Below the pieces are notes generated by a model. The model was not told the DNA's origin, did no database searches, and saw nothing but the letters and a program-made list of their open reading frames with translations. Shown here in pieces: positions 1 to 54,123 of a stretch of DNA of 54,123 bases. Origin of the DNA: a virus; IMG/VR virus record IMGVR_UViG_3300035698_004593, positions 1 through 54,123 of that record; one strand, written 5' to 3'. Positions within the stretch are counted from its first letter, which is position 1, and each line of letters opens with the position of its first letter. The position numbers and the translations under genes were made by a program.

Positions 1-127
1 CTGGTGGCTCGACGTTCATCGCAGAGACATCGGCGGCGGCGGACGACGTTGCCACCTCTGGACAAATATGGGTCAAGAATAACGATCCAAATGATTTAAT
101 GTTCACGGACGGCGATGGACATGATTA
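1..127. repeat. Circular-contig overlap, left copy
   Basis: The first 127 bases are identical to the last 127 (53997-54123). The repeat lies inside one open reading frame and has no feature of its own. A length of 127 matches a common maximal assembler k-mer, so I read it as an assembly overlap of a closed circle and not as a biological terminal repeat. The unique genome is therefore 53,996 bp. Confidence 0.93.
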
Positions 128-908
128 TGTGCTCGCCCCGACGGTCCAGAAATCCTACACGATGGGCAGAACGTCAGCTGGCATATCGTATCTGGCCGGG
201 TTTTACGAAGCGCCCGCGACAGATGCGAACCTTGAAAATGGGGGCGCCGCAGCTCAAACGCTAGGCACGGCAAACATATCATATGCGGCCCATGCGTTTC
301 TCGTTGCGGCGGAAGCAGGGGCGTCAAGTGGAGGCACGTCTGGCACCGCCAAGATAACCGTGACCGGAACGTCAATAACTGATTTAGGTGTACGCAACGC
401 TTCCGGGTCAGAGATCGTCGTGGCCGACGTGGAAGCGATGACGACAGACGCATATTATGAAACGACGCTAAAATGGATCGGTCAGGTAACGTACACTATC
501 GCGGCCACTGTAGACGACACCGCGTTCACCGCCGATTTTAATTATGGATTTTGCAAGTACGAAGATTTTGCAGACAGAAATTTTGTCTTCCGAGAAGTTG
601 AGTGTGTTGGACGTGCAAACGCGGCAAATGGGACATTCAATATAGAAGTGTTCCACCACTCGTCTGCCGGGTGGACATATTCGGTGGACGCATTTGTCCC
701 AGGGGGCACCCAGTTGCTTAATATGAATACAATCCACGACACGGAGATTGCCACGGCGGCAAACCAACCGATTGCGTTTAAGCGGATAGGGATGTCTACG
801 GCCATTTCTGGAGCTGTGGCGGACGGGCTTGTCGTGAAGGTGACGACGGGGGCCGCAAACCAACTCGATTATCTCAATGTGCACGTTGGTGTGAGATTAG
901 CATCTTAA
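3..908 (+). CDS. C-terminal part of signal-peptide fibre/structural protein (continues from 52898)
   Basis: This frame is open from base 3, and the junction codons match those at the right edge, so it is the C-terminal part of the gene starting at 52898. The joined protein is 668 aa. The C-terminal 270 residues are rich in Ala, Gly, Thr and Ser with alternating beta-strand patterns and no recognised catalytic motif. This fits a trimeric fibre or appendage tip. It sits after the NHL-propeller gene and before the lysis genes, the usual place for host-recognition proteins. The internal ATG at 99 is not needed as a start. The role is inferred from position and composition. Confidence 0.8.
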   Translation, partial: GGSTFIAETSAAADDVATSGQIWVKNNDPNDLMFTDGDGHDYVLAPTVQKSYTMGRTSAGISYLAGFYEAPATDANLENGGAAAQTLGTANISYAAHAFLVAAEAGASSGGTSGTAKITVTGTSITDLGVRNASGSEIVVADVEAMTTDAYYETTLKWIGQVTYTIAATVDDTAFTADFNYGFCKYEDFADRNFVFREVECVGRANAANGTFNIEVFHHSSAGWTYSVDAFVPGGTQLLNMNTIHDTEIATAANQPIAFKRIGMSTAISGAVADGLVVKVTTGAANQLDYLNVHVGVRLAS

Positions 909-916
909 CAGATTGA

Positions 917-946
917 TTGACGCAGAACCCTAATCCGTGGTATACT
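917..946 (+). promoter_or_regulatory. Sigma-70-like promoter for lysis genes
   Basis: TTGACG (917-922), 18-bp spacer, TATACT (941-946). It lies 9 bases after the fibre stop codon and 45 bases before the start at 992. The match to consensus is strong, so the lysis region can be transcribed independently of the tail operon. Confidence 0.75.
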
Positions 947-991
947 ATAAGCGGAGAGCTTGAAACCGAAACCAAAACCGGGAGGTCTAGT

Positions 992-1393
992 ATGAAAAAT
1001 GTTGCGTTGATAATGATGGTTCTAGCGGTTGGCATGATGGCTATGGCCGTCGAACCTATGCCGGTGGAACCCGCCGAGTCCGTGGTTGTTGGCACGTTCA
1101 CGCCGACTGAGGACGGATTTGTGTTGGAGGACTGCACGAACAGCCTCGAGTTGGTTGTGATTAACAATAACAGCCAATCCGTATTTCTTGTCAGCGATGG
1201 CGAAATGCAGATGCTCATGGAGGATAGGTCAGCGATTGTCCGAACTGCTATCGCATCTCTATGCTCGTTGCTGAGCGCATCTGATGTCTATAGTTTCGGG
1301 GATCAGTCCGTGACCTGGAATCACGTAACCGAAGTGCCGGAGATTGAGATTAGCGAAGGCGAGGGTGAAGGCGAAAATAATGGACGCGATTGA
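992..1393 (+). CDS. Secreted hypothetical protein with signal peptide
   Basis: A 133-aa protein that I do not recognise. Residues 1-19 (Met-Lys-Asn, then a hydrophobic core rich in Met, Leu and Ala) form a clear Sec signal peptide with a plausible cleavage after Ala-Met-Ala. The mature part is acidic and ends in a Gly-Glu-rich tail (GEGEGEN). The start at 992 has the ribosome site GGGAGG about 9 bases upstream; the frame is open further upstream but lacks a comparable site. The 3' end overlaps the lysozyme start by 14 bases. Being translationally joined to lysozyme, it may act in the envelope during lysis, but this is inference. Confidence 0.7.
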   Translation: MKNVALIMMVLAVGMMAMAVEPMPVEPAESVVVGTFTPTEDGFVLEDCTNSLELVVINNNSQSVFLVSDGEMQMLMEDRSAIVRTAIASLCSLLSASDVYSFGDQSVTWNHVTEVPEIEISEGEGEGENNGRD

Positions 1394-1814
1394 CATAGCA
1401 CGGGAAATGATTAAGCGCCACGAGGGGTTAAGGCTAGGGCCGTATCGAGACACCCGCGGGAAGTTGACTATTGGTTACGGACGTAACCTCGATGATGTAG
1501 GTATTTGGGAAGACGAAGCCGAGCTAATGCTAAAAAACAGCATGGCTGTCTCGGTAGCGGATATCCATAGGATAGTGCCTACTTTTGATTCGTTGTGTTT
1601 GGCGAGACAGGTAGTCTTGATCAATATGTCTTACCAGTTTGGGTACGTGCGATTGATGCGTTTTGAAAAGATGCTTATCGCTCTTGCGAACAACGATTTT
1701 CACAAGGCGGCTCTGGAAATGTTGGATAGTGATTGGGCGCGAACTGCAACGCGCCGACGCGCCACAGAACTTGCCGAGATTATGGAAACTGGCAAGTTGC
1801 GACAACGCACTTGA
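1380..1814 (+). CDS. Endolysin, T4-type lysozyme (GH24)
   Basis: A 144-aa muramidase that cleaves the MurNAc-GlcNAc bond of peptidoglycan. The family's catalytic triad is visible with T4 spacing: Glu15 in RHEG, Asp24 in YRDT, and Thr30 in the LTIGYGRN motif (Glu to Asp 9, Asp to Thr 6, as in T4 E11/D20/T26). There is no signal peptide or SAR anchor at the N terminus, so export should need a holin. I chose the start at 1380 because it puts the triad near the N terminus as in the family. It overlaps the secreted protein upstream, and its end abuts the promoter at 1811. Confidence 0.93.
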   Translation: MDAIDIAREMIKRHEGLRLGPYRDTRGKLTIGYGRNLDDVGIWEDEAELMLKNSMAVSVADIHRIVPTFDSLCLARQVVLINMSYQFGYVRLMRFEKMLIALANNDFHKAALEMLDSDWARTATRRRATELAEIMETGKLRQRT

Positions 1815-1839
1815 CAAACCGGAACAATGAGCGTATAGT
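1811..1839 (+). promoter_or_regulatory. Consensus sigma-70 promoter
   Basis: TTGACA (1811-1816), a 17-bp spacer and TATAGT (1834-1839). The -35 is a full consensus match and the -10 differs at one position. It overlaps the lysozyme stop codon. The predicted start is near 1846, about 5 bases before the tRNA-like cloverleaf, so the first product of this promoter is that RNA. Confidence 0.85.
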
Positions 1840-1850
1840 AAAAGCTGAAC

Positions 1851-1921
1851 AGCGGGATCGACTAACGCTAGGTCGCCGGGACTGTCCCCCGGAAGCGCAG
1901 GTTGAACTCCTGCACCCGCTA
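1851..1921 (+). tRNA. tRNA-like cloverleaf (non-canonical, UGU in anticodon position)
   Basis: The 71 nt fold as a cloverleaf by eye: acceptor 1851-1857 with 1914-1920 (6 of 7 pairs), D-stem CGAC/GTCG (1859-1862, 1872-1875), anticodon stem CCGGG/CCCGG (1876-1880, 1888-1892), T-stem GCAGG/CCTGC (1897-1901, 1909-1913) with 7-nt loop TTGAACT. The discriminator is A and CCA is not encoded. The oddities are serious: the anticodon loop ACTGTCC has C instead of U at position 33, the D-loop lacks GG, and loop position 56 is G rather than C. It could be a degenerate tRNA (Thr by anticodon), a tRNA mimic, or a small RNA. The consensus promoter just upstream favours expression. Confidence 0.5.
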
Positions 1922-1939
1922 CAAAGTTTGGAGAGTGAT

Positions 1940-2056
1940 ATGAGCACAGTAACACCGCCGCTAGTATTCAAGGTTGCGGGCGAACACGCGAGACTCTTGC
2001 GCGAATGGAGCAAGCGGGGATTTGCTTCCCGAAGAAAGTTTGGGGGATTGACATGA
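1940..2056 (+). CDS. Small hypothetical protein
   Basis: A 38-aa basic ORF with GGAGAG 5 bases before its ATG. It directly follows the tRNA-like element and overlaps the start of the holin candidate by 4 bases (ATGA), an arrangement typical of coupled phage genes. No domain is recognisable. It could simply be a leader cistron for the holin. Confidence 0.45.
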   Translation: MSTVTPPLVFKVAGEHARLLREWSKRGFASRRKFGGLT

Positions 2057-2310
2057 ACGGGCCGCAACCGAAACGCCAAATCAAAAAGAAGATGACCGTG
2101 CGCAGCGGTATTGTCGCCGCGCTGTACGCGATACTGTTTTTCGGCGCGAAACTTCTCGACAGGGAATTGTCGCCGGAAGTCACGGCGATGTTGTCCCCGT
2201 TCTTCACGGGCCTTGCGTGCGCCATCGTAAAGGCTGTGAACAAGCGGTATTACAAATGGCTTGCCACCCTTGACTCAGGGTTTGTGGACTTGCCGGGAGC
2301 GGACCTATGA
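2053..2310 (+). CDS. Putative holin (two-helix membrane protein)
   Basis: An 85-aa protein with a basic N terminus (about residues 1-16) and two hydrophobic segments, roughly residues 18-36 (SGIVAALYAILFFGAKLL) and 43-64, followed by a short charged end. Size, topology and location between lysozyme and a lipoprotein fit a class II holin that opens the inner membrane for the endolysin. No sequence family is recognised. The ATG at 2053 overlaps the stop codon of the preceding small ORF. Its 3' end overlaps the lipoprotein start. Confidence 0.6.
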   Translation: MNGPQPKRQIKKKMTVRSGIVAALYAILFFGAKLLDRELSPEVTAMLSPFFTGLACAIVKAVNKRYYKWLATLDSGFVDLPGADL

Positions 2311-2714
2311 AAGCGATTAAGATCATTGCGCTGTGCTTATTTGTCCTGATGGCTTGTGGGTGTGCGCACACCAAACGCACGGTGACAACAACCAGTATGG
2401 TGCCGGTGGAAAATAGCCAGGGACAAGTGTTGCTTGACAAAGACGGCGACCCCGTGTTGGCGCAAGAAACCCTTACCACAATTGATACGGACACCGTGGT
2501 TGGGAGTACAAAACAGATACAAAAGAATGACTTTGAAATGGGAGTAAACGCAGGCGGGGATTACAAACTGGTGTCCGGCACATTGTCCGAAGACATAGAC
2601 AATTATGGATTTGATAGTGCTGTCGGAGTTGCGGGAGGCATGTGGGATTTTATGAAGTTGCTGCTTGAGCTGAAGATGCAAGCATATGGCCCTGCGCTTC
2701 TCGCTGACGAATAA
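2307..2714 (+). CDS. Outer-membrane lipoprotein, possible spanin component
   Basis: A 135-aa protein with a classic type II signal: positive start (MKAIK), hydrophobic core, and lipobox Leu-Met-Ala-Cys with Cys17 as the likely lipidated residue; a second Cys follows at 19. Lipidated small proteins next to lysozyme and holin in phages of Gram-negative hosts are often o-spanins that help fuse the two membranes. At 135 aa it is on the large side, and no i-spanin with a coiled coil is seen nearby, so the spanin role is only an inference from context. It overlaps the holin stop by 4 bases. Confidence 0.7.
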   Translation: MKAIKIIALCLFVLMACGCAHTKRTVTTTSMVPVENSQGQVLLDKDGDPVLAQETLTTIDTDTVVGSTKQIQKNDFEMGVNAGGDYKLVSGTLSEDIDNYGFDSAVGVAGGMWDFMKLLLELKMQAYGPALLADE

Positions 2715-3010
2715 ATTGAGACAATAGTCTTCCCTCCAGGAAGCACCACAGTGGCCGTCCGTTTTGTTAACTCCTTATCGGGCGGCCACACCCATTTGAA
2801 TCTTTTTGAATCTGAACCCGGACTCAATCCGGCACTAGGATTCCCCTGGGGCCTATATAATACCTTCTTTTATAGCGGCCACATCCATACCATCCCGACG
2901 GCTGTTCGCAGCCAGTCGCCCCCGCGTCTTTCGGGGCGCGGATATAGTATAACGCTGAGGTTTTCGCGCCTCAGTCCGTCCCCGCCAGGTCCACTAGGCG
3001 GGGATTTTTC
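2715..3010 (+). ncRNA. Structured non-coding region with five or more hairpins
   Basis: There is no convincing coding sequence between the lipoprotein stop and 3121. Inverted repeats follow each other closely: 2751-2761 with 2779-2789 (11 bp, one G-U), 2818-2832 (CCGGA/TCCGG), 2900-2913 (GGCTG/CAGCC closed by a TTCG tetraloop), 2917-2922 with 2933-2938 (CGCCCC/GGGGCG), 2955-2974 (CTGAGG/CCTCAG), then the terminator at 2979-3009. This density suggests a folded RNA, either a separate ncRNA or a protected 3' end of the late transcript. I saw no clear promoter of its own. Confidence 0.5.
2979..3009 (+). terminator. Rho-independent terminator of the rightward late/lysis transcript
   Basis: The 8-bp stem TCCCCGCC / GGCGGGGA with a 10-nt loop is followed at once by TTTTT. 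It lies after the last lysis gene and is the best intrinsic terminator in the window. Confidence 0.85.
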
Positions 3011-3057
3011 TGTCCAATCTCACAATAGTCAATGATACCAGTGCTTTTATGACACGA

Positions 3058-3075
3058 AATTATTTCAAAATAATT
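3058..3075. promoter_or_regulatory. AT-rich palindrome, candidate operator
   Basis: AATTATTT-CA-AAATAATT is a perfect 8-bp inverted repeat with a 2-bp centre, 46 bp upstream of the gene at 3122 and just before a TACAAT hexamer (3100-3105). A site for a dimeric regulator is plausible; the small ribbon-helix-helix-like protein at 3502 is the nearest candidate. A well-spaced -35 for the TACAAT is not evident. Confidence 0.35.
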
Positions 3076-3121
3076 GCAGAAAAAGCTTGACTTTTGGGGT
3101 ACAATACTGGAGGGTACGACA

Positions 3122-3505
3122 ATGACCAATGGAAACTGGATTGACGGAACAGGCGACATTGTGACAGGCGACACGATCAGATTCACCGAGGCAGTTTATG
3201 GCGGTTCGTTTCGCAAGCCCAAATTTCTTGGCGACCGCACTATCATAGCGCATGTAGACAAGGATAGTTACGGAGCCGAAAAACAACAGCACACATTTTC
3301 GATCACAGTGCTTGAGTGCGAAGGATACGAGCCAATTGCTGTTGGAAAAAAGACGCGCCGAAAAGGGCGGAATATTTATCGCAACGGCACGGAGCGTCAG
3401 TTATGGGAGGATGAATCAGAGCGCGGGGTTGAAGCCGATTGTAAGCACGCGCGCGGTGACTTTGCTCGACACGAGCGGGCCTGTAAACTGGGGCTGGTGA
3501 CATGA
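3122..3505 (+). CDS. Hypothetical protein
   Basis: A 127-aa soluble protein with a GTGDIVTGDTIRF segment near the N terminus that suggests a small beta-barrel, and a charged C-terminal half with Cys and His. I do not recognise a family. The start at 3122 is preceded by GGAGGG at about 8 bases. It ends 4 bases inside the next ORF. The gene sits downstream of the terminator at 2979-3009, so it needs its own promoter. Confidence 0.6.
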   Translation: MTNGNWIDGTGDIVTGDTIRFTEAVYGGSFRKPKFLGDRTIIAHVDKDSYGAEKQQHTFSITVLECEGYEPIAVGKKTRRKGRNIYRNGTERQLWEDESERGVEADCKHARGDFARHERACKLGLVT

Positions 3506-3675
3506 GCAAAGACAGAAAAAAGATGGGGCGACCTCGAATGTATGAGGCCGCCATGCAGAAACGCATGGTCTATCTTGCGCCTGAGCACGTGACCGAAGCG
3601 GAACGGGTTGGGGGCACGGTAGCGAAAGGTATCCGGCGCGTCCTAGAAATGTCTAGGGATCGGGCGCAGGACTAA
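3502..3675 (+). CDS. Small putative DNA-binding protein (ribbon-helix-helix-like)
   Basis: A 57-aa basic protein: a Lys/Arg-rich N terminus with GRPR, then a short strand (KRMVYL) followed by two predicted helices. This is the general layout of Arc/CopG ribbon-helix-helix repressors. It overlaps the previous gene by 4 bases (ATGA). Its stop codon abuts the stop of the convergent integrase at 3676. It may regulate integration genes or act as an excision factor; neither is shown by the sequence. Confidence 0.5.
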   Translation: MSKDRKKMGRPRMYEAAMQKRMVYLAPEHVTEAERVGGTVAKGIRRVLEMSRDRAQD

Positions 3676-4722
3676 TCACTCTACCGCGTTCACGTCATCG
3701 GCGCTCGTGGTGACGTGGACATAGCCCTCTGTGGTCCCGATCCCCGCATGACCTAGCAGCGATTGAATCTTGACCAGCGGGACCCCCGCCTGGGCGAGCC
3801 GTGACGCGAACGTGTGGCGCAAGGTGTGGAGCGTTGCGCCTTTGATATTGGCGTTGCGGCATATATTCGAGAACAGCCCCGCCGCCCAAAACCTGTACCC
3901 ATCGCCTACTCGAGGATTGTCCGGGGCGATGACGTGTGAATCACCCTGCTCCCTGAATTCTTTGGCCAGAGGTAATAGTCTCTTGTGGACCGGGATAACC
4001 CTATCCTTGCCGCTCTTTGGGTTCCAGCCTGGTTCAGCACGGACAACAATCTCGTAGCCATCGGCCCCAACGCGGCGAAACCAGTCCCAGCGCATAGCGT
4101 CAATCTCGCCATAGCGCAGACCGGCGTATAGCCCTAGCAAGACAATGCGATGTGCGTCTGTTGAATGATACTTGGCCTCTTCGACAAGCCTATCCACTTC
4201 GGCCTTCTCGAGGATGCGATGTTCGCTGGCAACCACATTCAGCTTCGTGATTTTCGAGAATGGCCGGTAGTTAACCAGGTCTTCTCTGAACGCCCATCCG
4301 CACACGCCGGCCAACTGTGTGACATATTGGTTCACGGTCGCCGCCTTCAGTCCATTGTATAGCAGCACCCGCCGAAACTCAGTGATATGGCCGCGCGTGA
4401 TATCCGATACGGGAATGTCGGCAAACGCCGTCCATTGGCGGACAACGTTCTCGCGCCCTCGGATGGTGCGCTGTCCGGCGTTGGGGACTAGAACGCACCA
4501 GGACTCATACAGGTCCGCCATAGTCGGCCCACAGCCCCTCAGCGCACGTTGCTCTGCTTCGCGGCGCATATCAACCACGATACGCTCTGCTAGGGGCTTT
4601 GACGTGACCGGGCGCCCGTGGGAATCCTTGAGCGTTATCTGGCTGCGCTTCCCGTCCTCGACAACATCCGCTTGATACGATTTGCGGTCAGGTCGTTTCT
4701 TGACTAGGCTTATTCTACTCAT
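3676..4722 (-). CDS. int: Tyrosine-family site-specific integrase
   Basis: A 348-aa phage integrase that catalyses recombination between attP and attB. An N-terminal arm-binding region (about 1-65) is followed by a SAM-like core-binding domain (66-165) and the catalytic domain (166-348). Visible catalytic residues are Arg203 (GLRYGE), Lys239, His299-x-x-Arg302 (HTLRH), His325 (LLGHAG) and nucleophile Tyr334 (TEGYVHV); the set is complete. It is the last gene of the leftward operon and starts within the stop of the upstream coiled-coil gene (ATGA overlap, 4719-4722), with GGAGGG as ribosome site. An attP core could not be identified without host sequence. Confidence 0.95.
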   Translation of the reverse strand: MSRISLVKKRPDRKSYQADVVEDGKRSQITLKDSHGRPVTSKPLAERIVVDMRREAEQRALRGCGPTMADLYESWCVLVPNAGQRTIRGRENVVRQWTAFADIPVSDITRGHITEFRRVLLYNGLKAATVNQYVTQLAGVCGWAFREDLVNYRPFSKITKLNVVASEHRILEKAEVDRLVEEAKYHSTDAHRIVLLGLYAGLRYGEIDAMRWDWFRRVGADGYEIVVRAEPGWNPKSGKDRVIPVHKRLLPLAKEFREQGDSHVIAPDNPRVGDGYRFWAAGLFSNICRNANIKGATLHTLRHTFASRLAQAGVPLVKIQSLLGHAGIGTTEGYVHVTTSADDVNAVE

Positions 4723-5039
4723 CCGGTCCCTCCTTTGGCTTTTCGCGCCCAGTTATTGGCTTCCACCACAAGCGTCTTCAGTTCCCCAACCTTTATTTTG
4801 CATTCGTCATTCCGCGCCGTTATGTCTGCGAGTTCAACTTCAAGTCTTGACACTCGACTCTGTAATTGGGCATAGTTGCTCGTTTTGAGAAACTCGACAT
4901 AGGATTCCAGTCCGGCATTCTCTGCCTCCAGCTCGGCGTTCTCTTCCTTCAACTCGGCATTCTCCTCCTTCAACTCCGCAATCTGCTTGTCTTTCTCGTT
5001 GATTATGTCTAGCAGGTTATCGTGGTGTTCGTCTACCAT
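4719..5039 (-). CDS. Coiled-coil hypothetical protein
   Basis: A 106-aa protein dominated by a long heptad coiled coil with repeated ELKEENAEL-type units (residues about 14-75). No catalytic motif is present. It is translationally coupled to integrase. It shares the Glu/Asn/Leu heptad style with the genes at 5052-5585 and 6097-6432, so these leftward genes may be relatives or may hetero-oligomerise. The function is unknown. Confidence 0.65.
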   Translation of the reverse strand: MVDEHHDNLLDIINEKDKQIAELKEENAELKEENAELEAENAGLESYVEFLKTSNYAQLQSRVSRLEVELADITARNDECKIKVGELKTLVVEANNWARKAKGGTG

Positions 5040-5051
5040 TTTCCTGTCCTT

Positions 5052-5585
5052 TCAGCCGTCCCACCCAGGGCGCAGCGCGTCGAGAATCAGCGCCAAGACT
5101 ATCCCCTCGTGCCAGTCCAAGTCTTGCTGTTTATCAAACAAGTCTTTGACAAGTACAAACGCCTCTTCGTTCTCCTCCTTCAGCTCCGCGTTCTCTGCCT
5201 CGAGCGCGGCGATGCGCGACCTCAAGCGATTATTTGCGGCTAAAATTGCATCATAATTATACGACAGCGCTTCATTCTGCGCGAGAAAATTAGCCTCTCT
5301 GATGCGAAATTTATCGTGTTGACGCTTAATGTCTTGCAGACATTCCCTGTGTGCGGCGTTCTTAACCTTCAATGTGGCGATGCGCTTGTCTTTAACTTCG
5401 ATGACTGTCCACACATTCGGTTCCCAATTTTCAGGGCACGGGCACGGGTCACCATCATTCGGTAGTTCGCCCCATTTCGCAGCACACGTCTGGCTCTCCT
5501 CGTTAGTGCGGTAGTTTGTGGCGTTGGCCCAACAGAGACGGCACGTCTCACAAACTCTTTCAATGCCTTTGTATTCATCAGTCAT
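5052..5585 (-). CDS. Cys-rich N-terminus plus coiled-coil protein
   Basis: A 177-aa protein. The N-terminal 50 residues contain paired cysteines (CETCRLC, then Cys and CPCP) that look metal-binding. The rest is a long coiled coil with AALEAENAELKEENEEA, matching the neighbour at 4719-5039. I chose the Met at 5585, which has a purine-rich AAAGAAA upstream and overlaps the end of the gene at 5578-5751; the frame is open further upstream but without a ribosome site. I recognise no family. Confidence 0.65.
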   Translation of the reverse strand: MTDEYKGIERVCETCRLCWANATNYRTNEESQTCAAKWGELPNDGDPCPCPENWEPNVWTVIEVKDKRIATLKVKNAAHRECLQDIKRQHDKFRIREANFLAQNEALSYNYDAILAANNRLRSRIAALEAENAELKEENEEAFVLVKDLFDKQQDLDWHEGIVLALILDALRPGWDG

Positions 5586-5751
5586 TTTCTTTCTCCGTTT
5601 CTTTCCATCTTTCACAAGCGGAACTAGCAGCACATACAAACGTCTTGTGCTTGCTGCAATAAAGCTCTCTTACAGCAGGCTTTGTTTCTGAATATTTACA
5701 TTCCCAGCAGGACATTGCTTTCCAATCTGGCATGGCCGCGAAGTCGTCCAT
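5578..5751 (-). CDS. Small Cys-rich protein
   Basis: A 57-aa ORF with CWEC near the N terminus and later Cys-Ser-Lys-His and Cys residues, a possible zinc-binding knuckle. It has a good ribosome site (AGGAGAAGGAAT before the ATG) and overlaps the start of the next leftward gene by 8 bases. The repeated hairpin lies 22 bases upstream of its start (5774-5792), as for the other hairpin-tagged genes of this operon. Confidence 0.55.
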   Translation of the reverse strand: MDDFAAMPDWKAMSCWECKYSETKPAVRELYCSKHKTFVCAASSACERWKETEKEND

Positions 5752-5773
5752 ATTCCTTCTCCTCTTGTTTCCA

Positions 5774-5792
5774 GATTCGCCCGTTGCAAATC
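5774..5792 (-). promoter_or_regulatory. Leader hairpin repeat, copy 1
   Basis: In mRNA sense this reads GATTTGC-AACGG-GCGAATC: a 7-bp stem with one G-U pair and a 5-nt loop. It sits in the leader of the gene starting at 5751. Copies 1 and 4 have GATTTGC where copies 2 and 3 have GATTCGC; the change keeps pairing as G-U, which supports an RNA role. Confidence 0.65.
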
Positions 5793-5797
5793 CGGGG

Positions 5798-6040
5798 TTA
5801 CTCTGCTTTCAGAGCATTAGCCAGCCGATCTATCATGCCGAACACAAGCTCTTTCAAGACACGGTTTTCGCACCGGGAGCTTCTTTCTTTCTCATCACGC
5901 AGCTCGCTTAAGGCCTCATCTCTCTCCCGAAGCAAATAAAGGCGATTCGCGTCCACTGCTTTTATCAGATCGACAATATCTTCATTGTCCCCCTCGAATT
6001 CACATATTCTCTCAAGCGCCTCTTCTATGCTCATGCCCAT
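5798..6040 (-). CDS. Small acidic helical protein
   Basis: An 80-aa, highly charged, helix-forming protein (Glu/Arg-rich, ending in a helix about LKELVFGMIDRLANALKAE). No family is recognised. A second Met two residues in could be the real start. The hairpin repeat copy 2 (6067-6085) is 26 bases upstream. Confidence 0.6.
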   Translation of the reverse strand: MGMSIEEALERICEFEGDNEDIVDLIKAVDANRLYLLRERDEALSELRDEKERSSRCENRVLKELVFGMIDRLANALKAE

Positions 6041-6066
6041 CGTTTATTTCCTCCGTTTCGTTTCCA

Positions 6067-6085
6067 GATTCGCCCGTTGCGAATC
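6067..6085 (-). promoter_or_regulatory. Leader hairpin repeat, copy 2
   Basis: GATTCGC-AACGG-GCGAATC in mRNA sense: perfect 7-bp stem, 5-nt loop. It lies between the genes ending at 6097 and starting at 6040. Confidence 0.65.
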
Positions 6086-6096
6086 CGGTGGCAAAC

Positions 6097-6432
6097 TTAG
6101 TCGTCGGCCCGGTATGCTGTCTCTGCGATACAACCCTGGCACTCCCCGTATTCATCAAGCATATCGCTTGACGACGGCTTTCCACAGCCAGTACATGGCA
6201 TGTCTTCGGCCAGCTCGCCCAACTCGGCTATCCGTTGCTTGAGTGCGGCGATTTCGTCATCGCGATCAAGAATTGTATCGAGTGCGACATCTAGCTCCGC
6301 GCCATCCTTCTTCAACTCCGCGACCTCTGCCTCCAGCGCGGCGACGCGTTTCCTGAACGCTATGTTATCCTCCCACAACGTAGTTTTTGGTGGTTTTGGC
6401 GCTTGTTTTGTAAATACCGGTACTGCCTTCAT
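6097..6432 (-). CDS. Coiled-coil protein with C-terminal zinc-ribbon-like motif
   Basis: A 111-aa protein. The middle is a coiled coil (VAALEAEVAELKKDGAEL and a second heptad stretch). The C-terminal 35 residues hold CTGC and, later, CQGC separated by about 20 residues, similar to DksA/TraR-type or other C4 zinc fingers, though too short to assign. Hairpin copy 3 precedes its ribosome site. Confidence 0.6.
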   Translation of the reverse strand: MKAVPVFTKQAPKPPKTTLWEDNIAFRKRVAALEAEVAELKKDGAELDVALDTILDRDDEIAALKQRIAELGELAEDMPCTGCGKPSSSDMLDEYGECQGCIAETAYRADD

Positions 6433-6453
6433 TTCTCTTTCCCTTCGTTCCCA

Positions 6454-6472
6454 GATTCGCCCGTTGCGAATC
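6454..6472 (-). promoter_or_regulatory. Leader hairpin repeat, copy 3
   Basis: Perfect copy GATTCGC-AACGG-GCGAATC. A partial second copy (6475-6488) lies directly next to it. The flanking 20 bases, up to the ATG, are nearly identical to copy 4, including the ribosome site. Confidence 0.65.
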
Positions 6473-6489
6473 TACCCGTTGCGAATTCG

Positions 6490-6603
6490 TTAAAACTCAA
6501 GTCGCGCCGTGAAGTCTCTGACCCACGCATTCCATTTGTGAGTCCCCTTGATAAACAGCGCCCGCCTAATTGCCCCGATGTATCTACTCGGTATTAGCTT
6601 CAT
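6490..6603 (-). CDS. Small basic protein, first gene of the leftward operon
   Basis: A 37-aa basic ORF rich in Arg, Lys and Trp. I place the start at 6603, downstream of hairpin copy 4 and its ribosome site, because an upstream start at 6684 would lie before the predicted transcription start of the leftward promoter. The function is unknown; a small DNA-binding role such as an excisionase would fit size and charge but is not shown. Confidence 0.5.
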   Translation of the reverse strand: MKLIPSRYIGAIRRALFIKGTHKWNAWVRDFTARLEF

Positions 6604-6624
6604 TTCTCTTTCCCTTCGTTCCCA

Positions 6625-6643
6625 GATTCGCCCGTTGCAAATC
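6625..6643 (-). promoter_or_regulatory. Leader hairpin repeat, copy 4
   Basis: Copy with G-U wobble (GATTTGC). It is the first structure in the leftward transcript, starting only a few bases after the predicted transcription start near 6649. Confidence 0.65.
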
Positions 6644-6655
6644 TGTTGCACCCTA

Positions 6656-6684
6656 AGTGTAGCATACTTGACGCTGTATGTCAA
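6656..6684 (-). promoter_or_regulatory. Leftward sigma-70 promoter (early-left operon)
   Basis: On the minus strand TTGACA (6684-6679), 17-bp spacer, TACACT (6661-6656). It drives the hairpin-tagged small genes and integrase. Confidence 0.8.
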
Positions 6685-6694
6685 GTCTTTTTTT

Positions 6695-6713
6695 ACCCTT
6701 TATTATCAAGGGT
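6695..6713. repeat. Short inverted repeat in the control region
   Basis: ACCCTT-TATTATC-AAGGGT, a 6-bp inverted repeat directly upstream of the leftward -35. The adjacent T-run is on the wrong side for it to be a terminator in either direction, so a protein-binding site is more likely. Confidence 0.35.
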
Positions 6714-6755
6714 GTTGCGGCCCTCTCACCTTCGCCTTCAGCTTCATACAAGGCG

Positions 6756-6780
6756 CTCAAATTACTACTAGTAATTTGAG
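6756..6780. promoter_or_regulatory. 25-bp perfect palindrome, probable operator
   Basis: CTCAAATTACT-ACT-AGTAATTTGAG: two perfect 11-bp arms around 3 bp. It lies between the leftward promoter and the two rightward promoters, the expected site for a lysogeny switch operator. Single-copy in this region, unlike the multiple operators of lambda. Confidence 0.6.
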
Positions 6781-6800
6781 AAACATATATATAAGCAGTA

Positions 6801-6829
6801 TTGACATGCCGATTATTGAATTTTACACT
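6801..6829 (+). promoter_or_regulatory. Rightward sigma-70 promoter, upstream member of a tandem pair
   Basis: TTGACA (6801-6806), 17-bp spacer, TACACT (6824-6829). Its -10 shares a base with the -35 of the next promoter, so the two cannot be occupied at once. It starts 20 bp after the palindrome. Confidence 0.75.
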
Positions 6830-6857
6830 TGACAAGGGCCGTATTTTGTGATACCAT
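6829..6857 (+). promoter_or_regulatory. Rightward promoter of the repeated TTGAC-N17-TACCAT type
   Basis: TTGACA (6829-6834), 17-bp spacer ending in TGTGA, TACCAT (6852-6857). The -10 and its flank match the promoters at 7753, 9666, 10073, 10665 and 11138. It directs the methyltransferase gene. Confidence 0.75.
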
Positions 6858-6892
6858 GTTCTTAGGCGATAAACAGTTGACAAGGAGAAATT

Positions 6893-7756
6893 GTGAAAGA
6901 ACTTAGTCTATTCTCAGGCGCAGGCGGCGGCTTGCTAGGCACACATCACTTACTTGGATGGAGGACGTTAGGTTATGTCGAATTCAACACCTACTGCCAA
7001 CGAGTCATCGCGGCAAGAATCAGAGACGGGCTGCTCGACGAAGCCCCAATATACGGCGATATCCGAGCATTCGTCAGTGATGGGTACGCCGCAAGCTATC
7101 GAGGCATGGTTGACGTCGTGTCAGGGGGGTTCCCCTGCCAGCCATTCTCCTGTGCCGGAAACCAGCACGGAGCCGAAGACCCAAGAAACATGTGGCCCGC
7201 AACGCTTGAAGTCATCCGCTTGGTACGACCCCGATACGCATTCTTGGAGAACGTTTCAGGCTTGCTTAGTAGTGGATACTTTGGAACCATTCTCGGAGAC
7301 TTGGCCGAAAGCGGGTATGATTGCAGATGGAGAATTTTATCGGCAGCCGAAGTGGGAGCGAACCATCTCAGAAAAAGGCTCTGGCTTGTGGCCTACACCG
7401 GAGGCAAACGAGAGGGCCGTATACCCTCGCTGGATGAAGACGCGAAAGAACGGACAACAAGTAGAGCCAAACCTTGCGGGTGCAGTTCAGGAGAACTGGC
7501 CAACGCCAAAGGCGAGAGATCACAGATCGCTAGGCGGTGTGTCAGAGAAGGCGCGACATACGCCAGATTTGCCGACTCAAGTTGGTGGCAAACTGAACCC
7601 GACGTGGGTCGAGTGGTTGATGGGATGGCCGATAGGGTGGACAGACTTAAGGCCATTGGAAATGGACAAGTTCCGCTCGTGGCTGCGACAGCATGGCGGC
7701 TGTTGACTGAGGATATGTTCGCCACGCCCGCGCCTGCGCAGCTAGAAATGCCTTGA
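6893..7756 (+). CDS. DNA cytosine-5 methyltransferase
   Basis: A 287-aa C5 methyltransferase that transfers a methyl group from SAM to cytosine. Visible motifs: motif I LSLFSGAGGG (residues 4-13), motif IV PCQPFS with catalytic Cys82, motif VI ENV (119-121), and near the C terminus the motif X region with GNGQVP. The target-recognition stretch between is short, as in many phage enzymes. The start is GTG at 6893 after AAGGAG. No cognate restriction enzyme is nearby, so protection from host restriction is the likely role. An entire second open frame (6975-7706) lies inside it. The stop codon overlaps the -35 of the next promoter. Confidence 0.93.
   Translation: MKELSLFSGAGGGLLGTHHLLGWRTLGYVEFNTYCQRVIAARIRDGLLDEAPIYGDIRAFVSDGYAASYRGMVDVVSGGFPCQPFSCAGNQHGAEDPRNMWPATLEVIRLVRPRYAFLENVSGLLSSGYFGTILGDLAESGYDCRWRILSAAEVGANHLRKRLWLVAYTGGKREGRIPSLDEDAKERTTSRAKPCGCSSGELANAKGERSQIARRCVREGATYARFADSSWWQTEPDVGRVVDGMADRVDRLKAIGNGQVPLVAATAWRLLTEDMFATPAPAQLEMP
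6975..7706 (+). CDS. Overlapping gene inside the methyltransferase (alternative frame)
   Basis: A 243-aa open frame in a different phase from the methyltransferase. It has a strong ribosome site (GGAGGA, 6960-6965) 9 bases before its ATG. Its product is rich in Trp-Pro-Thr-Pro motifs (LWPTPEA, NWPTPKARD) and ends with LNPTWVEWLMGWPIGWTDL. From memory, this ending and the WPTP pattern recur in phage proteins annotated as hypothetical or as methyltransferase parts. The segment coding WVEWLMGWPIGW is the same DNA that codes the EPDVGRVVDG motif of the methyltransferase, so both frames look conserved. Function unknown. It could instead be a conserved shadow with no translation. Confidence 0.5.
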   Translation: MSNSTPTANESSRQESETGCSTKPQYTAISEHSSVMGTPQAIEAWLTSCQGGSPASHSPVPETSTEPKTQETCGPQRLKSSAWYDPDTHSWRTFQACLVVDTLEPFSETWPKAGMIADGEFYRQPKWERTISEKGSGLWPTPEANERAVYPRWMKTRKNGQQVEPNLAGAVQENWPTPKARDHRSLGGVSEKARHTPDLPTQVGGKLNPTWVEWLMGWPIGWTDLRPLEMDKFRSWLRQHGGC

Positions 7757-7821
7757 CGCGACGGCGGATATGTGATACCATGAATGTAGTGAAGTAACTG
7801 GAGACAACCGAAGGAGAGGAT
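7727..7821 (+). repeat. Promoter/leader cassette, copy A
   Basis: This block begins in the last codons of the methyltransferase (giving the tail PAPAQLEMP), continues through the promoter and ends with the leader ACTGGAGACAACCGAAGGAG. Copies occur at 9636, 10062 and 10636, and a promoter-only copy at 11131. Confidence 0.7.
7753..7781 (+). promoter_or_regulatory. Cassette promoter A
   Basis: TTGACG (7753-7758), 17-bp spacer ending GATATGTGA, TACCAT (7776-7781). The methyltransferase stop codon TGA is part of the -35 box. Confidence 0.75.
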
Positions 7822-7824
7822 AAC

Positions 7825-8844
7825 ATGATTAAAATAATTGGGATAAAGTGCAAGGGCTCGTTTTATGTGACTCAGTTTGATCAACGGTCAAACTATACTG
7901 AGTATAGCTCCGTTAAACACTTACTGTTCGACGGCAACATTCCACTACTTACGTTCCACAAGAAGTGGTGTTATGTTGGAAAAGAGCCTACTCTAATTCA
8001 GAAGACTGTAAGCCAGCCCAAGATCAATCACAGATATGAGCTTCTCGATAACACAATGGAATCGGAACGGACACCATTGGTCTTTGAAAGGGAAGCTGTT
8101 GCGCAATACGACGACGACGAATCCGACTGGTATTGGAAGCAAGAGTTCAGGATGTACAAGTCTCTCTACAAATTGGTTTCGGATTCACAGCCGGATGTGT
8201 TAGAAGCGGTTGAGTTTGAGTATGAGACAATCTTGGAGGCCGAGAGGATGCCCCTTGAGGTTGCCCCGTTTGCACATAAAATTGGATTTGGAGACAGTTA
8301 CGACAGAAAAACTAGAGCGCTGTGCGACGACGACGTACATCATCAATTGTTGGACCAGATACTATTCCCACAAATAATGTTGCCGCTGAGGCCAAGCAAA
8401 CTAACCTCAGCGCACTCCTACGAAGTTGTAAGGCAGTACGTCAAGAAACATCTTGACGGTCGGTATGCCGAGATAACCAGCGATTATGACTTCTGTTTTA
8501 CGGTGAAAAAAACCATTCCCCTGAGCGAAACAGAATATTTTACAGTTGACCTCAACGCTTGGCACAATGTCTTCTCTAAGAGAAAACGGCGACCCAAGCT
8601 CGAAAAGAGGTTTCGCAAATCACGCGAACAGATATGCTTTGAAATGGCTCCTAAGCCATATCAGAGTTACCCTGTTATCCAAGGGTTTAGGGGTGATAAT
8701 CACGAGGATTTGAAGGCGAATATGGACCGCTATTGCGAAGAGTTGATCGCGTTCATAAATACGCCTGTCGTGGATTGTAAACACTGTAAGGGGGCAGGCG
8801 TGGTTCTCGATGCCATGTACCCACTGCCCGATGTAGGCGAATAA
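7825..8844 (+). CDS. Hypothetical protein
   Basis: A 339-aa mostly soluble protein of unknown family. Acidic and aromatic residues are spread throughout. The only small motif is CKHCKGAG near the C terminus (about residue 320), a CxxC knuckle like one half of a zinc ribbon. It has a strong ribosome site (AAGGAGAGG) and its own cassette promoter. The preceding stop and the following leader both belong to cassette sequence, so this gene behaves as an inserted single-gene unit. Confidence 0.6.
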   Translation: MIKIIGIKCKGSFYVTQFDQRSNYTEYSSVKHLLFDGNIPLLTFHKKWCYVGKEPTLIQKTVSQPKINHRYELLDNTMESERTPLVFEREAVAQYDDDESDWYWKQEFRMYKSLYKLVSDSQPDVLEAVEFEYETILEAERMPLEVAPFAHKIGFGDSYDRKTRALCDDDVHHQLLDQILFPQIMLPLRPSKLTSAHSYEVVRQYVKKHLDGRYAEITSDYDFCFTVKKTIPLSETEYFTVDLNAWHNVFSKRKRRPKLEKRFRKSREQICFEMAPKPYQSYPVIQGFRGDNHEDLKANMDRYCEELIAFINTPVVDCKHCKGAGVVLDAMYPLPDVGE

Positions 8845-8872
8845 CTGGTGACAACCGAAGGAGGATACGACA

Positions 8873-9619
8873 ATGCCGTATTACAAAGCAGTCCGACTAG
8901 ACCGAACATCGCACTACGACAAAAAAACCAAGTGGCGCGTGGGCAGCATCGTGAAGCCTGACAGGGTGGATGGGCCTGAGGTAGGCGTGTGCGGGCACGG
9001 GATACACTGTTCGCCAACGTTGCTCGACGCCGTCGGTTGGCAAGCCGGGCCGTCGCGGTATTATGAGGTGGAGCCGCTGAATGCCCTTGAGATTATTGCC
9101 CATGACACACGCAAAGCACGATGTTCACGAGTTCGAGTCTTGCGGTGGCTGTCAAAAGCCGAGCAGGACAACATCGCAGGATTCAAGTTGTGGGAAGTGA
9201 ACCACCCAATCAATCCTCTGGGGCTTAAGCCCCGATTGAAAAACACGGCAAAGCTGCAAAAGTTGTTGGAACAATGGATCAGCGTGTGGGGCCCCTGTAG
9301 TGCCAGCGTGTGGGACAGCATGGGGGCCAGCGTGTGGGACGACAGCGTGAGGGTCAGCGTGTGGGACAACGTGAGGGTCAGCGTGTGGGACAACGTGAGG
9401 GTCAGCGTGTGGGCCATGGGGGCCATGGAGGCCAGCGTGGATGCTTATATCGGCGGCTTGTTTCCTGGTATCACGAACTGGAAATATATAGACGGCCCCG
9501 ATCCGTGGCGTCCGTTGCTTACGCTCTGGTATGCAGGATACGTGCCGTCGTTTGACGGAACAACTTGGCGGCTGCACGCAGGGCCAAAAGCGGACGTGGT
9601 TCTGGAATGGACACCATAG
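8873..9619 (+). CDS. Octapeptide-repeat protein (SVWDNVRV repeats)
   Basis: A 248-aa protein. The N-terminal 110 residues form a globular domain (Cys, His and Trp present) similar in style to phage DUF7666-like proteins, from memory. Then follow six units starting SVW (nucleotides 9281, 9305, 9329, 9356, 9380, 9404; five are 24 or 27 bases long), such as SVWDNVRV. Such octad repeats may make a small beta-helix or solenoid. The C-terminal 55 residues are globular and Trp-rich. Its leader copies the cassette leader (ACTGGTGACAACCGAAGGAGG) but there is no promoter in front, so it is likely cotranscribed with the gene at 7825. Confidence 0.65.
   Translation: MPYYKAVRLDRTSHYDKKTKWRVGSIVKPDRVDGPEVGVCGHGIHCSPTLLDAVGWQAGPSRYYEVEPLNALEIIAHDTRKARCSRVRVLRWLSKAEQDNIAGFKLWEVNHPINPLGLKPRLKNTAKLQKLLEQWISVWGPCSASVWDSMGASVWDDSVRVSVWDNVRVSVWDNVRVSVWAMGAMEASVDAYIGGLFPGITNWKYIDGPDPWRPLLTLWYAGYVPSFDGTTWRLHAGPKADVVLEWTP
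9281..9413 (+). repeat. In-frame 24-bp tandem repeats
   Basis: Six copies of AGCGTGTGGG spaced by 24, 24, 27, 24 and 24 bases, encoding the SVW octapeptide repeats. Two adjacent units are identical, so recent slippage or recombination is likely. Confidence 0.9.
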
Positions 9620-9635
9620 ACGGCCCTCTGTTCGC

Positions 9636-9731
9636 GGAGCCCGCGCCTACGCAGCTAGAAATGCCTTGACGCGCTAGGGGATATGTGATACCATGTTCTT
9701 AGTGAAGCAACTGGAGACAACCGAAGGAGGA
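9636..9731 (+). repeat. Promoter/leader cassette, copy B
   Basis: This copy begins after the stop of the repeat protein, so the stretch that encodes PAPAQLEMP elsewhere is untranslated here (with one change, giving CCTACG for CCTGCG). It includes promoter 9666-9694 and ribosome-site leader GACAACCGAAGGAGG. Confidence 0.7.
9666..9694 (+). promoter_or_regulatory. Cassette promoter B
   Basis: TTGACG (9666-9671), 17-bp spacer CGCTAGGGGATATGTGA, TACCAT (9689-9694). Identical to the promoters at 10073 and 11138. Confidence 0.75.
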
Positions 9732-9737
9732 TGGGAG

Positions 9738-10061
9738 ATGATGACGTACGAAGATCAACGCACATGGGTAGCCACGCATATCCCAGAGATAGCTGGCGTG
9801 GTGATGAATGAGGATAAGTGCCACCCCGAAATTTGCGCGGCCATCAACGCTCTGCCAGCGGAACGGCGTGACGCTATCCGAGACTCGGCGTGTGAGTGGC
9901 CGGAGGAGGTGCGTAGCGAATGGGCCTACCGGTGGGCACGCTACATCGGGGACCGTGAGTACATGCGCAAATTCGTCACCGAGCCAGAGTGGGCCTACTG
10001 GTGGGCACGCTACATCGGGGACCGCGACAACATGCGCAAATTCGTCACCGAGGCAGAGTAG
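9738..10061 (+). CDS. WAYxWA-IGD repeat protein, short paralogue
   Basis: A 107-aa protein starting MMTYEDQRTW at 9738 (ribosome site AAGGAGG; an upstream in-frame ATG at 9693 lies within the -10 box and is rejected). The N-terminal 60 residues are a conserved domain shared with the gene at 10734. Then come two repeats of about 21 residues (WAYRWARYIGDREYMRKFV). The regular aromatic/charged pattern suggests short helical repeats for protein binding. Its function is unknown. Confidence 0.6.
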   Translation: MMTYEDQRTWVATHIPEIAGVVMNEDKCHPEICAAINALPAERRDAIRDSACEWPEEVRSEWAYRWARYIGDREYMRKFVTEPEWAYWWARYIGDRDNMRKFVTEAE

Positions 10062-10141
10062 CTAGAAATGACTTGACGCGCTAGGGGATATGTGATACCA
10101 TGTTCTTAGGCGATAAACTGGTGACAACCAAAAAGGAGGAT
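10062..10141 (+). repeat. Promoter/leader cassette, copy C
   Basis: Starts inside the stop codon region of the preceding gene (CTAGAAATG), with promoter 10073-10101 and leader ACTGGTGACAACCAAAAAGGAGG. Confidence 0.7.
10073..10101 (+). promoter_or_regulatory. Cassette promoter C
   Basis: TTGACG, 17-bp spacer identical to that of promoter B, TACCAT (10096-10101). Confidence 0.75.
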
Positions 10142-10146
10142 AAGGA

Positions 10147-10668
10147 ATGAGCGACCGACAAAACGAGTACCTACCCGACTACGTGTCGCCGCCAGGCGAA
10201 TCCGTACTGGAAATGATAATGTACCACGCGGCAGAGAGCCTTGGTATGGAGCCTGAAGAACTTGACGCTCTTGTGTCTGGACAGCGCGTTATCGACGATG
10301 AGCTGGCTGGACGCTTGGCGGATATGCCGTGGCACAACAAACCATACGATAAGGCTGCGCGCGATAACATGAAAACGTTCTGGCTGAACCGCGAGGCGCG
10401 ATATAAGGAACACTGTACGCGGTTGGGAATCGAGCGGGGCACGAAACAAGTGTGCAGTACACCAACGATAGACAATGCAATGCTCGATGAAATAACGAAG
10501 GCGATCCTTATTGAAGCACAATATAACCTTGATGGGAATTGTCATATAGAACACAACTGTTCCGAGAATGATCGCAAAGAGTACCGTGAAGAAATACGTC
10601 AGGTATTGGAGAAACACGGCGTTGAAGTGGAATCGGAGCCCGCGCCTGCGCAGCTAGAAATGCCTTGA
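10147..10668 (+). CDS. HigA-like helix-turn-helix protein
   Basis: A 173-aa protein. Residues about 16-85 resemble HigA antitoxins: the opening SPPGESVLEM, a helix-turn-helix-like stretch (LGMEPEELDALVSG), and FWLNREARYKEH, which matches the typical FWLNLQ-x-RYD end of that family. The C-terminal 80 residues are acidic and unrelated. No HigB toxin ORF adjoins it, so it may be a solitary transcription regulator, perhaps for the repeated promoters or for the lysogeny switch. It ends with the cassette tail PAPAQLEMP. Confidence 0.6.
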   Translation: MSDRQNEYLPDYVSPPGESVLEMIMYHAAESLGMEPEELDALVSGQRVIDDELAGRLADMPWHNKPYDKAARDNMKTFWLNREARYKEHCTRLGIERGTKQVCSTPTIDNAMLDEITKAILIEAQYNLDGNCHIEHNCSENDRKEYREEIRQVLEKHGVEVESEPAPAQLEMP

Positions 10669-10728
10669 CAAAGGGGTGAATATGTGATACCATTTGAGTG
10701 AAGCAACTGGTGACAACCAAAGGAGGAT
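10636..10728 (+). repeat. Promoter/leader cassette, copy D
   Basis: Includes codons for PAPAQLEMP at the end of the HigA-like gene, promoter 10665-10693 and the leader GCAACTGGTGACAACCAAAG. Confidence 0.7.
10665..10693 (+). promoter_or_regulatory. Cassette promoter D
   Basis: TTGACA (10665-10670), 17-bp spacer ending in ATATGTGA, TACCAT (10688-10693). The spacer differs from the other copies in its first half only. Confidence 0.75.
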
Positions 10729-10733
10729 CAGAG

Positions 10734-11141
10734 ATGATGACGTACGAAGATCAACGCACATGGGTGGCCACGCATATCCCAGAGATATCCGACGTAGTTT
10801 TGAACGAGAAGTCGTGCTATCAGCGCATCTGCTCAGCAATCAAGTCATTGCCTAATGCACGCAGAGACGCTATCCGAGACGGCGCGTGTGATTGGCCTGG
10901 GCTTGTGCGGAGCGGGTGGGCCTATCAGTGGGCGTTCGACATTGGCGACCAAGAATATATGCGCCAATTCGTTACAAAGTCACAGTGGGCCTACTATTGG
11001 GCACGCGAAATCGGGGACCGCGAGTACATGCGCAAATTCATCACTGAGGCAAAGTGGGCTTACCGGTGGGCAAGCGAAATCGGGGACCGCGAGTACATGC
11101 GCAAATTCATTGCCGAGTCAGAGCAGCGAGAAATGCCTTGA
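10734..11141 (+). CDS. WAYxWA-IGD repeat protein, long paralogue
   Basis: A 135-aa paralogue of the gene at 9738 (near-identical start MMTYEDQRTWVATHIPEI). It has three repeats of about 21 residues rather than two, and ends REMP, a shortened version of the cassette tail. Two copies of one gene family, separated by the HigA-like gene and each with its own promoter, suggest duplication of the whole cassette. Confidence 0.6.
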   Translation: MMTYEDQRTWVATHIPEISDVVLNEKSCYQRICSAIKSLPNARRDAIRDGACDWPGLVRSGWAYQWAFDIGDQEYMRQFVTKSQWAYYWAREIGDREYMRKFITEAKWAYRWASEIGDREYMRKFIAESEQREMP

Positions 11142-11166
11142 CGCGCTAGGGGATATGTGATACCAT
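11138..11166 (+). promoter_or_regulatory. Cassette promoter E
   Basis: TTGACG, 17-bp spacer identical to promoters B and C, TACCAT (11161-11166). Downstream the leader changes to the first copy of a 90-bp direct repeat. Confidence 0.75.
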
Positions 11167-11256
11167 TTATGCAACGGAGAAAGGAAACGACATGAAAACA
11201 CAAAAAACACGAAGGCGAGGCCCAGGACAACCTCGAGTACGCCAAGGCGTAACCAC
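11167..11256 (+). repeat. 90-bp direct repeat, copy 1
   Basis: Identical to 11457-11546. It covers a ribosome site (GGAGAAAGGAAACGAC) and the first 21 codons of the gene at 11192. Confidence 0.95.
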
Positions 11257-11425
11257 CTGTAGAACGCTGAGGCTATCCCGAAAACAGGCGGTGGCGCTGT
11301 TCTCAATGTCGGCAGAATTTGGTATGTCCCAGAACGGGCTACTATGCCTCATGATCGAGATGTGCAAGGCGGACTCGACGCAGTTGGGTGAGTTCGTTGT
11401 GAAGAAAAGGAGGGTGAAGGTATGA
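11192..11425 (+). CDS. Small putative DNA-binding protein (ribbon-helix-helix-like)
   Basis: A 77-aa basic protein. The N-terminal tail (KTQKTRRRGPGQPRV) resembles a DNA-contacting arm. After it comes a strand-helix-helix pattern (TLRLSRKQAVALF and a second helix), like ribbon-helix-helix regulators. It has its own cassette promoter. Its stop overlaps the next ATG (ATGA at 11422). The function is inferred from composition only. Confidence 0.5.
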   Translation: MKTQKTRRRGPGQPRVRQGVTTCRTLRLSRKQAVALFSMSAEFGMSQNGLLCLMIEMCKADSTQLGEFVVKKRRVKV

Positions 11426-11736
11426 GCAAAACATGGATTACAATTGTCACGCCCAATTATGCAACGGAGAAAGGAAACGACATGAAAACACAAAAAACAC
11501 GAAGGCGAGGCCCAGGACAACCTCGAGTACGCCAAGGCGTAACCACTGGTCGCGCAAGACTAAACCCTACCGCAGATTCCGCGCCTCTGAACCGTGAGCT
11601 TCTTCGTATTCCGACCGGCACAAGACTTCTGGTTAAAGACAAGAAGGTAGCCCACTTGGTTACATGGTATAAAGTCAGTTATGGCGGCAAGACGGGTTGG
11701 GTAAGTGAGAATGACGTAGACGCCACAGTTGCGTAA
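11422..11736 (+). CDS. Bacterial SH3-like domain protein with duplicated N-terminal tail
   Basis: A 104-aa protein if started at 11422, or 84 aa from the ATG at 11480 that belongs to the second 90-bp repeat. The C-terminal 55 residues fit a bacterial SH3 (SH3b) domain (RIPTGTRLLVKD, then TWYKVSYGGKTGWVSEND). The middle repeats the basic tail of the upstream gene exactly. Both starts have ribosome sites. The chimera probably arose when the repeat was copied in front of an SH3 gene. The role is unknown; SH3b domains often bind peptidoglycan or protein partners. Confidence 0.6.
   Translation: MSKTWITIVTPNYATEKGNDMKTQKTRRRGPGQPRVRQGVTTGRARLNPTADSAPLNRELLRIPTGTRLLVKDKKVAHLVTWYKVSYGGKTGWVSENDVDATVA
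11457..11546 (+). repeat. 90-bp direct repeat, copy 2
   Basis: Exact copy of 11167-11256, offset by 290 bp. It lies in-frame within the SH3 gene. Confidence 0.95.
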
Positions 11737-11766
11737 ATACATTGTGAAAAAACGGAGGGCGAAGAA

Positions 11767-12183
11767 ATGAGCGAGAAAGACATTCACAAATTATCCAAGA
11801 AGCTCGAGGATTTTACAACACGCATGGAACGCGAAGGCAAGGTGGTCTTGCCAACGCAAGAGACCCCAAGAGACAGAGCGATGGCGCTGGTGGATGGGGT
11901 CATCAAAGCCGAGATTCGCAACAATCCACACTTAGCCGATCAAGTCGCGGTCCCGCCAAGGACACTCAGGTCCTCGAATATTCTAAGGAATTTTGTGTTA
12001 TCAGAGTCGGCGGGCGATGTGGTAAAGTATACGACCAGAACAACGACAGAGGCCGACAAAAAGGCACTGTTCTGGGCGTTGACGCAGGTGTGCGCTAAGA
12101 GCCTCATGTGGATGGAGTCCATCATAGCGGCTAACATCGCTGAGAACGCAGATGGCGTGGCAGAAACGGAGGACGAACGATGA
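11767..12183 (+). CDS. Hypothetical protein
   Basis: A 138-aa mainly helical soluble protein with a good ribosome site (GGAGGGCGAAGAA). No family is recognised. It overlaps the next gene by 4 bases (ATGA), so it begins the tightly packed recombination/replication operon. Confidence 0.6.
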   Translation: MSEKDIHKLSKKLEDFTTRMEREGKVVLPTQETPRDRAMALVDGVIKAEIRNNPHLADQVAVPPRTLRSSNILRNFVLSESAGDVVKYTTRTTTEADKKALFWALTQVCAKSLMWMESIIAANIAENADGVAETEDER

Positions 12184-12371
12184 GCATCAGCACATTATTT
12201 GAGTGTACCGTGTGCGACAAGACGGAGAAAGAATCCTTTCGGTTTGCGATGCAAGGAAAGAAAGCGATTTTACCTGAGGGATGGACGCAAGATAAAGACC
12301 CTTTGTATGTGGGGCACGGGCTGTTGTGCCCAACGTGTAGCGAAAGAAAAGCGAAAAAGGCGGACGCATGA
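12180..12371 (+). CDS. Small zinc-ribbon protein
   Basis: A 63-aa protein with CTVC near the N terminus and CPTC near residue 50, the layout of a C4 zinc ribbon. ATGA overlaps at both ends link it to its neighbours. Specific role unknown. Confidence 0.6.
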   Translation: MSISTLFECTVCDKTEKESFRFAMQGKKAILPEGWTQDKDPLYVGHGLLCPTCSERKAKKADA

Positions 12372-12514
12372 GTAGCTTCGAGGATATCGAGCACGCCGAT
12401 AGGTACGGCGAGACGTACGGGCATTGCAAGCACGGGCACGGGCACACGCGTGAAGACGGGTGCTACCTGTGTGATGAATTGGACGAAGACAACGAAGAGG
12501 AGGACGACGAATGA
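12368..12514 (+). CDS. Small acidic His/Cys-rich protein
   Basis: A 48-aa ORF with HCKHGHGH and CYLC, followed by an acidic tail (DEDNEEEDDE). It is coupled by ATGA overlaps to the genes on both sides. The His/Cys cluster suggests metal binding. Confidence 0.55.
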   Translation: MSSFEDIEHADRYGETYGHCKHGHGHTREDGCYLCDELDEDNEEEDDE

Positions 12515-13515
12515 GCGACAAGAAGAATGTTGAAGTGTTGGCCGATGTTGTTGAGGCGCTGTTGCCCCAAACGACACGCTGCGCTCCACAGGACACGTAC
12601 AATGCTGACGTGGCTAAGCGAATAGGTGCGCTAAGCGCAGACCTGCCGTATGCGCAAACGTCACCGAAAGGATCGGGCGGTCAGTATAGACCGTTATCGT
12701 GGGCGAGAGTGTTACCAATTGTGATCTCTGCAATGACAAAACACAACCTCACATATACTACGAGCGTACCTATCAGTACACTAGGGCCGTGGCTTCACGT
12801 CACGGAATACAAACAAAGTCTCGGCATGTTAGCCGAGGTGTGTGTGGCTATCACGTGGACCTGCACAGACCTCGATAATGCGAACATGGTCACTCATTTC
12901 TGGGGCCACGCCACAGGGCGTAGCTTTGAAGCCGTTGGTGCGGCGACAACATACGCGATTAAGTCCGGCGTGAGGCACATGCTGCACATCAATACTGGTG
13001 ACGATCCAGAAGAGACGTTCAACCAACAGCACCAGAAAAAAGAAGAGCCTGAGCCTTTGTCCGAGGAAGACGCGGCGCTAATCGAGGAAAAGAAAAAGAA
13101 CGACGAAGCCTACGCAATGGTGGCTAAGGACAGTGGCGAATTGCGCAAACAAATCCTAAGCCTACAGAAGAAAATGAATGTGTCCAAGGAAGCCATGAAG
13201 TCATGGGCTGGCGCTGTGTATGGGGACAAGACGTTTTTGGAGCTTTCAGAAGCCGAGCTTGTGGACATGCTCAACAAGTTTGCCCCAGAGTTTGCGAGTC
13301 GGCTCGACAACGACGCGCCGTGCTCGAAGACGCAACTGATAACCATACACGACCTTGCCAAGGCTAAACTTGGCACGGACAAAGGGGATGTGTATAAAGG
13401 CTTCCTTTTCGGGGTTGTCGAAAAGGACTCCTGCAAAATACTAACCACCAGCGAAGCGTACAAAGTCATTATGGCGCTTGACAAAATGGAGGATCAGAGC
13501 AATGTCAGACTTTAG
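12511..13515 (+). CDS. erf: Erf-family single-strand annealing protein
   Basis: A 334-aa recombinase of the ERF superfamily, which pairs complementary single strands in phage recombination and genome circularisation. Residues about 40-165 carry the family core: YRPLSWARVLPIV, then the conserved GHATGRSFEAVGAATTYA near residue 140 and the following basic/aromatic stretch. The C-terminal 170 residues are a charged linker and helical domain. It overlaps the SSB gene by 14 bases. Confidence 0.85.
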   Translation: MSDKKNVEVLADVVEALLPQTTRCAPQDTYNADVAKRIGALSADLPYAQTSPKGSGGQYRPLSWARVLPIVISAMTKHNLTYTTSVPISTLGPWLHVTEYKQSLGMLAEVCVAITWTCTDLDNANMVTHFWGHATGRSFEAVGAATTYAIKSGVRHMLHINTGDDPEETFNQQHQKKEEPEPLSEEDAALIEEKKKNDEAYAMVAKDSGELRKQILSLQKKMNVSKEAMKSWAGAVYGDKTFLELSEAELVDMLNKFAPEFASRLDNDAPCSKTQLITIHDLAKAKLGTDKGDVYKGFLFGVVEKDSCKILTTSEAYKVIMALDKMEDQSNVRL

Positions 13516-13939
13516 AATGCCAGACCTGAACAAAGTTTACCTTGCCGGGCGGCTCACCCGCGACCCTGAGTTACGCCACCTTGGCTCAGGAAGCTGCGTT
13601 TGCACAATGAGCCTGGCGGTGAGTCACACGTACAAGGACAAGCCCGGGGAGAAGCGCGAGGATACGCTGTTCGTCAACGTGAACTCATGGAACAAGCAGG
13701 CAGAGTATAGTTCCAAATATCTCAAAAAAGGCTACCCCGTCCTTGTCGAAGGCAGTCTGAAAAGCGATGCGTGGGAGGACAAGAACACTGGTCAGAAGCG
13801 GACTGCGATCAAGGTGCAGGCGCAGCGGGTACAGCAACTCGACTGGAACGATGCGAACGTTCCGGCCACCAACGAGCCGCGACCGGACGGGCACGCGCCC
13901 GAAACCAGCGATGACCAAGAGGACGACATGCCGTTCTAG
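13502..13939 (+). CDS. ssb: Single-stranded DNA-binding protein
   Basis: A 145-aa SSB. An OB-fold of about 110 residues (NKVYLAGRLTRDPELRHLGS, then VNVNSWNKQAE and GYPVLVEGSL) is followed by a short linker and the acidic tip DDMPF, the peptide that recruits replication and repair partners. It works with Erf on ssDNA and with the replisome. Confidence 0.95.
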   Translation: MSDFRMPDLNKVYLAGRLTRDPELRHLGSGSCVCTMSLAVSHTYKDKPGEKREDTLFVNVNSWNKQAEYSSKYLKKGYPVLVEGSLKSDAWEDKNTGQKRTAIKVQAQRVQQLDWNDANVPATNEPRPDGHAPETSDDQEDDMPF

Positions 13940-13949
13940 GAAGGACAAC

Positions 13950-14333
13950 ATGAGTATACCAAGAGAAGAATGGATCGAGTACGGATTGCCTATGCACTTC
14001 ATTTGTGCGCATCGATGCCAATTCCATAGGGGTACGGAGATCGGCGCTGTTGTTGTGTCCACGGTGGGCGGTATGCCACCCGTCCCAGGACTTATTGGGA
14101 AACCCAACAGTGAAGGTTCTGCCGAGATCGGTTGGGACAGATATTACGAGACGATGGTGTTCGTTCGAGAAGGTACACAAGACTGTGGATGCCCTAATCT
14201 TAGCGGACTTGAAATGGACAGCGACGGCTACATGACCCACGAGCAAGCCGACGCTGGGCATACTGCGATGTGCATCAAGTGGGCCGAAGACCAAGACGCG
14301 CTACTTATGGCTGCGCAGGAGGATGATGAATGA
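13950..14333 (+). CDS. Hypothetical protein
   Basis: A 127-aa protein with His and Cys residues near the N terminus (MHFICAHRCQFH) and a CGC further on. No family is recognised. The start at 13950 has AGGAAGGACA upstream. It overlaps the next gene by 4 bases. Confidence 0.55.
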   Translation: MSIPREEWIEYGLPMHFICAHRCQFHRGTEIGAVVVSTVGGMPPVPGLIGKPNSEGSAEIGWDRYYETMVFVREGTQDCGCPNLSGLEMDSDGYMTHEQADAGHTAMCIKWAEDQDALLMAAQEDDE

Positions 14334-14548
14334 TGAACTTAGCACGTAGGTATATGTACGAACGCAAGATCGCGGGTCGTAAAGCGAAGTATTATTTGCA
14401 TCGCGCCGTGGACACGAAGCTGCGTATAGACGGGCCGTGGCAACCCTCCAAACGAGCGGCTATTGTCGGACTGAAAAAGCTGCTGAATGCGAAGGGAGAG
14501 TCCGTAACAGAGGACAAACACGCCGAAACTTCACATTTTGGAGATTGA
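14330..14548 (+). CDS. Small basic hypothetical protein
   Basis: A 72-aa basic protein (RRYMYERKIAGRKAKYY at the N terminus) that might bind nucleic acid. It overlaps the upstream gene by 4 bases, and I recognise no family. Confidence 0.5.
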   Translation: MMNLARRYMYERKIAGRKAKYYLHRAVDTKLRIDGPWQPSKRAAIVGLKKLLNAKGESVTEDKHAETSHFGD

Positions 14549-14553
14549 ACTGC

Positions 14554-14652
14554 ATGTGTTCGCAGCGCCGATGCAGCGCCCGTGTGCCGGAAACATGCAG
14601 AAAACTCGAAGCGCTCAAGCGGAACCTGAGGGAGGTCGGGTACGATGGGTAA
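14554..14652 (+). CDS. Very small Cys-containing ORF
   Basis: A possible 32-aa peptide (MCSQRRCSARVPETCRKL start) filling the gap before the adenine methyltransferase, whose start it overlaps. The ribosome site (GGAG) lies about 10 bases upstream. Little supports it beyond position. Confidence 0.3.
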   Translation: MCSQRRCSARVPETCRKLEALKRNLREVGYDG

Positions 14653-15157
14653 TCAGAACTGGGAGACGCCGCCGGACTTCTACGCGGCGCTAGAAAAGAA
14701 GTTTGGCGCGTTCGATATTGACGTGGCAGCAACACCCCAAAACGCCAAATGTCAGAGCTATATTACTGAACATGGGGATGCTCTGTCTAAGCGCACCGAT
14801 TGGTTTGTCTCAGGGAATAAACACGCCTTCTGTAATCCACCATATGCCCACCTTGCGCCTTGGATATATAAGGCGCGAGGAGAAGTCTACTATGCCAGCA
14901 GTAATCAAGCCAGCGTCATCCTGCTAACCCACAGCACGTTCGGGGTCAAGTGGTTCCCAGAGGCATTGGGGCTTGTGACGCGGATACATCAGTGCATAGG
15001 GGCGCGTGTGCAGTTCGTGGACCCTGACGGCGCACACAAATGCGGTAACAACCGAGACACAATGGTCTGGGAGTTCACTAAGGAGCGCGTGCGCGGTCAG
15101 GTCGTGTGCTGGGACTGGCGCGTGGACGTGCCGGAGCAACTGGAGATAGAGGGATGA
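14645..15157 (+). CDS. Phage DNA N6-adenine methyltransferase (Dam-type)
   Basis: A 170-aa enzyme of the phage N6-adenine methyltransferase family (as in T1 and many siphoviruses). The WETPPDFYAAL opening, the FDIDVAA stretch, and catalytic FCNPPYAHLAPW (NPPY at about residue 66) are diagnostic; the family is about 150-180 aa. It methylates adenine in a short site, probably to evade restriction. ATGA overlap joins it to the next gene. Confidence 0.9.
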   Translation: MGNQNWETPPDFYAALEKKFGAFDIDVAATPQNAKCQSYITEHGDALSKRTDWFVSGNKHAFCNPPYAHLAPWIYKARGEVYYASSNQASVILLTHSTFGVKWFPEALGLVTRIHQCIGARVQFVDPDGAHKCGNNRDTMVWEFTKERVRGQVVCWDWRVDVPEQLEIEG

Positions 15158-15384
15158 TAATAACTTTGCGTGACGCGAGGAAGATACTTGATACCGTGAG
15201 CGCGGACGAACTAGGACCGTCCAGCGTGGGCCGGTGGGAGTTTGAATCATCCTACCCGCCATTTCCCGACCGGCAAAAGGTTGCGATGCCGGACGGACGG
15301 CTGGCAATTATCAGACGTTATACTGTGTCGGGGCTGCATAGATGGCTGGACACCCACTTTTTTCGGATGGAGATAGAGATATGA
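15154..15384 (+). CDS. Hypothetical protein
   Basis: A 76-aa mixed alpha/beta protein of unknown family, coupled by 4-base overlaps to the methyltransferase before it and the nuclease-like gene after it. Confidence 0.5.
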   Translation: MIITLRDARKILDTVSADELGPSSVGRWEFESSYPPFPDRQKVAMPDGRLAIIRRYTVSGLHRWLDTHFFRMEIEI

Positions 15385-16199
15385 TAAGACCAAGAACTGC
15401 GAAGGATATCGTGCAGGCGTTGGCCAAGAGACACGCGGGCGACCTGTTTATCCCGGAATGTCGGGACGGCCCAACTAACACTCGGACGCACCTTCGTATG
15501 GACGCGGTGGCTATACCCAGATCGTGGACAGAATGGCGGGTCATCGGGTACGAGGTCAAGGTATCACGGGCGGACTTCGTGGGTGACACAAAATGGCAAA
15601 GCTATCTGACGCTCTGCAACGAATTCTACTTCGCATGTCCGTGGGGCCTGATTGATCCAGGAGAATTGTCTGCCGGGGTTGGCCTGCTCTACTTGACCAA
15701 AACAGCACATCCGAAGTTGATCCAAAAAAAGGTGGCGGCATACAGAGATGTTAATATCCCACTAGACCTGTTCAAATACATCCTGATTTGCAGGGCGCAG
15801 ATTAGGGGAGAGGGTGACGGAGACAACAAGAACGCCAAAATGGAGCGTACCAAGGAATGCCAGGAGTTTCTTGACCAAAAACGAGAGTACTCTTTGGTCG
15901 GATATCGAATAGAGAAGTATATCAAGTCACAATGTGGCGCGGTGGCAGAAGAAAACAGCCAGTTGAAGGAGTCCATAGAACGGTTCGAGACGCTGGCTCG
16001 TATCCTTAAAAAAGCAGGCATTCAACCGGAAGACTTGCCGTATCATGCGTACAACGTTCGCACGTACATGGCGGAGGTGTGTGGCGCGAAACACGTATCG
16101 CGGCTCATCAACGACATGGAGGATATGATCGCGCAATGGCGCAAGACTGAGCAGAAGATTGGCGACCCTAACTTGGACATAGAGGAGGATCAAGAATGA
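15381..16199 (+). CDS. MmcB-like PD-(D/E)XK nuclease family protein
   Basis: A 272-aa protein. Residues about 20-115 match the MmcB-type nuclease fold: MDAVAIPRSW with the acidic Asp, GYEVKVSRADF with the E-x-K pair, and NEFYFACPWGLIDPGEL. This family acts in DNA repair in alphaproteobacteria, and phage members are common. The C-terminal 150 residues are helical and charged. It lies in the recombination operon, fitting DNA processing. Confidence 0.7.
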   Translation: MIRPRTAKDIVQALAKRHAGDLFIPECRDGPTNTRTHLRMDAVAIPRSWTEWRVIGYEVKVSRADFVGDTKWQSYLTLCNEFYFACPWGLIDPGELSAGVGLLYLTKTAHPKLIQKKVAAYRDVNIPLDLFKYILICRAQIRGEGDGDNKNAKMERTKECQEFLDQKREYSLVGYRIEKYIKSQCGAVAEENSQLKESIERFETLARILKKAGIQPEDLPYHAYNVRTYMAEVCGAKHVSRLINDMEDMIAQWRKTEQKIGDPNLDIEEDQE

Positions 16200-16324
16200 C
16201 CAGAAAACCAAAACCAAGGTACATGGTATACGTCGCAGGCTGCTATCGAGCCGACACAATAACACAAATCGATACGAACATCAGTCAAAAACCAAGGAGA
16301 AAACAGGATGAAGATCGAAGATAA
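16196..16324 (+). pseudogene. Truncated DUF4406-like remnant
   Basis: A 42-aa ORF beginning with RYMVYVAGCYRADTITQIDT, very like the N terminus of DUF4406/nucleoside deoxyribosyltransferase-like proteins (typically YVAGPYRADT-x-x-QI), here with Cys for the usual Pro. The rest of that roughly 100-residue domain is missing and the frame runs into unrelated basic residues. It is therefore likely a decayed gene. It overlaps the nuclease stop (ATGA) and the next start. Confidence 0.5.
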
Positions 16325-16526
16325 AACAGGAGCGAGAACCAAGATTGTGCGCGTATTGAACAATGGGGAAGTGTTCTGCTATGACCGCGTTTTTTACATG
16401 ATGTGTGAGGTTGGCGGTTGGTGGAAAGGGGGCATCAACTTGAGAACTGGTAAGGCGGCGTTCTTCTCAGACGAGGATCGTGTGACACTGGTCGACGCAC
16501 GTGTGATCGTGGAAAACCGCACTTGA
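16308..16526 (+). CDS. Small hypothetical protein
   Basis: A 72-aa protein with a beta-rich pattern (KIVRVLNNGEVFCYDRVFY) of unknown family. Its stop codon lies inside the -35 box of the promoter at 16523. Confidence 0.55.
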   Translation: MKIEDKTGARTKIVRVLNNGEVFCYDRVFYMMCEVGGWWKGGINLRTGKAAFFSDEDRVTLVDARVIVENRT

Positions 16527-16551
16527 CACAGCGGAATAAAAGGTGTATAAT
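16523..16551 (+). promoter_or_regulatory. Perfect consensus sigma-70 promoter (replication operon)
   Basis: TTGACA (16523-16528), exactly 17 bp, TATAAT (16546-16551). The predicted start is near 16558, only about 4 bases before a possible 43-codon leader ORF (16562). Confidence 0.92.
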
Positions 16552-16561
16552 GCGAGACGCA

Positions 16562-16693
16562 ATGAGAAAGCGATACGACATAGAACGCCACCACTTAATC
16601 CCCCTGGTCCTTCGCGCCTTGCGCAGAGGCAGCCTCCGTGTATCGCTGGCTGATTGCAACCAGGGGGATTATTTTGTAAGGGCATTCCAATGA
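16562..16693 (+). CDS. Possible leader peptide before the replication initiator
   Basis: A 43-aa basic ORF (MRKRYDIERHHLIPLVLRAL start) whose ATG is near the predicted transcript 5' end, so its mRNA would be almost leaderless. It overlaps the initiator start by 4 bases (ATGA) and runs through the long inverted repeat at 16597-16670. Translation of this ORF could melt the stem and couple to the initiator. It may also be a chance ORF. Confidence 0.35.
   Translation: MRKRYDIERHHLIPLVLRALRRGSLRVSLADCNQGDYFVRAFQ
16597..16670 (+). ncRNA. Long-stem RNA element in the replication leader
   Basis: A perfect 12-bp stem AATCCCCCTGGT / ACCAGGGGGATT (16597-16608 with 16659-16670) encloses 50 nt with two smaller hairpins (GCGC-CTT-GCGC, and CAGCC paired with GGCTG). 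It is followed by ATTTTG, a weak U-run. It could be an attenuator, a small RNA end, or a site that controls initiator translation. Confidence 0.55.
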
Positions 16694-17517
16694 AATATCT
16701 CGAAATTGTCAACTGGCATAAGTTCCAATCTCACACCGATGGGCGTCCGGTACATTGGGTAAAAGTGCATGTTACCGTCCTTCGTGACTACCATTTTGGT
16801 ATGCTAAGCAGCCGTCAACAGATCGTTTTGGTACTGTTATGGGCTCTGTCCGGGCAGCTTAGAAGCAACATACCGTTCGATTTGCGTTACATTAGGAAAG
16901 AGTTACCGGTCAAAAAAATACAACAGCAAGACATACAAGTCCTTATAGACAAACACTTTTTGAAGATATCCGAAAGCAAAATCCGTAGAAAACCGTGTAA
17001 AGAGCGTGAAAATTCGGAAAAATCCGTGCCCAATCCGTGCGCTAAAGAAGAGAGAGATATAGATATAAAAGAAGAGAAGAAAGAGATAGGCACACCCTTG
17101 GAAGTAAACGTCAACCCTGCACTTGCACTTGCACTTGCACCTGCTATAAATAACAATAAAAAACTTAACAAAAAAGTGTCAATCACAAAACTCAGAGAAG
17201 AGTTTGTAGAAACATTGTGGGAAGCGTGGCCCCAAGCACAGAACAAGAATGGGAAAGATCGGGTGCGGACAAAAATAATGACACTCAAACCGTCTGAAGA
17301 ATTGATGACAGAGATACTTGAGGCGGTTGAACTGTTCAAGAAAAGCAAGCAATGGAATTCAAGCAACGGAGATTTTATCCCAAACCCGTCGAACTGGGTT
17401 CGAGACAAGGGTTGGACAGCCAAGCCAAACGTTTCAAAAGGGACAACCTTTTGCAACGACACACCAGCCCAGGCTATTAAGGGTGTGTTTGTTGAATCAG
17501 CAGGAGAAAATGCATGA
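16690..17517 (+). CDS. Phage replication initiation protein
   Basis: A 275-aa protein of the phage O / DnaD-like replication class. The N-terminal 90 residues contain a winged-helix-like segment; the middle is low-complexity and Lys/Glu-rich with ALALALAPA; the C-terminal 80 residues end in the motif FIPNPSNWVRDKGW, typical of these initiators and DnaD-type loaders (NP-x-x-WL). The start at 16690 matches the end of the leader ORF. It is coupled to the DnaC-like loader (ATGA at 17514), as in lambda O-P or DnaD-DnaC pairs. Confidence 0.75.
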   Translation: MKYLEIVNWHKFQSHTDGRPVHWVKVHVTVLRDYHFGMLSSRQQIVLVLLWALSGQLRSNIPFDLRYIRKELPVKKIQQQDIQVLIDKHFLKISESKIRRKPCKERENSEKSVPNPCAKEERDIDIKEEKKEIGTPLEVNVNPALALALAPAINNNKKLNKKVSITKLREEFVETLWEAWPQAQNKNGKDRVRTKIMTLKPSEELMTEILEAVELFKKSKQWNSSNGDFIPNPSNWVRDKGWTAKPNVSKGTTFCNDTPAQAIKGVFVESAGENA

Positions 17518-18110
17518 GCATAGAAACATGGACGGAAGAACTGATTGAGAAGGGGTTGATACCACGCGCGCTACTCAGATGCTCGTTTACAAACTCATCG
17601 CGCAGCATAGAACAACGTAATATTAGCGCGTGGGAAGAAGCTAAATATTGGACTTCTGGAAAAGCAAATATATGGATTCAGGGAGAAGAAGGTGTTGGCA
17701 AAACATTCTTGGCCAGGTGCATCCTAAATAAATGCCGGAACTCATTAGCTTATGTGGGTGAACTGAACGCCATTGATTGGTATAACCATGTTAAGGAATG
17801 GGGCGGCGGAAAGGCAAACGAAGATGTGAGGAGGTGGGCGCACCCAACCGTTTTGATCGTCGAAGACATTGATAAGGCGGCATGGGACAAAAACACAATA
17901 GCGTGTCTGTGGCGATTGCTTGACAGGCGAAACGACGAGGAACGCAACACGATCATAACGACAAACTTGGACGCAGAAGAGTTTGCGCAGATGATTGATG
18001 CTGCGTCTGGCAATAAAACATATGTGACAACCATGATGGCTCGCCTGAGCTGGCCTGGGAAACCGTGTGCCCAATGGACGCTCGGCGGCAAGTCGCTCAG
18101 GAGAGGATGA
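17514..18110 (+). CDS. DnaC-like helicase loader ATPase
   Basis: A 198-aa AAA+ ATPase. Walker A GEEGVGKT (about 57-64), Walker B VLIVEDID (about 113-120), and a sensor/arginine region (NTIITTNLD, then ARLSWPG) identify the DnaC/IstB loader class. It would place the host DnaB on the phage origin; no phage helicase is present in the window. It lacks the N-terminal helicase-binding extension of full-length DnaC (about 245 aa), as do many phage versions. Confidence 0.8.
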   Translation: MSIETWTEELIEKGLIPRALLRCSFTNSSRSIEQRNISAWEEAKYWTSGKANIWIQGEEGVGKTFLARCILNKCRNSLAYVGELNAIDWYNHVKEWGGGKANEDVRRWAHPTVLIVEDIDKAAWDKNTIACLWRLLDRRNDEERNTIITTNLDAEEFAQMIDAASGNKTYVTTMMARLSWPGKPCAQWTLGGKSLRRG

Positions 18111-18158
18111 CTGCGGGATATTGTGAACTTAAGGAACATAACCAGAAAGGGTAAAGAC

Positions 18159-18740
18159 ATGAATGTATGGCTAGTGAAAGACAGGAGTACCGGGTGCATC
18201 ATGAGCGTATGGCTCGACTTGAACAGAGCCAACGCAGCTCGCGATGCCTATCGCGATGCCTGTGGTGGATGTTGGGTCTTTGGTAAAACTGTCGCGGACG
18301 GCGCGGAGTTTAATGGGCTACAAACCAAACTCAATAAGCTCACGGCGGAACACCAGAAGGAAGTTGAGAAGCTCAAAGCGGACCGTCACGAGTGGATGGA
18401 GAAGGCGAAGAACCAGTTGCAGTTTGCCGTGTGTAACGAGGAGCTTCAAGCCACAATTATCGAGCTCAAACAAGACCGCGACGCGTGGATGGCCAGCTAC
18501 GCTTCGGACGGTGCATCGTGGGTAGACAATGCTCAGAATAGCCAAGCGGAGTACAACAAGCTAAAAGCGGAACACCAGAAGGAAGTTGAGCATCTGAAAA
18601 AGAGGCTAGAGTTCGCGCAGACATATCAAAAGAGCATCGAGCAAGACCGCGATGCGTGGATGGACACGGCCCACCGTGCCAAGGCGTCGTCTGATGCGGC
18701 GATAGGAATGCCGATGACGGAGGAGGAGGACAGCGAATGA
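18159..18740 (+). CDS. Coiled-coil hypothetical protein with internal repeats
   Basis: A 193-aa protein. The N-terminal 50 residues are globular (WLVKDRSTGCIMSVW); the rest is a coiled coil containing repeated AEHQKEVEKLKADRHEWM-like units and QDRDAWM. The start at 18159 has GAAAGGGTAAAGAC upstream; the upstream GTG frame lacks a good site. Function unknown. Confidence 0.6.
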   Translation: MNVWLVKDRSTGCIMSVWLDLNRANAARDAYRDACGGCWVFGKTVADGAEFNGLQTKLNKLTAEHQKEVEKLKADRHEWMEKAKNQLQFAVCNEELQATIIELKQDRDAWMASYASDGASWVDNAQNSQAEYNKLKAEHQKEVEHLKKRLEFAQTYQKSIEQDRDAWMDTAHRAKASSDAAIGMPMTEEEDSE

Positions 18741-18919
18741 GCACGAAGCGGGAGAGGTTTTTCAACTGGCTTGTAAACTATAGCCCAGATAAAGACGACC
18801 TTAGCGAAATGTTCTGGAAGGCGTATTGCAAGGGCGTCCGGGACGAGCGGAAACGGTGCAAGACGTGTTTGTACAAGGCAAAGGTTGAAGAGTGGACGGT
18901 GTTCGGTCACGATGCGTAA
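18737..18919 (+). CDS. Small hypothetical protein
   Basis: A 60-aa charged protein with a CKTC pair near residue 43 and a helical N terminus. It overlaps the genes on both sides by a few bases (ATGA at 18737, next ATG at 18912). Confidence 0.5.
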   Translation: MSTKRERFFNWLVNYSPDKDDLSEMFWKAYCKGVRDERKRCKTCLYKAKVEEWTVFGHDA

Positions 18920-19190
18920 GTACGGGCGGAAAGACAACAACCAGAAAGAGATCGTCCAGGCGTTCGAGACGCTTGGGTTCAAAGTTGTGGATATGTCCTC
19001 GCTGGGCGGTGGCGTGGGGGACATTCTCGTTGGCGTGCGAGGCAAGAATATACAGCTCGAAATAAAGGGGCCTGACGGCAAACAAGAGGACACGCAGGTC
19101 GAGTTTAAGGCAACGTGGACAGGGCAATATGATTTAGTGCGCAGCGTCAAGCAGGCGTTCGAGGCGTGCGGAATCGAAACCAAGAACTGA
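18912..19190 (+). CDS. VRR-NUC-like nuclease, probable Holliday-junction resolvase
   Basis: A 92-aa single-domain PD-(D/E)XK nuclease. The family pattern is clear: KDNNQKEIVQAFETLGFKV, then GGGVGDILVG with the catalytic Asp, and LEIKGPDGKQ with Glu and Lys. Proteins of this small VRR-NUC type in phages usually resolve branched DNA before packaging, complementing Erf and SSB. It overlaps the upstream ORF by 8 bases. Confidence 0.75.
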   Translation: MRKYGRKDNNQKEIVQAFETLGFKVVDMSSLGGGVGDILVGVRGKNIQLEIKGPDGKQEDTQVEFKATWTGQYDLVRSVKQAFEACGIETKN

Positions 19191-19204
19191 GAAGGGAGAA
19201 TGAC

Positions 19205-19861
19205 ATGAACGACTTTAACGTGGGGGTGTTGGTGATAACGTTTGCTGTTGCGGGTGGCTGCATGACTGTTTTGTGGACAAACTGGGGTGTGGGAAGGGGA
19301 ATTGTCATGAACTTGTGGAAGCGATACAAAACTCAATGCTGGGTGATTGTCGTGGCTCTGACGCTAGACGTGCTCATGTTCATGGTTGGCGCGGCGATCG
19401 GAGTAGGTACAAGCGTGGGCGAACCGGATTTGGAGATAGGGGGGCTGTGGGCAACGGTGCCATACGAAGCCCCAAGCGAAGGGCAAGGAGATAGTTTGAC
19501 GGTTGGGGGTGGGGATGTCCTAATCGAGAATGTAGGCGAACTTGAGATAGCAGACCTTGACCTTGATTATGACTTTGGTATCGAGAGCACATGGGAGATC
19601 GAGAGCACATGGGAGTATGTGTTCGCGTACGGCAAGGACAATAAGCAAACAATGACCATGACCGACCTGCTAACCCGGATACAGCGAGTCAACGAGATAT
19701 ACGAGACTTACGACGGATGCCACGCTCTAGGCGATTGGATCGAACCAATGCTAGCCCTGGTCCAAGCGCAGAAGAACGCGCTGAATACCGACACGGGGAT
19801 CATGCTCCAAATGCGGGGGCTGGAGGAAAGAATTCAGAAGTTGGAAGTTAACAAAAACTAA
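19205..19861 (+). CDS. Two-helix membrane protein with acidic external domain
   Basis: A 218-aa protein. Hydrophobic segments at about residues 5-27 and 44-66 (VIVVALTLDVLMFMVGAAIG) suggest two membrane helices; the following 150 residues are acidic with a short in-frame duplication (IESTWE twice) and a C-terminal helix. Unknown family. Membrane proteins among early replication genes may act in superinfection exclusion, but there is no direct evidence. Confidence 0.55.
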   Translation: MNDFNVGVLVITFAVAGGCMTVLWTNWGVGRGIVMNLWKRYKTQCWVIVVALTLDVLMFMVGAAIGVGTSVGEPDLEIGGLWATVPYEAPSEGQGDSLTVGGGDVLIENVGELEIADLDLDYDFGIESTWEIESTWEYVFAYGKDNKQTMTMTDLLTRIQRVNEIYETYDGCHALGDWIEPMLALVQAQKNALNTDTGIMLQMRGLEERIQKLEVNKN

Positions 19862-19874
19862 GAGGAGAAGTACC

Positions 19875-20234
19875 ATGAATAAAGTAATGGATAAAGTAGT
19901 GATCGTTGTAGGAGTAGCCCTTGTGATTCTCGTATTGTCGGCTAGCGTGGCAATATGGGTAGATGTGTCACAGGAGTTGTCCGGCGAGAAGATCGGCATA
20001 CAGATTAACTACGAGGATGTTACCGGGACTGTGACCGAGCCGCGCACTCAAGCACAAATCATATACGAGTCACTAGCCAGCGGAACGCCAATCCACATAT
20101 CAGGCACGGGGCTGGAGATGAGTGCCGTGGTCACGAAGGTGATAGGTTCTTTCTTTTATGTTGACGACGCAAACGGTAAGTATTATGACTTCCAGAGAGA
20201 CGACGACCGATACGTTGTGTCTGAAGAAAAATAG
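19875..20234 (+). CDS. Single-pass membrane protein
   Basis: A 119-aa protein with an N-terminal hydrophobic anchor (about residues 7-29, VVIVVGVALVILVLSASVAIW) and a beta-rich soluble domain of about 85 residues. No family is recognised. It follows the other membrane protein by 13 bases with AGGAGAAG as ribosome site, so the two likely act together. Confidence 0.55.
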   Translation: MNKVMDKVVIVVGVALVILVLSASVAIWVDVSQELSGEKIGIQINYEDVTGTVTEPRTQAQIIYESLASGTPIHISGTGLEMSAVVTKVIGSFFYVDDANGKYYDFQRDDDRYVVSEEK

Positions 20235-20237
20235 CAC

Positions 20238-20266
20238 TTGACGCGGAGCAAGAAAAAGTGTATGAT
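20238..20266 (+). promoter_or_regulatory. Sigma-70 promoter, apparently for a leaderless mRNA
   Basis: TTGACG (20238-20243), 17-bp spacer, TATGAT (20261-20266). The next ATG (20272) is only 6 bases beyond the -10, so the transcript should begin at or next to that start codon. Confidence 0.7.
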
Positions 20267-20271
20267 AACGT

Positions 20272-21257
20272 ATGGTTAAAAAGAAAACAAAACTGACGCC
20301 CGATACCAGTAACGCCAATCGCGGAACTGAGCGCGGACGCGACATGCTTGACGTGTCACTCGAGAAACACGGCGCTGGCCGGAGCATCGTGGTTGACAAG
20401 ACGGGCAACGTCATCGCTGGCAATAAAACACTCGAGGCCGCGCAGAAAGCAGGGATGCCGATAGAGGTGGTGCAAACGACAGGCGACAGGCTTCTGGTGG
20501 TCCAACGCACTGACCTGGACCTGGACACACCTGAAGGGCGTGGGCTTGCCATTGCCGACAACAGAACGTCTGAGGTAGGGCTTGAATGGGATGCTGATAT
20601 ACTGGCAGGGTTGGACGTGGACTTGGGCGAGTTTTGGAGTGATGGTGAACTAGAATTATTGGTGAATGATGATATAGCACGGAGCGAGTCATGGACAACC
20701 GACAAGAGTCTATGTTCCGAAGGCGGGGACGGTATATCCGATGAAGCTGGCTATTCGCTAAGTTCGTTCTGGAAAGATTTACCCAGCCAACATGAAACAA
20801 ACGAATACATCTTGGAGTTGCCGCCAAGAAAAGCATCCGACGGAGCAATGCTCCAAGCCTATTCCAGAACAAACGCCACAGCAACTGAGCGCATTGTCAA
20901 GACCTACATGCGAACTGGCGATAGGTTCTATGAGATGTGTTGCGGGTGGATGACGTTTTGTGGCTTAACGCGATGGGTGATATGGGGAGCGAGGCAGAGC
21001 GCATACTGGTAGACGGCGGGCTGGCAACGTTTGTCATAAACGACTATCGAAAAGGTGGCGCGTTGGTGCCTATGCACGCCGATTTTATGAACGCAATACT
21101 GAACGGTTCACGGCTAAGGTTGCACGATTTTGTTGTAGCTGAGGTTATGTCACAGGGTATGCGATTCAGGAAGCAGAACTACAAAGCACGCTATACTGTC
21201 AAGTGCCACGAGTATGTTATGACTTTCAAGAAACCCAACAAGGGAGCAAAAAAATGA
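20272..21257 (+). pseudogene. ParB/methyltransferase fusion with internal deletion and frameshift
   Basis: Two overlapping frames (20272-21012 and the frame ending at 21257) make one broken gene. The first 110 residues form a ParB/sulfiredoxin-like domain (AGRSIVVDKTGNVIAGNKT), then a linker and the methyltransferase opening GDRFYEMCCGWMTF. The second frame resumes at DVLWLNAMGDMGSEAERIL and holds the normal C terminus (FVINDYRKGG, then RLHDFVVAEV). The stretch between, which should carry the catalytic S/D-PPY motif, is absent from both. A deletion of roughly 150 or more bases at about 20945-20960 plus frame loss is the simplest explanation. The ParB part could still be made. Confidence 0.75.
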
Positions 21258-21358
21258 GCAAGTGTGTATTTGAAGACAAAGAACAGTGCAAGTGCTGCGT
21301 GTTGGCAGAAGAGAACACGTGCTGCATGTTGCAGGATTGCACCAATGCCAAAGCCTAA
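21254..21358 (+). CDS. Cys-rich microprotein
   Basis: A 34-aa ORF with eight cysteines, including two CC pairs (CKCC, CC). It overlaps the preceding frame's stop (ATGA) and the next gene's start. Possibly metal-binding or structural. It is short, so the evidence is limited to position and composition. Confidence 0.4.
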   Translation: MSKCVFEDKEQCKCCVLAEENTCCMLQDCTNAKA

Positions 21359-21887
21359 ACCAAAGAAGCACATAACCCTGTCGGGCACCGTCAAGGTCCG
21401 TGGTGGCCGCGTCAAGAACGAGAAGCCGAAGCGGAAACCGAAGCGAAAACCGAAGGCAAAACAACACAGTAAAAACACAGATAATCTGATTCTGTGGAAG
21501 CATGGTGAGTCAGGGAACCCCGCTGGGAGACCTGTCGGAGCCAAGAACGGTATACGCGCAAGATTGAATGCCATGCTCAAGAAACAAGCGCCGGCAGAAA
21601 TACTGGCCGCGCTCAAAGCACATCATATCAAACTCGAGGACGGAGACTACGCTGAGGCGATGGCGTATATGTTGGGCATGGCAGCGTTCACCGGCAAACC
21701 AGCAGACCGGCTTGGGGCCATGAAAGTGATCCTCGAGCAGACCGAAGACCCGCTGGTGAAACGGCAAGAACTTACAGGCGCGGACGGCGGCCCGGTTCGT
21801 ATCGAGGACGTGCCTGACATGACCACAGAACAGCTCATGGAGATATTGCGCGAGGAAGGCGTGAAGGAGGACGGTGATGGCGACTAA
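21345..21887 (+). CDS. terS: Small terminase subunit (DUF5681-type)
   Basis: A 180-aa protein with a very basic N terminus (KRKPKRKPKAK) followed by WKHGESGNPAGRPVGAKNG, the DUF5681 signature seen in phage small terminase-like proteins, and a helical C-terminal half ending in acidic residues. It would recognise packaging DNA. It lies about 1.5 kb upstream of the large terminase, with small genes between. Confidence 0.65.
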   Translation: MPKPKPKKHITLSGTVKVRGGRVKNEKPKRKPKRKPKAKQHSKNTDNLILWKHGESGNPAGRPVGAKNGIRARLNAMLKKQAPAEILAALKAHHIKLEDGDYAEAMAYMLGMAAFTGKPADRLGAMKVILEQTEDPLVKRQELTGADGGPVRIEDVPDMTTEQLMEILREEGVKEDGDGD

Positions 21888-22212
21888 GTACGAAAGGTGC
21901 CGATGGTTATTAGTTGACCGAACGTGCCGAAGATGTGGATACCAGACTTTGCGCGTGGAAGCAATACTCACTCTTTGCAGAAAGTGCCCTTGTTGTGGGG
22001 CGTTTTCACTAAGTGCCCCTTCATGGTTGCTGCACAGCGGACTTGTCTGTAACCGAAGAGCCTATTATCACAACGAATGCCGAGGGAAGGTGATCATGTT
22101 AAAGACTCTCTACTGGGAATGTCGGCTCTTGACAAACTCCCTGATTAGATGCAAGCGGGAGATACTCGGCTCGCTGCCGAAGTGGGTGCAAAGGGGGATT
22201 GGGCATGAATGA
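21877..22212 (+). CDS. Zinc-ribbon hypothetical protein
   Basis: A 111-aa basic protein with CRRC and CRKCPCC (residues about 15-40), which form a C4-type zinc ribbon, plus more Cys residues later. I chose ATG 21877 over GTG 21874 because the ribosome site AAGGAGG is then 6 bases away. Function unknown. Confidence 0.5.
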   Translation: MATKYERCRWLLVDRTCRRCGYQTLRVEAILTLCRKCPCCGAFSLSAPSWLLHSGLVCNRRAYYHNECRGKVIMLKTLYWECRLLTNSLIRCKREILGSLPKWVQRGIGHE

Positions 22213-22561
22213 GCCTACGCGGCAACTAAAGAAATCTATATACGACATACTCGCCGTTGTCCCGTCAGATTTGGGATGGACAGAGAAGAGCGTAAGAGCT
22301 GGTATCGGCGGCGTTGTGCTAGTTACGCCTGTTGCCCCGCTTGACGTTGGGAAGGCTGTATACTCAGCGTTGGTCTTCGGCATAGATCCCAAGAATGTAT
22401 TCGAGTTTGTTCGGGTAAACGGCTGGTTTAGTCTTGGCATGGCCGTGTCACTCCAATATATGACAGAAAGTATGTGTAAGTATTTGTTGTCCGTAGGCAT
22501 GCCAAAAAACAAGTGGCATACATCCTCAAGACTTTTGCGGGCGTTGATTAACGATGACTGA
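22205..22561 (+). CDS. Hypothetical protein
   Basis: A 118-aa mixed helical protein with a short hydrophobic stretch in the middle (AGIGGVVLVTPVAPL). No family is recognised. It overlaps the neighbours by 8 bases at each end. Confidence 0.5.
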   Translation: MNEPTRQLKKSIYDILAVVPSDLGWTEKSVRAGIGGVVLVTPVAPLDVGKAVYSALVFGIDPKNVFEFVRVNGWFSLGMAVSLQYMTESMCKYLLSVGMPKNKWHTSSRLLRALINDD

Positions 22562-22844
22562 CACAGCCGCCAAATACATAAGAGCGTTGGAAGTCGCCAT
22601 GAGCCGGTTACGGGACTTGGTTGTTGACGGATGCTCCGAGGATGTGAGGCTAGAGTTGGCGCGGACACGTAGCAATAGTCTAAGAAGCTCAGAGTCAGTA
22701 GAGCACGTCGAAGCGTTACGGCACACCATCAACGCGCTTCGAGACTTGGTCGTTGATGGGTGCTCCGAGGAGTTGCGTAAGGATATGCTGATACAACGCG
22801 CCGAGGAACGGATGCTCGATGCGCTCGAGGAGTCCCAACAATGA
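22554..22844 (+). CDS. Small helical protein with internal duplication
   Basis: A 96-aa protein containing two copies of LRDLVVDGCSE-x-x-R (about residues 20 and 62), joined by helix. The corresponding DNA has diverged at many third positions, so the duplication is old. Function unknown. Confidence 0.55.
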   Translation: MTDTAAKYIRALEVAMSRLRDLVVDGCSEDVRLELARTRSNSLRSSESVEHVEALRHTINALRDLVVDGCSEELRKDMLIQRAEERMLDALEESQQ

Positions 22845-23020
22845 ACAAAGAAACGATGGCGAAGTTGCAGCAGATGCAGATGGCGGGTGTGGGCCTCACG
22901 GGCTGTGGTTGCCTAATCTTTATCTTTTTCCCGTTCGTAGTCGTAGCAGGCGTGGTGGCCTGCATGGGCGTAGATTGGCTGTTGAACCTGTGGCTGTCGC
23001 TGTGGGGCGTGGGGTTATAA
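22841..23020 (+). CDS. Small single-pass membrane protein
   Basis: A 59-aa protein starting at the ATGA overlap with the previous stop. A hydrophobic helix (about residues 18-42, with GCGCLIFIFFPFVVVAGVVA) is followed by a Trp-rich tail. It is too short and ordinary to assign a function. Confidence 0.5.
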   Translation: MNKETMAKLQQMQMAGVGLTGCGCLIFIFFPFVVVAGVVACMGVDWLLNLWLSLWGVGL

Positions 23021-23085
23021 GACACGAGTGGCAAGCGAAGGGAGGATGCGCGTGTGCTATACGTGAAGCTGTGGGGCGTTCCGGC

Positions 23086-23376
23086 ATGAAGCTCAAACCC
23101 AGAGATGGGATTACAGAGGCGGTAACGTGCCAACGGTGCGGTGTCGTCTTTGGTAAGTTCAAACGACAAACGGTTAAGTATTGCGAAGCGTGTCACAAAG
23201 AACAGCAACATCTATCATACCGACTTAACAACAATTTTACGGACGATTTGGACGAGGGCATATGGCCCAACGACATCAAATTGACGACGCAGGACTGCGC
23301 GATTTGCGGAGACGATCAGGTGGAATGTGAGTACGTGAACGGACACTGGACATGCGAGGTGTGCATCGATGCCTAG
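23086..23376 (+). CDS. Double zinc-ribbon protein
   Basis: A 96-aa protein with CQRC/CEAC in the N-terminal half and CAIC/CEVC in the C-terminal half, two C4 zinc-ribbon-like pairs. The start is uncertain; in-frame GTG 23071 is an alternative. It overlaps the large terminase by 8 bases. It may bind DNA in packaging, but this is inferred only from position. Confidence 0.5.
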   Translation: MKLKPRDGITEAVTCQRCGVVFGKFKRQTVKYCEACHKEQQHLSYRLNNNFTDDLDEGIWPNDIKLTTQDCAICGDDQVECEYVNGHWTCEVCIDA

Positions 23377-24931
23377 CGTTGATACACGCCCACGCCCAAC
23401 GCTACGAGGTGCAGCGGCAAAAGAGAGGTTCCGTCGGCACAAAGCGCAGACCAACTTCATAGACTTTTGCAAGGATATTGATCCGCCTACACCGTGCGGC
23501 GAGTTCATCATCGGCGATCATCATAGGCGGCTGGGCGCGACGCTCGACAAGGTGATCTCAGGTGAGATAACGCGGTTGATGGTATTCATGCCACGACAGC
23601 ACGGCAAGTCCACAATGATCTCACAGCTATTCCCTTGTTTCTACCTGGGGCATAACCCGACACAGAACATAATTCAAACCGGATACAGCGGGGGCCTTAC
23701 TAAAATACACGCAATCGGCGCACAGAACATATGCGCGAGCGACCGGATGTATAAGCTATTCCCCCACATCCGCGACGATCCAAAAGGGATGGGGTTCAAA
23801 CCAATTCACCTGCAACCAGCAACAGAGTTTAGCGTAGCTCAAGGCGGGCAATACTACGCTGTGGGGATGGACGGGTCTGTAGCAGGGCGAGGTTGCGGTG
23901 GTCTTATCGTTGATGACCCGTTGAAAGGGCGCGAGGAAGCCGACTCCGAAACCATACGCAACAAGCGAGCCTCGACATATGACTCCGTATTATATCCGTG
24001 CGTCGCCCCTGGCGGCTTTGTCATAATAGTGATGACCAGATGGCACCCTGACGATCTTGCAGGACGGCGTATCGAGAAGATGGACTTGGGCGAGGAAGAG
24101 TGGCACATCCTGTCAATGAAGGCTATCACTGACGAAGGCACAGACAACGAACGCGCTCTGTGGCCACACGTCCGCGACCTCGAATTTCTACACAAGACCA
24201 AGTTAGCGGTAGGGCCACGAGAGTGGAATTCGCAGTACCAGCAAAACCCGACCATTGAAGGGGGCGTCACATTCAAGCGCGAATGGTTTGTCAACAAGCG
24301 GTTCAACGTTGGGGACAGCGAGCTACGCAAACTGATGGTGTCCAGAATCATATCGCTCGATTGTGCCAACAAGACAGGGAACGACAACGACTACACGGCG
24401 TGGTCGGTAGGCGAGTTGTCGCCCGACTACTTGGCGTATATCCCAGAAGTTGGACGCGCCAAGATGGAGTTCACACAGCTCCAACAGTTCACAGAAGATT
24501 TTGCGATGACGCATAATGCCGACGGGAAACTCGAGGCGTTGCTTATTGAAGACCAGGCGTCAGGCACGCAGTTGATTCAGGTGCTGAGGGATCAAGGCCC
24601 GCCGTGGTTGCAGAAACTCGTTGTGGCCGTCCCCGCAAATATAAACAAAGTGCTGAGGGCGCAAGGGCAATCGACGTGGTGTTGGAATGGATGCGTATGG
24701 TTACCTTACCCGTGCGCAGAGACGCCCTGGCTACAACCGTTCGAGACGGAGTTTTTCGGGTTCCCGGCAGTGAAATACGACGACCAGACAGATTCGGTCG
24801 TACACTTGATCTGGTATTGGCACCACTACCTCGCGGCGGGGTTGGGCGTTGAAGAGTATCTGCCAACACGCGAGACAACAGAAGAGAAACTGGTACGGCG
24901 GTTCAACAAAACTGATGAGTATGAATATTAG
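23369..24931 (+). CDS. terL: Large terminase subunit
   Basis: A 520-aa packaging motor. The ATPase domain shows Walker A-like PRQHGKS (residues 75-81) and Walker B LIVDDP (about 177-182), typical of TerL. The C-terminal nuclease domain of the RNase H fold begins near residue 325 with SLDCANKTGNDNDYTAW, and a second acidic motif is IEDQASGTQL (near residue 390). It cleaves and pumps concatemeric DNA into the prohead with the portal at 24943. The lack of cos or physical ends in the window suggests headful packaging. Confidence 0.93.
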   Translation: MPSVDTRPRPTLRGAAAKERFRRHKAQTNFIDFCKDIDPPTPCGEFIIGDHHRRLGATLDKVISGEITRLMVFMPRQHGKSTMISQLFPCFYLGHNPTQNIIQTGYSGGLTKIHAIGAQNICASDRMYKLFPHIRDDPKGMGFKPIHLQPATEFSVAQGGQYYAVGMDGSVAGRGCGGLIVDDPLKGREEADSETIRNKRASTYDSVLYPCVAPGGFVIIVMTRWHPDDLAGRRIEKMDLGEEEWHILSMKAITDEGTDNERALWPHVRDLEFLHKTKLAVGPREWNSQYQQNPTIEGGVTFKREWFVNKRFNVGDSELRKLMVSRIISLDCANKTGNDNDYTAWSVGELSPDYLAYIPEVGRAKMEFTQLQQFTEDFAMTHNADGKLEALLIEDQASGTQLIQVLRDQGPPWLQKLVVAVPANINKVLRAQGQSTWCWNGCVWLPYPCAETPWLQPFETEFFGFPAVKYDDQTDSVVHLIWYWHHYLAAGLGVEEYLPTRETTEEKLVRRFNKTDEYEY

Positions 24932-24942
24932 GAGATCATGAC

Positions 24943-26526
24943 ATGGCATTTCTATCAAGACTGACCGCGAGACTGGCCGCGTTGGTGTCCGGCAAAAGCA
25001 GAACGAGCCAGAGCCCACGAAGCTACCGGGATGTGTGCGTATTGCTGGAACGGTATTATGAGAATAATGCGCTGTACGACGATCTGCGTAACGAGCTGAT
25101 TGAACGGGCGAAATGGGGCGAAGCGGTCAAGGCTCTACGCAACCCGACGTTCCGCGCAGTGGAATTCTACGCGGCAACCGTATGGCCCGGTCAACTTCCG
25201 CAAGCGTTACCGCTCGAGGTGAGCAAGGAGAACGAAAAAATAATCGAGCCTATCAAACAGATTTGGGGCTGGTCAAACTGGAACCAAAAGAAACAGGTGG
25301 CGATCCGACAGTTTACGATCACCGGCGACCTGTTCTTACGCATCTCCGTGTCCGAGAACGACAAGCGCGTGTACATTCAGGTAGTGCCATCCCGAAACAT
25401 AACCGAATGGGAGACGGATGAGCGCGGGTATGTTGTGTCACTTCGATACGAGGTTATGAAGAAACGAGATGACAAATCGGATTATACATACACAGAAATC
25501 TGGGAGAAAGGCGAGTCGGCTGCCACCATGAAAATATACGAACATACGCGAGGTGTGGCGGCGGAGGTCGCCCAATTGGGGACCCCTATAAACACCGAGT
25601 CCATGCCCTTCGATTTTGTCCCCTGGGTCCATGCGCCGTTCTTGGATTATGCTGACGGGGCCGGGATGGGGGGGATGCCTGCGATATGGCCTGTGATCGA
25701 GAAGATCGACGAAGTGAACCGCAAGGCGACTCGTGCAAGCCAGATGATGTTCCGGTACAACAAACCGACAATGTTGTTGATGGCAAACTCGTTGGACAAG
25801 AACGGGTTCCCGATCCCCGCACCCAAGATGCCGGTTGACACGACCAAGACGGAGCTAAATGATGATACGTTGCTCAGACTTCCCGGCGTATCATCTCTGG
25901 AATCGCTAGTACCTAAAGTGGACTGGAAAGCGTTTGCGGACGTGATCGCAGCGGATATGGAGGAAATCAAGTCGGACTTGCCAGAGGTGCGGGTATACGA
26001 CCTGATGCAGGCGGGCGACAACCTCTCAGGCCGCGCCATCGAGTACAAGTTGGGTCCGGCCATATCGAGGGCCAAAGAGGCGAGGGCCATTGCAGAAACG
26101 GCGCTGAAACGCGCTGACGAAATGGCGTTGACAATCGCGGAAGGGCTTAAGCTAAAAGGATTCCGGGGCCTTGGCACATTCGAGGACGGCGACTTCGAGC
26201 ATACGTTTGCAGACCGGGACGTGCTCCCATTAAGCGAACAGGACCGGGCCGACATAGCGAAAGTATATGTGGATTCCGGCGTGACGTTAGTGCAGGCGTT
26301 GGCGGTCGGTGCCAATTGGACGGAGGATCAACTCAAAGAACTGGACAAAACTAATGCGTTCCTCCCGGTGGACAAGACGCCGGAGCAGGTAGTAGCAGAA
26401 AAGGAAGCGGGCGCCGCGGCTAGCGAGGCTCGTTTGCAAAGACCGATCCAGGCCACGATTGACGCTGTGGCGCAAGGGACAGGTAATTTGGCGAAGAGTG
26501 GCGTGATTCAACGCGCAATAAAGTAA
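24943..26526 (+). CDS. Portal protein
   Basis: A 527-aa portal of the SPP1 gp6-like type that forms the dodecameric gate for DNA. Placement right after TerL, length, and segments such as ERYYENNALYDDL and ITGDLFLRISV fit the family. The C-terminal third is helical and charged with a Gln-rich end. It directly precedes small genes and then the Mu-F-like protein, the usual gene order. Confidence 0.85.
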   Translation: MAFLSRLTARLAALVSGKSRTSQSPRSYRDVCVLLERYYENNALYDDLRNELIERAKWGEAVKALRNPTFRAVEFYAATVWPGQLPQALPLEVSKENEKIIEPIKQIWGWSNWNQKKQVAIRQFTITGDLFLRISVSENDKRVYIQVVPSRNITEWETDERGYVVSLRYEVMKKRDDKSDYTYTEIWEKGESAATMKIYEHTRGVAAEVAQLGTPINTESMPFDFVPWVHAPFLDYADGAGMGGMPAIWPVIEKIDEVNRKATRASQMMFRYNKPTMLLMANSLDKNGFPIPAPKMPVDTTKTELNDDTLLRLPGVSSLESLVPKVDWKAFADVIAADMEEIKSDLPEVRVYDLMQAGDNLSGRAIEYKLGPAISRAKEARAIAETALKRADEMALTIAEGLKLKGFRGLGTFEDGDFEHTFADRDVLPLSEQDRADIAKVYVDSGVTLVQALAVGANWTEDQLKELDKTNAFLPVDKTPEQVVAEKEAGAAASEARLQRPIQATIDAVAQGTGNLAKSGVIQRAIK

Positions 26527-26542
26527 CCGAAGGGAGAGTGAC

Positions 26543-26830
26543 ATGCCGAAATTAGCAACTACCTATTTGTGTGAGTTTTGTGGGGTCGAATGGAAAACAA
26601 AAGCGGAGTGCATCGAGCACGAAAAAGAATGCGAGCTGAATCCCGCCACCAAAAAGAAAGACAGAAAACTCCATTGGGAAGTAAGTAGTGCGCCAGGGAA
26701 TCGTTTTCACCGCGCGGTACTAACCAAGCCTGGCTTTTGCGATATCAAGGTCACCGTGCACGGCCCCTTGCCGAGCGGCGGTATTACTGTTGATGGAGCA
26801 CTATTGAGCGAATGGTCGGGAACGGATTAG
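26543..26830 (+). CDS. Small zinc-finger-like protein
   Basis: A 95-aa protein with CEFCGVEWKTKAECIEHEKEC at the N terminus, resembling a C2H2/C2HC finger. The C-terminal part is beta-rich. It sits between portal and head genes. Unknown function. Confidence 0.5.
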   Translation: MPKLATTYLCEFCGVEWKTKAECIEHEKECELNPATKKKDRKLHWEVSSAPGNRFHRAVLTKPGFCDIKVTVHGPLPSGGITVDGALLSEWSGTD

Positions 26831-26833
26831 CTG

Positions 26834-27124
26834 ATGACACTAAGAGAAGCGGGATCGAGAGTCAGATTCGAGACGGTGGCAACGCTCAAGATGATATTTG
26901 AGCAAGCCGAGGTTAAGGACGGACAGCTCGTTTTGCGAGAGGCAAAAGCCAACACGCGATTCGTGATGCTACGAATGCGCATCCTCGGACACGTCATGCG
27001 AGGCTTGGCGAAACTGTTGGGTCTCAAGTTGCTGGTAACTGGCTATGGCGTCACCGACGTTGGTGAAGTCAGGGGAGAACCGTTCGACGGGAAACCGACG
27101 GACACGATCAAGAGAGGGAGTTGA
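26834..27124 (+). CDS. Hypothetical protein
   Basis: A 96-aa basic helical protein (RFVMLRMRILGHVMRGLAKL) of unknown family. It starts 4 bases after the previous stop. Confidence 0.5.
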   Translation: MTLREAGSRVRFETVATLKMIFEQAEVKDGQLVLREAKANTRFVMLRMRILGHVMRGLAKLLGLKLLVTGYGVTDVGEVRGEPFDGKPTDTIKRGS

Positions 27125-27125
27125 C

Positions 27126-27305
27126 ATGCCGGATTGCGACAACGGATACCCATACCAACACCAAGAATTTACTCTAAAGTGGAAGCCCAATACTAGTGAA
27201 TATATGATGCTATTCTTTTGCCACTCGTGTGGGTCCAAAATAACAATCAACGCCAAACTCTCAGAGGAAATGTTTGAATGTCTGATGCACTCCCAGGCGA
27301 AATAA
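27126..27305 (+). CDS. Small Cys/His-containing protein
   Basis: A 59-aa protein with FFCHSCGSK near residue 37, one half of a zinc ribbon. It overlaps the Mu-F-like gene by 28 bases. Start chosen by the ribosome site GAGAGGGAG. Confidence 0.5.
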   Translation: MPDCDNGYPYQHQEFTLKWKPNTSEYMMLFFCHSCGSKITINAKLSEEMFECLMHSQAK

Positions 27306-28114
27306 TCACGCTCGAAGAGGTCGAGGCTATCATGCTCGAAGCGGGCGTGTCCGCCGAGGTCGTGTCCGCTATGCTAGCAGACCCGGCGTTTGTCGCGTGG
27401 GTGGATACGATGGCGAACCACGCTGCAATCGCCGCGCAACTTGCATCGGAGGGAATTGAGGAATCGGCCAAAGCTGCGATATGGCAGAAGTCTATCGAGT
27501 CCATCGGTGGGCAAGTGGATGACGTAGCAGTTGCGGCGGCGCGGCAAGGCAGCCAACTCGTAACCCAAATGACGAAGGGCGAGATTAAGACCATCGCAGA
27601 AACGATAGCGCAGGGCATGATTGACGGGTTGCATCCTGACGCGATAGCGCGGCGGCTCGATATGATCAAGGGGCTTGATAGCGTGCGAGCGCGTCAGTAT
27701 CTCAAACATCTTGATGCGCTCGCCGAAAGCGGTTACACAGATGCCCAGATTGAGCGGATGGGCGAGACGTATTATAACCAGCTGTTGAAGGAGCGGCGCG
27801 AAACAATCGCGGTCACGGAATCCGCTGAGGCGCAGGGCGAATCGGCGATGCAGAACGCAAAGGCTATGGAGGCGAAGACGAAGGTCTGGATCACGGTAGG
27901 TGATGACCGTGTGTCAGATGCATGTCAAGCCAACGAATCAGAGGGGGCGATCCCTATAGACCAATCGTTTGGCGGCGGGGTGATGCATGAACCACAGCAT
28001 CCTCGATGCCGTTGCGCGACGGTATACCAGACCAGCCCAGCGCAGACAGCGCGGGCCGACGAATCGTCCAAACGCAGAGCCGCTGATACGGCGGCTGCGA
28101 AGGAGACAGAATAA
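27278..28114 (+). CDS. Mu-F-like head morphogenesis protein
   Basis: A 278-aa protein of the SPP1 gp7 / Mu F-like minor head family. The C-terminal domain carries the family end: TVGDDRVSDACQANESEG (residues about 205-225) and HEPQHPRCRCATVY. The N-terminal half is helical and Ala-rich. It is thought to join portal and capsid and to enter the head. Gene order portal, small genes, Mu-F, scaffold, capsid supports this. Confidence 0.85.
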   Translation: MSDALPGEIITLEEVEAIMLEAGVSAEVVSAMLADPAFVAWVDTMANHAAIAAQLASEGIEESAKAAIWQKSIESIGGQVDDVAVAAARQGSQLVTQMTKGEIKTIAETIAQGMIDGLHPDAIARRLDMIKGLDSVRARQYLKHLDALAESGYTDAQIERMGETYYNQLLKERRETIAVTESAEAQGESAMQNAKAMEAKTKVWITVGDDRVSDACQANESEGAIPIDQSFGGGVMHEPQHPRCRCATVYQTSPAQTARADESSKRRAADTAAAKETE

Positions 28115-28189
28115 CTTTTTAGGTGCGTGCGGGTTTTGTGATTCGTGCGAATAATGGCTTAAACAAAAACCAACGAAGGAGAAGAGACA

Positions 28190-28483
28190 ATGAGAGATCG
28201 TGAACGAGCAGCAGCTACAGAAACCGCAGACACGATGCCGATGAACGTCCTGTTTGGCAAAATTCAGGGACTTCGGGAAGCGGCTGAGGATATGTCTAGG
28301 GAAGTAGAAGACCGAATAAACGACCTGGTCGGGCCGCTCTCGACCGACGCCCCTGCGGTAACTGATGACAACAAGCCCTCAGGAACTGCTTATGGCAATT
28401 GTCTGGTGGATATTGCACAGTCTGATATCTGCCGTATATCACAACACGTTGACCGAGTGTGCGCAGCGGTGCGTAGGCTATGA
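28190..28483 (+). CDS. Hypothetical protein
   Basis: A 97-aa acidic-to-neutral helical protein. The start has GAAGGAGAAGAG 8 bases upstream, the best ribosome site in the neighbourhood. Its 75-bp upstream gap shows no feature. Confidence 0.5.
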   Translation: MRDRERAAATETADTMPMNVLFGKIQGLREAAEDMSREVEDRINDLVGPLSTDAPAVTDDNKPSGTAYGNCLVDIAQSDICRISQHVDRVCAAVRRL

Positions 28484-28593
28484 CCAAGATAACCGTCCAT
28501 GTCGAGACAACACAGGCCGCCGTAAAATACTCGAGGTTCCTGCGTCTGGTGCGATGGCTGTTTGGGAAGTTGGGCAAGAAGAAGGAGACATAA
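28480..28593 (+). CDS. Small basic peptide
   Basis: A 37-aa basic ORF (MTKITVHVETTQAAVKYSRF start, then WLFGKLGKKKET) coupled by ATGA to the previous gene. The middle could be an amphipathic helix. Weak but consistent operon placement. Confidence 0.4.
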   Translation: MTKITVHVETTQAAVKYSRFLRLVRWLFGKLGKKKET

Positions 28594-28595
28594 TT

Positions 28596-28997
28596 ATGGG
28601 CAAGCCATCCAAGTTACAAAAGGCACTGTTGAACTCAGCAGACATGCCTAGTCCAGGAATGCCCGTTCCGCCACGTAGGCACGCCTTCACAATCCCGCGT
28701 TCGTTCAAGCTGTTCGGGCGAACGATGAAGGTTAGATATGATCCTGCGTTGATCCACTATGATAATGTCAAAGGCCAAGCACGAATGCGTGATGGCGAGA
28801 TTAGACTACAATCTGATAGCGCAGGCACTCCGCAGTCTAGGACGCAGGTAGAGCAGACGTTTTGCCATGAGTTAGTCCATTGTATTTTGAATGTGCTCGC
28901 AGAAAAGGACCTTTGCGCCGACGAACCGTTTGTTGAGCGATTTGGGTGTGCGCTCCACCAAGCCCTAACCACGTCTGAGGGAGATTTGGACAAGTGA
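28596..28997 (+). CDS. Phage metallopeptidase-like protein (HExxH)
   Basis: A 133-aa protein with the zinc-protease signature HELVH (in FCHELVHCILNVL, about residue 90) and a conserved GEIRLQSDS-type region before it. Similar short HExxH proteins occur in other phages. Its target is unknown; the location before scaffold and capsid raises the possibility of processing head proteins. The sequence does not show an obvious propeptide in the capsid. Confidence 0.6.
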   Translation: MGKPSKLQKALLNSADMPSPGMPVPPRRHAFTIPRSFKLFGRTMKVRYDPALIHYDNVKGQARMRDGEIRLQSDSAGTPQSRTQVEQTFCHELVHCILNVLAEKDLCADEPFVERFGCALHQALTTSEGDLDK

Positions 28998-29107
28998 CTG
29001 ACAAACCGTTTTGGATGGCAATTCGCCAGGCGCTCTTGATAGTCTTGACCGCTATCGAGGATATGCTGGGTGTGCCCAGAACGAAAAAGAGCAGGCACAA
29101 AAAATAG
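28994..29107 (+). CDS. Small membrane-associated peptide
   Basis: A 37-aa ORF with GTG start overlapping the previous stop (GTGA). A hydrophobic middle (ALLIVLTAIEDMLGV) and a basic tail. It ends right before the promoter at 29111. Confidence 0.35.
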   Translation: MTDKPFWMAIRQALLIVLTAIEDMLGVPRTKKSRHKK

Positions 29108-29110
29108 CAC

Positions 29111-29139
29111 TTGACATACACAACGAAATAGTGTAAACT
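29111..29139 (+). promoter_or_regulatory. Sigma-70 promoter before the scaffold/capsid genes
   Basis: TTGACA (29111-29116), 17-bp spacer, TAAACT (29134-29139). It follows the last early-head gene and is the only clear promoter in the structural region. Confidence 0.8.
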
Positions 29140-29145
29140 ATTTAG

Positions 29146-29240
29146 CATAACAGTTTCATAGTTGCCGAGATTACTTAGCGACGCCATTTCTACGCAGCGA
29201 GATTACTTGCGGTGTGGGCATGACGCCGCTTTTTTTATGT
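29146..29240 (+). ncRNA. Leader RNA with internal terminator (attenuator or sRNA)
   Basis: Between promoter and scaffold gene, the leader contains CGAGATTACTT twice and then GCGGTGT-GGGCATG-ACGCCGC (7-bp stem with one G-U) followed by TTTTTTT (ends near 29237). That is a plausible intrinsic terminator about 90 nt after the transcript start and 40 nt before the next gene. It suggests attenuation or antitermination of capsid genes, or a separate small RNA. Confidence 0.55.
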
Positions 29241-29280
29241 CTAAACGAAATCCAACGGGCCAATGGCTCAGGAGGCAACA

Positions 29281-29889
29281 ATGCCAGACGAAACGAAACC
29301 CGCCGATGGCGACAACACCCCATCCCCCGACGAGGGGAATCTCGATTATGATGCGTTCTACAAATCTTTGACCGACGATCAACGAACCGTTATCGACGGT
29401 AACACAAAGAACCTGAAAAGCGCACACGAACGCCAGAAGGAAGCCAATCGAGAAATGAAAGCTACGCTCGACGCAGCCGCCAAAGACAAGGCCGATGCTG
29501 ATGCGGCAAAGGCCAAGAGCGACGAAGAGGCGCTTGAAGGACAACAGAAATACCAAGAACTGGCTACACAGCGCGGCGACCAACTTGCGGCGATGGAACC
29601 AGAATTGGCGACATTGAAAGCGGCCCAGGATGCTATGACGACAGAGTTGACGGAAACGACCGCGGCTCTGTCCGGGTATCTTGAGGGCGTCGTGACCGAC
29701 TTGAAGCTGGACGATGCGACAAAAGAATTGCTAGACGGCAAGTCTGTCCGCGACCAGCTAGCGTGGGTCACCAAACACAAGGATACATTGACGAAAAAAA
29801 CAAGTCACTTGGGATCAAGTCCGGGAGCCGACATAGGCGACAAGGTGTCCGACGAAGAGATCCTAAAAAACTCAAGACCTATACGCTAA
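29281..29889 (+). CDS. Putative scaffold protein
   Basis: A 202-aa acidic, highly helical, Ala/Asp/Lys/Glu-rich protein with a long coiled-coil middle. This composition and the position directly before a decoration protein and the major capsid protein are those of a phage scaffold, which templates prohead assembly. The start at 29281 has CAGGAGG 6 bases before; an in-frame ATG at 29263 is less well served. Confidence 0.7.
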   Translation: MPDETKPADGDNTPSPDEGNLDYDAFYKSLTDDQRTVIDGNTKNLKSAHERQKEANREMKATLDAAAKDKADADAAKAKSDEEALEGQQKYQELATQRGDQLAAMEPELATLKAAQDAMTTELTETTAALSGYLEGVVTDLKLDDATKELLDGKSVRDQLAWVTKHKDTLTKKTSHLGSSPGADIGDKVSDEEILKNSRPIR

Positions 29890-29916
29890 ACAGCGTGTAG
29901 GTAGGAGACAAAACAA

Positions 29917-30318
29917 ATGTCAGCACTTAGCATTACTGCAATCGATGTGCATGAAGTATCCCACATCGAATCTACGAGCGGACCCGCCGGGGAAGCACTT
30001 ACCGCCGGTCAGTTCACTCGATTAAACACCACGACCGGCCATTGGGAATTGGGCAAAGCTACAAGCGCCGCCGAATGTCATGGCGGCGGCATTGCGTTGA
30101 ACGATGCGGCTATTGGGCGGACCGTGACGGTACTTAAACAAGGCATCGTTGACCTGGGCAACGCGCTTAGCGCGCTCAGCTACGACGACGATGTTTACCT
30201 GAACGACACGGACGGAACGCTCGAAGACGCGACCGGAACTGTCGAGAAACTCATTGGCACTGTCGTCCCTGGTATGGGCGCAACCACAGCGGACAAACTT
30301 CTCCGCGTAGACCTGTAG
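29917..30318 (+). CDS. Head decoration protein (DUF2190-like)
   Basis: A 133-aa beta-rich protein similar to DUF2190-type capsid cement proteins: a GEALTAGQFTRLN opening and an alternating beta pattern throughout. Such proteins stabilise the expanded capsid. It directly precedes the major capsid protein. Confidence 0.65.
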   Translation: MSALSITAIDVHEVSHIESTSGPAGEALTAGQFTRLNTTTGHWELGKATSAAECHGGGIALNDAAIGRTVTVLKQGIVDLGNALSALSYDDDVYLNDTDGTLEDATGTVEKLIGTVVPGMGATTADKLLRVDL

Positions 30319-30330
30319 GAGGTGTAGATC

Positions 30331-31407
30331 ATGGCTAATAACACTTTGGACTGGGGATTTTACACCTACCGCGGTTTGGCAAGCGTGAGAGTAACGGACG
30401 TCGGCGAGGAAGAAGTTTGGACGATGATCAAAGAGAGTGTCCGGCTGTACATGGACCAGGTCGCTCGGATACACGCCACCACTGTGTTCACGACCGAGAA
30501 GTTTAAGACTAATTACAAACTTCCTGGTTCCGGAACGTTGCAACCTTTAACTGAGAACGGCGTGCCATTGCCCACAAGACAGCTTGGTCAGTTCGACGTA
30601 AGCTATCCGATGTTCCACGCAGGTGATGCGTGGGGTTCCAACCGCGTATCTCGTGCGTTGATGACCATCGAGGAAGCCAATACGGCGACGCTCAGTATGC
30701 TCAGAAAAGACGCAGACTGGATGCTCAGACATATCTTCGCCGCGGTATTCTATTCAAGTGAGTGGACGTATGTTGATGAGAAGCACGGGTCGTTGACCAT
30801 CAAACCTTTGGCCAACGATGACGCCGTGACGTACCCGAAAGTCGGCGGCTCATCGAGCATTGACAACCATTATCTCGGACAGCTCGCGGACATTAGCGAT
30901 TCGGCTAATCCGTTCCCGACCATTCGCGCGGAGCTCACAGAGCACCCGTCGAATACCGGCGAGGTCGTTGTGTACATTCCAACGAATCTACAATCCGATA
31001 TTGAAGGCTTGACGAACTTCGTCGAAGTCTCCAACAACCTTATCAACGTTGGGATCGCGTCTGATACCGTAGCCGCTGGCGTAGACACGTTACGCGGATG
31101 GGGTGACGAAGTTCTCGGCGTTGTGGACAAATGTATTGTCGTGCTGGCTCGCACGTTGCCGGACGATTATATGCTTGCCCATTCACTTGGCGCAGGACCG
31201 TACGTCGGTCAGCGCGAATTCCCATCCCCATCCCTCAAAGGATTGGTGTTGGAGAATAACAGCGTGGACGGCAACCTACAGGAGACTCGCGTTATCAGAA
31301 TGTGTGGTCACGGGGTAGCGAATCGTGTTGCAGCAGTGGCGTACTACGTGGGCGCGGCTTCTTACACCGAGCCTAGCGACTATGACACGATTCCACTTCC
31401 AGTTTAA
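30331..31407 (+). CDS. Major capsid protein
   Basis: A 358-aa protein after scaffold and decoration genes, with the length and layout of a capsid subunit. The strong ribosome site TAGGAGGTG fits high expression. No obvious cleavage site at the N terminus is seen. The fold is inferred (HK97-type) from position and length because no motif can be read by eye. Confidence 0.8.
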   Translation: MANNTLDWGFYTYRGLASVRVTDVGEEEVWTMIKESVRLYMDQVARIHATTVFTTEKFKTNYKLPGSGTLQPLTENGVPLPTRQLGQFDVSYPMFHAGDAWGSNRVSRALMTIEEANTATLSMLRKDADWMLRHIFAAVFYSSEWTYVDEKHGSLTIKPLANDDAVTYPKVGGSSSIDNHYLGQLADISDSANPFPTIRAELTEHPSNTGEVVVYIPTNLQSDIEGLTNFVEVSNNLINVGIASDTVAAGVDTLRGWGDEVLGVVDKCIVVLARTLPDDYMLAHSLGAGPYVGQREFPSPSLKGLVLENNSVDGNLQETRVIRMCGHGVANRVAAVAYYVGAASYTEPSDYDTIPLPV

Positions 31408-31434
31408 CGCAACGCAACGAATGGAGATTTTGAT

Positions 31435-34400
31435 ATGAACAGAAAGAAAATCACAATTGCCGTTGTGTTGTTTGTGGCGTTGGTTTCGGCGGTTGTTATC
31501 GCCGCACCTAGCAAAATGCCTATCCCGTGGGGGATAGCGCAAAAGCTGACGGTGACAGGGACCACGAACCTGAAAGGAACGGCATCGTTTGAAGACACTA
31601 CTACAATCGTCGATGCTGTTCTAACCCCAACAGACACAGCGCCAACGGCAACCGAAGGCGCGATATACGCGGACGATAGCGACAACGCGCCGTTGTATTA
31701 TACCGGCTCGGCGTGGGTTAGCATGATCGCTGGCGGGTCCGGTGGCGGGACTCTCGATACGTCCTATGACTTTGGCGGGTCGGGTAACGGGCGCACGATC
31801 AACGCAACGGACGGGACTGTGTTGATCACGAGCACGGACGCAGACACGGCGTTTCTGTTGACGCTCACGCCTACCCCTGGCAGCTCAGCGGCTCTAGGTG
31901 GATTGGCCGTCACGGTCGGTGCCAACTCCACCCAGGACGCGATACAGATTAGTCAAGGCGGTAGCGGCGACGATATCCAAGGCACGGGGGATACGTGGGC
32001 CGTCACGAAAACGGGCGCGGCTGTGTTTGTAAGCGCTGCGATCCCGACAGTACAAGTTACGACCATCCTGAACGTTGACGAAGAGATTGACATTGATTTC
32101 AACGCCAATGATGAACAGTTACGTATTGACTCGACTGGGGCGGATTATGCGGCTGGTTCGGGTATCCTCGAGATATACGATGACTCGACTGGGCAAGCTA
32201 ACACGTCATACCTAATTCGCGGTATGCGCGAAGCTGACGCCGATGCTAACGACGGGTTTATACAGTGCGTAGACAACTCTGACGGTAGTGACGCGAGCGG
32301 CGATGATATGTTCATCGTAGGCGCGGGCGGCGCAGTCACAGCGGCTGGCACGCTTACCCTCGATGACGGGTCCGGCGCTTCGCCTAGCTTGTCGTTTGTT
32401 GATGTAACAGACGAAACCGCTGTGTTCTCGAAAGCCGATGCTGATGTGCTGAGCCTTACCACAGACGCTACCGATGGGTTGAATATTCTTGTCGGTAACT
32501 TGTGGGTGGGCAACGCATCACCTGGCACGGCCTCGATGGACGGAGAAGACTGCTATATCGAGGGAGACGTTGAGATTGATGGAACGTTGACCTTGGACGG
32601 CGCGTTTGCTCCAACATCGTTGACGCTCGAGAACGGTGGTACGATCAAGAATGACACCGATACAGAGATAGAGTTTGGCGAGAATGGAGAAGACGTTAGT
32701 CTCGATTTCGGCTCGGATTCTGTTGCATGGGCTACTGATTCCGGCGTGAGCGGCATGGCGTTTGGTGTTGTCGATGACCTGTCGGGTATTGGGACTATAG
32801 CGTTTGATGCAGCGGCTTCAAGCATCACGCTTCCGGCGACCGGCACAGCACACGATCTTACCATTAGCGTCACGGGCGCGGTAGACACTACGCTTGCCCT
32901 CGCTTCATCTGGTACGGCTGCAAACGCACTGACCATCGTTACGACCGCTGGTGGTATTGACATCACCAACGGCGGCGCTGCTAGTGGCGAAGACCTGGAC
33001 ATCAGCTCAACGAGCGCATCGGTAAACATAACCGGCGGTGAGTCGGCTGCTGATTCTGTCAAGATAGTATCGAGCATTGGCGGGATCGATATTCTCTGTT
33101 CGGGCGCAGCTGGTGGCGAAGACATTGACATTAACTCGACCGGGTCGAGTATCAATATTGTGGCCTCGGAAGATGATGCTAGTGCTATTACCATGAACGC
33201 TAGCGCGGGCGGAATTAGCATTTCGGCTGCTGGTGCATCCGCTGAGGACATCCTGATTGATAACATCTCCGGTTCTATGAAGATTTCGGCTGGTGAAAGC
33301 GCTACTGATGCGCTTATTCTTCAATCGGATATTGGCGGTGTGCAAATACTAGCGGCTGGTGCGGCGGACGGTGAAGATATTTTAGTCACCGCCACTGGGT
33401 CAAGTGTGTTCATCGAGTCCACACAAGGCGTAGAAAACGCTATTGTTCTGAACGCATCGACGGCGGCGGGCGGAATTGATATCACGTCAAACGCGGACAT
33501 TGATATCACGACTACCGGTGCAGGCGGCGAAGATATCACTATCACCAACACGGGTGGCTCGATTGCGATAACGGCAACCGAGAACAATGCAGCCGCGATC
33601 ACTATCACCACTAACGGCGGCGCGTCCGAGAAGTTATGTCTTACTGCCACCAAAGGTACTGGTACGGACGCGATTGATCTAACGGCGACAGCCGGTGGTA
33701 TCACGCTCGAAACCGCTGCGGCTAAAGACCTAACGTTCACGGTCGGTGCGGCTGGCGACATAAATGTCGGCACGGATATCGGCATGAAGTTTGGCGATGA
33801 CGGAGAAGGCATTGAAGGTGACGGCACAGATTTGGCTATCACGTCCTCGGCTGATCTTTATCTGACCGCTACGACGGATGTTATTATCCCGACTTCGGTC
33901 GGTGTGACATTCGGTACGGGTGAGAAGATCGAAGGCGATGACACCGATCTTACGATAACGTCTGGTGCTAAGATTGAGTTGACAGCCGTGTCCGATGTGA
34001 TTATCCCGACTTCGGTTGGGGTAACATTTGGTGACGGCGAAAAGATAGAAGGCAACGATACGAACCTAACCATCACATCCGGCGCTCTGATTAACCTCAC
34101 TGCTACGGGTGCAGGTGGCGTAGTCGTTCCGGCAAACGTTGGTATCCTCTATGGGACTGGCGACAGCATCATAGGGGACAATACAGACATAACCGTGACC
34201 TCTGGTGGCGCTATTGACTTGACGGCTGTGACAGACGTTGTAGTGCCTGCTAATGTTGGCGTGACGTTTGGGACCGGCGAGAAGATTGAAGGCGACTCAA
34301 CAGACCTTACAATTACGTCCGGCGGTTTAATCGAGTTGACCGCGACGACGGACGTAGTAATTCCCACCTCGGTAGGCGTCACGTTTGGCACAGGAGAGAA

Positions 34401-34938
34401 AATCGAGGGTGACGATACTGACCTGACTATAACATCCGGCGGTGACATTATCCTCACTCCTATCTCCTCGATCAACATGAGCGTTGCGGTAGAGTTGGCG
34501 GCTGGTACGACGACTAAATTGAATAGTGACTACCAGCCCGAAACGCAGTCTGTGACGTTCGATGTTGAAGAGGCTGTGCTTGACGCAGATGACGGGACAG
34601 GAATTTCGGTTGCGAGCTTGGACCTGAATTTCAATGCCCATATCCTACGGGCGTTTGTGAACGTTTCGCAGGGTTACAGTGACGCAGGCGACACAGTGGA
34701 ATTGATTATCAACGCTACAAACGACGCTACGACACCGACGACAACTCTTGTCGCAGCACAGGACAATAGCGCGGCGGGGTTGCTTGCATTTGCGCCCGCA
34801 AGCAGCACGAGCGTAGTGATAGCCGGGTTGTCGGCTACGGAACGCTACGTTATCTTGCTGTTCAAGGACGTTGGCGACGATGGCAGTACGAGCGCGAACC
34901 TTCAGGGTACGTTGATTGTCGAGTACCTAAGATACTAG
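31435..34938 (+). CDS. Large repetitive surface/fibre protein with signal peptide
   Basis: A 1167-aa protein. Residues 1-23 (MNRKK, then VVLFVALVSAVVIA) are a Sec signal peptide. The middle has repeats of about 41 residues (GGIDI-type, about 500-740) and then of about 39 residues (GVTFGTGEKIEGDDTDLTIT, about 780-1010), both beta-rich and Gly/Thr/Asp-heavy, likely a beta-solenoid. The C-terminal 140 residues are globular. Such repeats resemble uncultured-phage structural proteins. A secretory leader on a virion protein is unusual; alternatively the protein is exported to the host envelope. Confidence 0.7.
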   Translation: MNRKKITIAVVLFVALVSAVVIAAPSKMPIPWGIAQKLTVTGTTNLKGTASFEDTTTIVDAVLTPTDTAPTATEGAIYADDSDNAPLYYTGSAWVSMIAGGSGGGTLDTSYDFGGSGNGRTINATDGTVLITSTDADTAFLLTLTPTPGSSAALGGLAVTVGANSTQDAIQISQGGSGDDIQGTGDTWAVTKTGAAVFVSAAIPTVQVTTILNVDEEIDIDFNANDEQLRIDSTGADYAAGSGILEIYDDSTGQANTSYLIRGMREADADANDGFIQCVDNSDGSDASGDDMFIVGAGGAVTAAGTLTLDDGSGASPSLSFVDVTDETAVFSKADADVLSLTTDATDGLNILVGNLWVGNASPGTASMDGEDCYIEGDVEIDGTLTLDGAFAPTSLTLENGGTIKNDTDTEIEFGENGEDVSLDFGSDSVAWATDSGVSGMAFGVVDDLSGIGTIAFDAAASSITLPATGTAHDLTISVTGAVDTTLALASSGTAANALTIVTTAGGIDITNGGAASGEDLDISSTSASVNITGGESAADSVKIVSSIGGIDILCSGAAGGEDIDINSTGSSINIVASEDDASAITMNASAGGISISAAGASAEDILIDNISGSMKISAGESATDALILQSDIGGVQILAAGAADGEDILVTATGSSVFIESTQGVENAIVLNASTAAGGIDITSNADIDITTTGAGGEDITITNTGGSIAITATENNAAAITITTNGGASEKLCLTATKGTGTDAIDLTATAGGITLETAAAKDLTFTVGAAGDINVGTDIGMKFGDDGEGIEGDGTDLAITSSADLYLTATTDVIIPTSVGVTFGTGEKIEGDDTDLTITSGAKIELTAVSDVIIPTSVGVTFGDGEKIEGNDTNLTITSGALINLTATGAGGVVVPANVGILYGTGDSIIGDNTDITVTSGGAIDLTAVTDVVVPANVGVTFGTGEKIEGDSTDLTITSGGLIELTATTDVVIPTSVGVTFGTGEKIEGDDTDLTITSGGDIILTPISSINMSVAVELAAGTTTKLNSDYQPETQSVTFDVEEAVLDADDGTGISVASLDLNFNAHILRAFVNVSQGYSDAGDTVELIINATNDATTPTTTLVAAQDNSAAGLLAFAPASSTSVVIAGLSATERYVILLFKDVGDDGSTSANLQGTLIVEYLRY

Positions 34939-34940
34939 GA

Positions 34941-34980
34941 ATTCATACGGCGGGTATCATCATATGAATTGATACCCGCC
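34941..34980 (+). other. Interleaved inverted repeats after the large repeat gene
   Basis: An 11-bp pair (GGCGGGTATCA at 34949-34959 with TGATACCCGCC at 34970-34980) and a 7-bp pair (ATTCATA at 34941-34947 with TATGAAT at 34963-34969) overlap in order a-b-a'-b'. They are mutually exclusive or form a pseudoknot-like fold. No U-run follows, so it is not a normal terminator. Confidence 0.6.
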
Positions 34981-34999
34981 CGTGGAATGGAGATAGATT

Positions 35000-35389
35000 A
35001 TGGCGATTACAGAAACGCGGGGCGGCGTCGCGCCGTGGAATGGCCGACTCGAGCACAACGTATACAAGTGGACGTCCACAGCGGGCGGATCGGTGTCTCT
35101 CGAAACGGCAAATATCGAGGGCACGATTGAACGGGCAATACTAATGCCAACAGCAGGGACAGCGAGCGGTCCAACAGCATCACACGCAATTGTAATGCTT
35201 GATGAGCGTGGATTGGACGTGTTTGGTGCCATCGGCGGAACTCTTACTGCAACAGATACAGTCCAAGGGCTCGTGACAGGCGGCACGGACGCGGTGTTCC
35301 CGATAGCGACATACGGCCCATTAACGTTGACCATCACCGGCGCTGGCTCGATTAAAACCGGCACGGTGGACGTATTTTTCCGGCGATAG
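35000..35389 (+). CDS. Hypothetical structural protein
   Basis: A 129-aa beta-rich, Thr/Gly/Ala-rich protein, no signal. It lies among head-tail structural genes. No family is recognised. The ribosome site ATGGAGATAG is 4 bases away. Confidence 0.5.
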   Translation: MAITETRGGVAPWNGRLEHNVYKWTSTAGGSVSLETANIEGTIERAILMPTAGTASGPTASHAIVMLDERGLDVFGAIGGTLTATDTVQGLVTGGTDAVFPIATYGPLTLTITGAGSIKTGTVDVFFRR

Positions 35390-35409
35390 AATCATAAGGA
35401 GTAAGACAA

Positions 35410-35730
35410 ATGGCAGACATTACAAACGAAGAAGCTATCAGGTTTGTGAACGAACAGATACGTCCGTTGGCCGAGAAGATGCGAGGCATGAAAGCAGAGG
35501 TTGATGCTGCACTGACGACATGGTTTGCAGGAGTCAACGAGAGTATTGGCACGAGCGCAGAAGATGCAATCGCTGATGGCCGTGAAGCCGAAGGTGTAAG
35601 CAGACTCTCCGCTGCTGATGTATATGCGTTTGGGGTGCAGATGTCAATATTTCAGACCGCGCTTGATGTGGAGGGTGTTGCTGAGATTATCTCGAAGCCG
35701 TGTGTGCGTCCGCTACAGGTAGGAAACTAA
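35410..35730 (+). CDS. Hypothetical protein
   Basis: A 106-aa helical protein starting MADITNEEAIRFVNEQIRPL with an amphipathic pattern. It could be a connector or chaperone. No domain is recognised. Confidence 0.5.
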   Translation: MADITNEEAIRFVNEQIRPLAEKMRGMKAEVDAALTTWFAGVNESIGTSAEDAIADGREAEGVSRLSAADVYAFGVQMSIFQTALDVEGVAEIISKPCVRPLQVGN

Positions 35731-35734
35731 CAGC

Positions 35735-36886
35735 ATGGCTTGGAATGTTGTATATTGTAACCTTGACCTCGGCACTGGTGATAATGACGGCAGCAGCGAA
35801 GCTAACGCTTGGAAAACTCTCTCTGACCTTATTGGTGGGTACGCTGCTGGCGACCATATTCATGTTACTGGGACAGAAACTCTTGCACAAGATACGGACA
35901 TCACGTTTGCTACGGCAGGTACAGTGGATAATGCTGTTTGGTTTGAAGGATACGATTCAAGTCCTGGCGATGGTGGCACAGCAACAATCGTCTTTGATAA
36001 CGCAAACCACTCGTCACAGTCAATGATTTTGACGGGGGAGAATCTTGTTTTTGGAGGGTTCGATATTTCGGGACCTGCAAAGGGGGGGTTAGTGTATGTT
36101 AATAATGGATACGGAATTAAGTTCATTCGCTCCACTTTAAGCAACACAGGTTCCGTATATCTAGGTTATAGTTTGCTGTTAACAGGCTCATGTGAATGTT
36201 ATCAGTGTACGTTTAAGACGGCGGGAACTGCTGCGGCAATATTTGTTAACAATGCCTCTAGTGGGGTTGCATACGGTTGTTTGTTTGATGTGACGGGCAG
36301 TGCCGTGGAAATGAGTGGGAACAATAAATCTATATCTGTAATAGGTTGTATTTTGATAGGGGATGGAGGAGCAACAGATTATGGGATTAGCTTAAGGGCA
36401 GCTAGCTCAAGGTTAGGGCTCGTCTTTGCAGGCAATACAATATACAATTTCGGGCACGGAATACACTGGGTTAATTCCAGGATCATTAGTTCTTTGCAAA
36501 GTGTTTCGATTATCAATAATATTTTCTCAACATGCTTGTACGGACTCTACAACGCAGATGTAACTAATAATGCTGGGTGGCCTCTTGTGGCACACAATGC
36601 TTACCATGCAATAACCACAGCGCAAACTTATGGATTCACAGACATAGTTCGCATCGGCGAAGTGACATTAACAGAAGACCCATTTACAACAATCGGCTTT
36701 GATTTTGCGTTAAACAATACGGCTGGTGGTGGTGCTGATTGTAAAAGTGTAGGAGCGCCAACAGACATTGACCTTGATGGGTCGCAAGACAACTGGCTTG
36801 ATATTGGGGCGCTGCAAGTTGAGCCGAGTGCTGGCGGAAGTGGTGGTGTGATCCCAATGATCGGCGGACAAGGAATGGTGGCTTGA
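35735..36886 (+). CDS. Right-handed beta-helix protein, possible spike
   Basis: A 383-aa protein with a repeated pattern of short strands and turns typical of pectate-lyase-like beta-helices (NVVYCNLDLGTGDNDGSSEA start, many Gly-Asn-Ser turns). Its DNA, especially about 35940-36660, is noticeably more AT-rich than the neighbours, suggesting a recently acquired receptor-binding or depolymerase-like module. Catalytic residues cannot be assigned. It is placed among connector genes, which is odd for a tail spike. Confidence 0.6.
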   Translation: MAWNVVYCNLDLGTGDNDGSSEANAWKTLSDLIGGYAAGDHIHVTGTETLAQDTDITFATAGTVDNAVWFEGYDSSPGDGGTATIVFDNANHSSQSMILTGENLVFGGFDISGPAKGGLVYVNNGYGIKFIRSTLSNTGSVYLGYSLLLTGSCECYQCTFKTAGTAAAIFVNNASSGVAYGCLFDVTGSAVEMSGNNKSISVIGCILIGDGGATDYGISLRAASSRLGLVFAGNTIYNFGHGIHWVNSRIISSLQSVSIINNIFSTCLYGLYNADVTNNAGWPLVAHNAYHAITTAQTYGFTDIVRIGEVTLTEDPFTTIGFDFALNNTAGGGADCKSVGAPTDIDLDGSQDNWLDIGALQVEPSAGGSGGVIPMIGGQGMVA

Positions 36887-36887
36887 T

Positions 36888-37853
36888 ATGTATTTAGGCG
36901 ATTATGCAGAAGATTACACAACACTGAACTTCAAGTTTACGACCCGCGCTCTTACCGGTATCCCGACACAGCTTGCAGGCAGTCCGGTGATCTCTGTTTA
37001 CAAAGGAAGTGCGACCGACACAGAGAAGACCAGTTCAGAATCGTACATCACGCTCAGCGTGGACTTTGACGGGAAAACAGGGCTGAACGGGGTTCTGATT
37101 AACCTGAACGGCGATGCCTTTTTCGCTACCGGCGAAGATTATAACATCGTGCTCACCACAGGCACAGTGGATAGTGTAAACGTGGCGGGCGAGACTATTG
37201 CGACGTTCTCCATCGAGAACCGGTACACACGTGGCACGGATAGTGCAAACAAGACAGTCCCAGATGCGGCTGGAGTTGTTGCCACGTATATAGGTATTGC
37301 TGGCGCAAATCTTACAAATGTATCGTTGAACACTGCATACAACGATGCCAAGACAGCGGCACAAGAGGGTGACGCTATGACCCTCTCCGATGCTGCTATT
37401 ACAGCCGCAAAGTTTGATACAGATGCAATCTCTGCCGCTGCTATTAAGGCTGATGCGGTTACAGAAATACAGAGCGGACTATCCACGCACACGGCGGCGA
37501 ACGTCAAGACGGCAATCGAAACCGACGGCAGCAAGATAGACCACTTGTGGGAGATGACCGAGAACGATGGCGGCACGCGCCGACTGACAGAAAACGCTCT
37601 TGAGGAAGCCCCGTCAGGCACGGTCTCTGAAGCGGGCATCGCAGATATTGTGACCGGCGTGTTGGCTGGCGCTGTGGACGGGACACTGACCGTCGCTGAA
37701 GCGTTGAAGCGGATACATTCCGCTGAGTTGTGTAAGGCGGTTGTCACCGTGGACGCCACAGAAACGACCATAGCGTGTTACGACGAAGCTGATACCGATG
37801 TGGTGATCACACTTACTGTACAGAACGATTTTTCAGGACGGACAAAATCATAG
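36888..37853 (+). CDS. Hypothetical structural (appendage-like) protein
   Basis: A 321-aa protein. The N-terminal 115 residues are beta-rich (MYLGDYAEDYTTLNFKFT), the middle has a repeated AAI/TDA helix-like pattern (AAAIKADAVTEIQSGL) and the end is beta-rich. Similar layouts occur in phage baseplate-upper or fibre-base proteins. The role is inferred. Confidence 0.5.
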   Translation: MYLGDYAEDYTTLNFKFTTRALTGIPTQLAGSPVISVYKGSATDTEKTSSESYITLSVDFDGKTGLNGVLINLNGDAFFATGEDYNIVLTTGTVDSVNVAGETIATFSIENRYTRGTDSANKTVPDAAGVVATYIGIAGANLTNVSLNTAYNDAKTAAQEGDAMTLSDAAITAAKFDTDAISAAAIKADAVTEIQSGLSTHTAANVKTAIETDGSKIDHLWEMTENDGGTRRLTENALEEAPSGTVSEAGIADIVTGVLAGAVDGTLTVAEALKRIHSAELCKAVVTVDATETTIACYDEADTDVVITLTVQNDFSGRTKS

Positions 37854-37866
37854 AGAGGATACGATT

Positions 37867-38559
37867 ATGACTCCAGGAAAAAGAGCGGAACGGCTAGCAA
37901 AGGCGATGAACAAATTGCTCGCAGCAAACGCGAGACTAGGTGAGGCTTTGGACGTGACGTTGCCGGAAATATCGTACAGATTCGCCAAACGGCCACAAGA
38001 CAAACTCCTTCGGCAATGCGAGTATGGCGCGTTGTGCGCGGAACTGTTAGCAAGTGTTGTGCGAGATGTGGACGTGATATCAGATGCCATCCCGATTATA
38101 GCTCGATTGCTCGTGGAGGATGGAGTGAAGCTGGTTGAATCGACTTTGGCAGAATATAACGACGCTCAAGAGGCGTTGAAACAGAGCATCGAGTCGAGTA
38201 GCGTTGCGGAAAAGGCACGAAGAGAGCTAAAAAAAGCCCTCGGCGACGAATCAGAATCGGAGAAGATTGTGCGGGAAGAGGCGCTAGCGCAAGCCAAAAC
38301 GCTAGACCATGATAGATGGATTGAAGCTCAGGCGGCTAAGGAACGTCAGGACAAAGCCAAACTCGATCATTCTTGTGCTTTGGATGCGCTGAAACTCGCC
38401 AAAGAAAAACAGGCGCAGGTGCCGGTCATGATAGTTCCCGCCTCGCTTACGGTAGCTGATGTGATAGACAAGGCTAACACGGCGATTGCCAAAGCCCCAA
38501 AACCCCCCGTTGTCACATTTGCCAAACGGCCCAAACCCAAAAAGCGGGGCAAGAAATAA
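37867..38559 (+). CDS. Coiled-coil hypothetical protein
   Basis: A 230-aa Lys/Ala/Glu-rich helical protein with a basic tail (RPKPKKRGKK). No domain is recognised. It lies directly before the head-tail connector. Confidence 0.5.
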   Translation: MTPGKRAERLAKAMNKLLAANARLGEALDVTLPEISYRFAKRPQDKLLRQCEYGALCAELLASVVRDVDVISDAIPIIARLLVEDGVKLVESTLAEYNDAQEALKQSIESSSVAEKARRELKKALGDESESEKIVREEALAQAKTLDHDRWIEAQAAKERQDKAKLDHSCALDALKLAKEKQAQVPVMIVPASLTVADVIDKANTAIAKAPKPPVVTFAKRPKPKKRGKK

Positions 38560-38997
38560 ATGGCTCCCCCAGCGTCATACACAGAAGCGACGATCCATGC
38601 TTACATGCACGCTGACCTTGGCGACGTGGCAGGGATTCTTGGGTGGACTGTTGAGGCCGACAGTTACGACGAACCGCTGACGAACGCCATGCTCGAGTAC
38701 GGGACGGATGACGTTGAAACCATCAGCGGCGCGGCGAACATCACGAAGATACGGCGGCTCGCCGTGTACTTCACATGGCGTGCGGCTGTGCCTCAGTTGG
38801 GGCTACGATTCGATCAAGATGCAGACGGCGCAGATACTAAGCGGTCCCAGATGCACAAGACGGCGGCAGAACATTTATCAAGCGTTTTTGCTGACGCAAT
38901 GGAATACCTTTCTATCAACGAAGTTGGTAGGCAAGATATTAATTGGGTCGAAGACCCATATGTGGACACGGCCATAACAGACGCGGAGGACGATTAA
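38560..38997 (+). CDS. Head-tail connector protein (gp6-like)
   Basis: A 145-aa helical protein with size and gene position of the HK97 gp6/SPP1 gp15 connector, which binds beneath the portal. No diagnostic motif is visible, so the call rests on context. Its stop overlaps the glycosyltransferase start (TAATG). Confidence 0.55.
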   Translation: MAPPASYTEATIHAYMHADLGDVAGILGWTVEADSYDEPLTNAMLEYGTDDVETISGAANITKIRRLAVYFTWRAAVPQLGLRFDQDADGADTKRSQMHKTAAEHLSSVFADAMEYLSINEVGRQDINWVEDPYVDTAITDAEDD

Positions 38998-40163
38998 TGA
39001 AAATTGCCTGGTTTAGTAATGCTCCATGGTTCCCGACAGGATACGGAACGCAGACGGCGCTCGTAGTGCCGAGAATACGCGATCTTGGGCACGAGGTGAC
39101 GCTGATAGCAAACTGTGGGGTAGAGGGGTCATGTCTGGCGTGGGACGGGATGCAAATCTATCCCAAATGCCCACACGGAGACCCGACAAAATATTTGCAG
39201 TACGTTGCGAGCCGGATCAAACCAGACATATTCATCACGCTATACTGTGCATGGATGCTGAAAGCGAAGATGTTTCAACCGCGTTGGGTTCCGTGGACGA
39301 TGATAGACAGAGAACCTCAGCCCGATATGGTACTCGAACAGATCAAAGAATCGTTTCTCCCAATCTCGTGTAGCAAGTTTGGGGAACGGATTTGCGACAA
39401 GAACAAGATCGACAATGCTTATGTGCCGCTCGCGGTCGACACGAAAGTGTTTAAGTCACGGATGCGATCCGACGCTCGCGCAGCGATTGGGCTACCACCC
39501 GACCCATTTATCATCGGGGTGGTGGCGGACAATAAAGGGTATCCAAACCGAAAAGCGATCCCACAAGAGATACAAGCGTTTGCCAAGTTCCACGCAGAGC
39601 ACCCGAACTCGATGATGTTCCTGCACACATGCGCCGATCAAGGGCGCGGGTCCTTTGACTTGATTCCCCTAATAAAACATTTGGGGATAGAGGACGCGGT
39701 TAAGTTCTCGGACCAAGATATGTATAAGCTGGGGATGGAGAAAGAGTATTTGGTTAACGGCTATAACGCTATGGACGTGTTGGTCAACGTATCGATGGAC
39801 GAAGGATTCGGGCTGACGTTGCTCGAAGCGCAGGCGTGTGGAACGCCGGTCATCGCAGGTGACTGGACGGCCATGCCCGACATAGTTTTTGGCGGCATTA
39901 CAATATCGAAAGACGAAGCAGAACCGTTCTGGAACCCGACGGGCGGGTATCAGTACATGCCGCACGTGGACGCAATTCACAAAGCATATGAAAAAATGTA
40001 CCGTTCAAGGGCCGCCGGGCCCGATTATGCAAGGCGAACGCGGGCCGGTGCGCTCGACTACGACATTGACGTTGTGATGGAGAAATACTGGACACCGTGC
40101 CTGGACAGACTGGAACGCATGGTTGCCGAAACCCCAACGTTTGAAAAGGCGATAACAGAATGA
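38997..40163 (+). CDS. GT4-like glycosyltransferase
   Basis: A 388-aa GT-B-fold glycosyltransferase. The N terminus begins MKIAWFSNAPWFPTGYGTQT, with the Gly-rich loop that binds substrate in this group. The C-terminal domain has the nucleotide-sugar site pattern: DVLVNVSMDEGFGLTLLEAQ with the E-x7-E motif (EGFGLTLLE, about residue 265), followed by CGTPVIAG. The substrate is unknown; sugar transfer to virion proteins or host surface is possible. It is coupled by overlapping codons to genes on both sides, so it is a stable part of the structural operon. Confidence 0.85.
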   Translation: MKIAWFSNAPWFPTGYGTQTALVVPRIRDLGHEVTLIANCGVEGSCLAWDGMQIYPKCPHGDPTKYLQYVASRIKPDIFITLYCAWMLKAKMFQPRWVPWTMIDREPQPDMVLEQIKESFLPISCSKFGERICDKNKIDNAYVPLAVDTKVFKSRMRSDARAAIGLPPDPFIIGVVADNKGYPNRKAIPQEIQAFAKFHAEHPNSMMFLHTCADQGRGSFDLIPLIKHLGIEDAVKFSDQDMYKLGMEKEYLVNGYNAMDVLVNVSMDEGFGLTLLEAQACGTPVIAGDWTAMPDIVFGGITISKDEAEPFWNPTGGYQYMPHVDAIHKAYEKMYRSRAAGPDYARRTRAGALDYDIDVVMEKYWTPCLDRLERMVAETPTFEKAITE

Positions 40164-40654
40164 ACGGCGAGAGACGGGTCTTAGAATTGGGTTGTGGCAG
40201 AACGCCGTTACCCGAATCGAGTATCAGACACGATCTGGTCAAGCATTCTGATTTTGTTGATATAGCCCACGACCTGGACAATGTTCCATGGCCGTGGGAA
40301 TCAGCGTCAATGGCGAAGATTATCGGGATTGACGTTATGGAGCACCTGAAACTTGAGATAGCCGATTGGCTCGACGAATGCTGGCGTATACTCGAACCAG
40401 ACGGGCTGTTGATCATTCAGGTGCCACACGGGAAAAGTTGGACGGCACTCGCGGACCCAACGCATCGACGGGTATTCCACGAGATCACGTTTGACTATTG
40501 GGATAAAGAATCGGAATGGCACAAACATTATGGCTCAATATATTTTGGTGACGCAAACCGATGGTGGACCGTTGCCTCGAAACACGTAAAGAGTGAGCCG
40601 TCACGATATGGCGACATTGTCTCGCTACAGTTTGTGTTGAAGAAAGCGGGATAA
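40160..40654 (+). CDS. SAM-dependent methyltransferase
   Basis: A 164-aa class I methyltransferase: motif I VLELGCGRTP (residues 7-16), a motif-II-like acidic strand, IIGIDVMEHL and then the helix/strand LLIIQVP. It resembles the small methyltransferase-11 type that often modifies sugars. ATGA overlap with the glycosyltransferase suggests the pair modifies one product (a glycan). Confidence 0.75.
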   Translation: MNGERRVLELGCGRTPLPESSIRHDLVKHSDFVDIAHDLDNVPWPWESASMAKIIGIDVMEHLKLEIADWLDECWRILEPDGLLIIQVPHGKSWTALADPTHRRVFHEITFDYWDKESEWHKHYGSIYFGDANRWWTVASKHVKSEPSRYGDIVSLQFVLKKAG

Positions 40655-40655
40655 C

Positions 40656-41057
40656 ATGGCCAAGATAAGCGCCACAGAACTCGCCGCATTGCGGGCCGAC
40701 TATGATGATATCATGGGTGACACGCTGTATGTTGGGAGCGAGAGCGCCGCATCTGCCGATTGGTCTTCGGACCCCGCTACAGGCACATGGACATATACGG
40801 GGTCTGCGATTGCGTGTGGCGTAACGCTTGGTATGTCAAAAGAGATTCTGCACAACGGACAACCAACGATGACCGATGGAGTCATTCGGATTCCGATTGG
40901 TACGTCGGTAACAGGGGTACAACGAGTGCGGGTCACCAAACGACATGGAGAGACGCTCAGTCCGGCAGAAGATTATGCAGTGATTGGGTCGCCTCGGCGC
41001 GGGGCGGTTGGCTTACAGCTTGCCGTTCAACGTGTGGTTGGTAATTCGTCTTTATAA
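40656..41057 (+). CDS. Head-completion/closure-like protein
   Basis: A 133-aa protein whose position (connector region, before HK97 gp10-like gene) and size fit a head-closure protein. Opening MAKISATELAALRADYDD. No motif-level proof. Confidence 0.5.
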   Translation: MAKISATELAALRADYDDIMGDTLYVGSESAASADWSSDPATGTWTYTGSAIACGVTLGMSKEILHNGQPTMTDGVIRIPIGTSVTGVQRVRVTKRHGETLSPAEDYAVIGSPRRGAVGLQLAVQRVVGNSSL

Positions 41058-41073
41058 ACGCAGGAGAATACCA

Positions 41074-41295
41074 GTGGAAATAGCAATCACCACGTCAGTC
41101 GTAGCCGGTGCGGCTACGCTCATTGCGGCGATGTTCAGGTATGGCCCTGGGACAAAGAACGGGGCTAACGAAACGACAATAGGAAAGTCGTTTGTGCGGC
41201 GCGAAACATGCGCCGCTACACACGCGCCGATCACGAAACAACTAGATCGGATTGAAGGAAAACTCGACGAGCTGTTAACGGCTCGGCAAGAATAG
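41074..41295 (+). CDS. Small membrane-anchored protein
   Basis: A 73-aa protein with GTG start after CAGGAG. An N-terminal hydrophobic segment (about 3-20) precedes a hydrophilic region with Cys. No family is recognised. Confidence 0.45.
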   Translation: MEIAITTSVVAGAATLIAAMFRYGPGTKNGANETTIGKSFVRRETCAATHAPITKQLDRIEGKLDELLTARQE

Positions 41296-41307
41296 GAGAC
41301 AGGAAAC

Positions 41308-41661
41308 ATGGCAAAAGAAATCGCAGTACAATCCGTTGGGATGACCGGCGGAACGGTAACGACTGCCGCAGTGGATTATGATCTCGGTATGAAGTTCCTG
41401 AACGACGGCAAAACGCGCCTCTATTTTGTGGGCGATGCGACGGCCAACACCGTTACGGTTACAATTACGGCCAACGGTCAGGTTGCAGGTAATGCCCTCG
41501 ATGACGCGACGGTCTCGTTGGATGGTAGCGCCGCCGTGGAACTCGCAGGCCCGTTCCCTCCGCAAATATTCAACACGGTATCAGGCACGGACGCGGGGTG
41601 TGTGTGTATGACGTTCACCGGGTCAGGCACAGCCGATTACGAAATCGGCGTGTTCAAATAG
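41308..41661 (+). CDS. Small beta-rich structural protein, tandem paralogue 1
   Basis: A 117-aa protein (MAKEIAVQSVGMTGGTV start) with a beta-sandwich-like pattern, about 70% identical by eye to the next gene. Each copy has its own ribosome site (GGAGACAGG). Possibly a minor virion or tail-decoration protein. Confidence 0.6.
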   Translation: MAKEIAVQSVGMTGGTVTTAAVDYDLGMKFLNDGKTRLYFVGDATANTVTVTITANGQVAGNALDDATVSLDGSAAVELAGPFPPQIFNTVSGTDAGCVCMTFTGSGTADYEIGVFK

Positions 41662-41673
41662 GAGATTGATGAG

Positions 41674-42027
41674 ATGGCAAAAGAAGTAGCAGTACAATCC
41701 GTCGGAATGACCGGTGGCACGGTTACAACCGCAACTATAGATTACACCCTCGGCAACAAGTTTCTCAACGATGGCAAAACGAGGGTATATTTAGTGGCGG
41801 ACGCGACAGCGGACAGTGCTACCGTGACCGTCACGGCCAATGGACAATACGCAGGTAACGCCCTCACTGACGCAACCGTATCGCTTGGCGGTAGCGGAAC
41901 CGTAGTGATAGCAGGCCCGTTCCCTCCGCAAACATTTAATGCGGTCTCTGGTACGGATGCAGGTTGCGTCTGCATGACGTTCGAGGGCGACGGCACCGCG
42001 CTACATTCTATCGGCGTGTTCAAGTAG
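41674..42027 (+). CDS. Small beta-rich structural protein, tandem paralogue 2
   Basis: A second copy of the same family, also 117 aa, with many silent and some coding changes, so the duplication is not recent. Identical ends (GVFK). Same unknown role. Confidence 0.6.
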   Translation: MAKEVAVQSVGMTGGTVTTATIDYTLGNKFLNDGKTRVYLVADATADSATVTVTANGQYAGNALTDATVSLGGSGTVVIAGPFPPQTFNAVSGTDAGCVCMTFEGDGTALHSIGVFK

Positions 42028-42037
42028 GAGAGCGGAT

Positions 42038-42391
42038 ATGCCTTTGAGAATGAACGTGTTTGTACGCGCCTATACCCCGGCGGTCATGCTCCAGTTTGCC
42101 GGACAGACAGACGACAAGCTACAGGAAGTAGCCGAGGAAATGGCGGAACGGGCGCAAGACTCACCTGGTTCAGGCGGGGCGCCTCGAATCACAGGCAACC
42201 TTGCCCGGAGCATAGAGCCGGTCAAACTTGGGCCTCGCATGTATCGGGTCGAGACTCGAACAGCGGATATTACTGGTAGAGGTTACGGCGGTTATGTTCA
42301 TCAGGGCACCTCGCGCATGGCTGGTAACCCGTTTTTTGCGCGGGCGTTTCCAAAGGCGATGAAGATTATAACCAACGGCGGGGACTGGTAG
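42038..42391 (+). CDS. HK97 gp10-like head-tail protein
   Basis: A 117-aa protein with the family's typical small helix-strand layout and a motif like GGYVHQGTSRMAGNPF (about residues 87-102), common in gp10-like neck proteins. It lies directly before the tail-terminator candidate. Confidence 0.65.
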   Translation: MPLRMNVFVRAYTPAVMLQFAGQTDDKLQEVAEEMAERAQDSPGSGGAPRITGNLARSIEPVKLGPRMYRVETRTADITGRGYGGYVHQGTSRMAGNPFFARAFPKAMKIITNGGDW

Positions 42392-42393
42392 CG

Positions 42394-42867
42394 ATGGCTG
42401 TTTTCGACACATTGGCATGGTTGGGCAAAGGGCTTGCGGCGGTCGCGTATGCGGCATCCGACAGCACTAGCTCGATACAGGTCATTGGCGAATATCTGAC
42501 TGCTGTGGGTACGCCCTTGTACACACTTGTTGGCACGCGGGTCAAGTCGCCTGTCGCGCCCAAAGGGTGGACGAATACCACGGCGGCGATTTTATACCAA
42601 TGTACAGAGCGTGCACATGCGTCAGATTCGTATGCGCGATTTGTCACATGCACGTTCAAGTGTTACGGCGGGTCTGCATTGCCGTCGGATGCCGTCGCTG
42701 TGTACGAAGCGTTGGTGACTCGGTTACACGGGGTCAGCAACGATACATCGGCAAGCGGTCGAATCGCGGGCGCGTTTTTGTCGCTGTCGTCACTAAGCGA
42801 AATGGAAGAAGAGACCGGATGGCCGTTTGCGCGGGCGCAATACGACATTCACATACAGAAAATTTAG
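42394..42867 (+). CDS. Tail terminator-like protein
   Basis: A 157-aa protein at the tail-completion position between the neck protein and the major tail protein. Strands and a final helix fit the lambda gpU/SPP1 gp17 class. Call by context. Confidence 0.55.
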   Translation: MAVFDTLAWLGKGLAAVAYAASDSTSSIQVIGEYLTAVGTPLYTLVGTRVKSPVAPKGWTNTTAAILYQCTERAHASDSYARFVTCTFKCYGGSALPSDAVAVYEALVTRLHGVSNDTSASGRIAGAFLSLSSLSEMEEETGWPFARAQYDIHIQKI

Positions 42868-42879
42868 GAGACGAAAGAC

Positions 42880-43437
42880 ATGGGAAATGACACAGGAATG
42901 ATCAGAAAGATCGCTTTTGCGCACGAATCCGAAACGCCACCCACTAATCCGGCGACCGGCAGTAACATAAACTGGAACAGCCTTCGCGGAACATGGGACG
43001 TTGTCGGAAATGTGAACGATGGCGATGTTGCATCTCTGGCAGAAGACTCGATAGGCACTACGCCTCGTGAAGAGTCTGTTGAAGAGGATGCGCCATTGGC
43101 TCAGAATCGCACAGGGTATACGGTGTACAAGAACGGCGTGGACGAGGTCTCGTTTGCGATGTATTCTGTCACCGACAAGGCGCGAGCTTTGTCGAGCACG
43201 GCACAGCGGACCGCGAACAACGTCGAGGAGACTACGGACGTTGTGTACAAAACGATGGTCGTTGAAATCGCGGGCGTTGGGTACGACTATTATCCTCGCG
43301 TGCGCGTAAAGCTGGGTGAAGCGTCAGGCTCGATCAAAGAGGTTGCAGCTCTGGCCGTAACCGTCGGCGTATGCGGCGGTTGGTACAACGGTTTGGAGAT
43401 TCCGAGCGGCTGTAGGTGGTACGGTAACAGTAGCTGA
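42880..43437 (+). CDS. Major tail protein
   Basis: A 185-aa protein at the major tail tube position, right before the tail assembly chaperone. Beta-rich. The strong ribosome site (TTAGGAGACG) supports high expression. No motif-level proof. Confidence 0.7.
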   Translation: MGNDTGMIRKIAFAHESETPPTNPATGSNINWNSLRGTWDVVGNVNDGDVASLAEDSIGTTPREESVEEDAPLAQNRTGYTVYKNGVDEVSFAMYSVTDKARALSSTAQRTANNVEETTDVVYKTMVVEIAGVGYDYYPRVRVKLGEASGSIKEVAALAVTVGVCGGWYNGLEIPSGCRWYGNSS

Positions 43438-43468
43438 TTAGCGGAGCATAACAACGGGAGGTCATAAG

Positions 43469-44023
43469 ATGACGGATGAACAGAGGGTGAACGATACCGA
43501 TGGTATTGTGATCGCGGAATGTATTTTGCGGAACAACACGCCGATTGACGTTTGGGACGGCGTGAGCGTATCGCTGCTAGGGTCGAGTGATGCTGAGGCG
43601 TGGATTGACAAGCACATGCCAGGCATACAGAGGCTCGACAGGCGCGTGCAGGTATGGGAATCGGAACTGTCGAAGCTCATGAACGCGCCGTTTAAACCGC
43701 TTGTGGAAAGCGATGACGGCGACGTTAAGAAGAAACGCAAAACGAATCCTATTGCAGACGCACTGGCAAAACGCGAAAAGGCAGAGGATGAGGTTAGGGC
43801 TAAGTTCGCAGAAGCGAAGGCGTTCCGGTTCTCGGCTGTCGTGGTTGCGTTGAAAGATTACGCGCCCGCAACGTTCACGGACCCGGTGGTTGCAAAAGCG
43901 ACCGTGCCACAAGTGCTCGCGGCGTTCAATAAGTTGCTGGGCTTAACAGACCCTACGTCAGTTGGCGTTCGTTTGGGGCTACGAGCGGTCCAACAGCAAA
44001 AGACGGCTCTGGACATAAAGTAG
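43469..44023 (+). CDS. Tail assembly chaperone (G product)
   Basis: A 184-aa helical protein at the lambda-G position before the tape measure gene. It ends at TAG 44021-44023. About 50 bases before the stop, TTTGGGG (43972-43978) in the correct phase offers a -1 frameshift into the frame that ends at 44265. The G and GT pair chaperones tape-measure and tail-tube assembly. Confidence 0.75.
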   Translation: MTDEQRVNDTDGIVIAECILRNNTPIDVWDGVSVSLLGSSDAEAWIDKHMPGIQRLDRRVQVWESELSKLMNAPFKPLVESDDGDVKKKRKTNPIADALAKREKAEDEVRAKFAEAKAFRFSAVVVALKDYAPATFTDPVVAKATVPQVLAAFNKLLGLTDPTSVGVRLGLRAVQQQKTALDIK

Positions 44024-44265
44024 AATTTACAAACGACACACTGACTTCGGTCAAGTTGCAGGTCGCAGAAACATACTCTGTTGACCCGTGGCTGACGTTG
44101 AGCCGTTGGTCGTGGCCTCAGATATGGCTTGCGCACAGGCACCTGGTCGAGACTAATGCGAATGCTAATGCGCAGAGCGGCGGGTCAGGAGCGTCCGCGT
44201 CACAGCGGAAACCTGGCACAATGTCGTATGGCAGTTTTTTAGCGTCGCGCGGGATAACCACGTAG
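43469..44265 (+). CDS. Tail assembly chaperone, -1 frameshift product (GT)
   Basis: This product is made by slipping back one base at T-TTG-GGG (43972-43978) and reading on to TAG 44265, giving about 265 residues. The T-like extension (about 95 aa) contains DPWLTLSRWSWPQIWLAHRH, a plausible tail-binding helix. Codon phases fit the canonical X-XXY-YYZ pattern exactly. This is a well-known strategy in siphoviruses. Two weak 4-bp stems follow the site. Confidence 0.7.
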
Positions 44266-44282
44266 ACGCTTGAGGATATGAG

Positions 44283-46634
44283 ATGGTTATTGGCGGAACA
44301 AAAGTTGGCGACGCATACTGGGACATTGGCGGTCGCCTGACAGGACTGAACACGGCGCTGGTCGCCGCTGAGACGCGCACCAAGGCAAGCATGGGGCGGA
44401 TATCTCAGGTGGCCGGAATGGCTATGACTGCGATGGGGCTTGCAATCGTTGGGGGGCTAGGCGCGTCCGTCAAAGTCGCCTCAGAATTTGACCAAGCCAT
44501 CACAAACGCGGCGAGTGTTACCGGCCTTGCTGGTAACGAGTTTTTGGTAGCCAAAGAGAAGATGGCTGAGTTGGCCATGACGTTGGGGGAGACCACGGTA
44601 TTTAGCGCCCGTAACGCCGCGAACGCATTCTACGATCTGTCTTCAAAGGGGTTCGACGTTGCATCAATGTCAATTCAGGAGCTTGAGCCTTTCCTTGATT
44701 TAGCCGCCGCTACACAGAGCGATCTTACCGCCGCGACAGAGTTAACCACATCAACGCTGAATGGATTTGGTTTGGCTATTAGCGATACTGGACGGATAGC
44801 AGACGTGTTGGCGTCTGCTATTGGGGATAGTGCGGCAAAGCTGGCAAGCCTTGGCATATCTTTACCGTATGTAGCGCAAACATCAAAACAACTTGGGGTA
44901 AGTCTTGAGGAAACGGTTGCTACATTGGGCGTTCTATACGATAGCGGTATCGAAGCAAGCACAGCCTCCACCGGGTTGCGAAATAGTATGCAGGATATTA
45001 TAAACGTAGCTGGGCCGGTTGCACAGAAACTGGCCGACATAGGAGTCGACGTTAGTGATCTTGATTTTGAAACAATGGGGCTTGTTGGTGTATTTGACAA
45101 ACTTGTTGAGCGAGGATTAACGGCTAAAGACGCATTGGTTATCTTTGGCAAACGGTCTGGTACGGTTGCTTCTGCGATGGTAGATAACCGAGCAAAAATA
45201 GATTTGTTGACCGAAGGGCTAAACGATGCTGGTGGCGCGGCGCGCCGAATGGCAGAACAACAACTCGACACGCTCATCGGCGACCTAACTAGGCTCAAGT
45301 CGGCTATTGAAGGCGTGGCCATTCGAATTGGCAAAGCGTTGACGCCTGCGTTCAGAACGGCTGTGCAATGGTTAACGCCGTTTGTACAAGGGCTTGGTAA
45401 ACTGTTGGCTGCCCATCCAAAAATCACCGCCGCGTTGGCATTGATCGCGGCTGGGTTTGGGGCGATACTCTTGGTTGTGGGTCCACTTTTGATTATGTTG
45501 CCCGGTGTTGTCGCAGCCATGACTTTGTTGGGTACGTCTTCTGCCGCCGTTGGCGTGGCCGCCGTTGGCGTGGCTGCTGTGGGCACGGCGGCGGCGGTCA
45601 CTACCCCCGCGCTAGCATCAATGGCAACGGCGGGCTCTCTTGGGTATTTAGCATTTGGCAAAGTTGCTACCGGCGGGGCCTCAGTAATATCTACGCTTGT
45701 TGGCAGTGGTGGGTTGACGGCTGGGATGTTAGGGTTTAAGGCTTCACTTTTGGTGACAGGGACGACACTCCTTGCGACGGCAGCACTTTACGCCAAGGGG
45801 ACATATGATTTATACAAGATGGGAGAGGCTGCATGGTATGCGGGGAAGGCGCATTGGGAACAGAAGAAAGCTCTCGAAGGGGCCACGGTTGCCGATGAAC
45901 GACTCATCAAACAGATTGAAGATTCCGGCGTTGTGGTTGACAGGGGCACGCTCGAAGGCAAAAACCATGCTGAGATGTTCGAGGAGTTACGCAGACAGAT
46001 CACCGCCGCTGAAGAAGCGCAAGGCAAAGAATTACATGCGCTGAACAATGTCTACGATGCCACAACAGGCGCAATTCTGACCACCAAAGAACTTACAGAC
46101 GCTAATGCCGATATGGCGACAAGCACAGACGGAGCTACTACCGCAACGCAGGGTTTTATGGACGCGGAGTACGAGATGCGCTGGGCGTCACAAGAGGTTT
46201 GGGGTACTGTAAGCGCGTTCGAGGCACTCGAGAATCAAGTGCGGCGTGCAGAGATTGCAATGCAAGACTTGGCCAGACTTGGCGGTGACGGCGGCGGACG
46301 TGCATCGGGCGGTGTGGTAGGACGTGCTACAGGCGGCAGTCTTATCAACGTTGGCGAGCGCGGACCAGAACAGGTCATGCTCCCAAACAACGCACGGGTA
46401 GCGAGCAACATTGAAATGAAAGCAGCGATCCGTGCTGGTGCAGAACGCGCCATGTTAGCTAGTGCTCCGAGTGCGGGATCAAATTCGCAGACAAGCATCA
46501 CGATTGACGGCCCGTTGGTGCAAGCCACGATTAACAGCGAGATGGATATCGAAACTGTGGGGCAAAAGCTCTTCGCGTTCATCGAGCGCGGGGCCACAGC
46601 ACGCGGCATGTCTCTTGTGGGAGTGACCGGATAA
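44283..46634 (+). CDS. Tail tape measure protein
   Basis: A 783-aa protein of the TP901-type tape measure family. The N-terminal half is a long helical region (WDIGGRLTGLNTALVAAETR), followed by the conserved core (LTAATELTTSTLNGFG); hydrophobic segments near residues 375-500, rich in Ala/Val, may cross the membrane during DNA entry. A Gly-rich C-terminal region follows. Length sets tail length: roughly 115-120 nm at about 1.5 Å per residue. Position before the distal tail protein fits. Confidence 0.9.
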   Translation: MVIGGTKVGDAYWDIGGRLTGLNTALVAAETRTKASMGRISQVAGMAMTAMGLAIVGGLGASVKVASEFDQAITNAASVTGLAGNEFLVAKEKMAELAMTLGETTVFSARNAANAFYDLSSKGFDVASMSIQELEPFLDLAAATQSDLTAATELTTSTLNGFGLAISDTGRIADVLASAIGDSAAKLASLGISLPYVAQTSKQLGVSLEETVATLGVLYDSGIEASTASTGLRNSMQDIINVAGPVAQKLADIGVDVSDLDFETMGLVGVFDKLVERGLTAKDALVIFGKRSGTVASAMVDNRAKIDLLTEGLNDAGGAARRMAEQQLDTLIGDLTRLKSAIEGVAIRIGKALTPAFRTAVQWLTPFVQGLGKLLAAHPKITAALALIAAGFGAILLVVGPLLIMLPGVVAAMTLLGTSSAAVGVAAVGVAAVGTAAAVTTPALASMATAGSLGYLAFGKVATGGASVISTLVGSGGLTAGMLGFKASLLVTGTTLLATAALYAKGTYDLYKMGEAAWYAGKAHWEQKKALEGATVADERLIKQIEDSGVVVDRGTLEGKNHAEMFEELRRQITAAEEAQGKELHALNNVYDATTGAILTTKELTDANADMATSTDGATTATQGFMDAEYEMRWASQEVWGTVSAFEALENQVRRAEIAMQDLARLGGDGGGRASGGVVGRATGGSLINVGERGPEQVMLPNNARVASNIEMKAAIRAGAERAMLASAPSAGSNSQTSITIDGPLVQATINSEMDIETVGQKLFAFIERGATARGMSLVGVTG

Positions 46635-47459
46635 ATGTATAGCTTTACGTTCAACAATTATGATCTAAGCGCATACGGACTTGCCGTGACGCAGATACCC
46701 CGGCATCCGGGTATGGCCGATCCAAGATTGAAAGTTCACGAACTCGGCGATGCTGACGGGACCGTAGACGAAATGAGTAGCTCCGGGCCGCTGTTCCTGG
46801 CGTTGAACGTCAATGTCCAGGGCACAAGCGATACAGATTTCGCAAGCAAGATGGACAGCATTCGCGGGATACTCGACCCGATAGGCGTTGGCGAAAAACT
46901 GCTTGTGCTACACCATCAACAGGCATTGCTACCTTCGTTGAACAGAGGGTATTATGCGCGGTTACACTCACCGATCATTGACCATCCAAAAGGGATCAAG
47001 AGCGCGAACTTCGACCTCCATTTTCGTATCCGGTCAGGGCATCCCGTCTCGACAGCCGAGACCACACAAGCGGTCACAGTAGACGAAAGCCCCGAAGAGT
47101 GGGACATCCCTGCATCGGGCACCGTGGTCGGGAACAAGTTCTGTTACCCGACATACACGTTCACGCAGACCGATTCTACCGCCGTAACCGTTGTGGCACT
47201 TGCTAACACGACACGAGACGAAACATTGACTTGGACAGGGAGTTTGGCGGACGACGACCAGCTTAGGATCAATACGGAGAGCAAAGATATTCATAAGTCT
47301 GAAGATAGCGGCACTACATGGGTGAACGCTATAGCTGGTAAGTCTTCTGGTAGCTCGTGGCCAAAACTTACGGGCGGCGTGGCCAATGCTATGTCGTTGA
47401 CGTTGACCGGATCAAACGCTGGCACACTCAGCGCGACGTACAGAGGGAGATTCATCTAA
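46635..47459 (+). CDS. Distal tail protein (Dit-like)
   Basis: A 274-aa protein directly after the tape measure gene, starting MYSFTFNNYDLSAYGLAVTQ, the typical opening of Dit/hub proteins. Beta-rich. The N-terminal 120 residues form the ring domain and the rest may be a galectin-like or carbohydrate-binding domain. Confidence 0.75.
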   Translation: MYSFTFNNYDLSAYGLAVTQIPRHPGMADPRLKVHELGDADGTVDEMSSSGPLFLALNVNVQGTSDTDFASKMDSIRGILDPIGVGEKLLVLHHQQALLPSLNRGYYARLHSPIIDHPKGIKSANFDLHFRIRSGHPVSTAETTQAVTVDESPEEWDIPASGTVVGNKFCYPTYTFTQTDSTAVTVVALANTTRDETLTWTGSLADDDQLRINTESKDIHKSEDSGTTWVNAIAGKSSGSSWPKLTGGVANAMSLTLTGSNAGTLSATYRGRFI

Positions 47460-48187
47460 TGGCTTCAAAAGACTGGCTGAAAGCGGTGAACAATTTCAGT
47501 ACGACACTTGATGGTGCAATGAACGATACAGACCTAGAGTTTGACGTTGCTTCCGGGCTAGGCGCGTCCGTCACGGAGTTTCCCACACGGTTAGCAATTG
47601 ACAGCGAGATCGTCGAGGTCGCAAGCGTATCAACCGATACGTTCACGATCACCGCGTTGACGGACAGGGGACTTGAAGGCACATCGAAAGTGTCGCATAG
47701 TTCAGGCGCGACCGTGAAAGCCAACGTGTTCGCATCTTATCTCGACCAAGTACAGGACAGAATAGACGAACTCGATATAGCTGTTGCTGCGCGTATTGGT
47801 GGCACGTCCGGGGTGCAACGGTGCGATGGCACGAACAACCTTGAGGTGGTCGCCGACAGTCCTGTGAGCATGAAGGTAAGTGTTGGCAATGGCGCGATGG
47901 TTTGGGTGTCGTGGCCCGCCGGGTGTTCCGTGGTGTTGGCAACAGACACGTTGTCCGCAACGCTGATAGCGCCGGTGGGCAATCCGCGCATAGACGTGGC
48001 ACAATTGGACAAGCATGGGAACGTCGAGGTTGTGGGCGGGACCGAGGCCGGTAGCCCGTCCGCGCCGTCCGCTAGTGCCGATGCGCTGAAACTCGCAGAG
48101 ATTTACATGCGGGTCGGGATGGTAAGCATCAAGGATTCCGATGACGCATCAAACGGGTATATCACGGACAAGAGGACTTACGCATAA
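47459..48187 (+). CDS. Tail-tip protein
   Basis: A 242-aa beta-rich protein after Dit, with a long helix-plus-strand N terminus (ASKDWLKAVNNFSTTLDG). Its stop and start overlap the neighbours (TAATG). Such small genes between Dit and Tal are often hub or adaptor proteins. Confidence 0.5.
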   Translation: MASKDWLKAVNNFSTTLDGAMNDTDLEFDVASGLGASVTEFPTRLAIDSEIVEVASVSTDTFTITALTDRGLEGTSKVSHSSGATVKANVFASYLDQVQDRIDELDIAVAARIGGTSGVQRCDGTNNLEVVADSPVSMKVSVGNGAMVWVSWPAGCSVVLATDTLSATLIAPVGNPRIDVAQLDKHGNVEVVGGTEAGSPSAPSASADALKLAEIYMRVGMVSIKDSDDASNGYITDKRTYA

Positions 48188-51100
48188 TGGCGACGCGCTG
48201 GGGCACACATCTATTCGCAGAGGATGTGTTTGGTGTTGACTTTGTTACAACGCCGACGACAGAAGTTGTTGAAGGGTTGTACAAACTCGAGGTGCGTAAC
48301 CCCGCGTTGACCTTGCTCGCAGAACTGCCATTGTGGGGGCGTGGCCGTTGGATACAGGAGGCCAACAAACCTAGCCTATTAGATTTTGCATACCCGTTTG
48401 ATGATGATAAAGTGTCGCATCTGGTATACCCAAATTCGGTGTGGTTGTACAAGTCCGACGGCACGTTGAAAGACCGGTTTCGCATACTCAAGATTGACAA
48501 GAAAACAGACGCCAACGGCACAGAATTTGTGTGGCGGTGCAAGGGGTTACTTGCCCAGCTTGGGAAACCTAGCGGCACATACACGTACACTGCTGCTGCC
48601 AATGCGACAGTACGCGACATTCTTGGCGCGTTGCTAAGCCTTCAAACGACCGACCTCGACAAGATAACGCTCGGCGAAATCGAAGCAAGTATCGGCGATA
48701 CCGTTGTAGCAGATTTCCGCGCACAGAACATGACCATATTGCAAGCGATTAACAAGCTGCAAGAACAGGTCGGCGGCTGGTTCCGGGTCAATAGTTCTTG
48801 CTGTAACTTTTCTCAATTTGAATGGTCACGCCTGAGCGGGGAAGCGTGGGCTGGGCTTGAGATAACGCTTGACCTGAACGCTACGGATATGAGCGTATCC
48901 GAGGATTCTGAGACTATTAGAACATCGGTCACGGTCATAGGCGAAGGGCTTGATAGCGATACATGGATTGAAGCAACGGTCGAGAATGCTGTCGGCGTAG
49001 CCGCATACGGGGTTATTGGCCCTGAGATAGTCGTTGACAAAAACATCTGGAACGTAGCAGACGCAACAGCATTAGCCACTCTGTTGGTTAACACATGGGC
49101 TGTGCCAAAAAAAGTCTACAATATTGGCGCTCTCGACCTCAGCAAACATTCCACAAACAGACTCGATTTCTCCACAAAAGAGTTTGATATGGGGTCGCAG
49201 GTGCGCGTTATCGCATCTAATCTGGGCGAAAATATTCAAACGTTCATCGTAAAAACGGCGCGTGATCTTGGCGCTCCAATTAAAGTAACCATCGACGTCT
49301 CCGATCCGTTGGCAGGTTCCGTGTCCTCCCGTACAGCCCCGGATTTCCAAGACGTGATGGTGAAATTATTGGAGCGTCAAGATGACGTGCTGATTCGGGA
49401 CCGGGGGGTCAGCGAATACGTCCGGGACGTGTTACCGGCTAGGCTGTCGGATCTGTTGGGTTACTGTCCGCAAGCGCGGCTATCGGCGGACTTGACCGCG
49501 ACCGGCACGAGTCTGACGTTCAAAGCGTCACAGAAACCTAAGCTACCGACAACGACGGACGCTCGTGTGTTGGGCCAAAACGGATGGGTCTATAAATGTA
49601 TCCTTGCACACACGTCCGCGATTACCAGCAAACCGGGACTAGGCCCCGATTGGGAAACGTATTGGGAGGTTGTCACGTCGAAACCGACGGGGCGCGTACC
49701 CGAATGGGTTGCAGGAGTCGCGTATCCGGCACTGCTGCCGTTTAAGATTAGGATATACCGGACAGAGGTTGCACGCCGCGACGAAGGCGAAATATGCACG
49801 GTGGCAGCGGTCACCGGGAACACGCTGACTCTTGTTGGGCGTGGCAGTGATGACACGACGGCGCAGGCGTGGTACGCGGGACCGGAATCGCTGGTGGCCG
49901 GTACGGACGGCAAGGATTATAAGTGCATTTTGGCACACACGTCATCGGCAAACGACACGCCGATCACGGGAATAAACTGGAAAACGTACTGGAAAGACAA
50001 CGGCACAACCGGCGGCGGCGCGGTGTGGGTTACGAGCACTGTTTATGGTACGGGATCGCCGTCCATCGTGGCCGGGACGGACGGCAAAGATTATAAGTGC
50101 ATCGCTTCGCACACGTCCGATACGGATAAGAAGCCTATCACGGGCGGCGACTATGCCGACTATTGGGCGGATAACGAGACGCGAAGCCGGGGCGGCGCGT
50201 GGGCTACATCAACGTTGTACACGACGGGCGATATTCTACTCCAAACATATAAGTCTCAGGAAGCTGTCGCGTGTGACCTCAAAAAAGACACTGATGAGCT
50301 AACCGCCGATTCTGAGACAGAGGTCACCCGCGAAACGCTTGACAAAGAAGTGTCGACCAGGTTGGGTCAATGCCCTGGAACGGTATTGGCTTCAGACCTC
50401 GCGTCTGACGGGACCGCGCTGACCATCTCATCTGTTGGGCGGGTTAACATCCCGCTCACAACGGACGTGGTGGTGATAGGTTCAGATTCGCAACAGTATA
50501 AGTGCATATCCGCGCATACGTCCGGCACGGCGACGCAGCCTATCACGGGCGGCACGTATGAGACTTATTGGGAGACAACGACTGACGCGGGGAACAACTG
50601 GATCACGGCTGTTGATTATGGCACGGCGGACACGTTCCAACTCGAGCTGAGTTTGCCGGACTCGCTTAACGATGATGACATAGAGATCGTGACCGTATCG
50701 AGCGTGAGCAGCACAGTGTACACTGTGTCGAGCCGGGGGGATAACAGCACTACGGCGCGGGCGTGGACAGCTGGGTCGCCATTCTTGGTCGTGGGCACGG
50801 ACGGGAAAGACTATCGGTGTTTCAGAACGCATTTGAGCGATACGGACAAGAAACCTGTGGACGGCGCGGACTATGCCGACTACTGGGCGGATAACGAGAC
50901 GCGGGGCGGCGGCGGCGCATGGGCCAACGCCACAAACTACGGCACTGGCAAGGCTGTGCGCGTCAAGGCTACGTCAGGATTCATCTACAGGTGCATCCTG
51001 CCACACACGAGCGCGGCGGGTACAGAGCCGGGTGTGGGCGCTTCGTGGGCGACGAACTGGGTGCTCGAACCTCACGGGACAGAAGCCGAGGCGTGGGTCA

Positions 51101-51519
51101 CGTCAACGCTGTACACTACGGGGCCGACGTACATCCGCAAACATGAAGTTGTCGAACGAACCATGTGCAACATTATGACCGAAGATAACGTGGTTAGTAT
51201 TGTCGAGCAAATGATGAGCGATAACACGCCACGCAACGTAGGCGCTTCTGGTTCGCCAGGGTACGGTTATCGGATACCGCGAATGGATCACATGCACGGA
51301 TTTCCGCTTAGTACATCCACCCCTGAACCCGTTGGCACGGCGGGCGCGGCGGGAACCGCTACAACGGCAAGCAAATATGACCATGTGCATTTAGGCCCGG
51401 TATTTGGGTCTGATACCCCCGAATCGGTAGGGACTGCGAATGCGAGTGGTTCGAGTACAGAAGCCGCAAGAATAGATCACGTCCATCTAAGTGGATGGAT
51501 CGCATATGGTGGCGCATAA
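48187..51519 (+). CDS. Tail-associated fibre/tip protein with carbohydrate-binding-like modules
   Basis: A 1110-aa protein. The N-terminal 400 residues resemble Tal/gp44-like tail-tip hubs (WIQEANKPSLLDFAYPFDDD). From about 455 on there are six copies of a module of about 35 residues with the pattern GxDGKDYKCI-x-x-HTS-x-x-x-KPI-x-GG-x-W/Y-x-TYW, a Trp/Tyr layout like CBM5/12 chitin- or glycan-binding domains. The C terminus is Gly/Ala-rich. It probably attaches the phage to a polysaccharide surface. Confidence 0.75.
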   Translation: MATRWGTHLFAEDVFGVDFVTTPTTEVVEGLYKLEVRNPALTLLAELPLWGRGRWIQEANKPSLLDFAYPFDDDKVSHLVYPNSVWLYKSDGTLKDRFRILKIDKKTDANGTEFVWRCKGLLAQLGKPSGTYTYTAAANATVRDILGALLSLQTTDLDKITLGEIEASIGDTVVADFRAQNMTILQAINKLQEQVGGWFRVNSSCCNFSQFEWSRLSGEAWAGLEITLDLNATDMSVSEDSETIRTSVTVIGEGLDSDTWIEATVENAVGVAAYGVIGPEIVVDKNIWNVADATALATLLVNTWAVPKKVYNIGALDLSKHSTNRLDFSTKEFDMGSQVRVIASNLGENIQTFIVKTARDLGAPIKVTIDVSDPLAGSVSSRTAPDFQDVMVKLLERQDDVLIRDRGVSEYVRDVLPARLSDLLGYCPQARLSADLTATGTSLTFKASQKPKLPTTTDARVLGQNGWVYKCILAHTSAITSKPGLGPDWETYWEVVTSKPTGRVPEWVAGVAYPALLPFKIRIYRTEVARRDEGEICTVAAVTGNTLTLVGRGSDDTTAQAWYAGPESLVAGTDGKDYKCILAHTSSANDTPITGINWKTYWKDNGTTGGGAVWVTSTVYGTGSPSIVAGTDGKDYKCIASHTSDTDKKPITGGDYADYWADNETRSRGGAWATSTLYTTGDILLQTYKSQEAVACDLKKDTDELTADSETEVTRETLDKEVSTRLGQCPGTVLASDLASDGTALTISSVGRVNIPLTTDVVVIGSDSQQYKCISAHTSGTATQPITGGTYETYWETTTDAGNNWITAVDYGTADTFQLELSLPDSLNDDDIEIVTVSSVSSTVYTVSSRGDNSTTARAWTAGSPFLVVGTDGKDYRCFRTHLSDTDKKPVDGADYADYWADNETRGGGGAWANATNYGTGKAVRVKATSGFIYRCILPHTSAAGTEPGVGASWATNWVLEPHGTEAEAWVTSTLYTTGPTYIRKHEVVERTMCNIMTEDNVVSIVEQMMSDNTPRNVGASGSPGYGYRIPRMDHMHGFPLSTSTPEPVGTAGAAGTATTASKYDHVHLGPVFGSDTPESVGTANASGSSTEAARIDHVHLSGWIAYGGA

Positions 51520-52874
51520 TGGCAACGAACCCAAACGATTATTGCGAAGAGCCTGTCCAGAGCTTGAACATCTGTGTGTTGATGCAGAGATTAAATGCTT
51601 TAGAATCCGACACAAGCCACTTGCGCCGTGTTTCTTATGGGCCGCAATCTTATGGAAGGGGGGTAGATGTATATCAAGGAGAAATTTATGGTTGTAGTAG
51701 AGCCAACGTAAATGTTCTTAATAAAAAAGGTGTGTTTCAGAGATCAATAGGGAGTTTTGGAGACGGGGATGGGGAATTCTACGTAACAAACGGGGTGTCT
51801 GGTTACGGGGGTGAAATATTTGTGGGGGACGGAATAGAGAGCGGTTTCGGCGATCCTATTCACAACAGGGTGCAGGTTTTTTCAGCAGCAGGCACTTTCC
51901 TTCGTAAGTGGGGTTCAGGCGGGGCTGGACAAGGACAATTTGCTAATCCATTAGACATATCAGTATCCGATACTGGCGATGTGTTTGTGTGCGATCCAGG
52001 CAATTTCCGTATTCAAAAATTCGACACAGATGGCACATACACTGATTCATGGGGCAGCGAAGGCACTGGTAATGGACAATTCACGCGCCCTGTAGGTATA
52101 ACAACCGGACCCGATAGCGTTTATGGAACGGTTGTCTATGTAGTAGACTGGGTTTATGACGCCGCGTGCCGCATCCAAAAGTTTACTACGTCAGGCGGTT
52201 ATCTTGATCAGTGGAATACTACTTCTAGCTCGTTACAGGCGTTACAGGTGGCATATGCAAATGGAGAAGTATGCGTTCTGGTTGGGGTTAGCTACACCGA
52301 CTATCGCATTTATATGTATACGCCAACAGGGACATTCATTAGAGCAATACGAATGGGTGGAGTAGGGGGAAGTAGCGGGATTGCTCATTTCGATAGGATG
52401 TTTGTTACTACCAAAAACACTAGCCGTACTTATTTTAGGAGCGACGGATACCAAACCGAATTCTATGGATATCAAGAGGCAACGAAAGTCACGCTAGGAA
52501 CACCAGATGCAGGGGAAACGGTACCACACAACAATGCTCTTGTAAATCAAGATGATGACGAAAACGGAGTGTTTGAAGATGGGGCCGATTTTGTTGTAAA
52601 TCACATAACGGATATGCGATTTGTTGTGGAAGCTGTTGGACTTCGCTATATCAATGGAGAAACAGGCGAGCTATTCAATTGGACTGACGAAAGCGAAGAC
52701 AATCTGTATTATGTGGCAATGGGTGACAGAACCGATTATGGAGCCACAGGCGGCGCGGCATACGACTGGACTCGCTCCGAGGCTACAATGGTCGCAGCAG
52801 AAACAAACGCAATGTACGACATAGACATAGGCGAGATTGAAGAGTGCGTGACGTTGCTCGAAGCGTCAGACTAA
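51519..52874 (+). CDS. NHL-repeat beta-propeller tail protein
   Basis: A 451-aa protein with several NHL repeats (NPLDISVSDTGDVFVCDPGN, FRIQKFDTDGTY, GTGNGQFTRPVGI) that form a beta-propeller; repeats span about residues 45-290. A C-terminal beta-rich domain (about 330-451) is different and may be the tip. Start chosen at 51519 (TAATG overlap). NHL propellers are uncommon in phage tails and usually bind protein or peptide ligands. The DNA is somewhat more AT-rich than the preceding genes. Confidence 0.8.
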   Translation: MATNPNDYCEEPVQSLNICVLMQRLNALESDTSHLRRVSYGPQSYGRGVDVYQGEIYGCSRANVNVLNKKGVFQRSIGSFGDGDGEFYVTNGVSGYGGEIFVGDGIESGFGDPIHNRVQVFSAAGTFLRKWGSGGAGQGQFANPLDISVSDTGDVFVCDPGNFRIQKFDTDGTYTDSWGSEGTGNGQFTRPVGITTGPDSVYGTVVYVVDWVYDAACRIQKFTTSGGYLDQWNTTSSSLQALQVAYANGEVCVLVGVSYTDYRIYMYTPTGTFIRAIRMGGVGGSSGIAHFDRMFVTTKNTSRTYFRSDGYQTEFYGYQEATKVTLGTPDAGETVPHNNALVNQDDDENGVFEDGADFVVNHITDMRFVVEAVGLRYINGETGELFNWTDESEDNLYYVAMGDRTDYGATGGAAYDWTRSEATMVAAETNAMYDIDIGEIEECVTLLEASD

Positions 52875-52897
52875 AGACAGAATAGGAGACACGCATC

Positions 52898-54123
52898 ATG
52901 ACCAAACGACAGATGAACGCGGTAGTTATCGGAGCCATCGTGCTCCTGTGCGCGGTAGCTTACGCAGGCCCGCGCTACGTTCCGAGCATGAAGTTGACGG
53001 ACGGGGACGAAATCATTTACGGCACGGATGATGATTTCAAAGTCGAGTATGACGAAGCAGGGGATGCCCGTCTCGAATGGAGGGATGCCGCTGGTAACAT
53101 AATGTTGCACTTGACGGACGCGGGCACTACAGGGGGCCTGGGCGTAACGGGCACAGCGCAGATTGATGGCAACGTAACCATGACAAATGCGTCAGACCAC
53201 TCTGTGTTGACAATAGCCAACGAGACAGATGCTAAGTATAGTTCTCTTGAGTTTTCTCGTAATCGTTCTGGTCCGTCTAATGCCGTAGGTGGCGGTTTGC
53301 GTATGTTGAGTGATGTTGGTACCCCTAATTCAAACCTTGAGTTGTGGACATTGACCAGCGGCTCTACCACATCAGCTGCCCCTAATAATTTGTTAAGATT
53401 AGGGCCGAGTGCTGGCAATATGTTTCTTGGGAATGGTTCTGCAACTCCAGCAAACGGGACTCAAACAATACTTAATTTTGTGATGAAGGATGATACAGCT
53501 TCGCCCGGCGTTGAAGAAGTCTATGCTCAGTTAAGAGCAGAAATCATCGACAATACAGCAGCGGGTGGTGTTTCTGGCGCTTTTAAGATTTACACGACCA
53601 AGAATGACACAGAAACATTGGCCGCTACTTGGGATGAAGATCAGAACACTGTGTTGGCAGGCGACGTTTCAACTTCCGCAGGGATACTGGCTGTTACCAA
53701 AAACCAAGATGCTGCATCGATATCAACATTCGGCAATACTAATGCTGGTACAACAGCAAGAACGTCCATACAGATCTCGAACGGGACAACGCTAGGCGTG
53801 ATTCAGGCGGTCTCTCCAAACCACACTGAGGATGTTGGGGCGTGGGCCGATGCGTTCGTGGTAGCTTCTGAAGACGCCATGTTTGTTGGCCCGTACGCTG
53901 CAAAAGACCTGTATTTGCAGACGGGCCCTGTAGGTACAAAGCGGGTTACAATCGAGGCGGCTGGCGATGTGATTGTTCACCAGGACCTCACGGTGTCTGG
54001 TGGCTCGACGTTCATCGCAGAGACATCGGCGGCGGCGGACGACGTTGCCACCTCTGGACAAATATGGGTCAAGAATAACGATCCAAATGATTTAATGTTC
54101 ACGGACGGCGATGGACATGATTA
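52898..54123 (+). CDS. N-terminal part of signal-peptide fibre protein (joins 3-908)
   Basis: A fibre-like protein that continues through the circular junction to base 908, 668 aa in all. Residues 1-24 (MTKRQ, then a hydrophobic core and VAYAGP) are a Sec-type signal. The next part (SMKLTDGDEIIYGTDDDFKV, then DEAGDARLEW) is like the repeated beta motifs of phage tail fibres. The rest is beta-rich and Ser/Thr/Ala-heavy. Tail fibres do not normally carry signal peptides. Confidence 0.8.
   Translation, partial: MTKRQMNAVVIGAIVLLCAVAYAGPRYVPSMKLTDGDEIIYGTDDDFKVEYDEAGDARLEWRDAAGNIMLHLTDAGTTGGLGVTGTAQIDGNVTMTNASDHSVLTIANETDAKYSSLEFSRNRSGPSNAVGGGLRMLSDVGTPNSNLELWTLTSGSTTSAAPNNLLRLGPSAGNMFLGNGSATPANGTQTILNFVMKDDTASPGVEEVYAQLRAEIIDNTAAGGVSGAFKIYTTKNDTETLAATWDEDQNTVLAGDVSTSAGILAVTKNQDAASISTFGNTNAGTTARTSIQISNGTTLGVIQAVSPNHTEDVGAWADAFVVASEDAMFVGPYAAKDLYLQTGPVGTKRVTIEAAGDVIVHQDLTVSGGSTFIAETSAAADDVATSGQIWVKNNDPNDLMFTDGDGHD
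53997..54123. repeat. Circular-contig overlap, right copy
   Basis: Exact copy of bases 1-127. Joining the ends at this overlap keeps the reading frame of the fibre gene that begins at 52898 and ends at 908, which supports true circularity or circular permutation. Confidence 0.93.

Follow-up and report, generated by a model that had tools for sequence, protein, structure and literature searches.

The window, by which we mean the whole 54,123-nt (54-kb) stretch of viral DNA analysed, contains a leftward operon of small genes that ends in a tyrosine integrase gene and in which four copies of one hairpin are set among the first genes (Table 1). An exact 127-nt repeat was found at the window ends, and the window is thus probably the complete phage genome. 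From the spacing of the promoter elements, transcription of the operon is predicted to start near position 6649. It is uncertain whether the 37-codon ORF that comes first is a real gene. The consensus scan detected no promoters at the three internal hairpin copies, and no leftward terminator-like sites were found within the operon. An inverted repeat (CTTGAC-N7-GTCAAG, 6667-6685) lies over the -35 element of the leftward promoter and may serve as an operator; the neighbourhood contains no gene recognisable as that of a repressor.

Table 1. Features of the leftward operon in the direction of transcription (positions in the window)
Feature	Position	Strand	Remarks
Predicted leftward promoter	6656..6684	-	TTGACA, 17 nt, TACACT (extended -10); consensus scan 10/12
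Hairpin copy 4	6625..6643	-	9-bp stem 6623-6645, U-G at pair 3; 21 nt before ATG 6603
37-codon ORF, first in operon	6490..6603	-	No family match
Partial second repeat of 5' arm and loop, GAATTCGCAACGGG	6475..6489	-	Beside copy 3; repeat family D4
Hairpin copy 3	6454..6472	-	9 pairs of 10-pair scheme; 21 nt before ATG 6432
111-aa protein	6097..6432	-	Coiled coil and C-terminal Cys pairs
Hairpin copy 2	6067..6085	-	10-bp stem 6064-6088; 26 nt before ATG 6040
80-aa predicted coiled-coil-like protein	5798..6040	-	
Hairpin copy 1	5774..5792	-	10-bp stem 5771-5795, U-G at pair 3; 22 nt before ATG 5751
57-aa Cys-rich protein	5578..5751	-	No family match
RBS leader of 177-aa gene, without hairpin	5586..5607	-	Inside 57-aa gene
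177-aa Cys-containing coiled-coil protein	5052..5585	-	8-nt overlap with 57-aa gene; without hairpin
106-aa coiled-coil protein	4719..5039	-	Starts 12 nt past previous stop; without hairpin
Tyrosine integrase	3676..4722	-	PF00589, E 2.9e-20; 4-nt overlap with previous gene; without hairpin

An earlier note, made from the letters of this DNA, had described a 19-nt element at 5774, 6067, 6454 and 6625 (copies 1 to 4). A search of the whole 54-kb window allowing up to three mismatches returned exactly these four matches, confirming the description, and no fifth copy, and a separate search of the phage's own genome gave the same result; all four lie on the minus strand, which is the strand of the leftward operon. 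The chance expectation was 0.03 copies, and four copies were obtained in none of 100 shuffles. Given that the window probably represents the complete genome, four is probably the full number of copies. The element has the form GATTCGC-N5-GCGAATC, an inner stem of 7 bp closed by the loop AACGG, which is followed by a G in all copies. Folding of the four leaders gave the hairpin in every case (-13.6 to -19.7 kcal/mol, z -2.5 to -3.95; pairing probability 0.86-1.0) and refined the full stem from the 7 bp previously noted to 9-10 bp, with ten pairs in copies 1 and 2 and nine of ten in copies 3 and 4. A near-invariant 26-nt block, GATTYGCAACGGGCGAATCTGGRAAC, spans the hairpin and runs on through CTGGRAAC. 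The palindromic 7-bp arms are perfect in two copies, and copies 1 and 4 carry the C-to-T change described earlier, which gives a G-U pair in the leftward mRNA. Copy 3 has an additional partial repeat beside it (Table 1). The flanking sequence already seen to be conserved in copies 3 and 4 was found to reach into the first codons, with 93% identity over 56 nt.

Comparison of the copies revealed that six of the ten stem pairs never vary, whereas three vary in the 5' arm only and are always paired (C-G/U-G, A-U/G-U and C-G/U-G); the outermost pair is kept in two copies. Counting each pair in each copy, 38 of 40 are paired on the mRNA strand compared with 33 of 40 on the other strand. No two-sided covariation was detected in the stem across the four copies. 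The restriction of changes to the 5' arm, all of them to G-U, favours a hairpin that acts as RNA of the leftward transcript, although three changes are few: were both outcomes equally likely for each transition, the probability would be about 1 in 8. Variable columns numbered two of 26 in the hairpin block compared with 13 of 16 in the adjoining RBS (Fisher p 1.9e-6). Because copies 3 and 4 were duplicated together with the RBS and the first codons and yet the block is the better conserved part, this pattern of sequence conservation suggests a constraint on the hairpin; local gene conversion or a young hairpin unit are alternative sources of such conservation. That successive genes of one operon share an RNA-compatible leader hairpin is well supported.

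The position of the hairpin is closely linked to translation starts. As proposed previously, each copy stands just upstream of the ribosome site of a small gene, 21-26 nt before four successive ATGs, the first of which belongs only to the uncertain 37-codon ORF. When four sites were placed at random in the operon, four different starts were never served in this way in 200,000 trials. Copy 4 has no gene upstream, showing that the hairpin goes with starts rather than stops. The three internal copies occupy intergenic gaps of 57, 56 and 46 nt, and every operon gap with such room (46-57 nt) holds one hairpin. The gaps before the 177-aa, 106-aa and integrase genes are -8, 12 and -4 nt, so that these genes lack the hairpin because there is no intergenic room for it. 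The earlier statement that the later genes lack the element thus holds for the hairpin but not for the leader as a whole, as the 177-aa gene keeps the same RBS leader. Aligned without gaps and in register, this leader shares 17 of its 22 nucleotides with the leader of copy 1, a match that is equalled nowhere else on the two strands, and a covariance model likewise selected it (E 0.047). Five genes therefore have a start leader in common, and the hairpin is missing from the shared leader only where the leader sits inside the preceding gene.

The rightward region beyond the promoter has repeats of its own. Between 6828 and 11166 (+), six near-identical promoter cassettes (CTTGAC..TGTGATACCAT) stand ahead of successive early genes, several of them preceded by a repeated gene 3' end (PAPAQLEMP type) and followed by a repeated leader (CTGG.GACAACC..AGGAG), and there are duplicated genes at 9.7-11.1 kb. 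Two rightward leaders (8831-8863 and 10104-10136, +), with GGCGAAT(AA)CTGG or GGCGATAAACTGG, resemble the leftward 3' arm plus CTGG. In the form GGCGAAT..CTGG.RAC..GGAGG (at 8845 and 10118), the score of the best pair was reached in 0 of 400 shuffles, but equal scores occur elsewhere in the genome; rightward and leftward leaders are perhaps of common ancestry, a statistically weak relationship. The same region contains a cytosine methyltransferase gene (6893-7756; phrog_363, E 4.4e-64) just before a clear homologue of the Gabija anti-defence protein Gad1 (7825-8844, +; PF25705, E 8.6e-78; 36% identity to SPbeta-group phages), and the two are likely to be an early anti-defence pair. The methyltransferase frame overlaps a 243-codon frame on the same strand (6975-7706), which matches different phage families, phrog_1008 (E 8e-29) and phrog_26627 (E 1.6e-15), and both are possibly true overlapping genes. 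A short tandem repeat array that encodes a repeated VSVWDN-like motif (9276-9425, +) lies inside a 248-aa ORF (8873-9619).

What might such a hairpin do? Our best explanation, a tentative one held at somewhat less than even confidence, is that it serves as a 5' boundary or stabiliser of each cistron and also separates initiation from the preceding gene. The leader would be a cassette whose upstream half is the hairpin, a stem-loop of 9-10 bp with the loop AACGG, and whose downstream half consists of CUGGRAAC followed by a ribosome site rich in purines. This cassette would have been copied ahead of genes of one leftward operon, and the hairpin would work in the leftward mRNA. The stem would stand just beyond the edge of the initiating ribosome, leaving the Shine-Dalgarno (SD) site open, and would mark and protect the 5' side of each cistron. 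For the first gene it would lie right at the 5' terminus of the primary transcript, where copy 4 begins about 4 nt after a +1 that is predicted rather than mapped, and for the internal genes between the stop codon and the next ribosome site. In these places it would delay decay that depends on the 5' end and make initiation independent of the preceding gene, whereas the genes further down, packed without a gap, would be dependent on translational coupling. The promoter, the transcription start and the stabilising or insulating function are all what we infer.

mRNAs are known to be stabilised by hairpins located at their 5' ends or close to them, and the 5' stabilising stem-loops of the ompA, papA and aprE type are likewise followed by an open ribosome site (PMC3997798), although the same stem-loop is here repeated at three internal positions too. 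By folding, the SD was about equally accessible with and without the stem, and slightly less so with it in copy 3; the hairpin is thus not a simple SD switch, and masking of the SD was ruled out on these grounds. Several observations speak against a stabiliser: a purely structural role needs no invariant loop and 3' arm, no compensatory change was found on both sides of the stem, and the internal hairpins would be 5'-terminal only if the mRNA were cut just upstream. Moreover, the copies are possibly young, in which case their conservation says little.

The main rival, possible if somewhat unlikely, is a regulator site: translation of the four genes would be jointly repressed or activated by a protein of the phage or host that recognises the AACGG loop and the 3' arm. 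This protein might be a Cys-rich operon product acting on itself, since small Cys-rich proteins are encoded in the leftward operon. Consistent with recognition by a protein, the loop, inner stem, 3' arm and CTGG are invariant in all four copies (one 5'-arm C/T aside) whereas the RBS has diverged, variation is confined to the 5' arm with pairing kept, and the site adjoins the ribosome footprint. However, family searches recognised no RNA-binding domain among the operon proteins, the loop is by inspection without the GGA (CsrA) motif, and young duplicates could appear just as conserved. As the hairpin covers neither SD nor start, repression would have to be steric. The earlier note had suggested a shared RNA site for one regulator; the shared, RNA-compatible leader hairpin stands, but the regulator gains no candidate RNA-binding protein, and the about equal SD accessibility and lack of two-sided covariation do not speak for it. 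We regard as unlikely the more specific proposal that the phage's own RNA-binding protein would recognise the AACGG hairpin as a previously undescribed operator and co-ordinate translation of the small early gene block. Multi-gene translational operators of phages include the T4 RegA targets, the MS2 coat operator and Mu Com/mom. The hairpin resembles these in being the same RNA signal near several early-gene starts, which one protein could read, but they overlap the SD or start whereas it lies upstream of the SD.

The hairpin could also be a passive by-product without a function of its own, its leaders having been duplicated with gene starts as the operon expanded, which we consider distinctly unlikely. 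Copies 3 and 4 do share their sequence into the coding start, coiled-coil segments were also duplicated (the 111-aa and 177-aa genes have 87.5% DNA identity over 40 nt) and duplicated cassettes of promoter and leader stand ahead of rightward genes as well. Against this, the hairpin block is much better conserved than the adjoining RBS, and all three variable stem pairs that stay paired do so on the mRNA strand.

Less probable still, and quite improbable in our judgement, is a DNA-level site, in which the near-palindrome would be bound by a dimeric DNA-binding protein as an operator or stoperator. The perfect arms of two copies would suit such a site, the authors of the ESAS study favour DNA binding for their inverted repeats (PMC3203893), and a small basic ORF (3502-3675) has by eye only the look of a ribbon-helix-helix protein, with no Pfam or PHROG match. 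However, the other two copies break the palindrome by a change that RNA pairing tolerates (G-U) but that disturbs the symmetry of the DNA, the invariant sequence is asymmetric in that it continues only 3' of the hairpin, and the internal copies have no promoter.

We give very little credence to the hairpins as signals, recurring through the operon, for antitermination (nut/put-like) or another aspect of transcription elongation. The boxB element of lambdoid nut sites, part of an early phage transcript, is a small hairpin whose loop has 5 nt, and the hairpin here is boxB-like in these respects. Unlike nut sites, its four copies are tied to starts, with no boxA in the leaders or immediately before them (the nearest one-mismatch match, at 6552-6560, is inside the 37-codon ORF), and the operon offers no leftward terminator-like site to read through.

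Other identities were rejected: a lambdoid nut site, for want of a boxA upstream of the hairpin; an intrinsic terminator or attenuator, as the stem is followed by CUGGRAAC with no U run and none of the four copies appears in the terminator listing; a CsrA/RsmA site, as AACGG followed by G, read by eye, has no GGA in the loop; an N4-type hairpin promoter, as there is no giant virion RNA polymerase (the longest stop-free stretch is 1176 codons); and a REP-like 3' stabiliser tied to stops, given the position of copy 4 and a start distance that is tighter than the stop distance. Rfam gave no family at gathering score and, with E up to 1, no match at any of the hairpins.

We also looked for the hairpin in other genomes. 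Hairpin patterns gave in IMG/VR either no match or one inside an integrase-like coding region. The GTDB genomes contained 10 single matches compared with 7-8 expected by chance, as estimated from pattern length; eight were well inside long ORFs, one (L013) was near the start of such an ORF, and one (L015), within short overlapping ORFs only, may be non-coding. The hairpin did not recur within its locus for any of the 10. A distant blastn search of GenBank phages with one leader gave weak RBS-like matches only, and an IMG/VR search that reaches close relatives only found none for the 111-aa protein, integrase, Gad1 homologue, capsid candidate or portal. Judged by these sequence searches of IMG/VR, GTDB genomes and GenBank phages, the hairpin repeat is apparently unique to this phage.

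The closest comparison in layout is with the SAS/ESAS of Cluster K mycobacteriophages (PMC3203893; 2025 survey PMC12699233). These repeats accompany the starts of certain non-structural genes, roughly half of them have an inverted repeat immediately before them, and they have no assigned function. The present repeat is likewise short and tied to translation starts, in all four copies, but it differs in having only four copies, all in one operon, and arms of 7-10 nt rather than the imperfect 17-bp arms of ESAS. According to their authors, the ESAS inverted-repeat differences do not support RNA pairing (PMC3203893), whereas the changes in the hairpin here keep it. The 13-bp SAS, GGGATAGGAGCCC, had two matches in the window with up to two mismatches compared with 0.83 expected, neither of them in the leftward leaders. 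The leader cassette shares the layout of SAS/ESAS without belonging to them. It represents an SAS/ESAS-like layout in an unrelated phage, with a repeat that does keep RNA pairing, and, as a leader module of ~50 nt that is easily moved into reporters, it would make the role of start-associated repeats directly testable.
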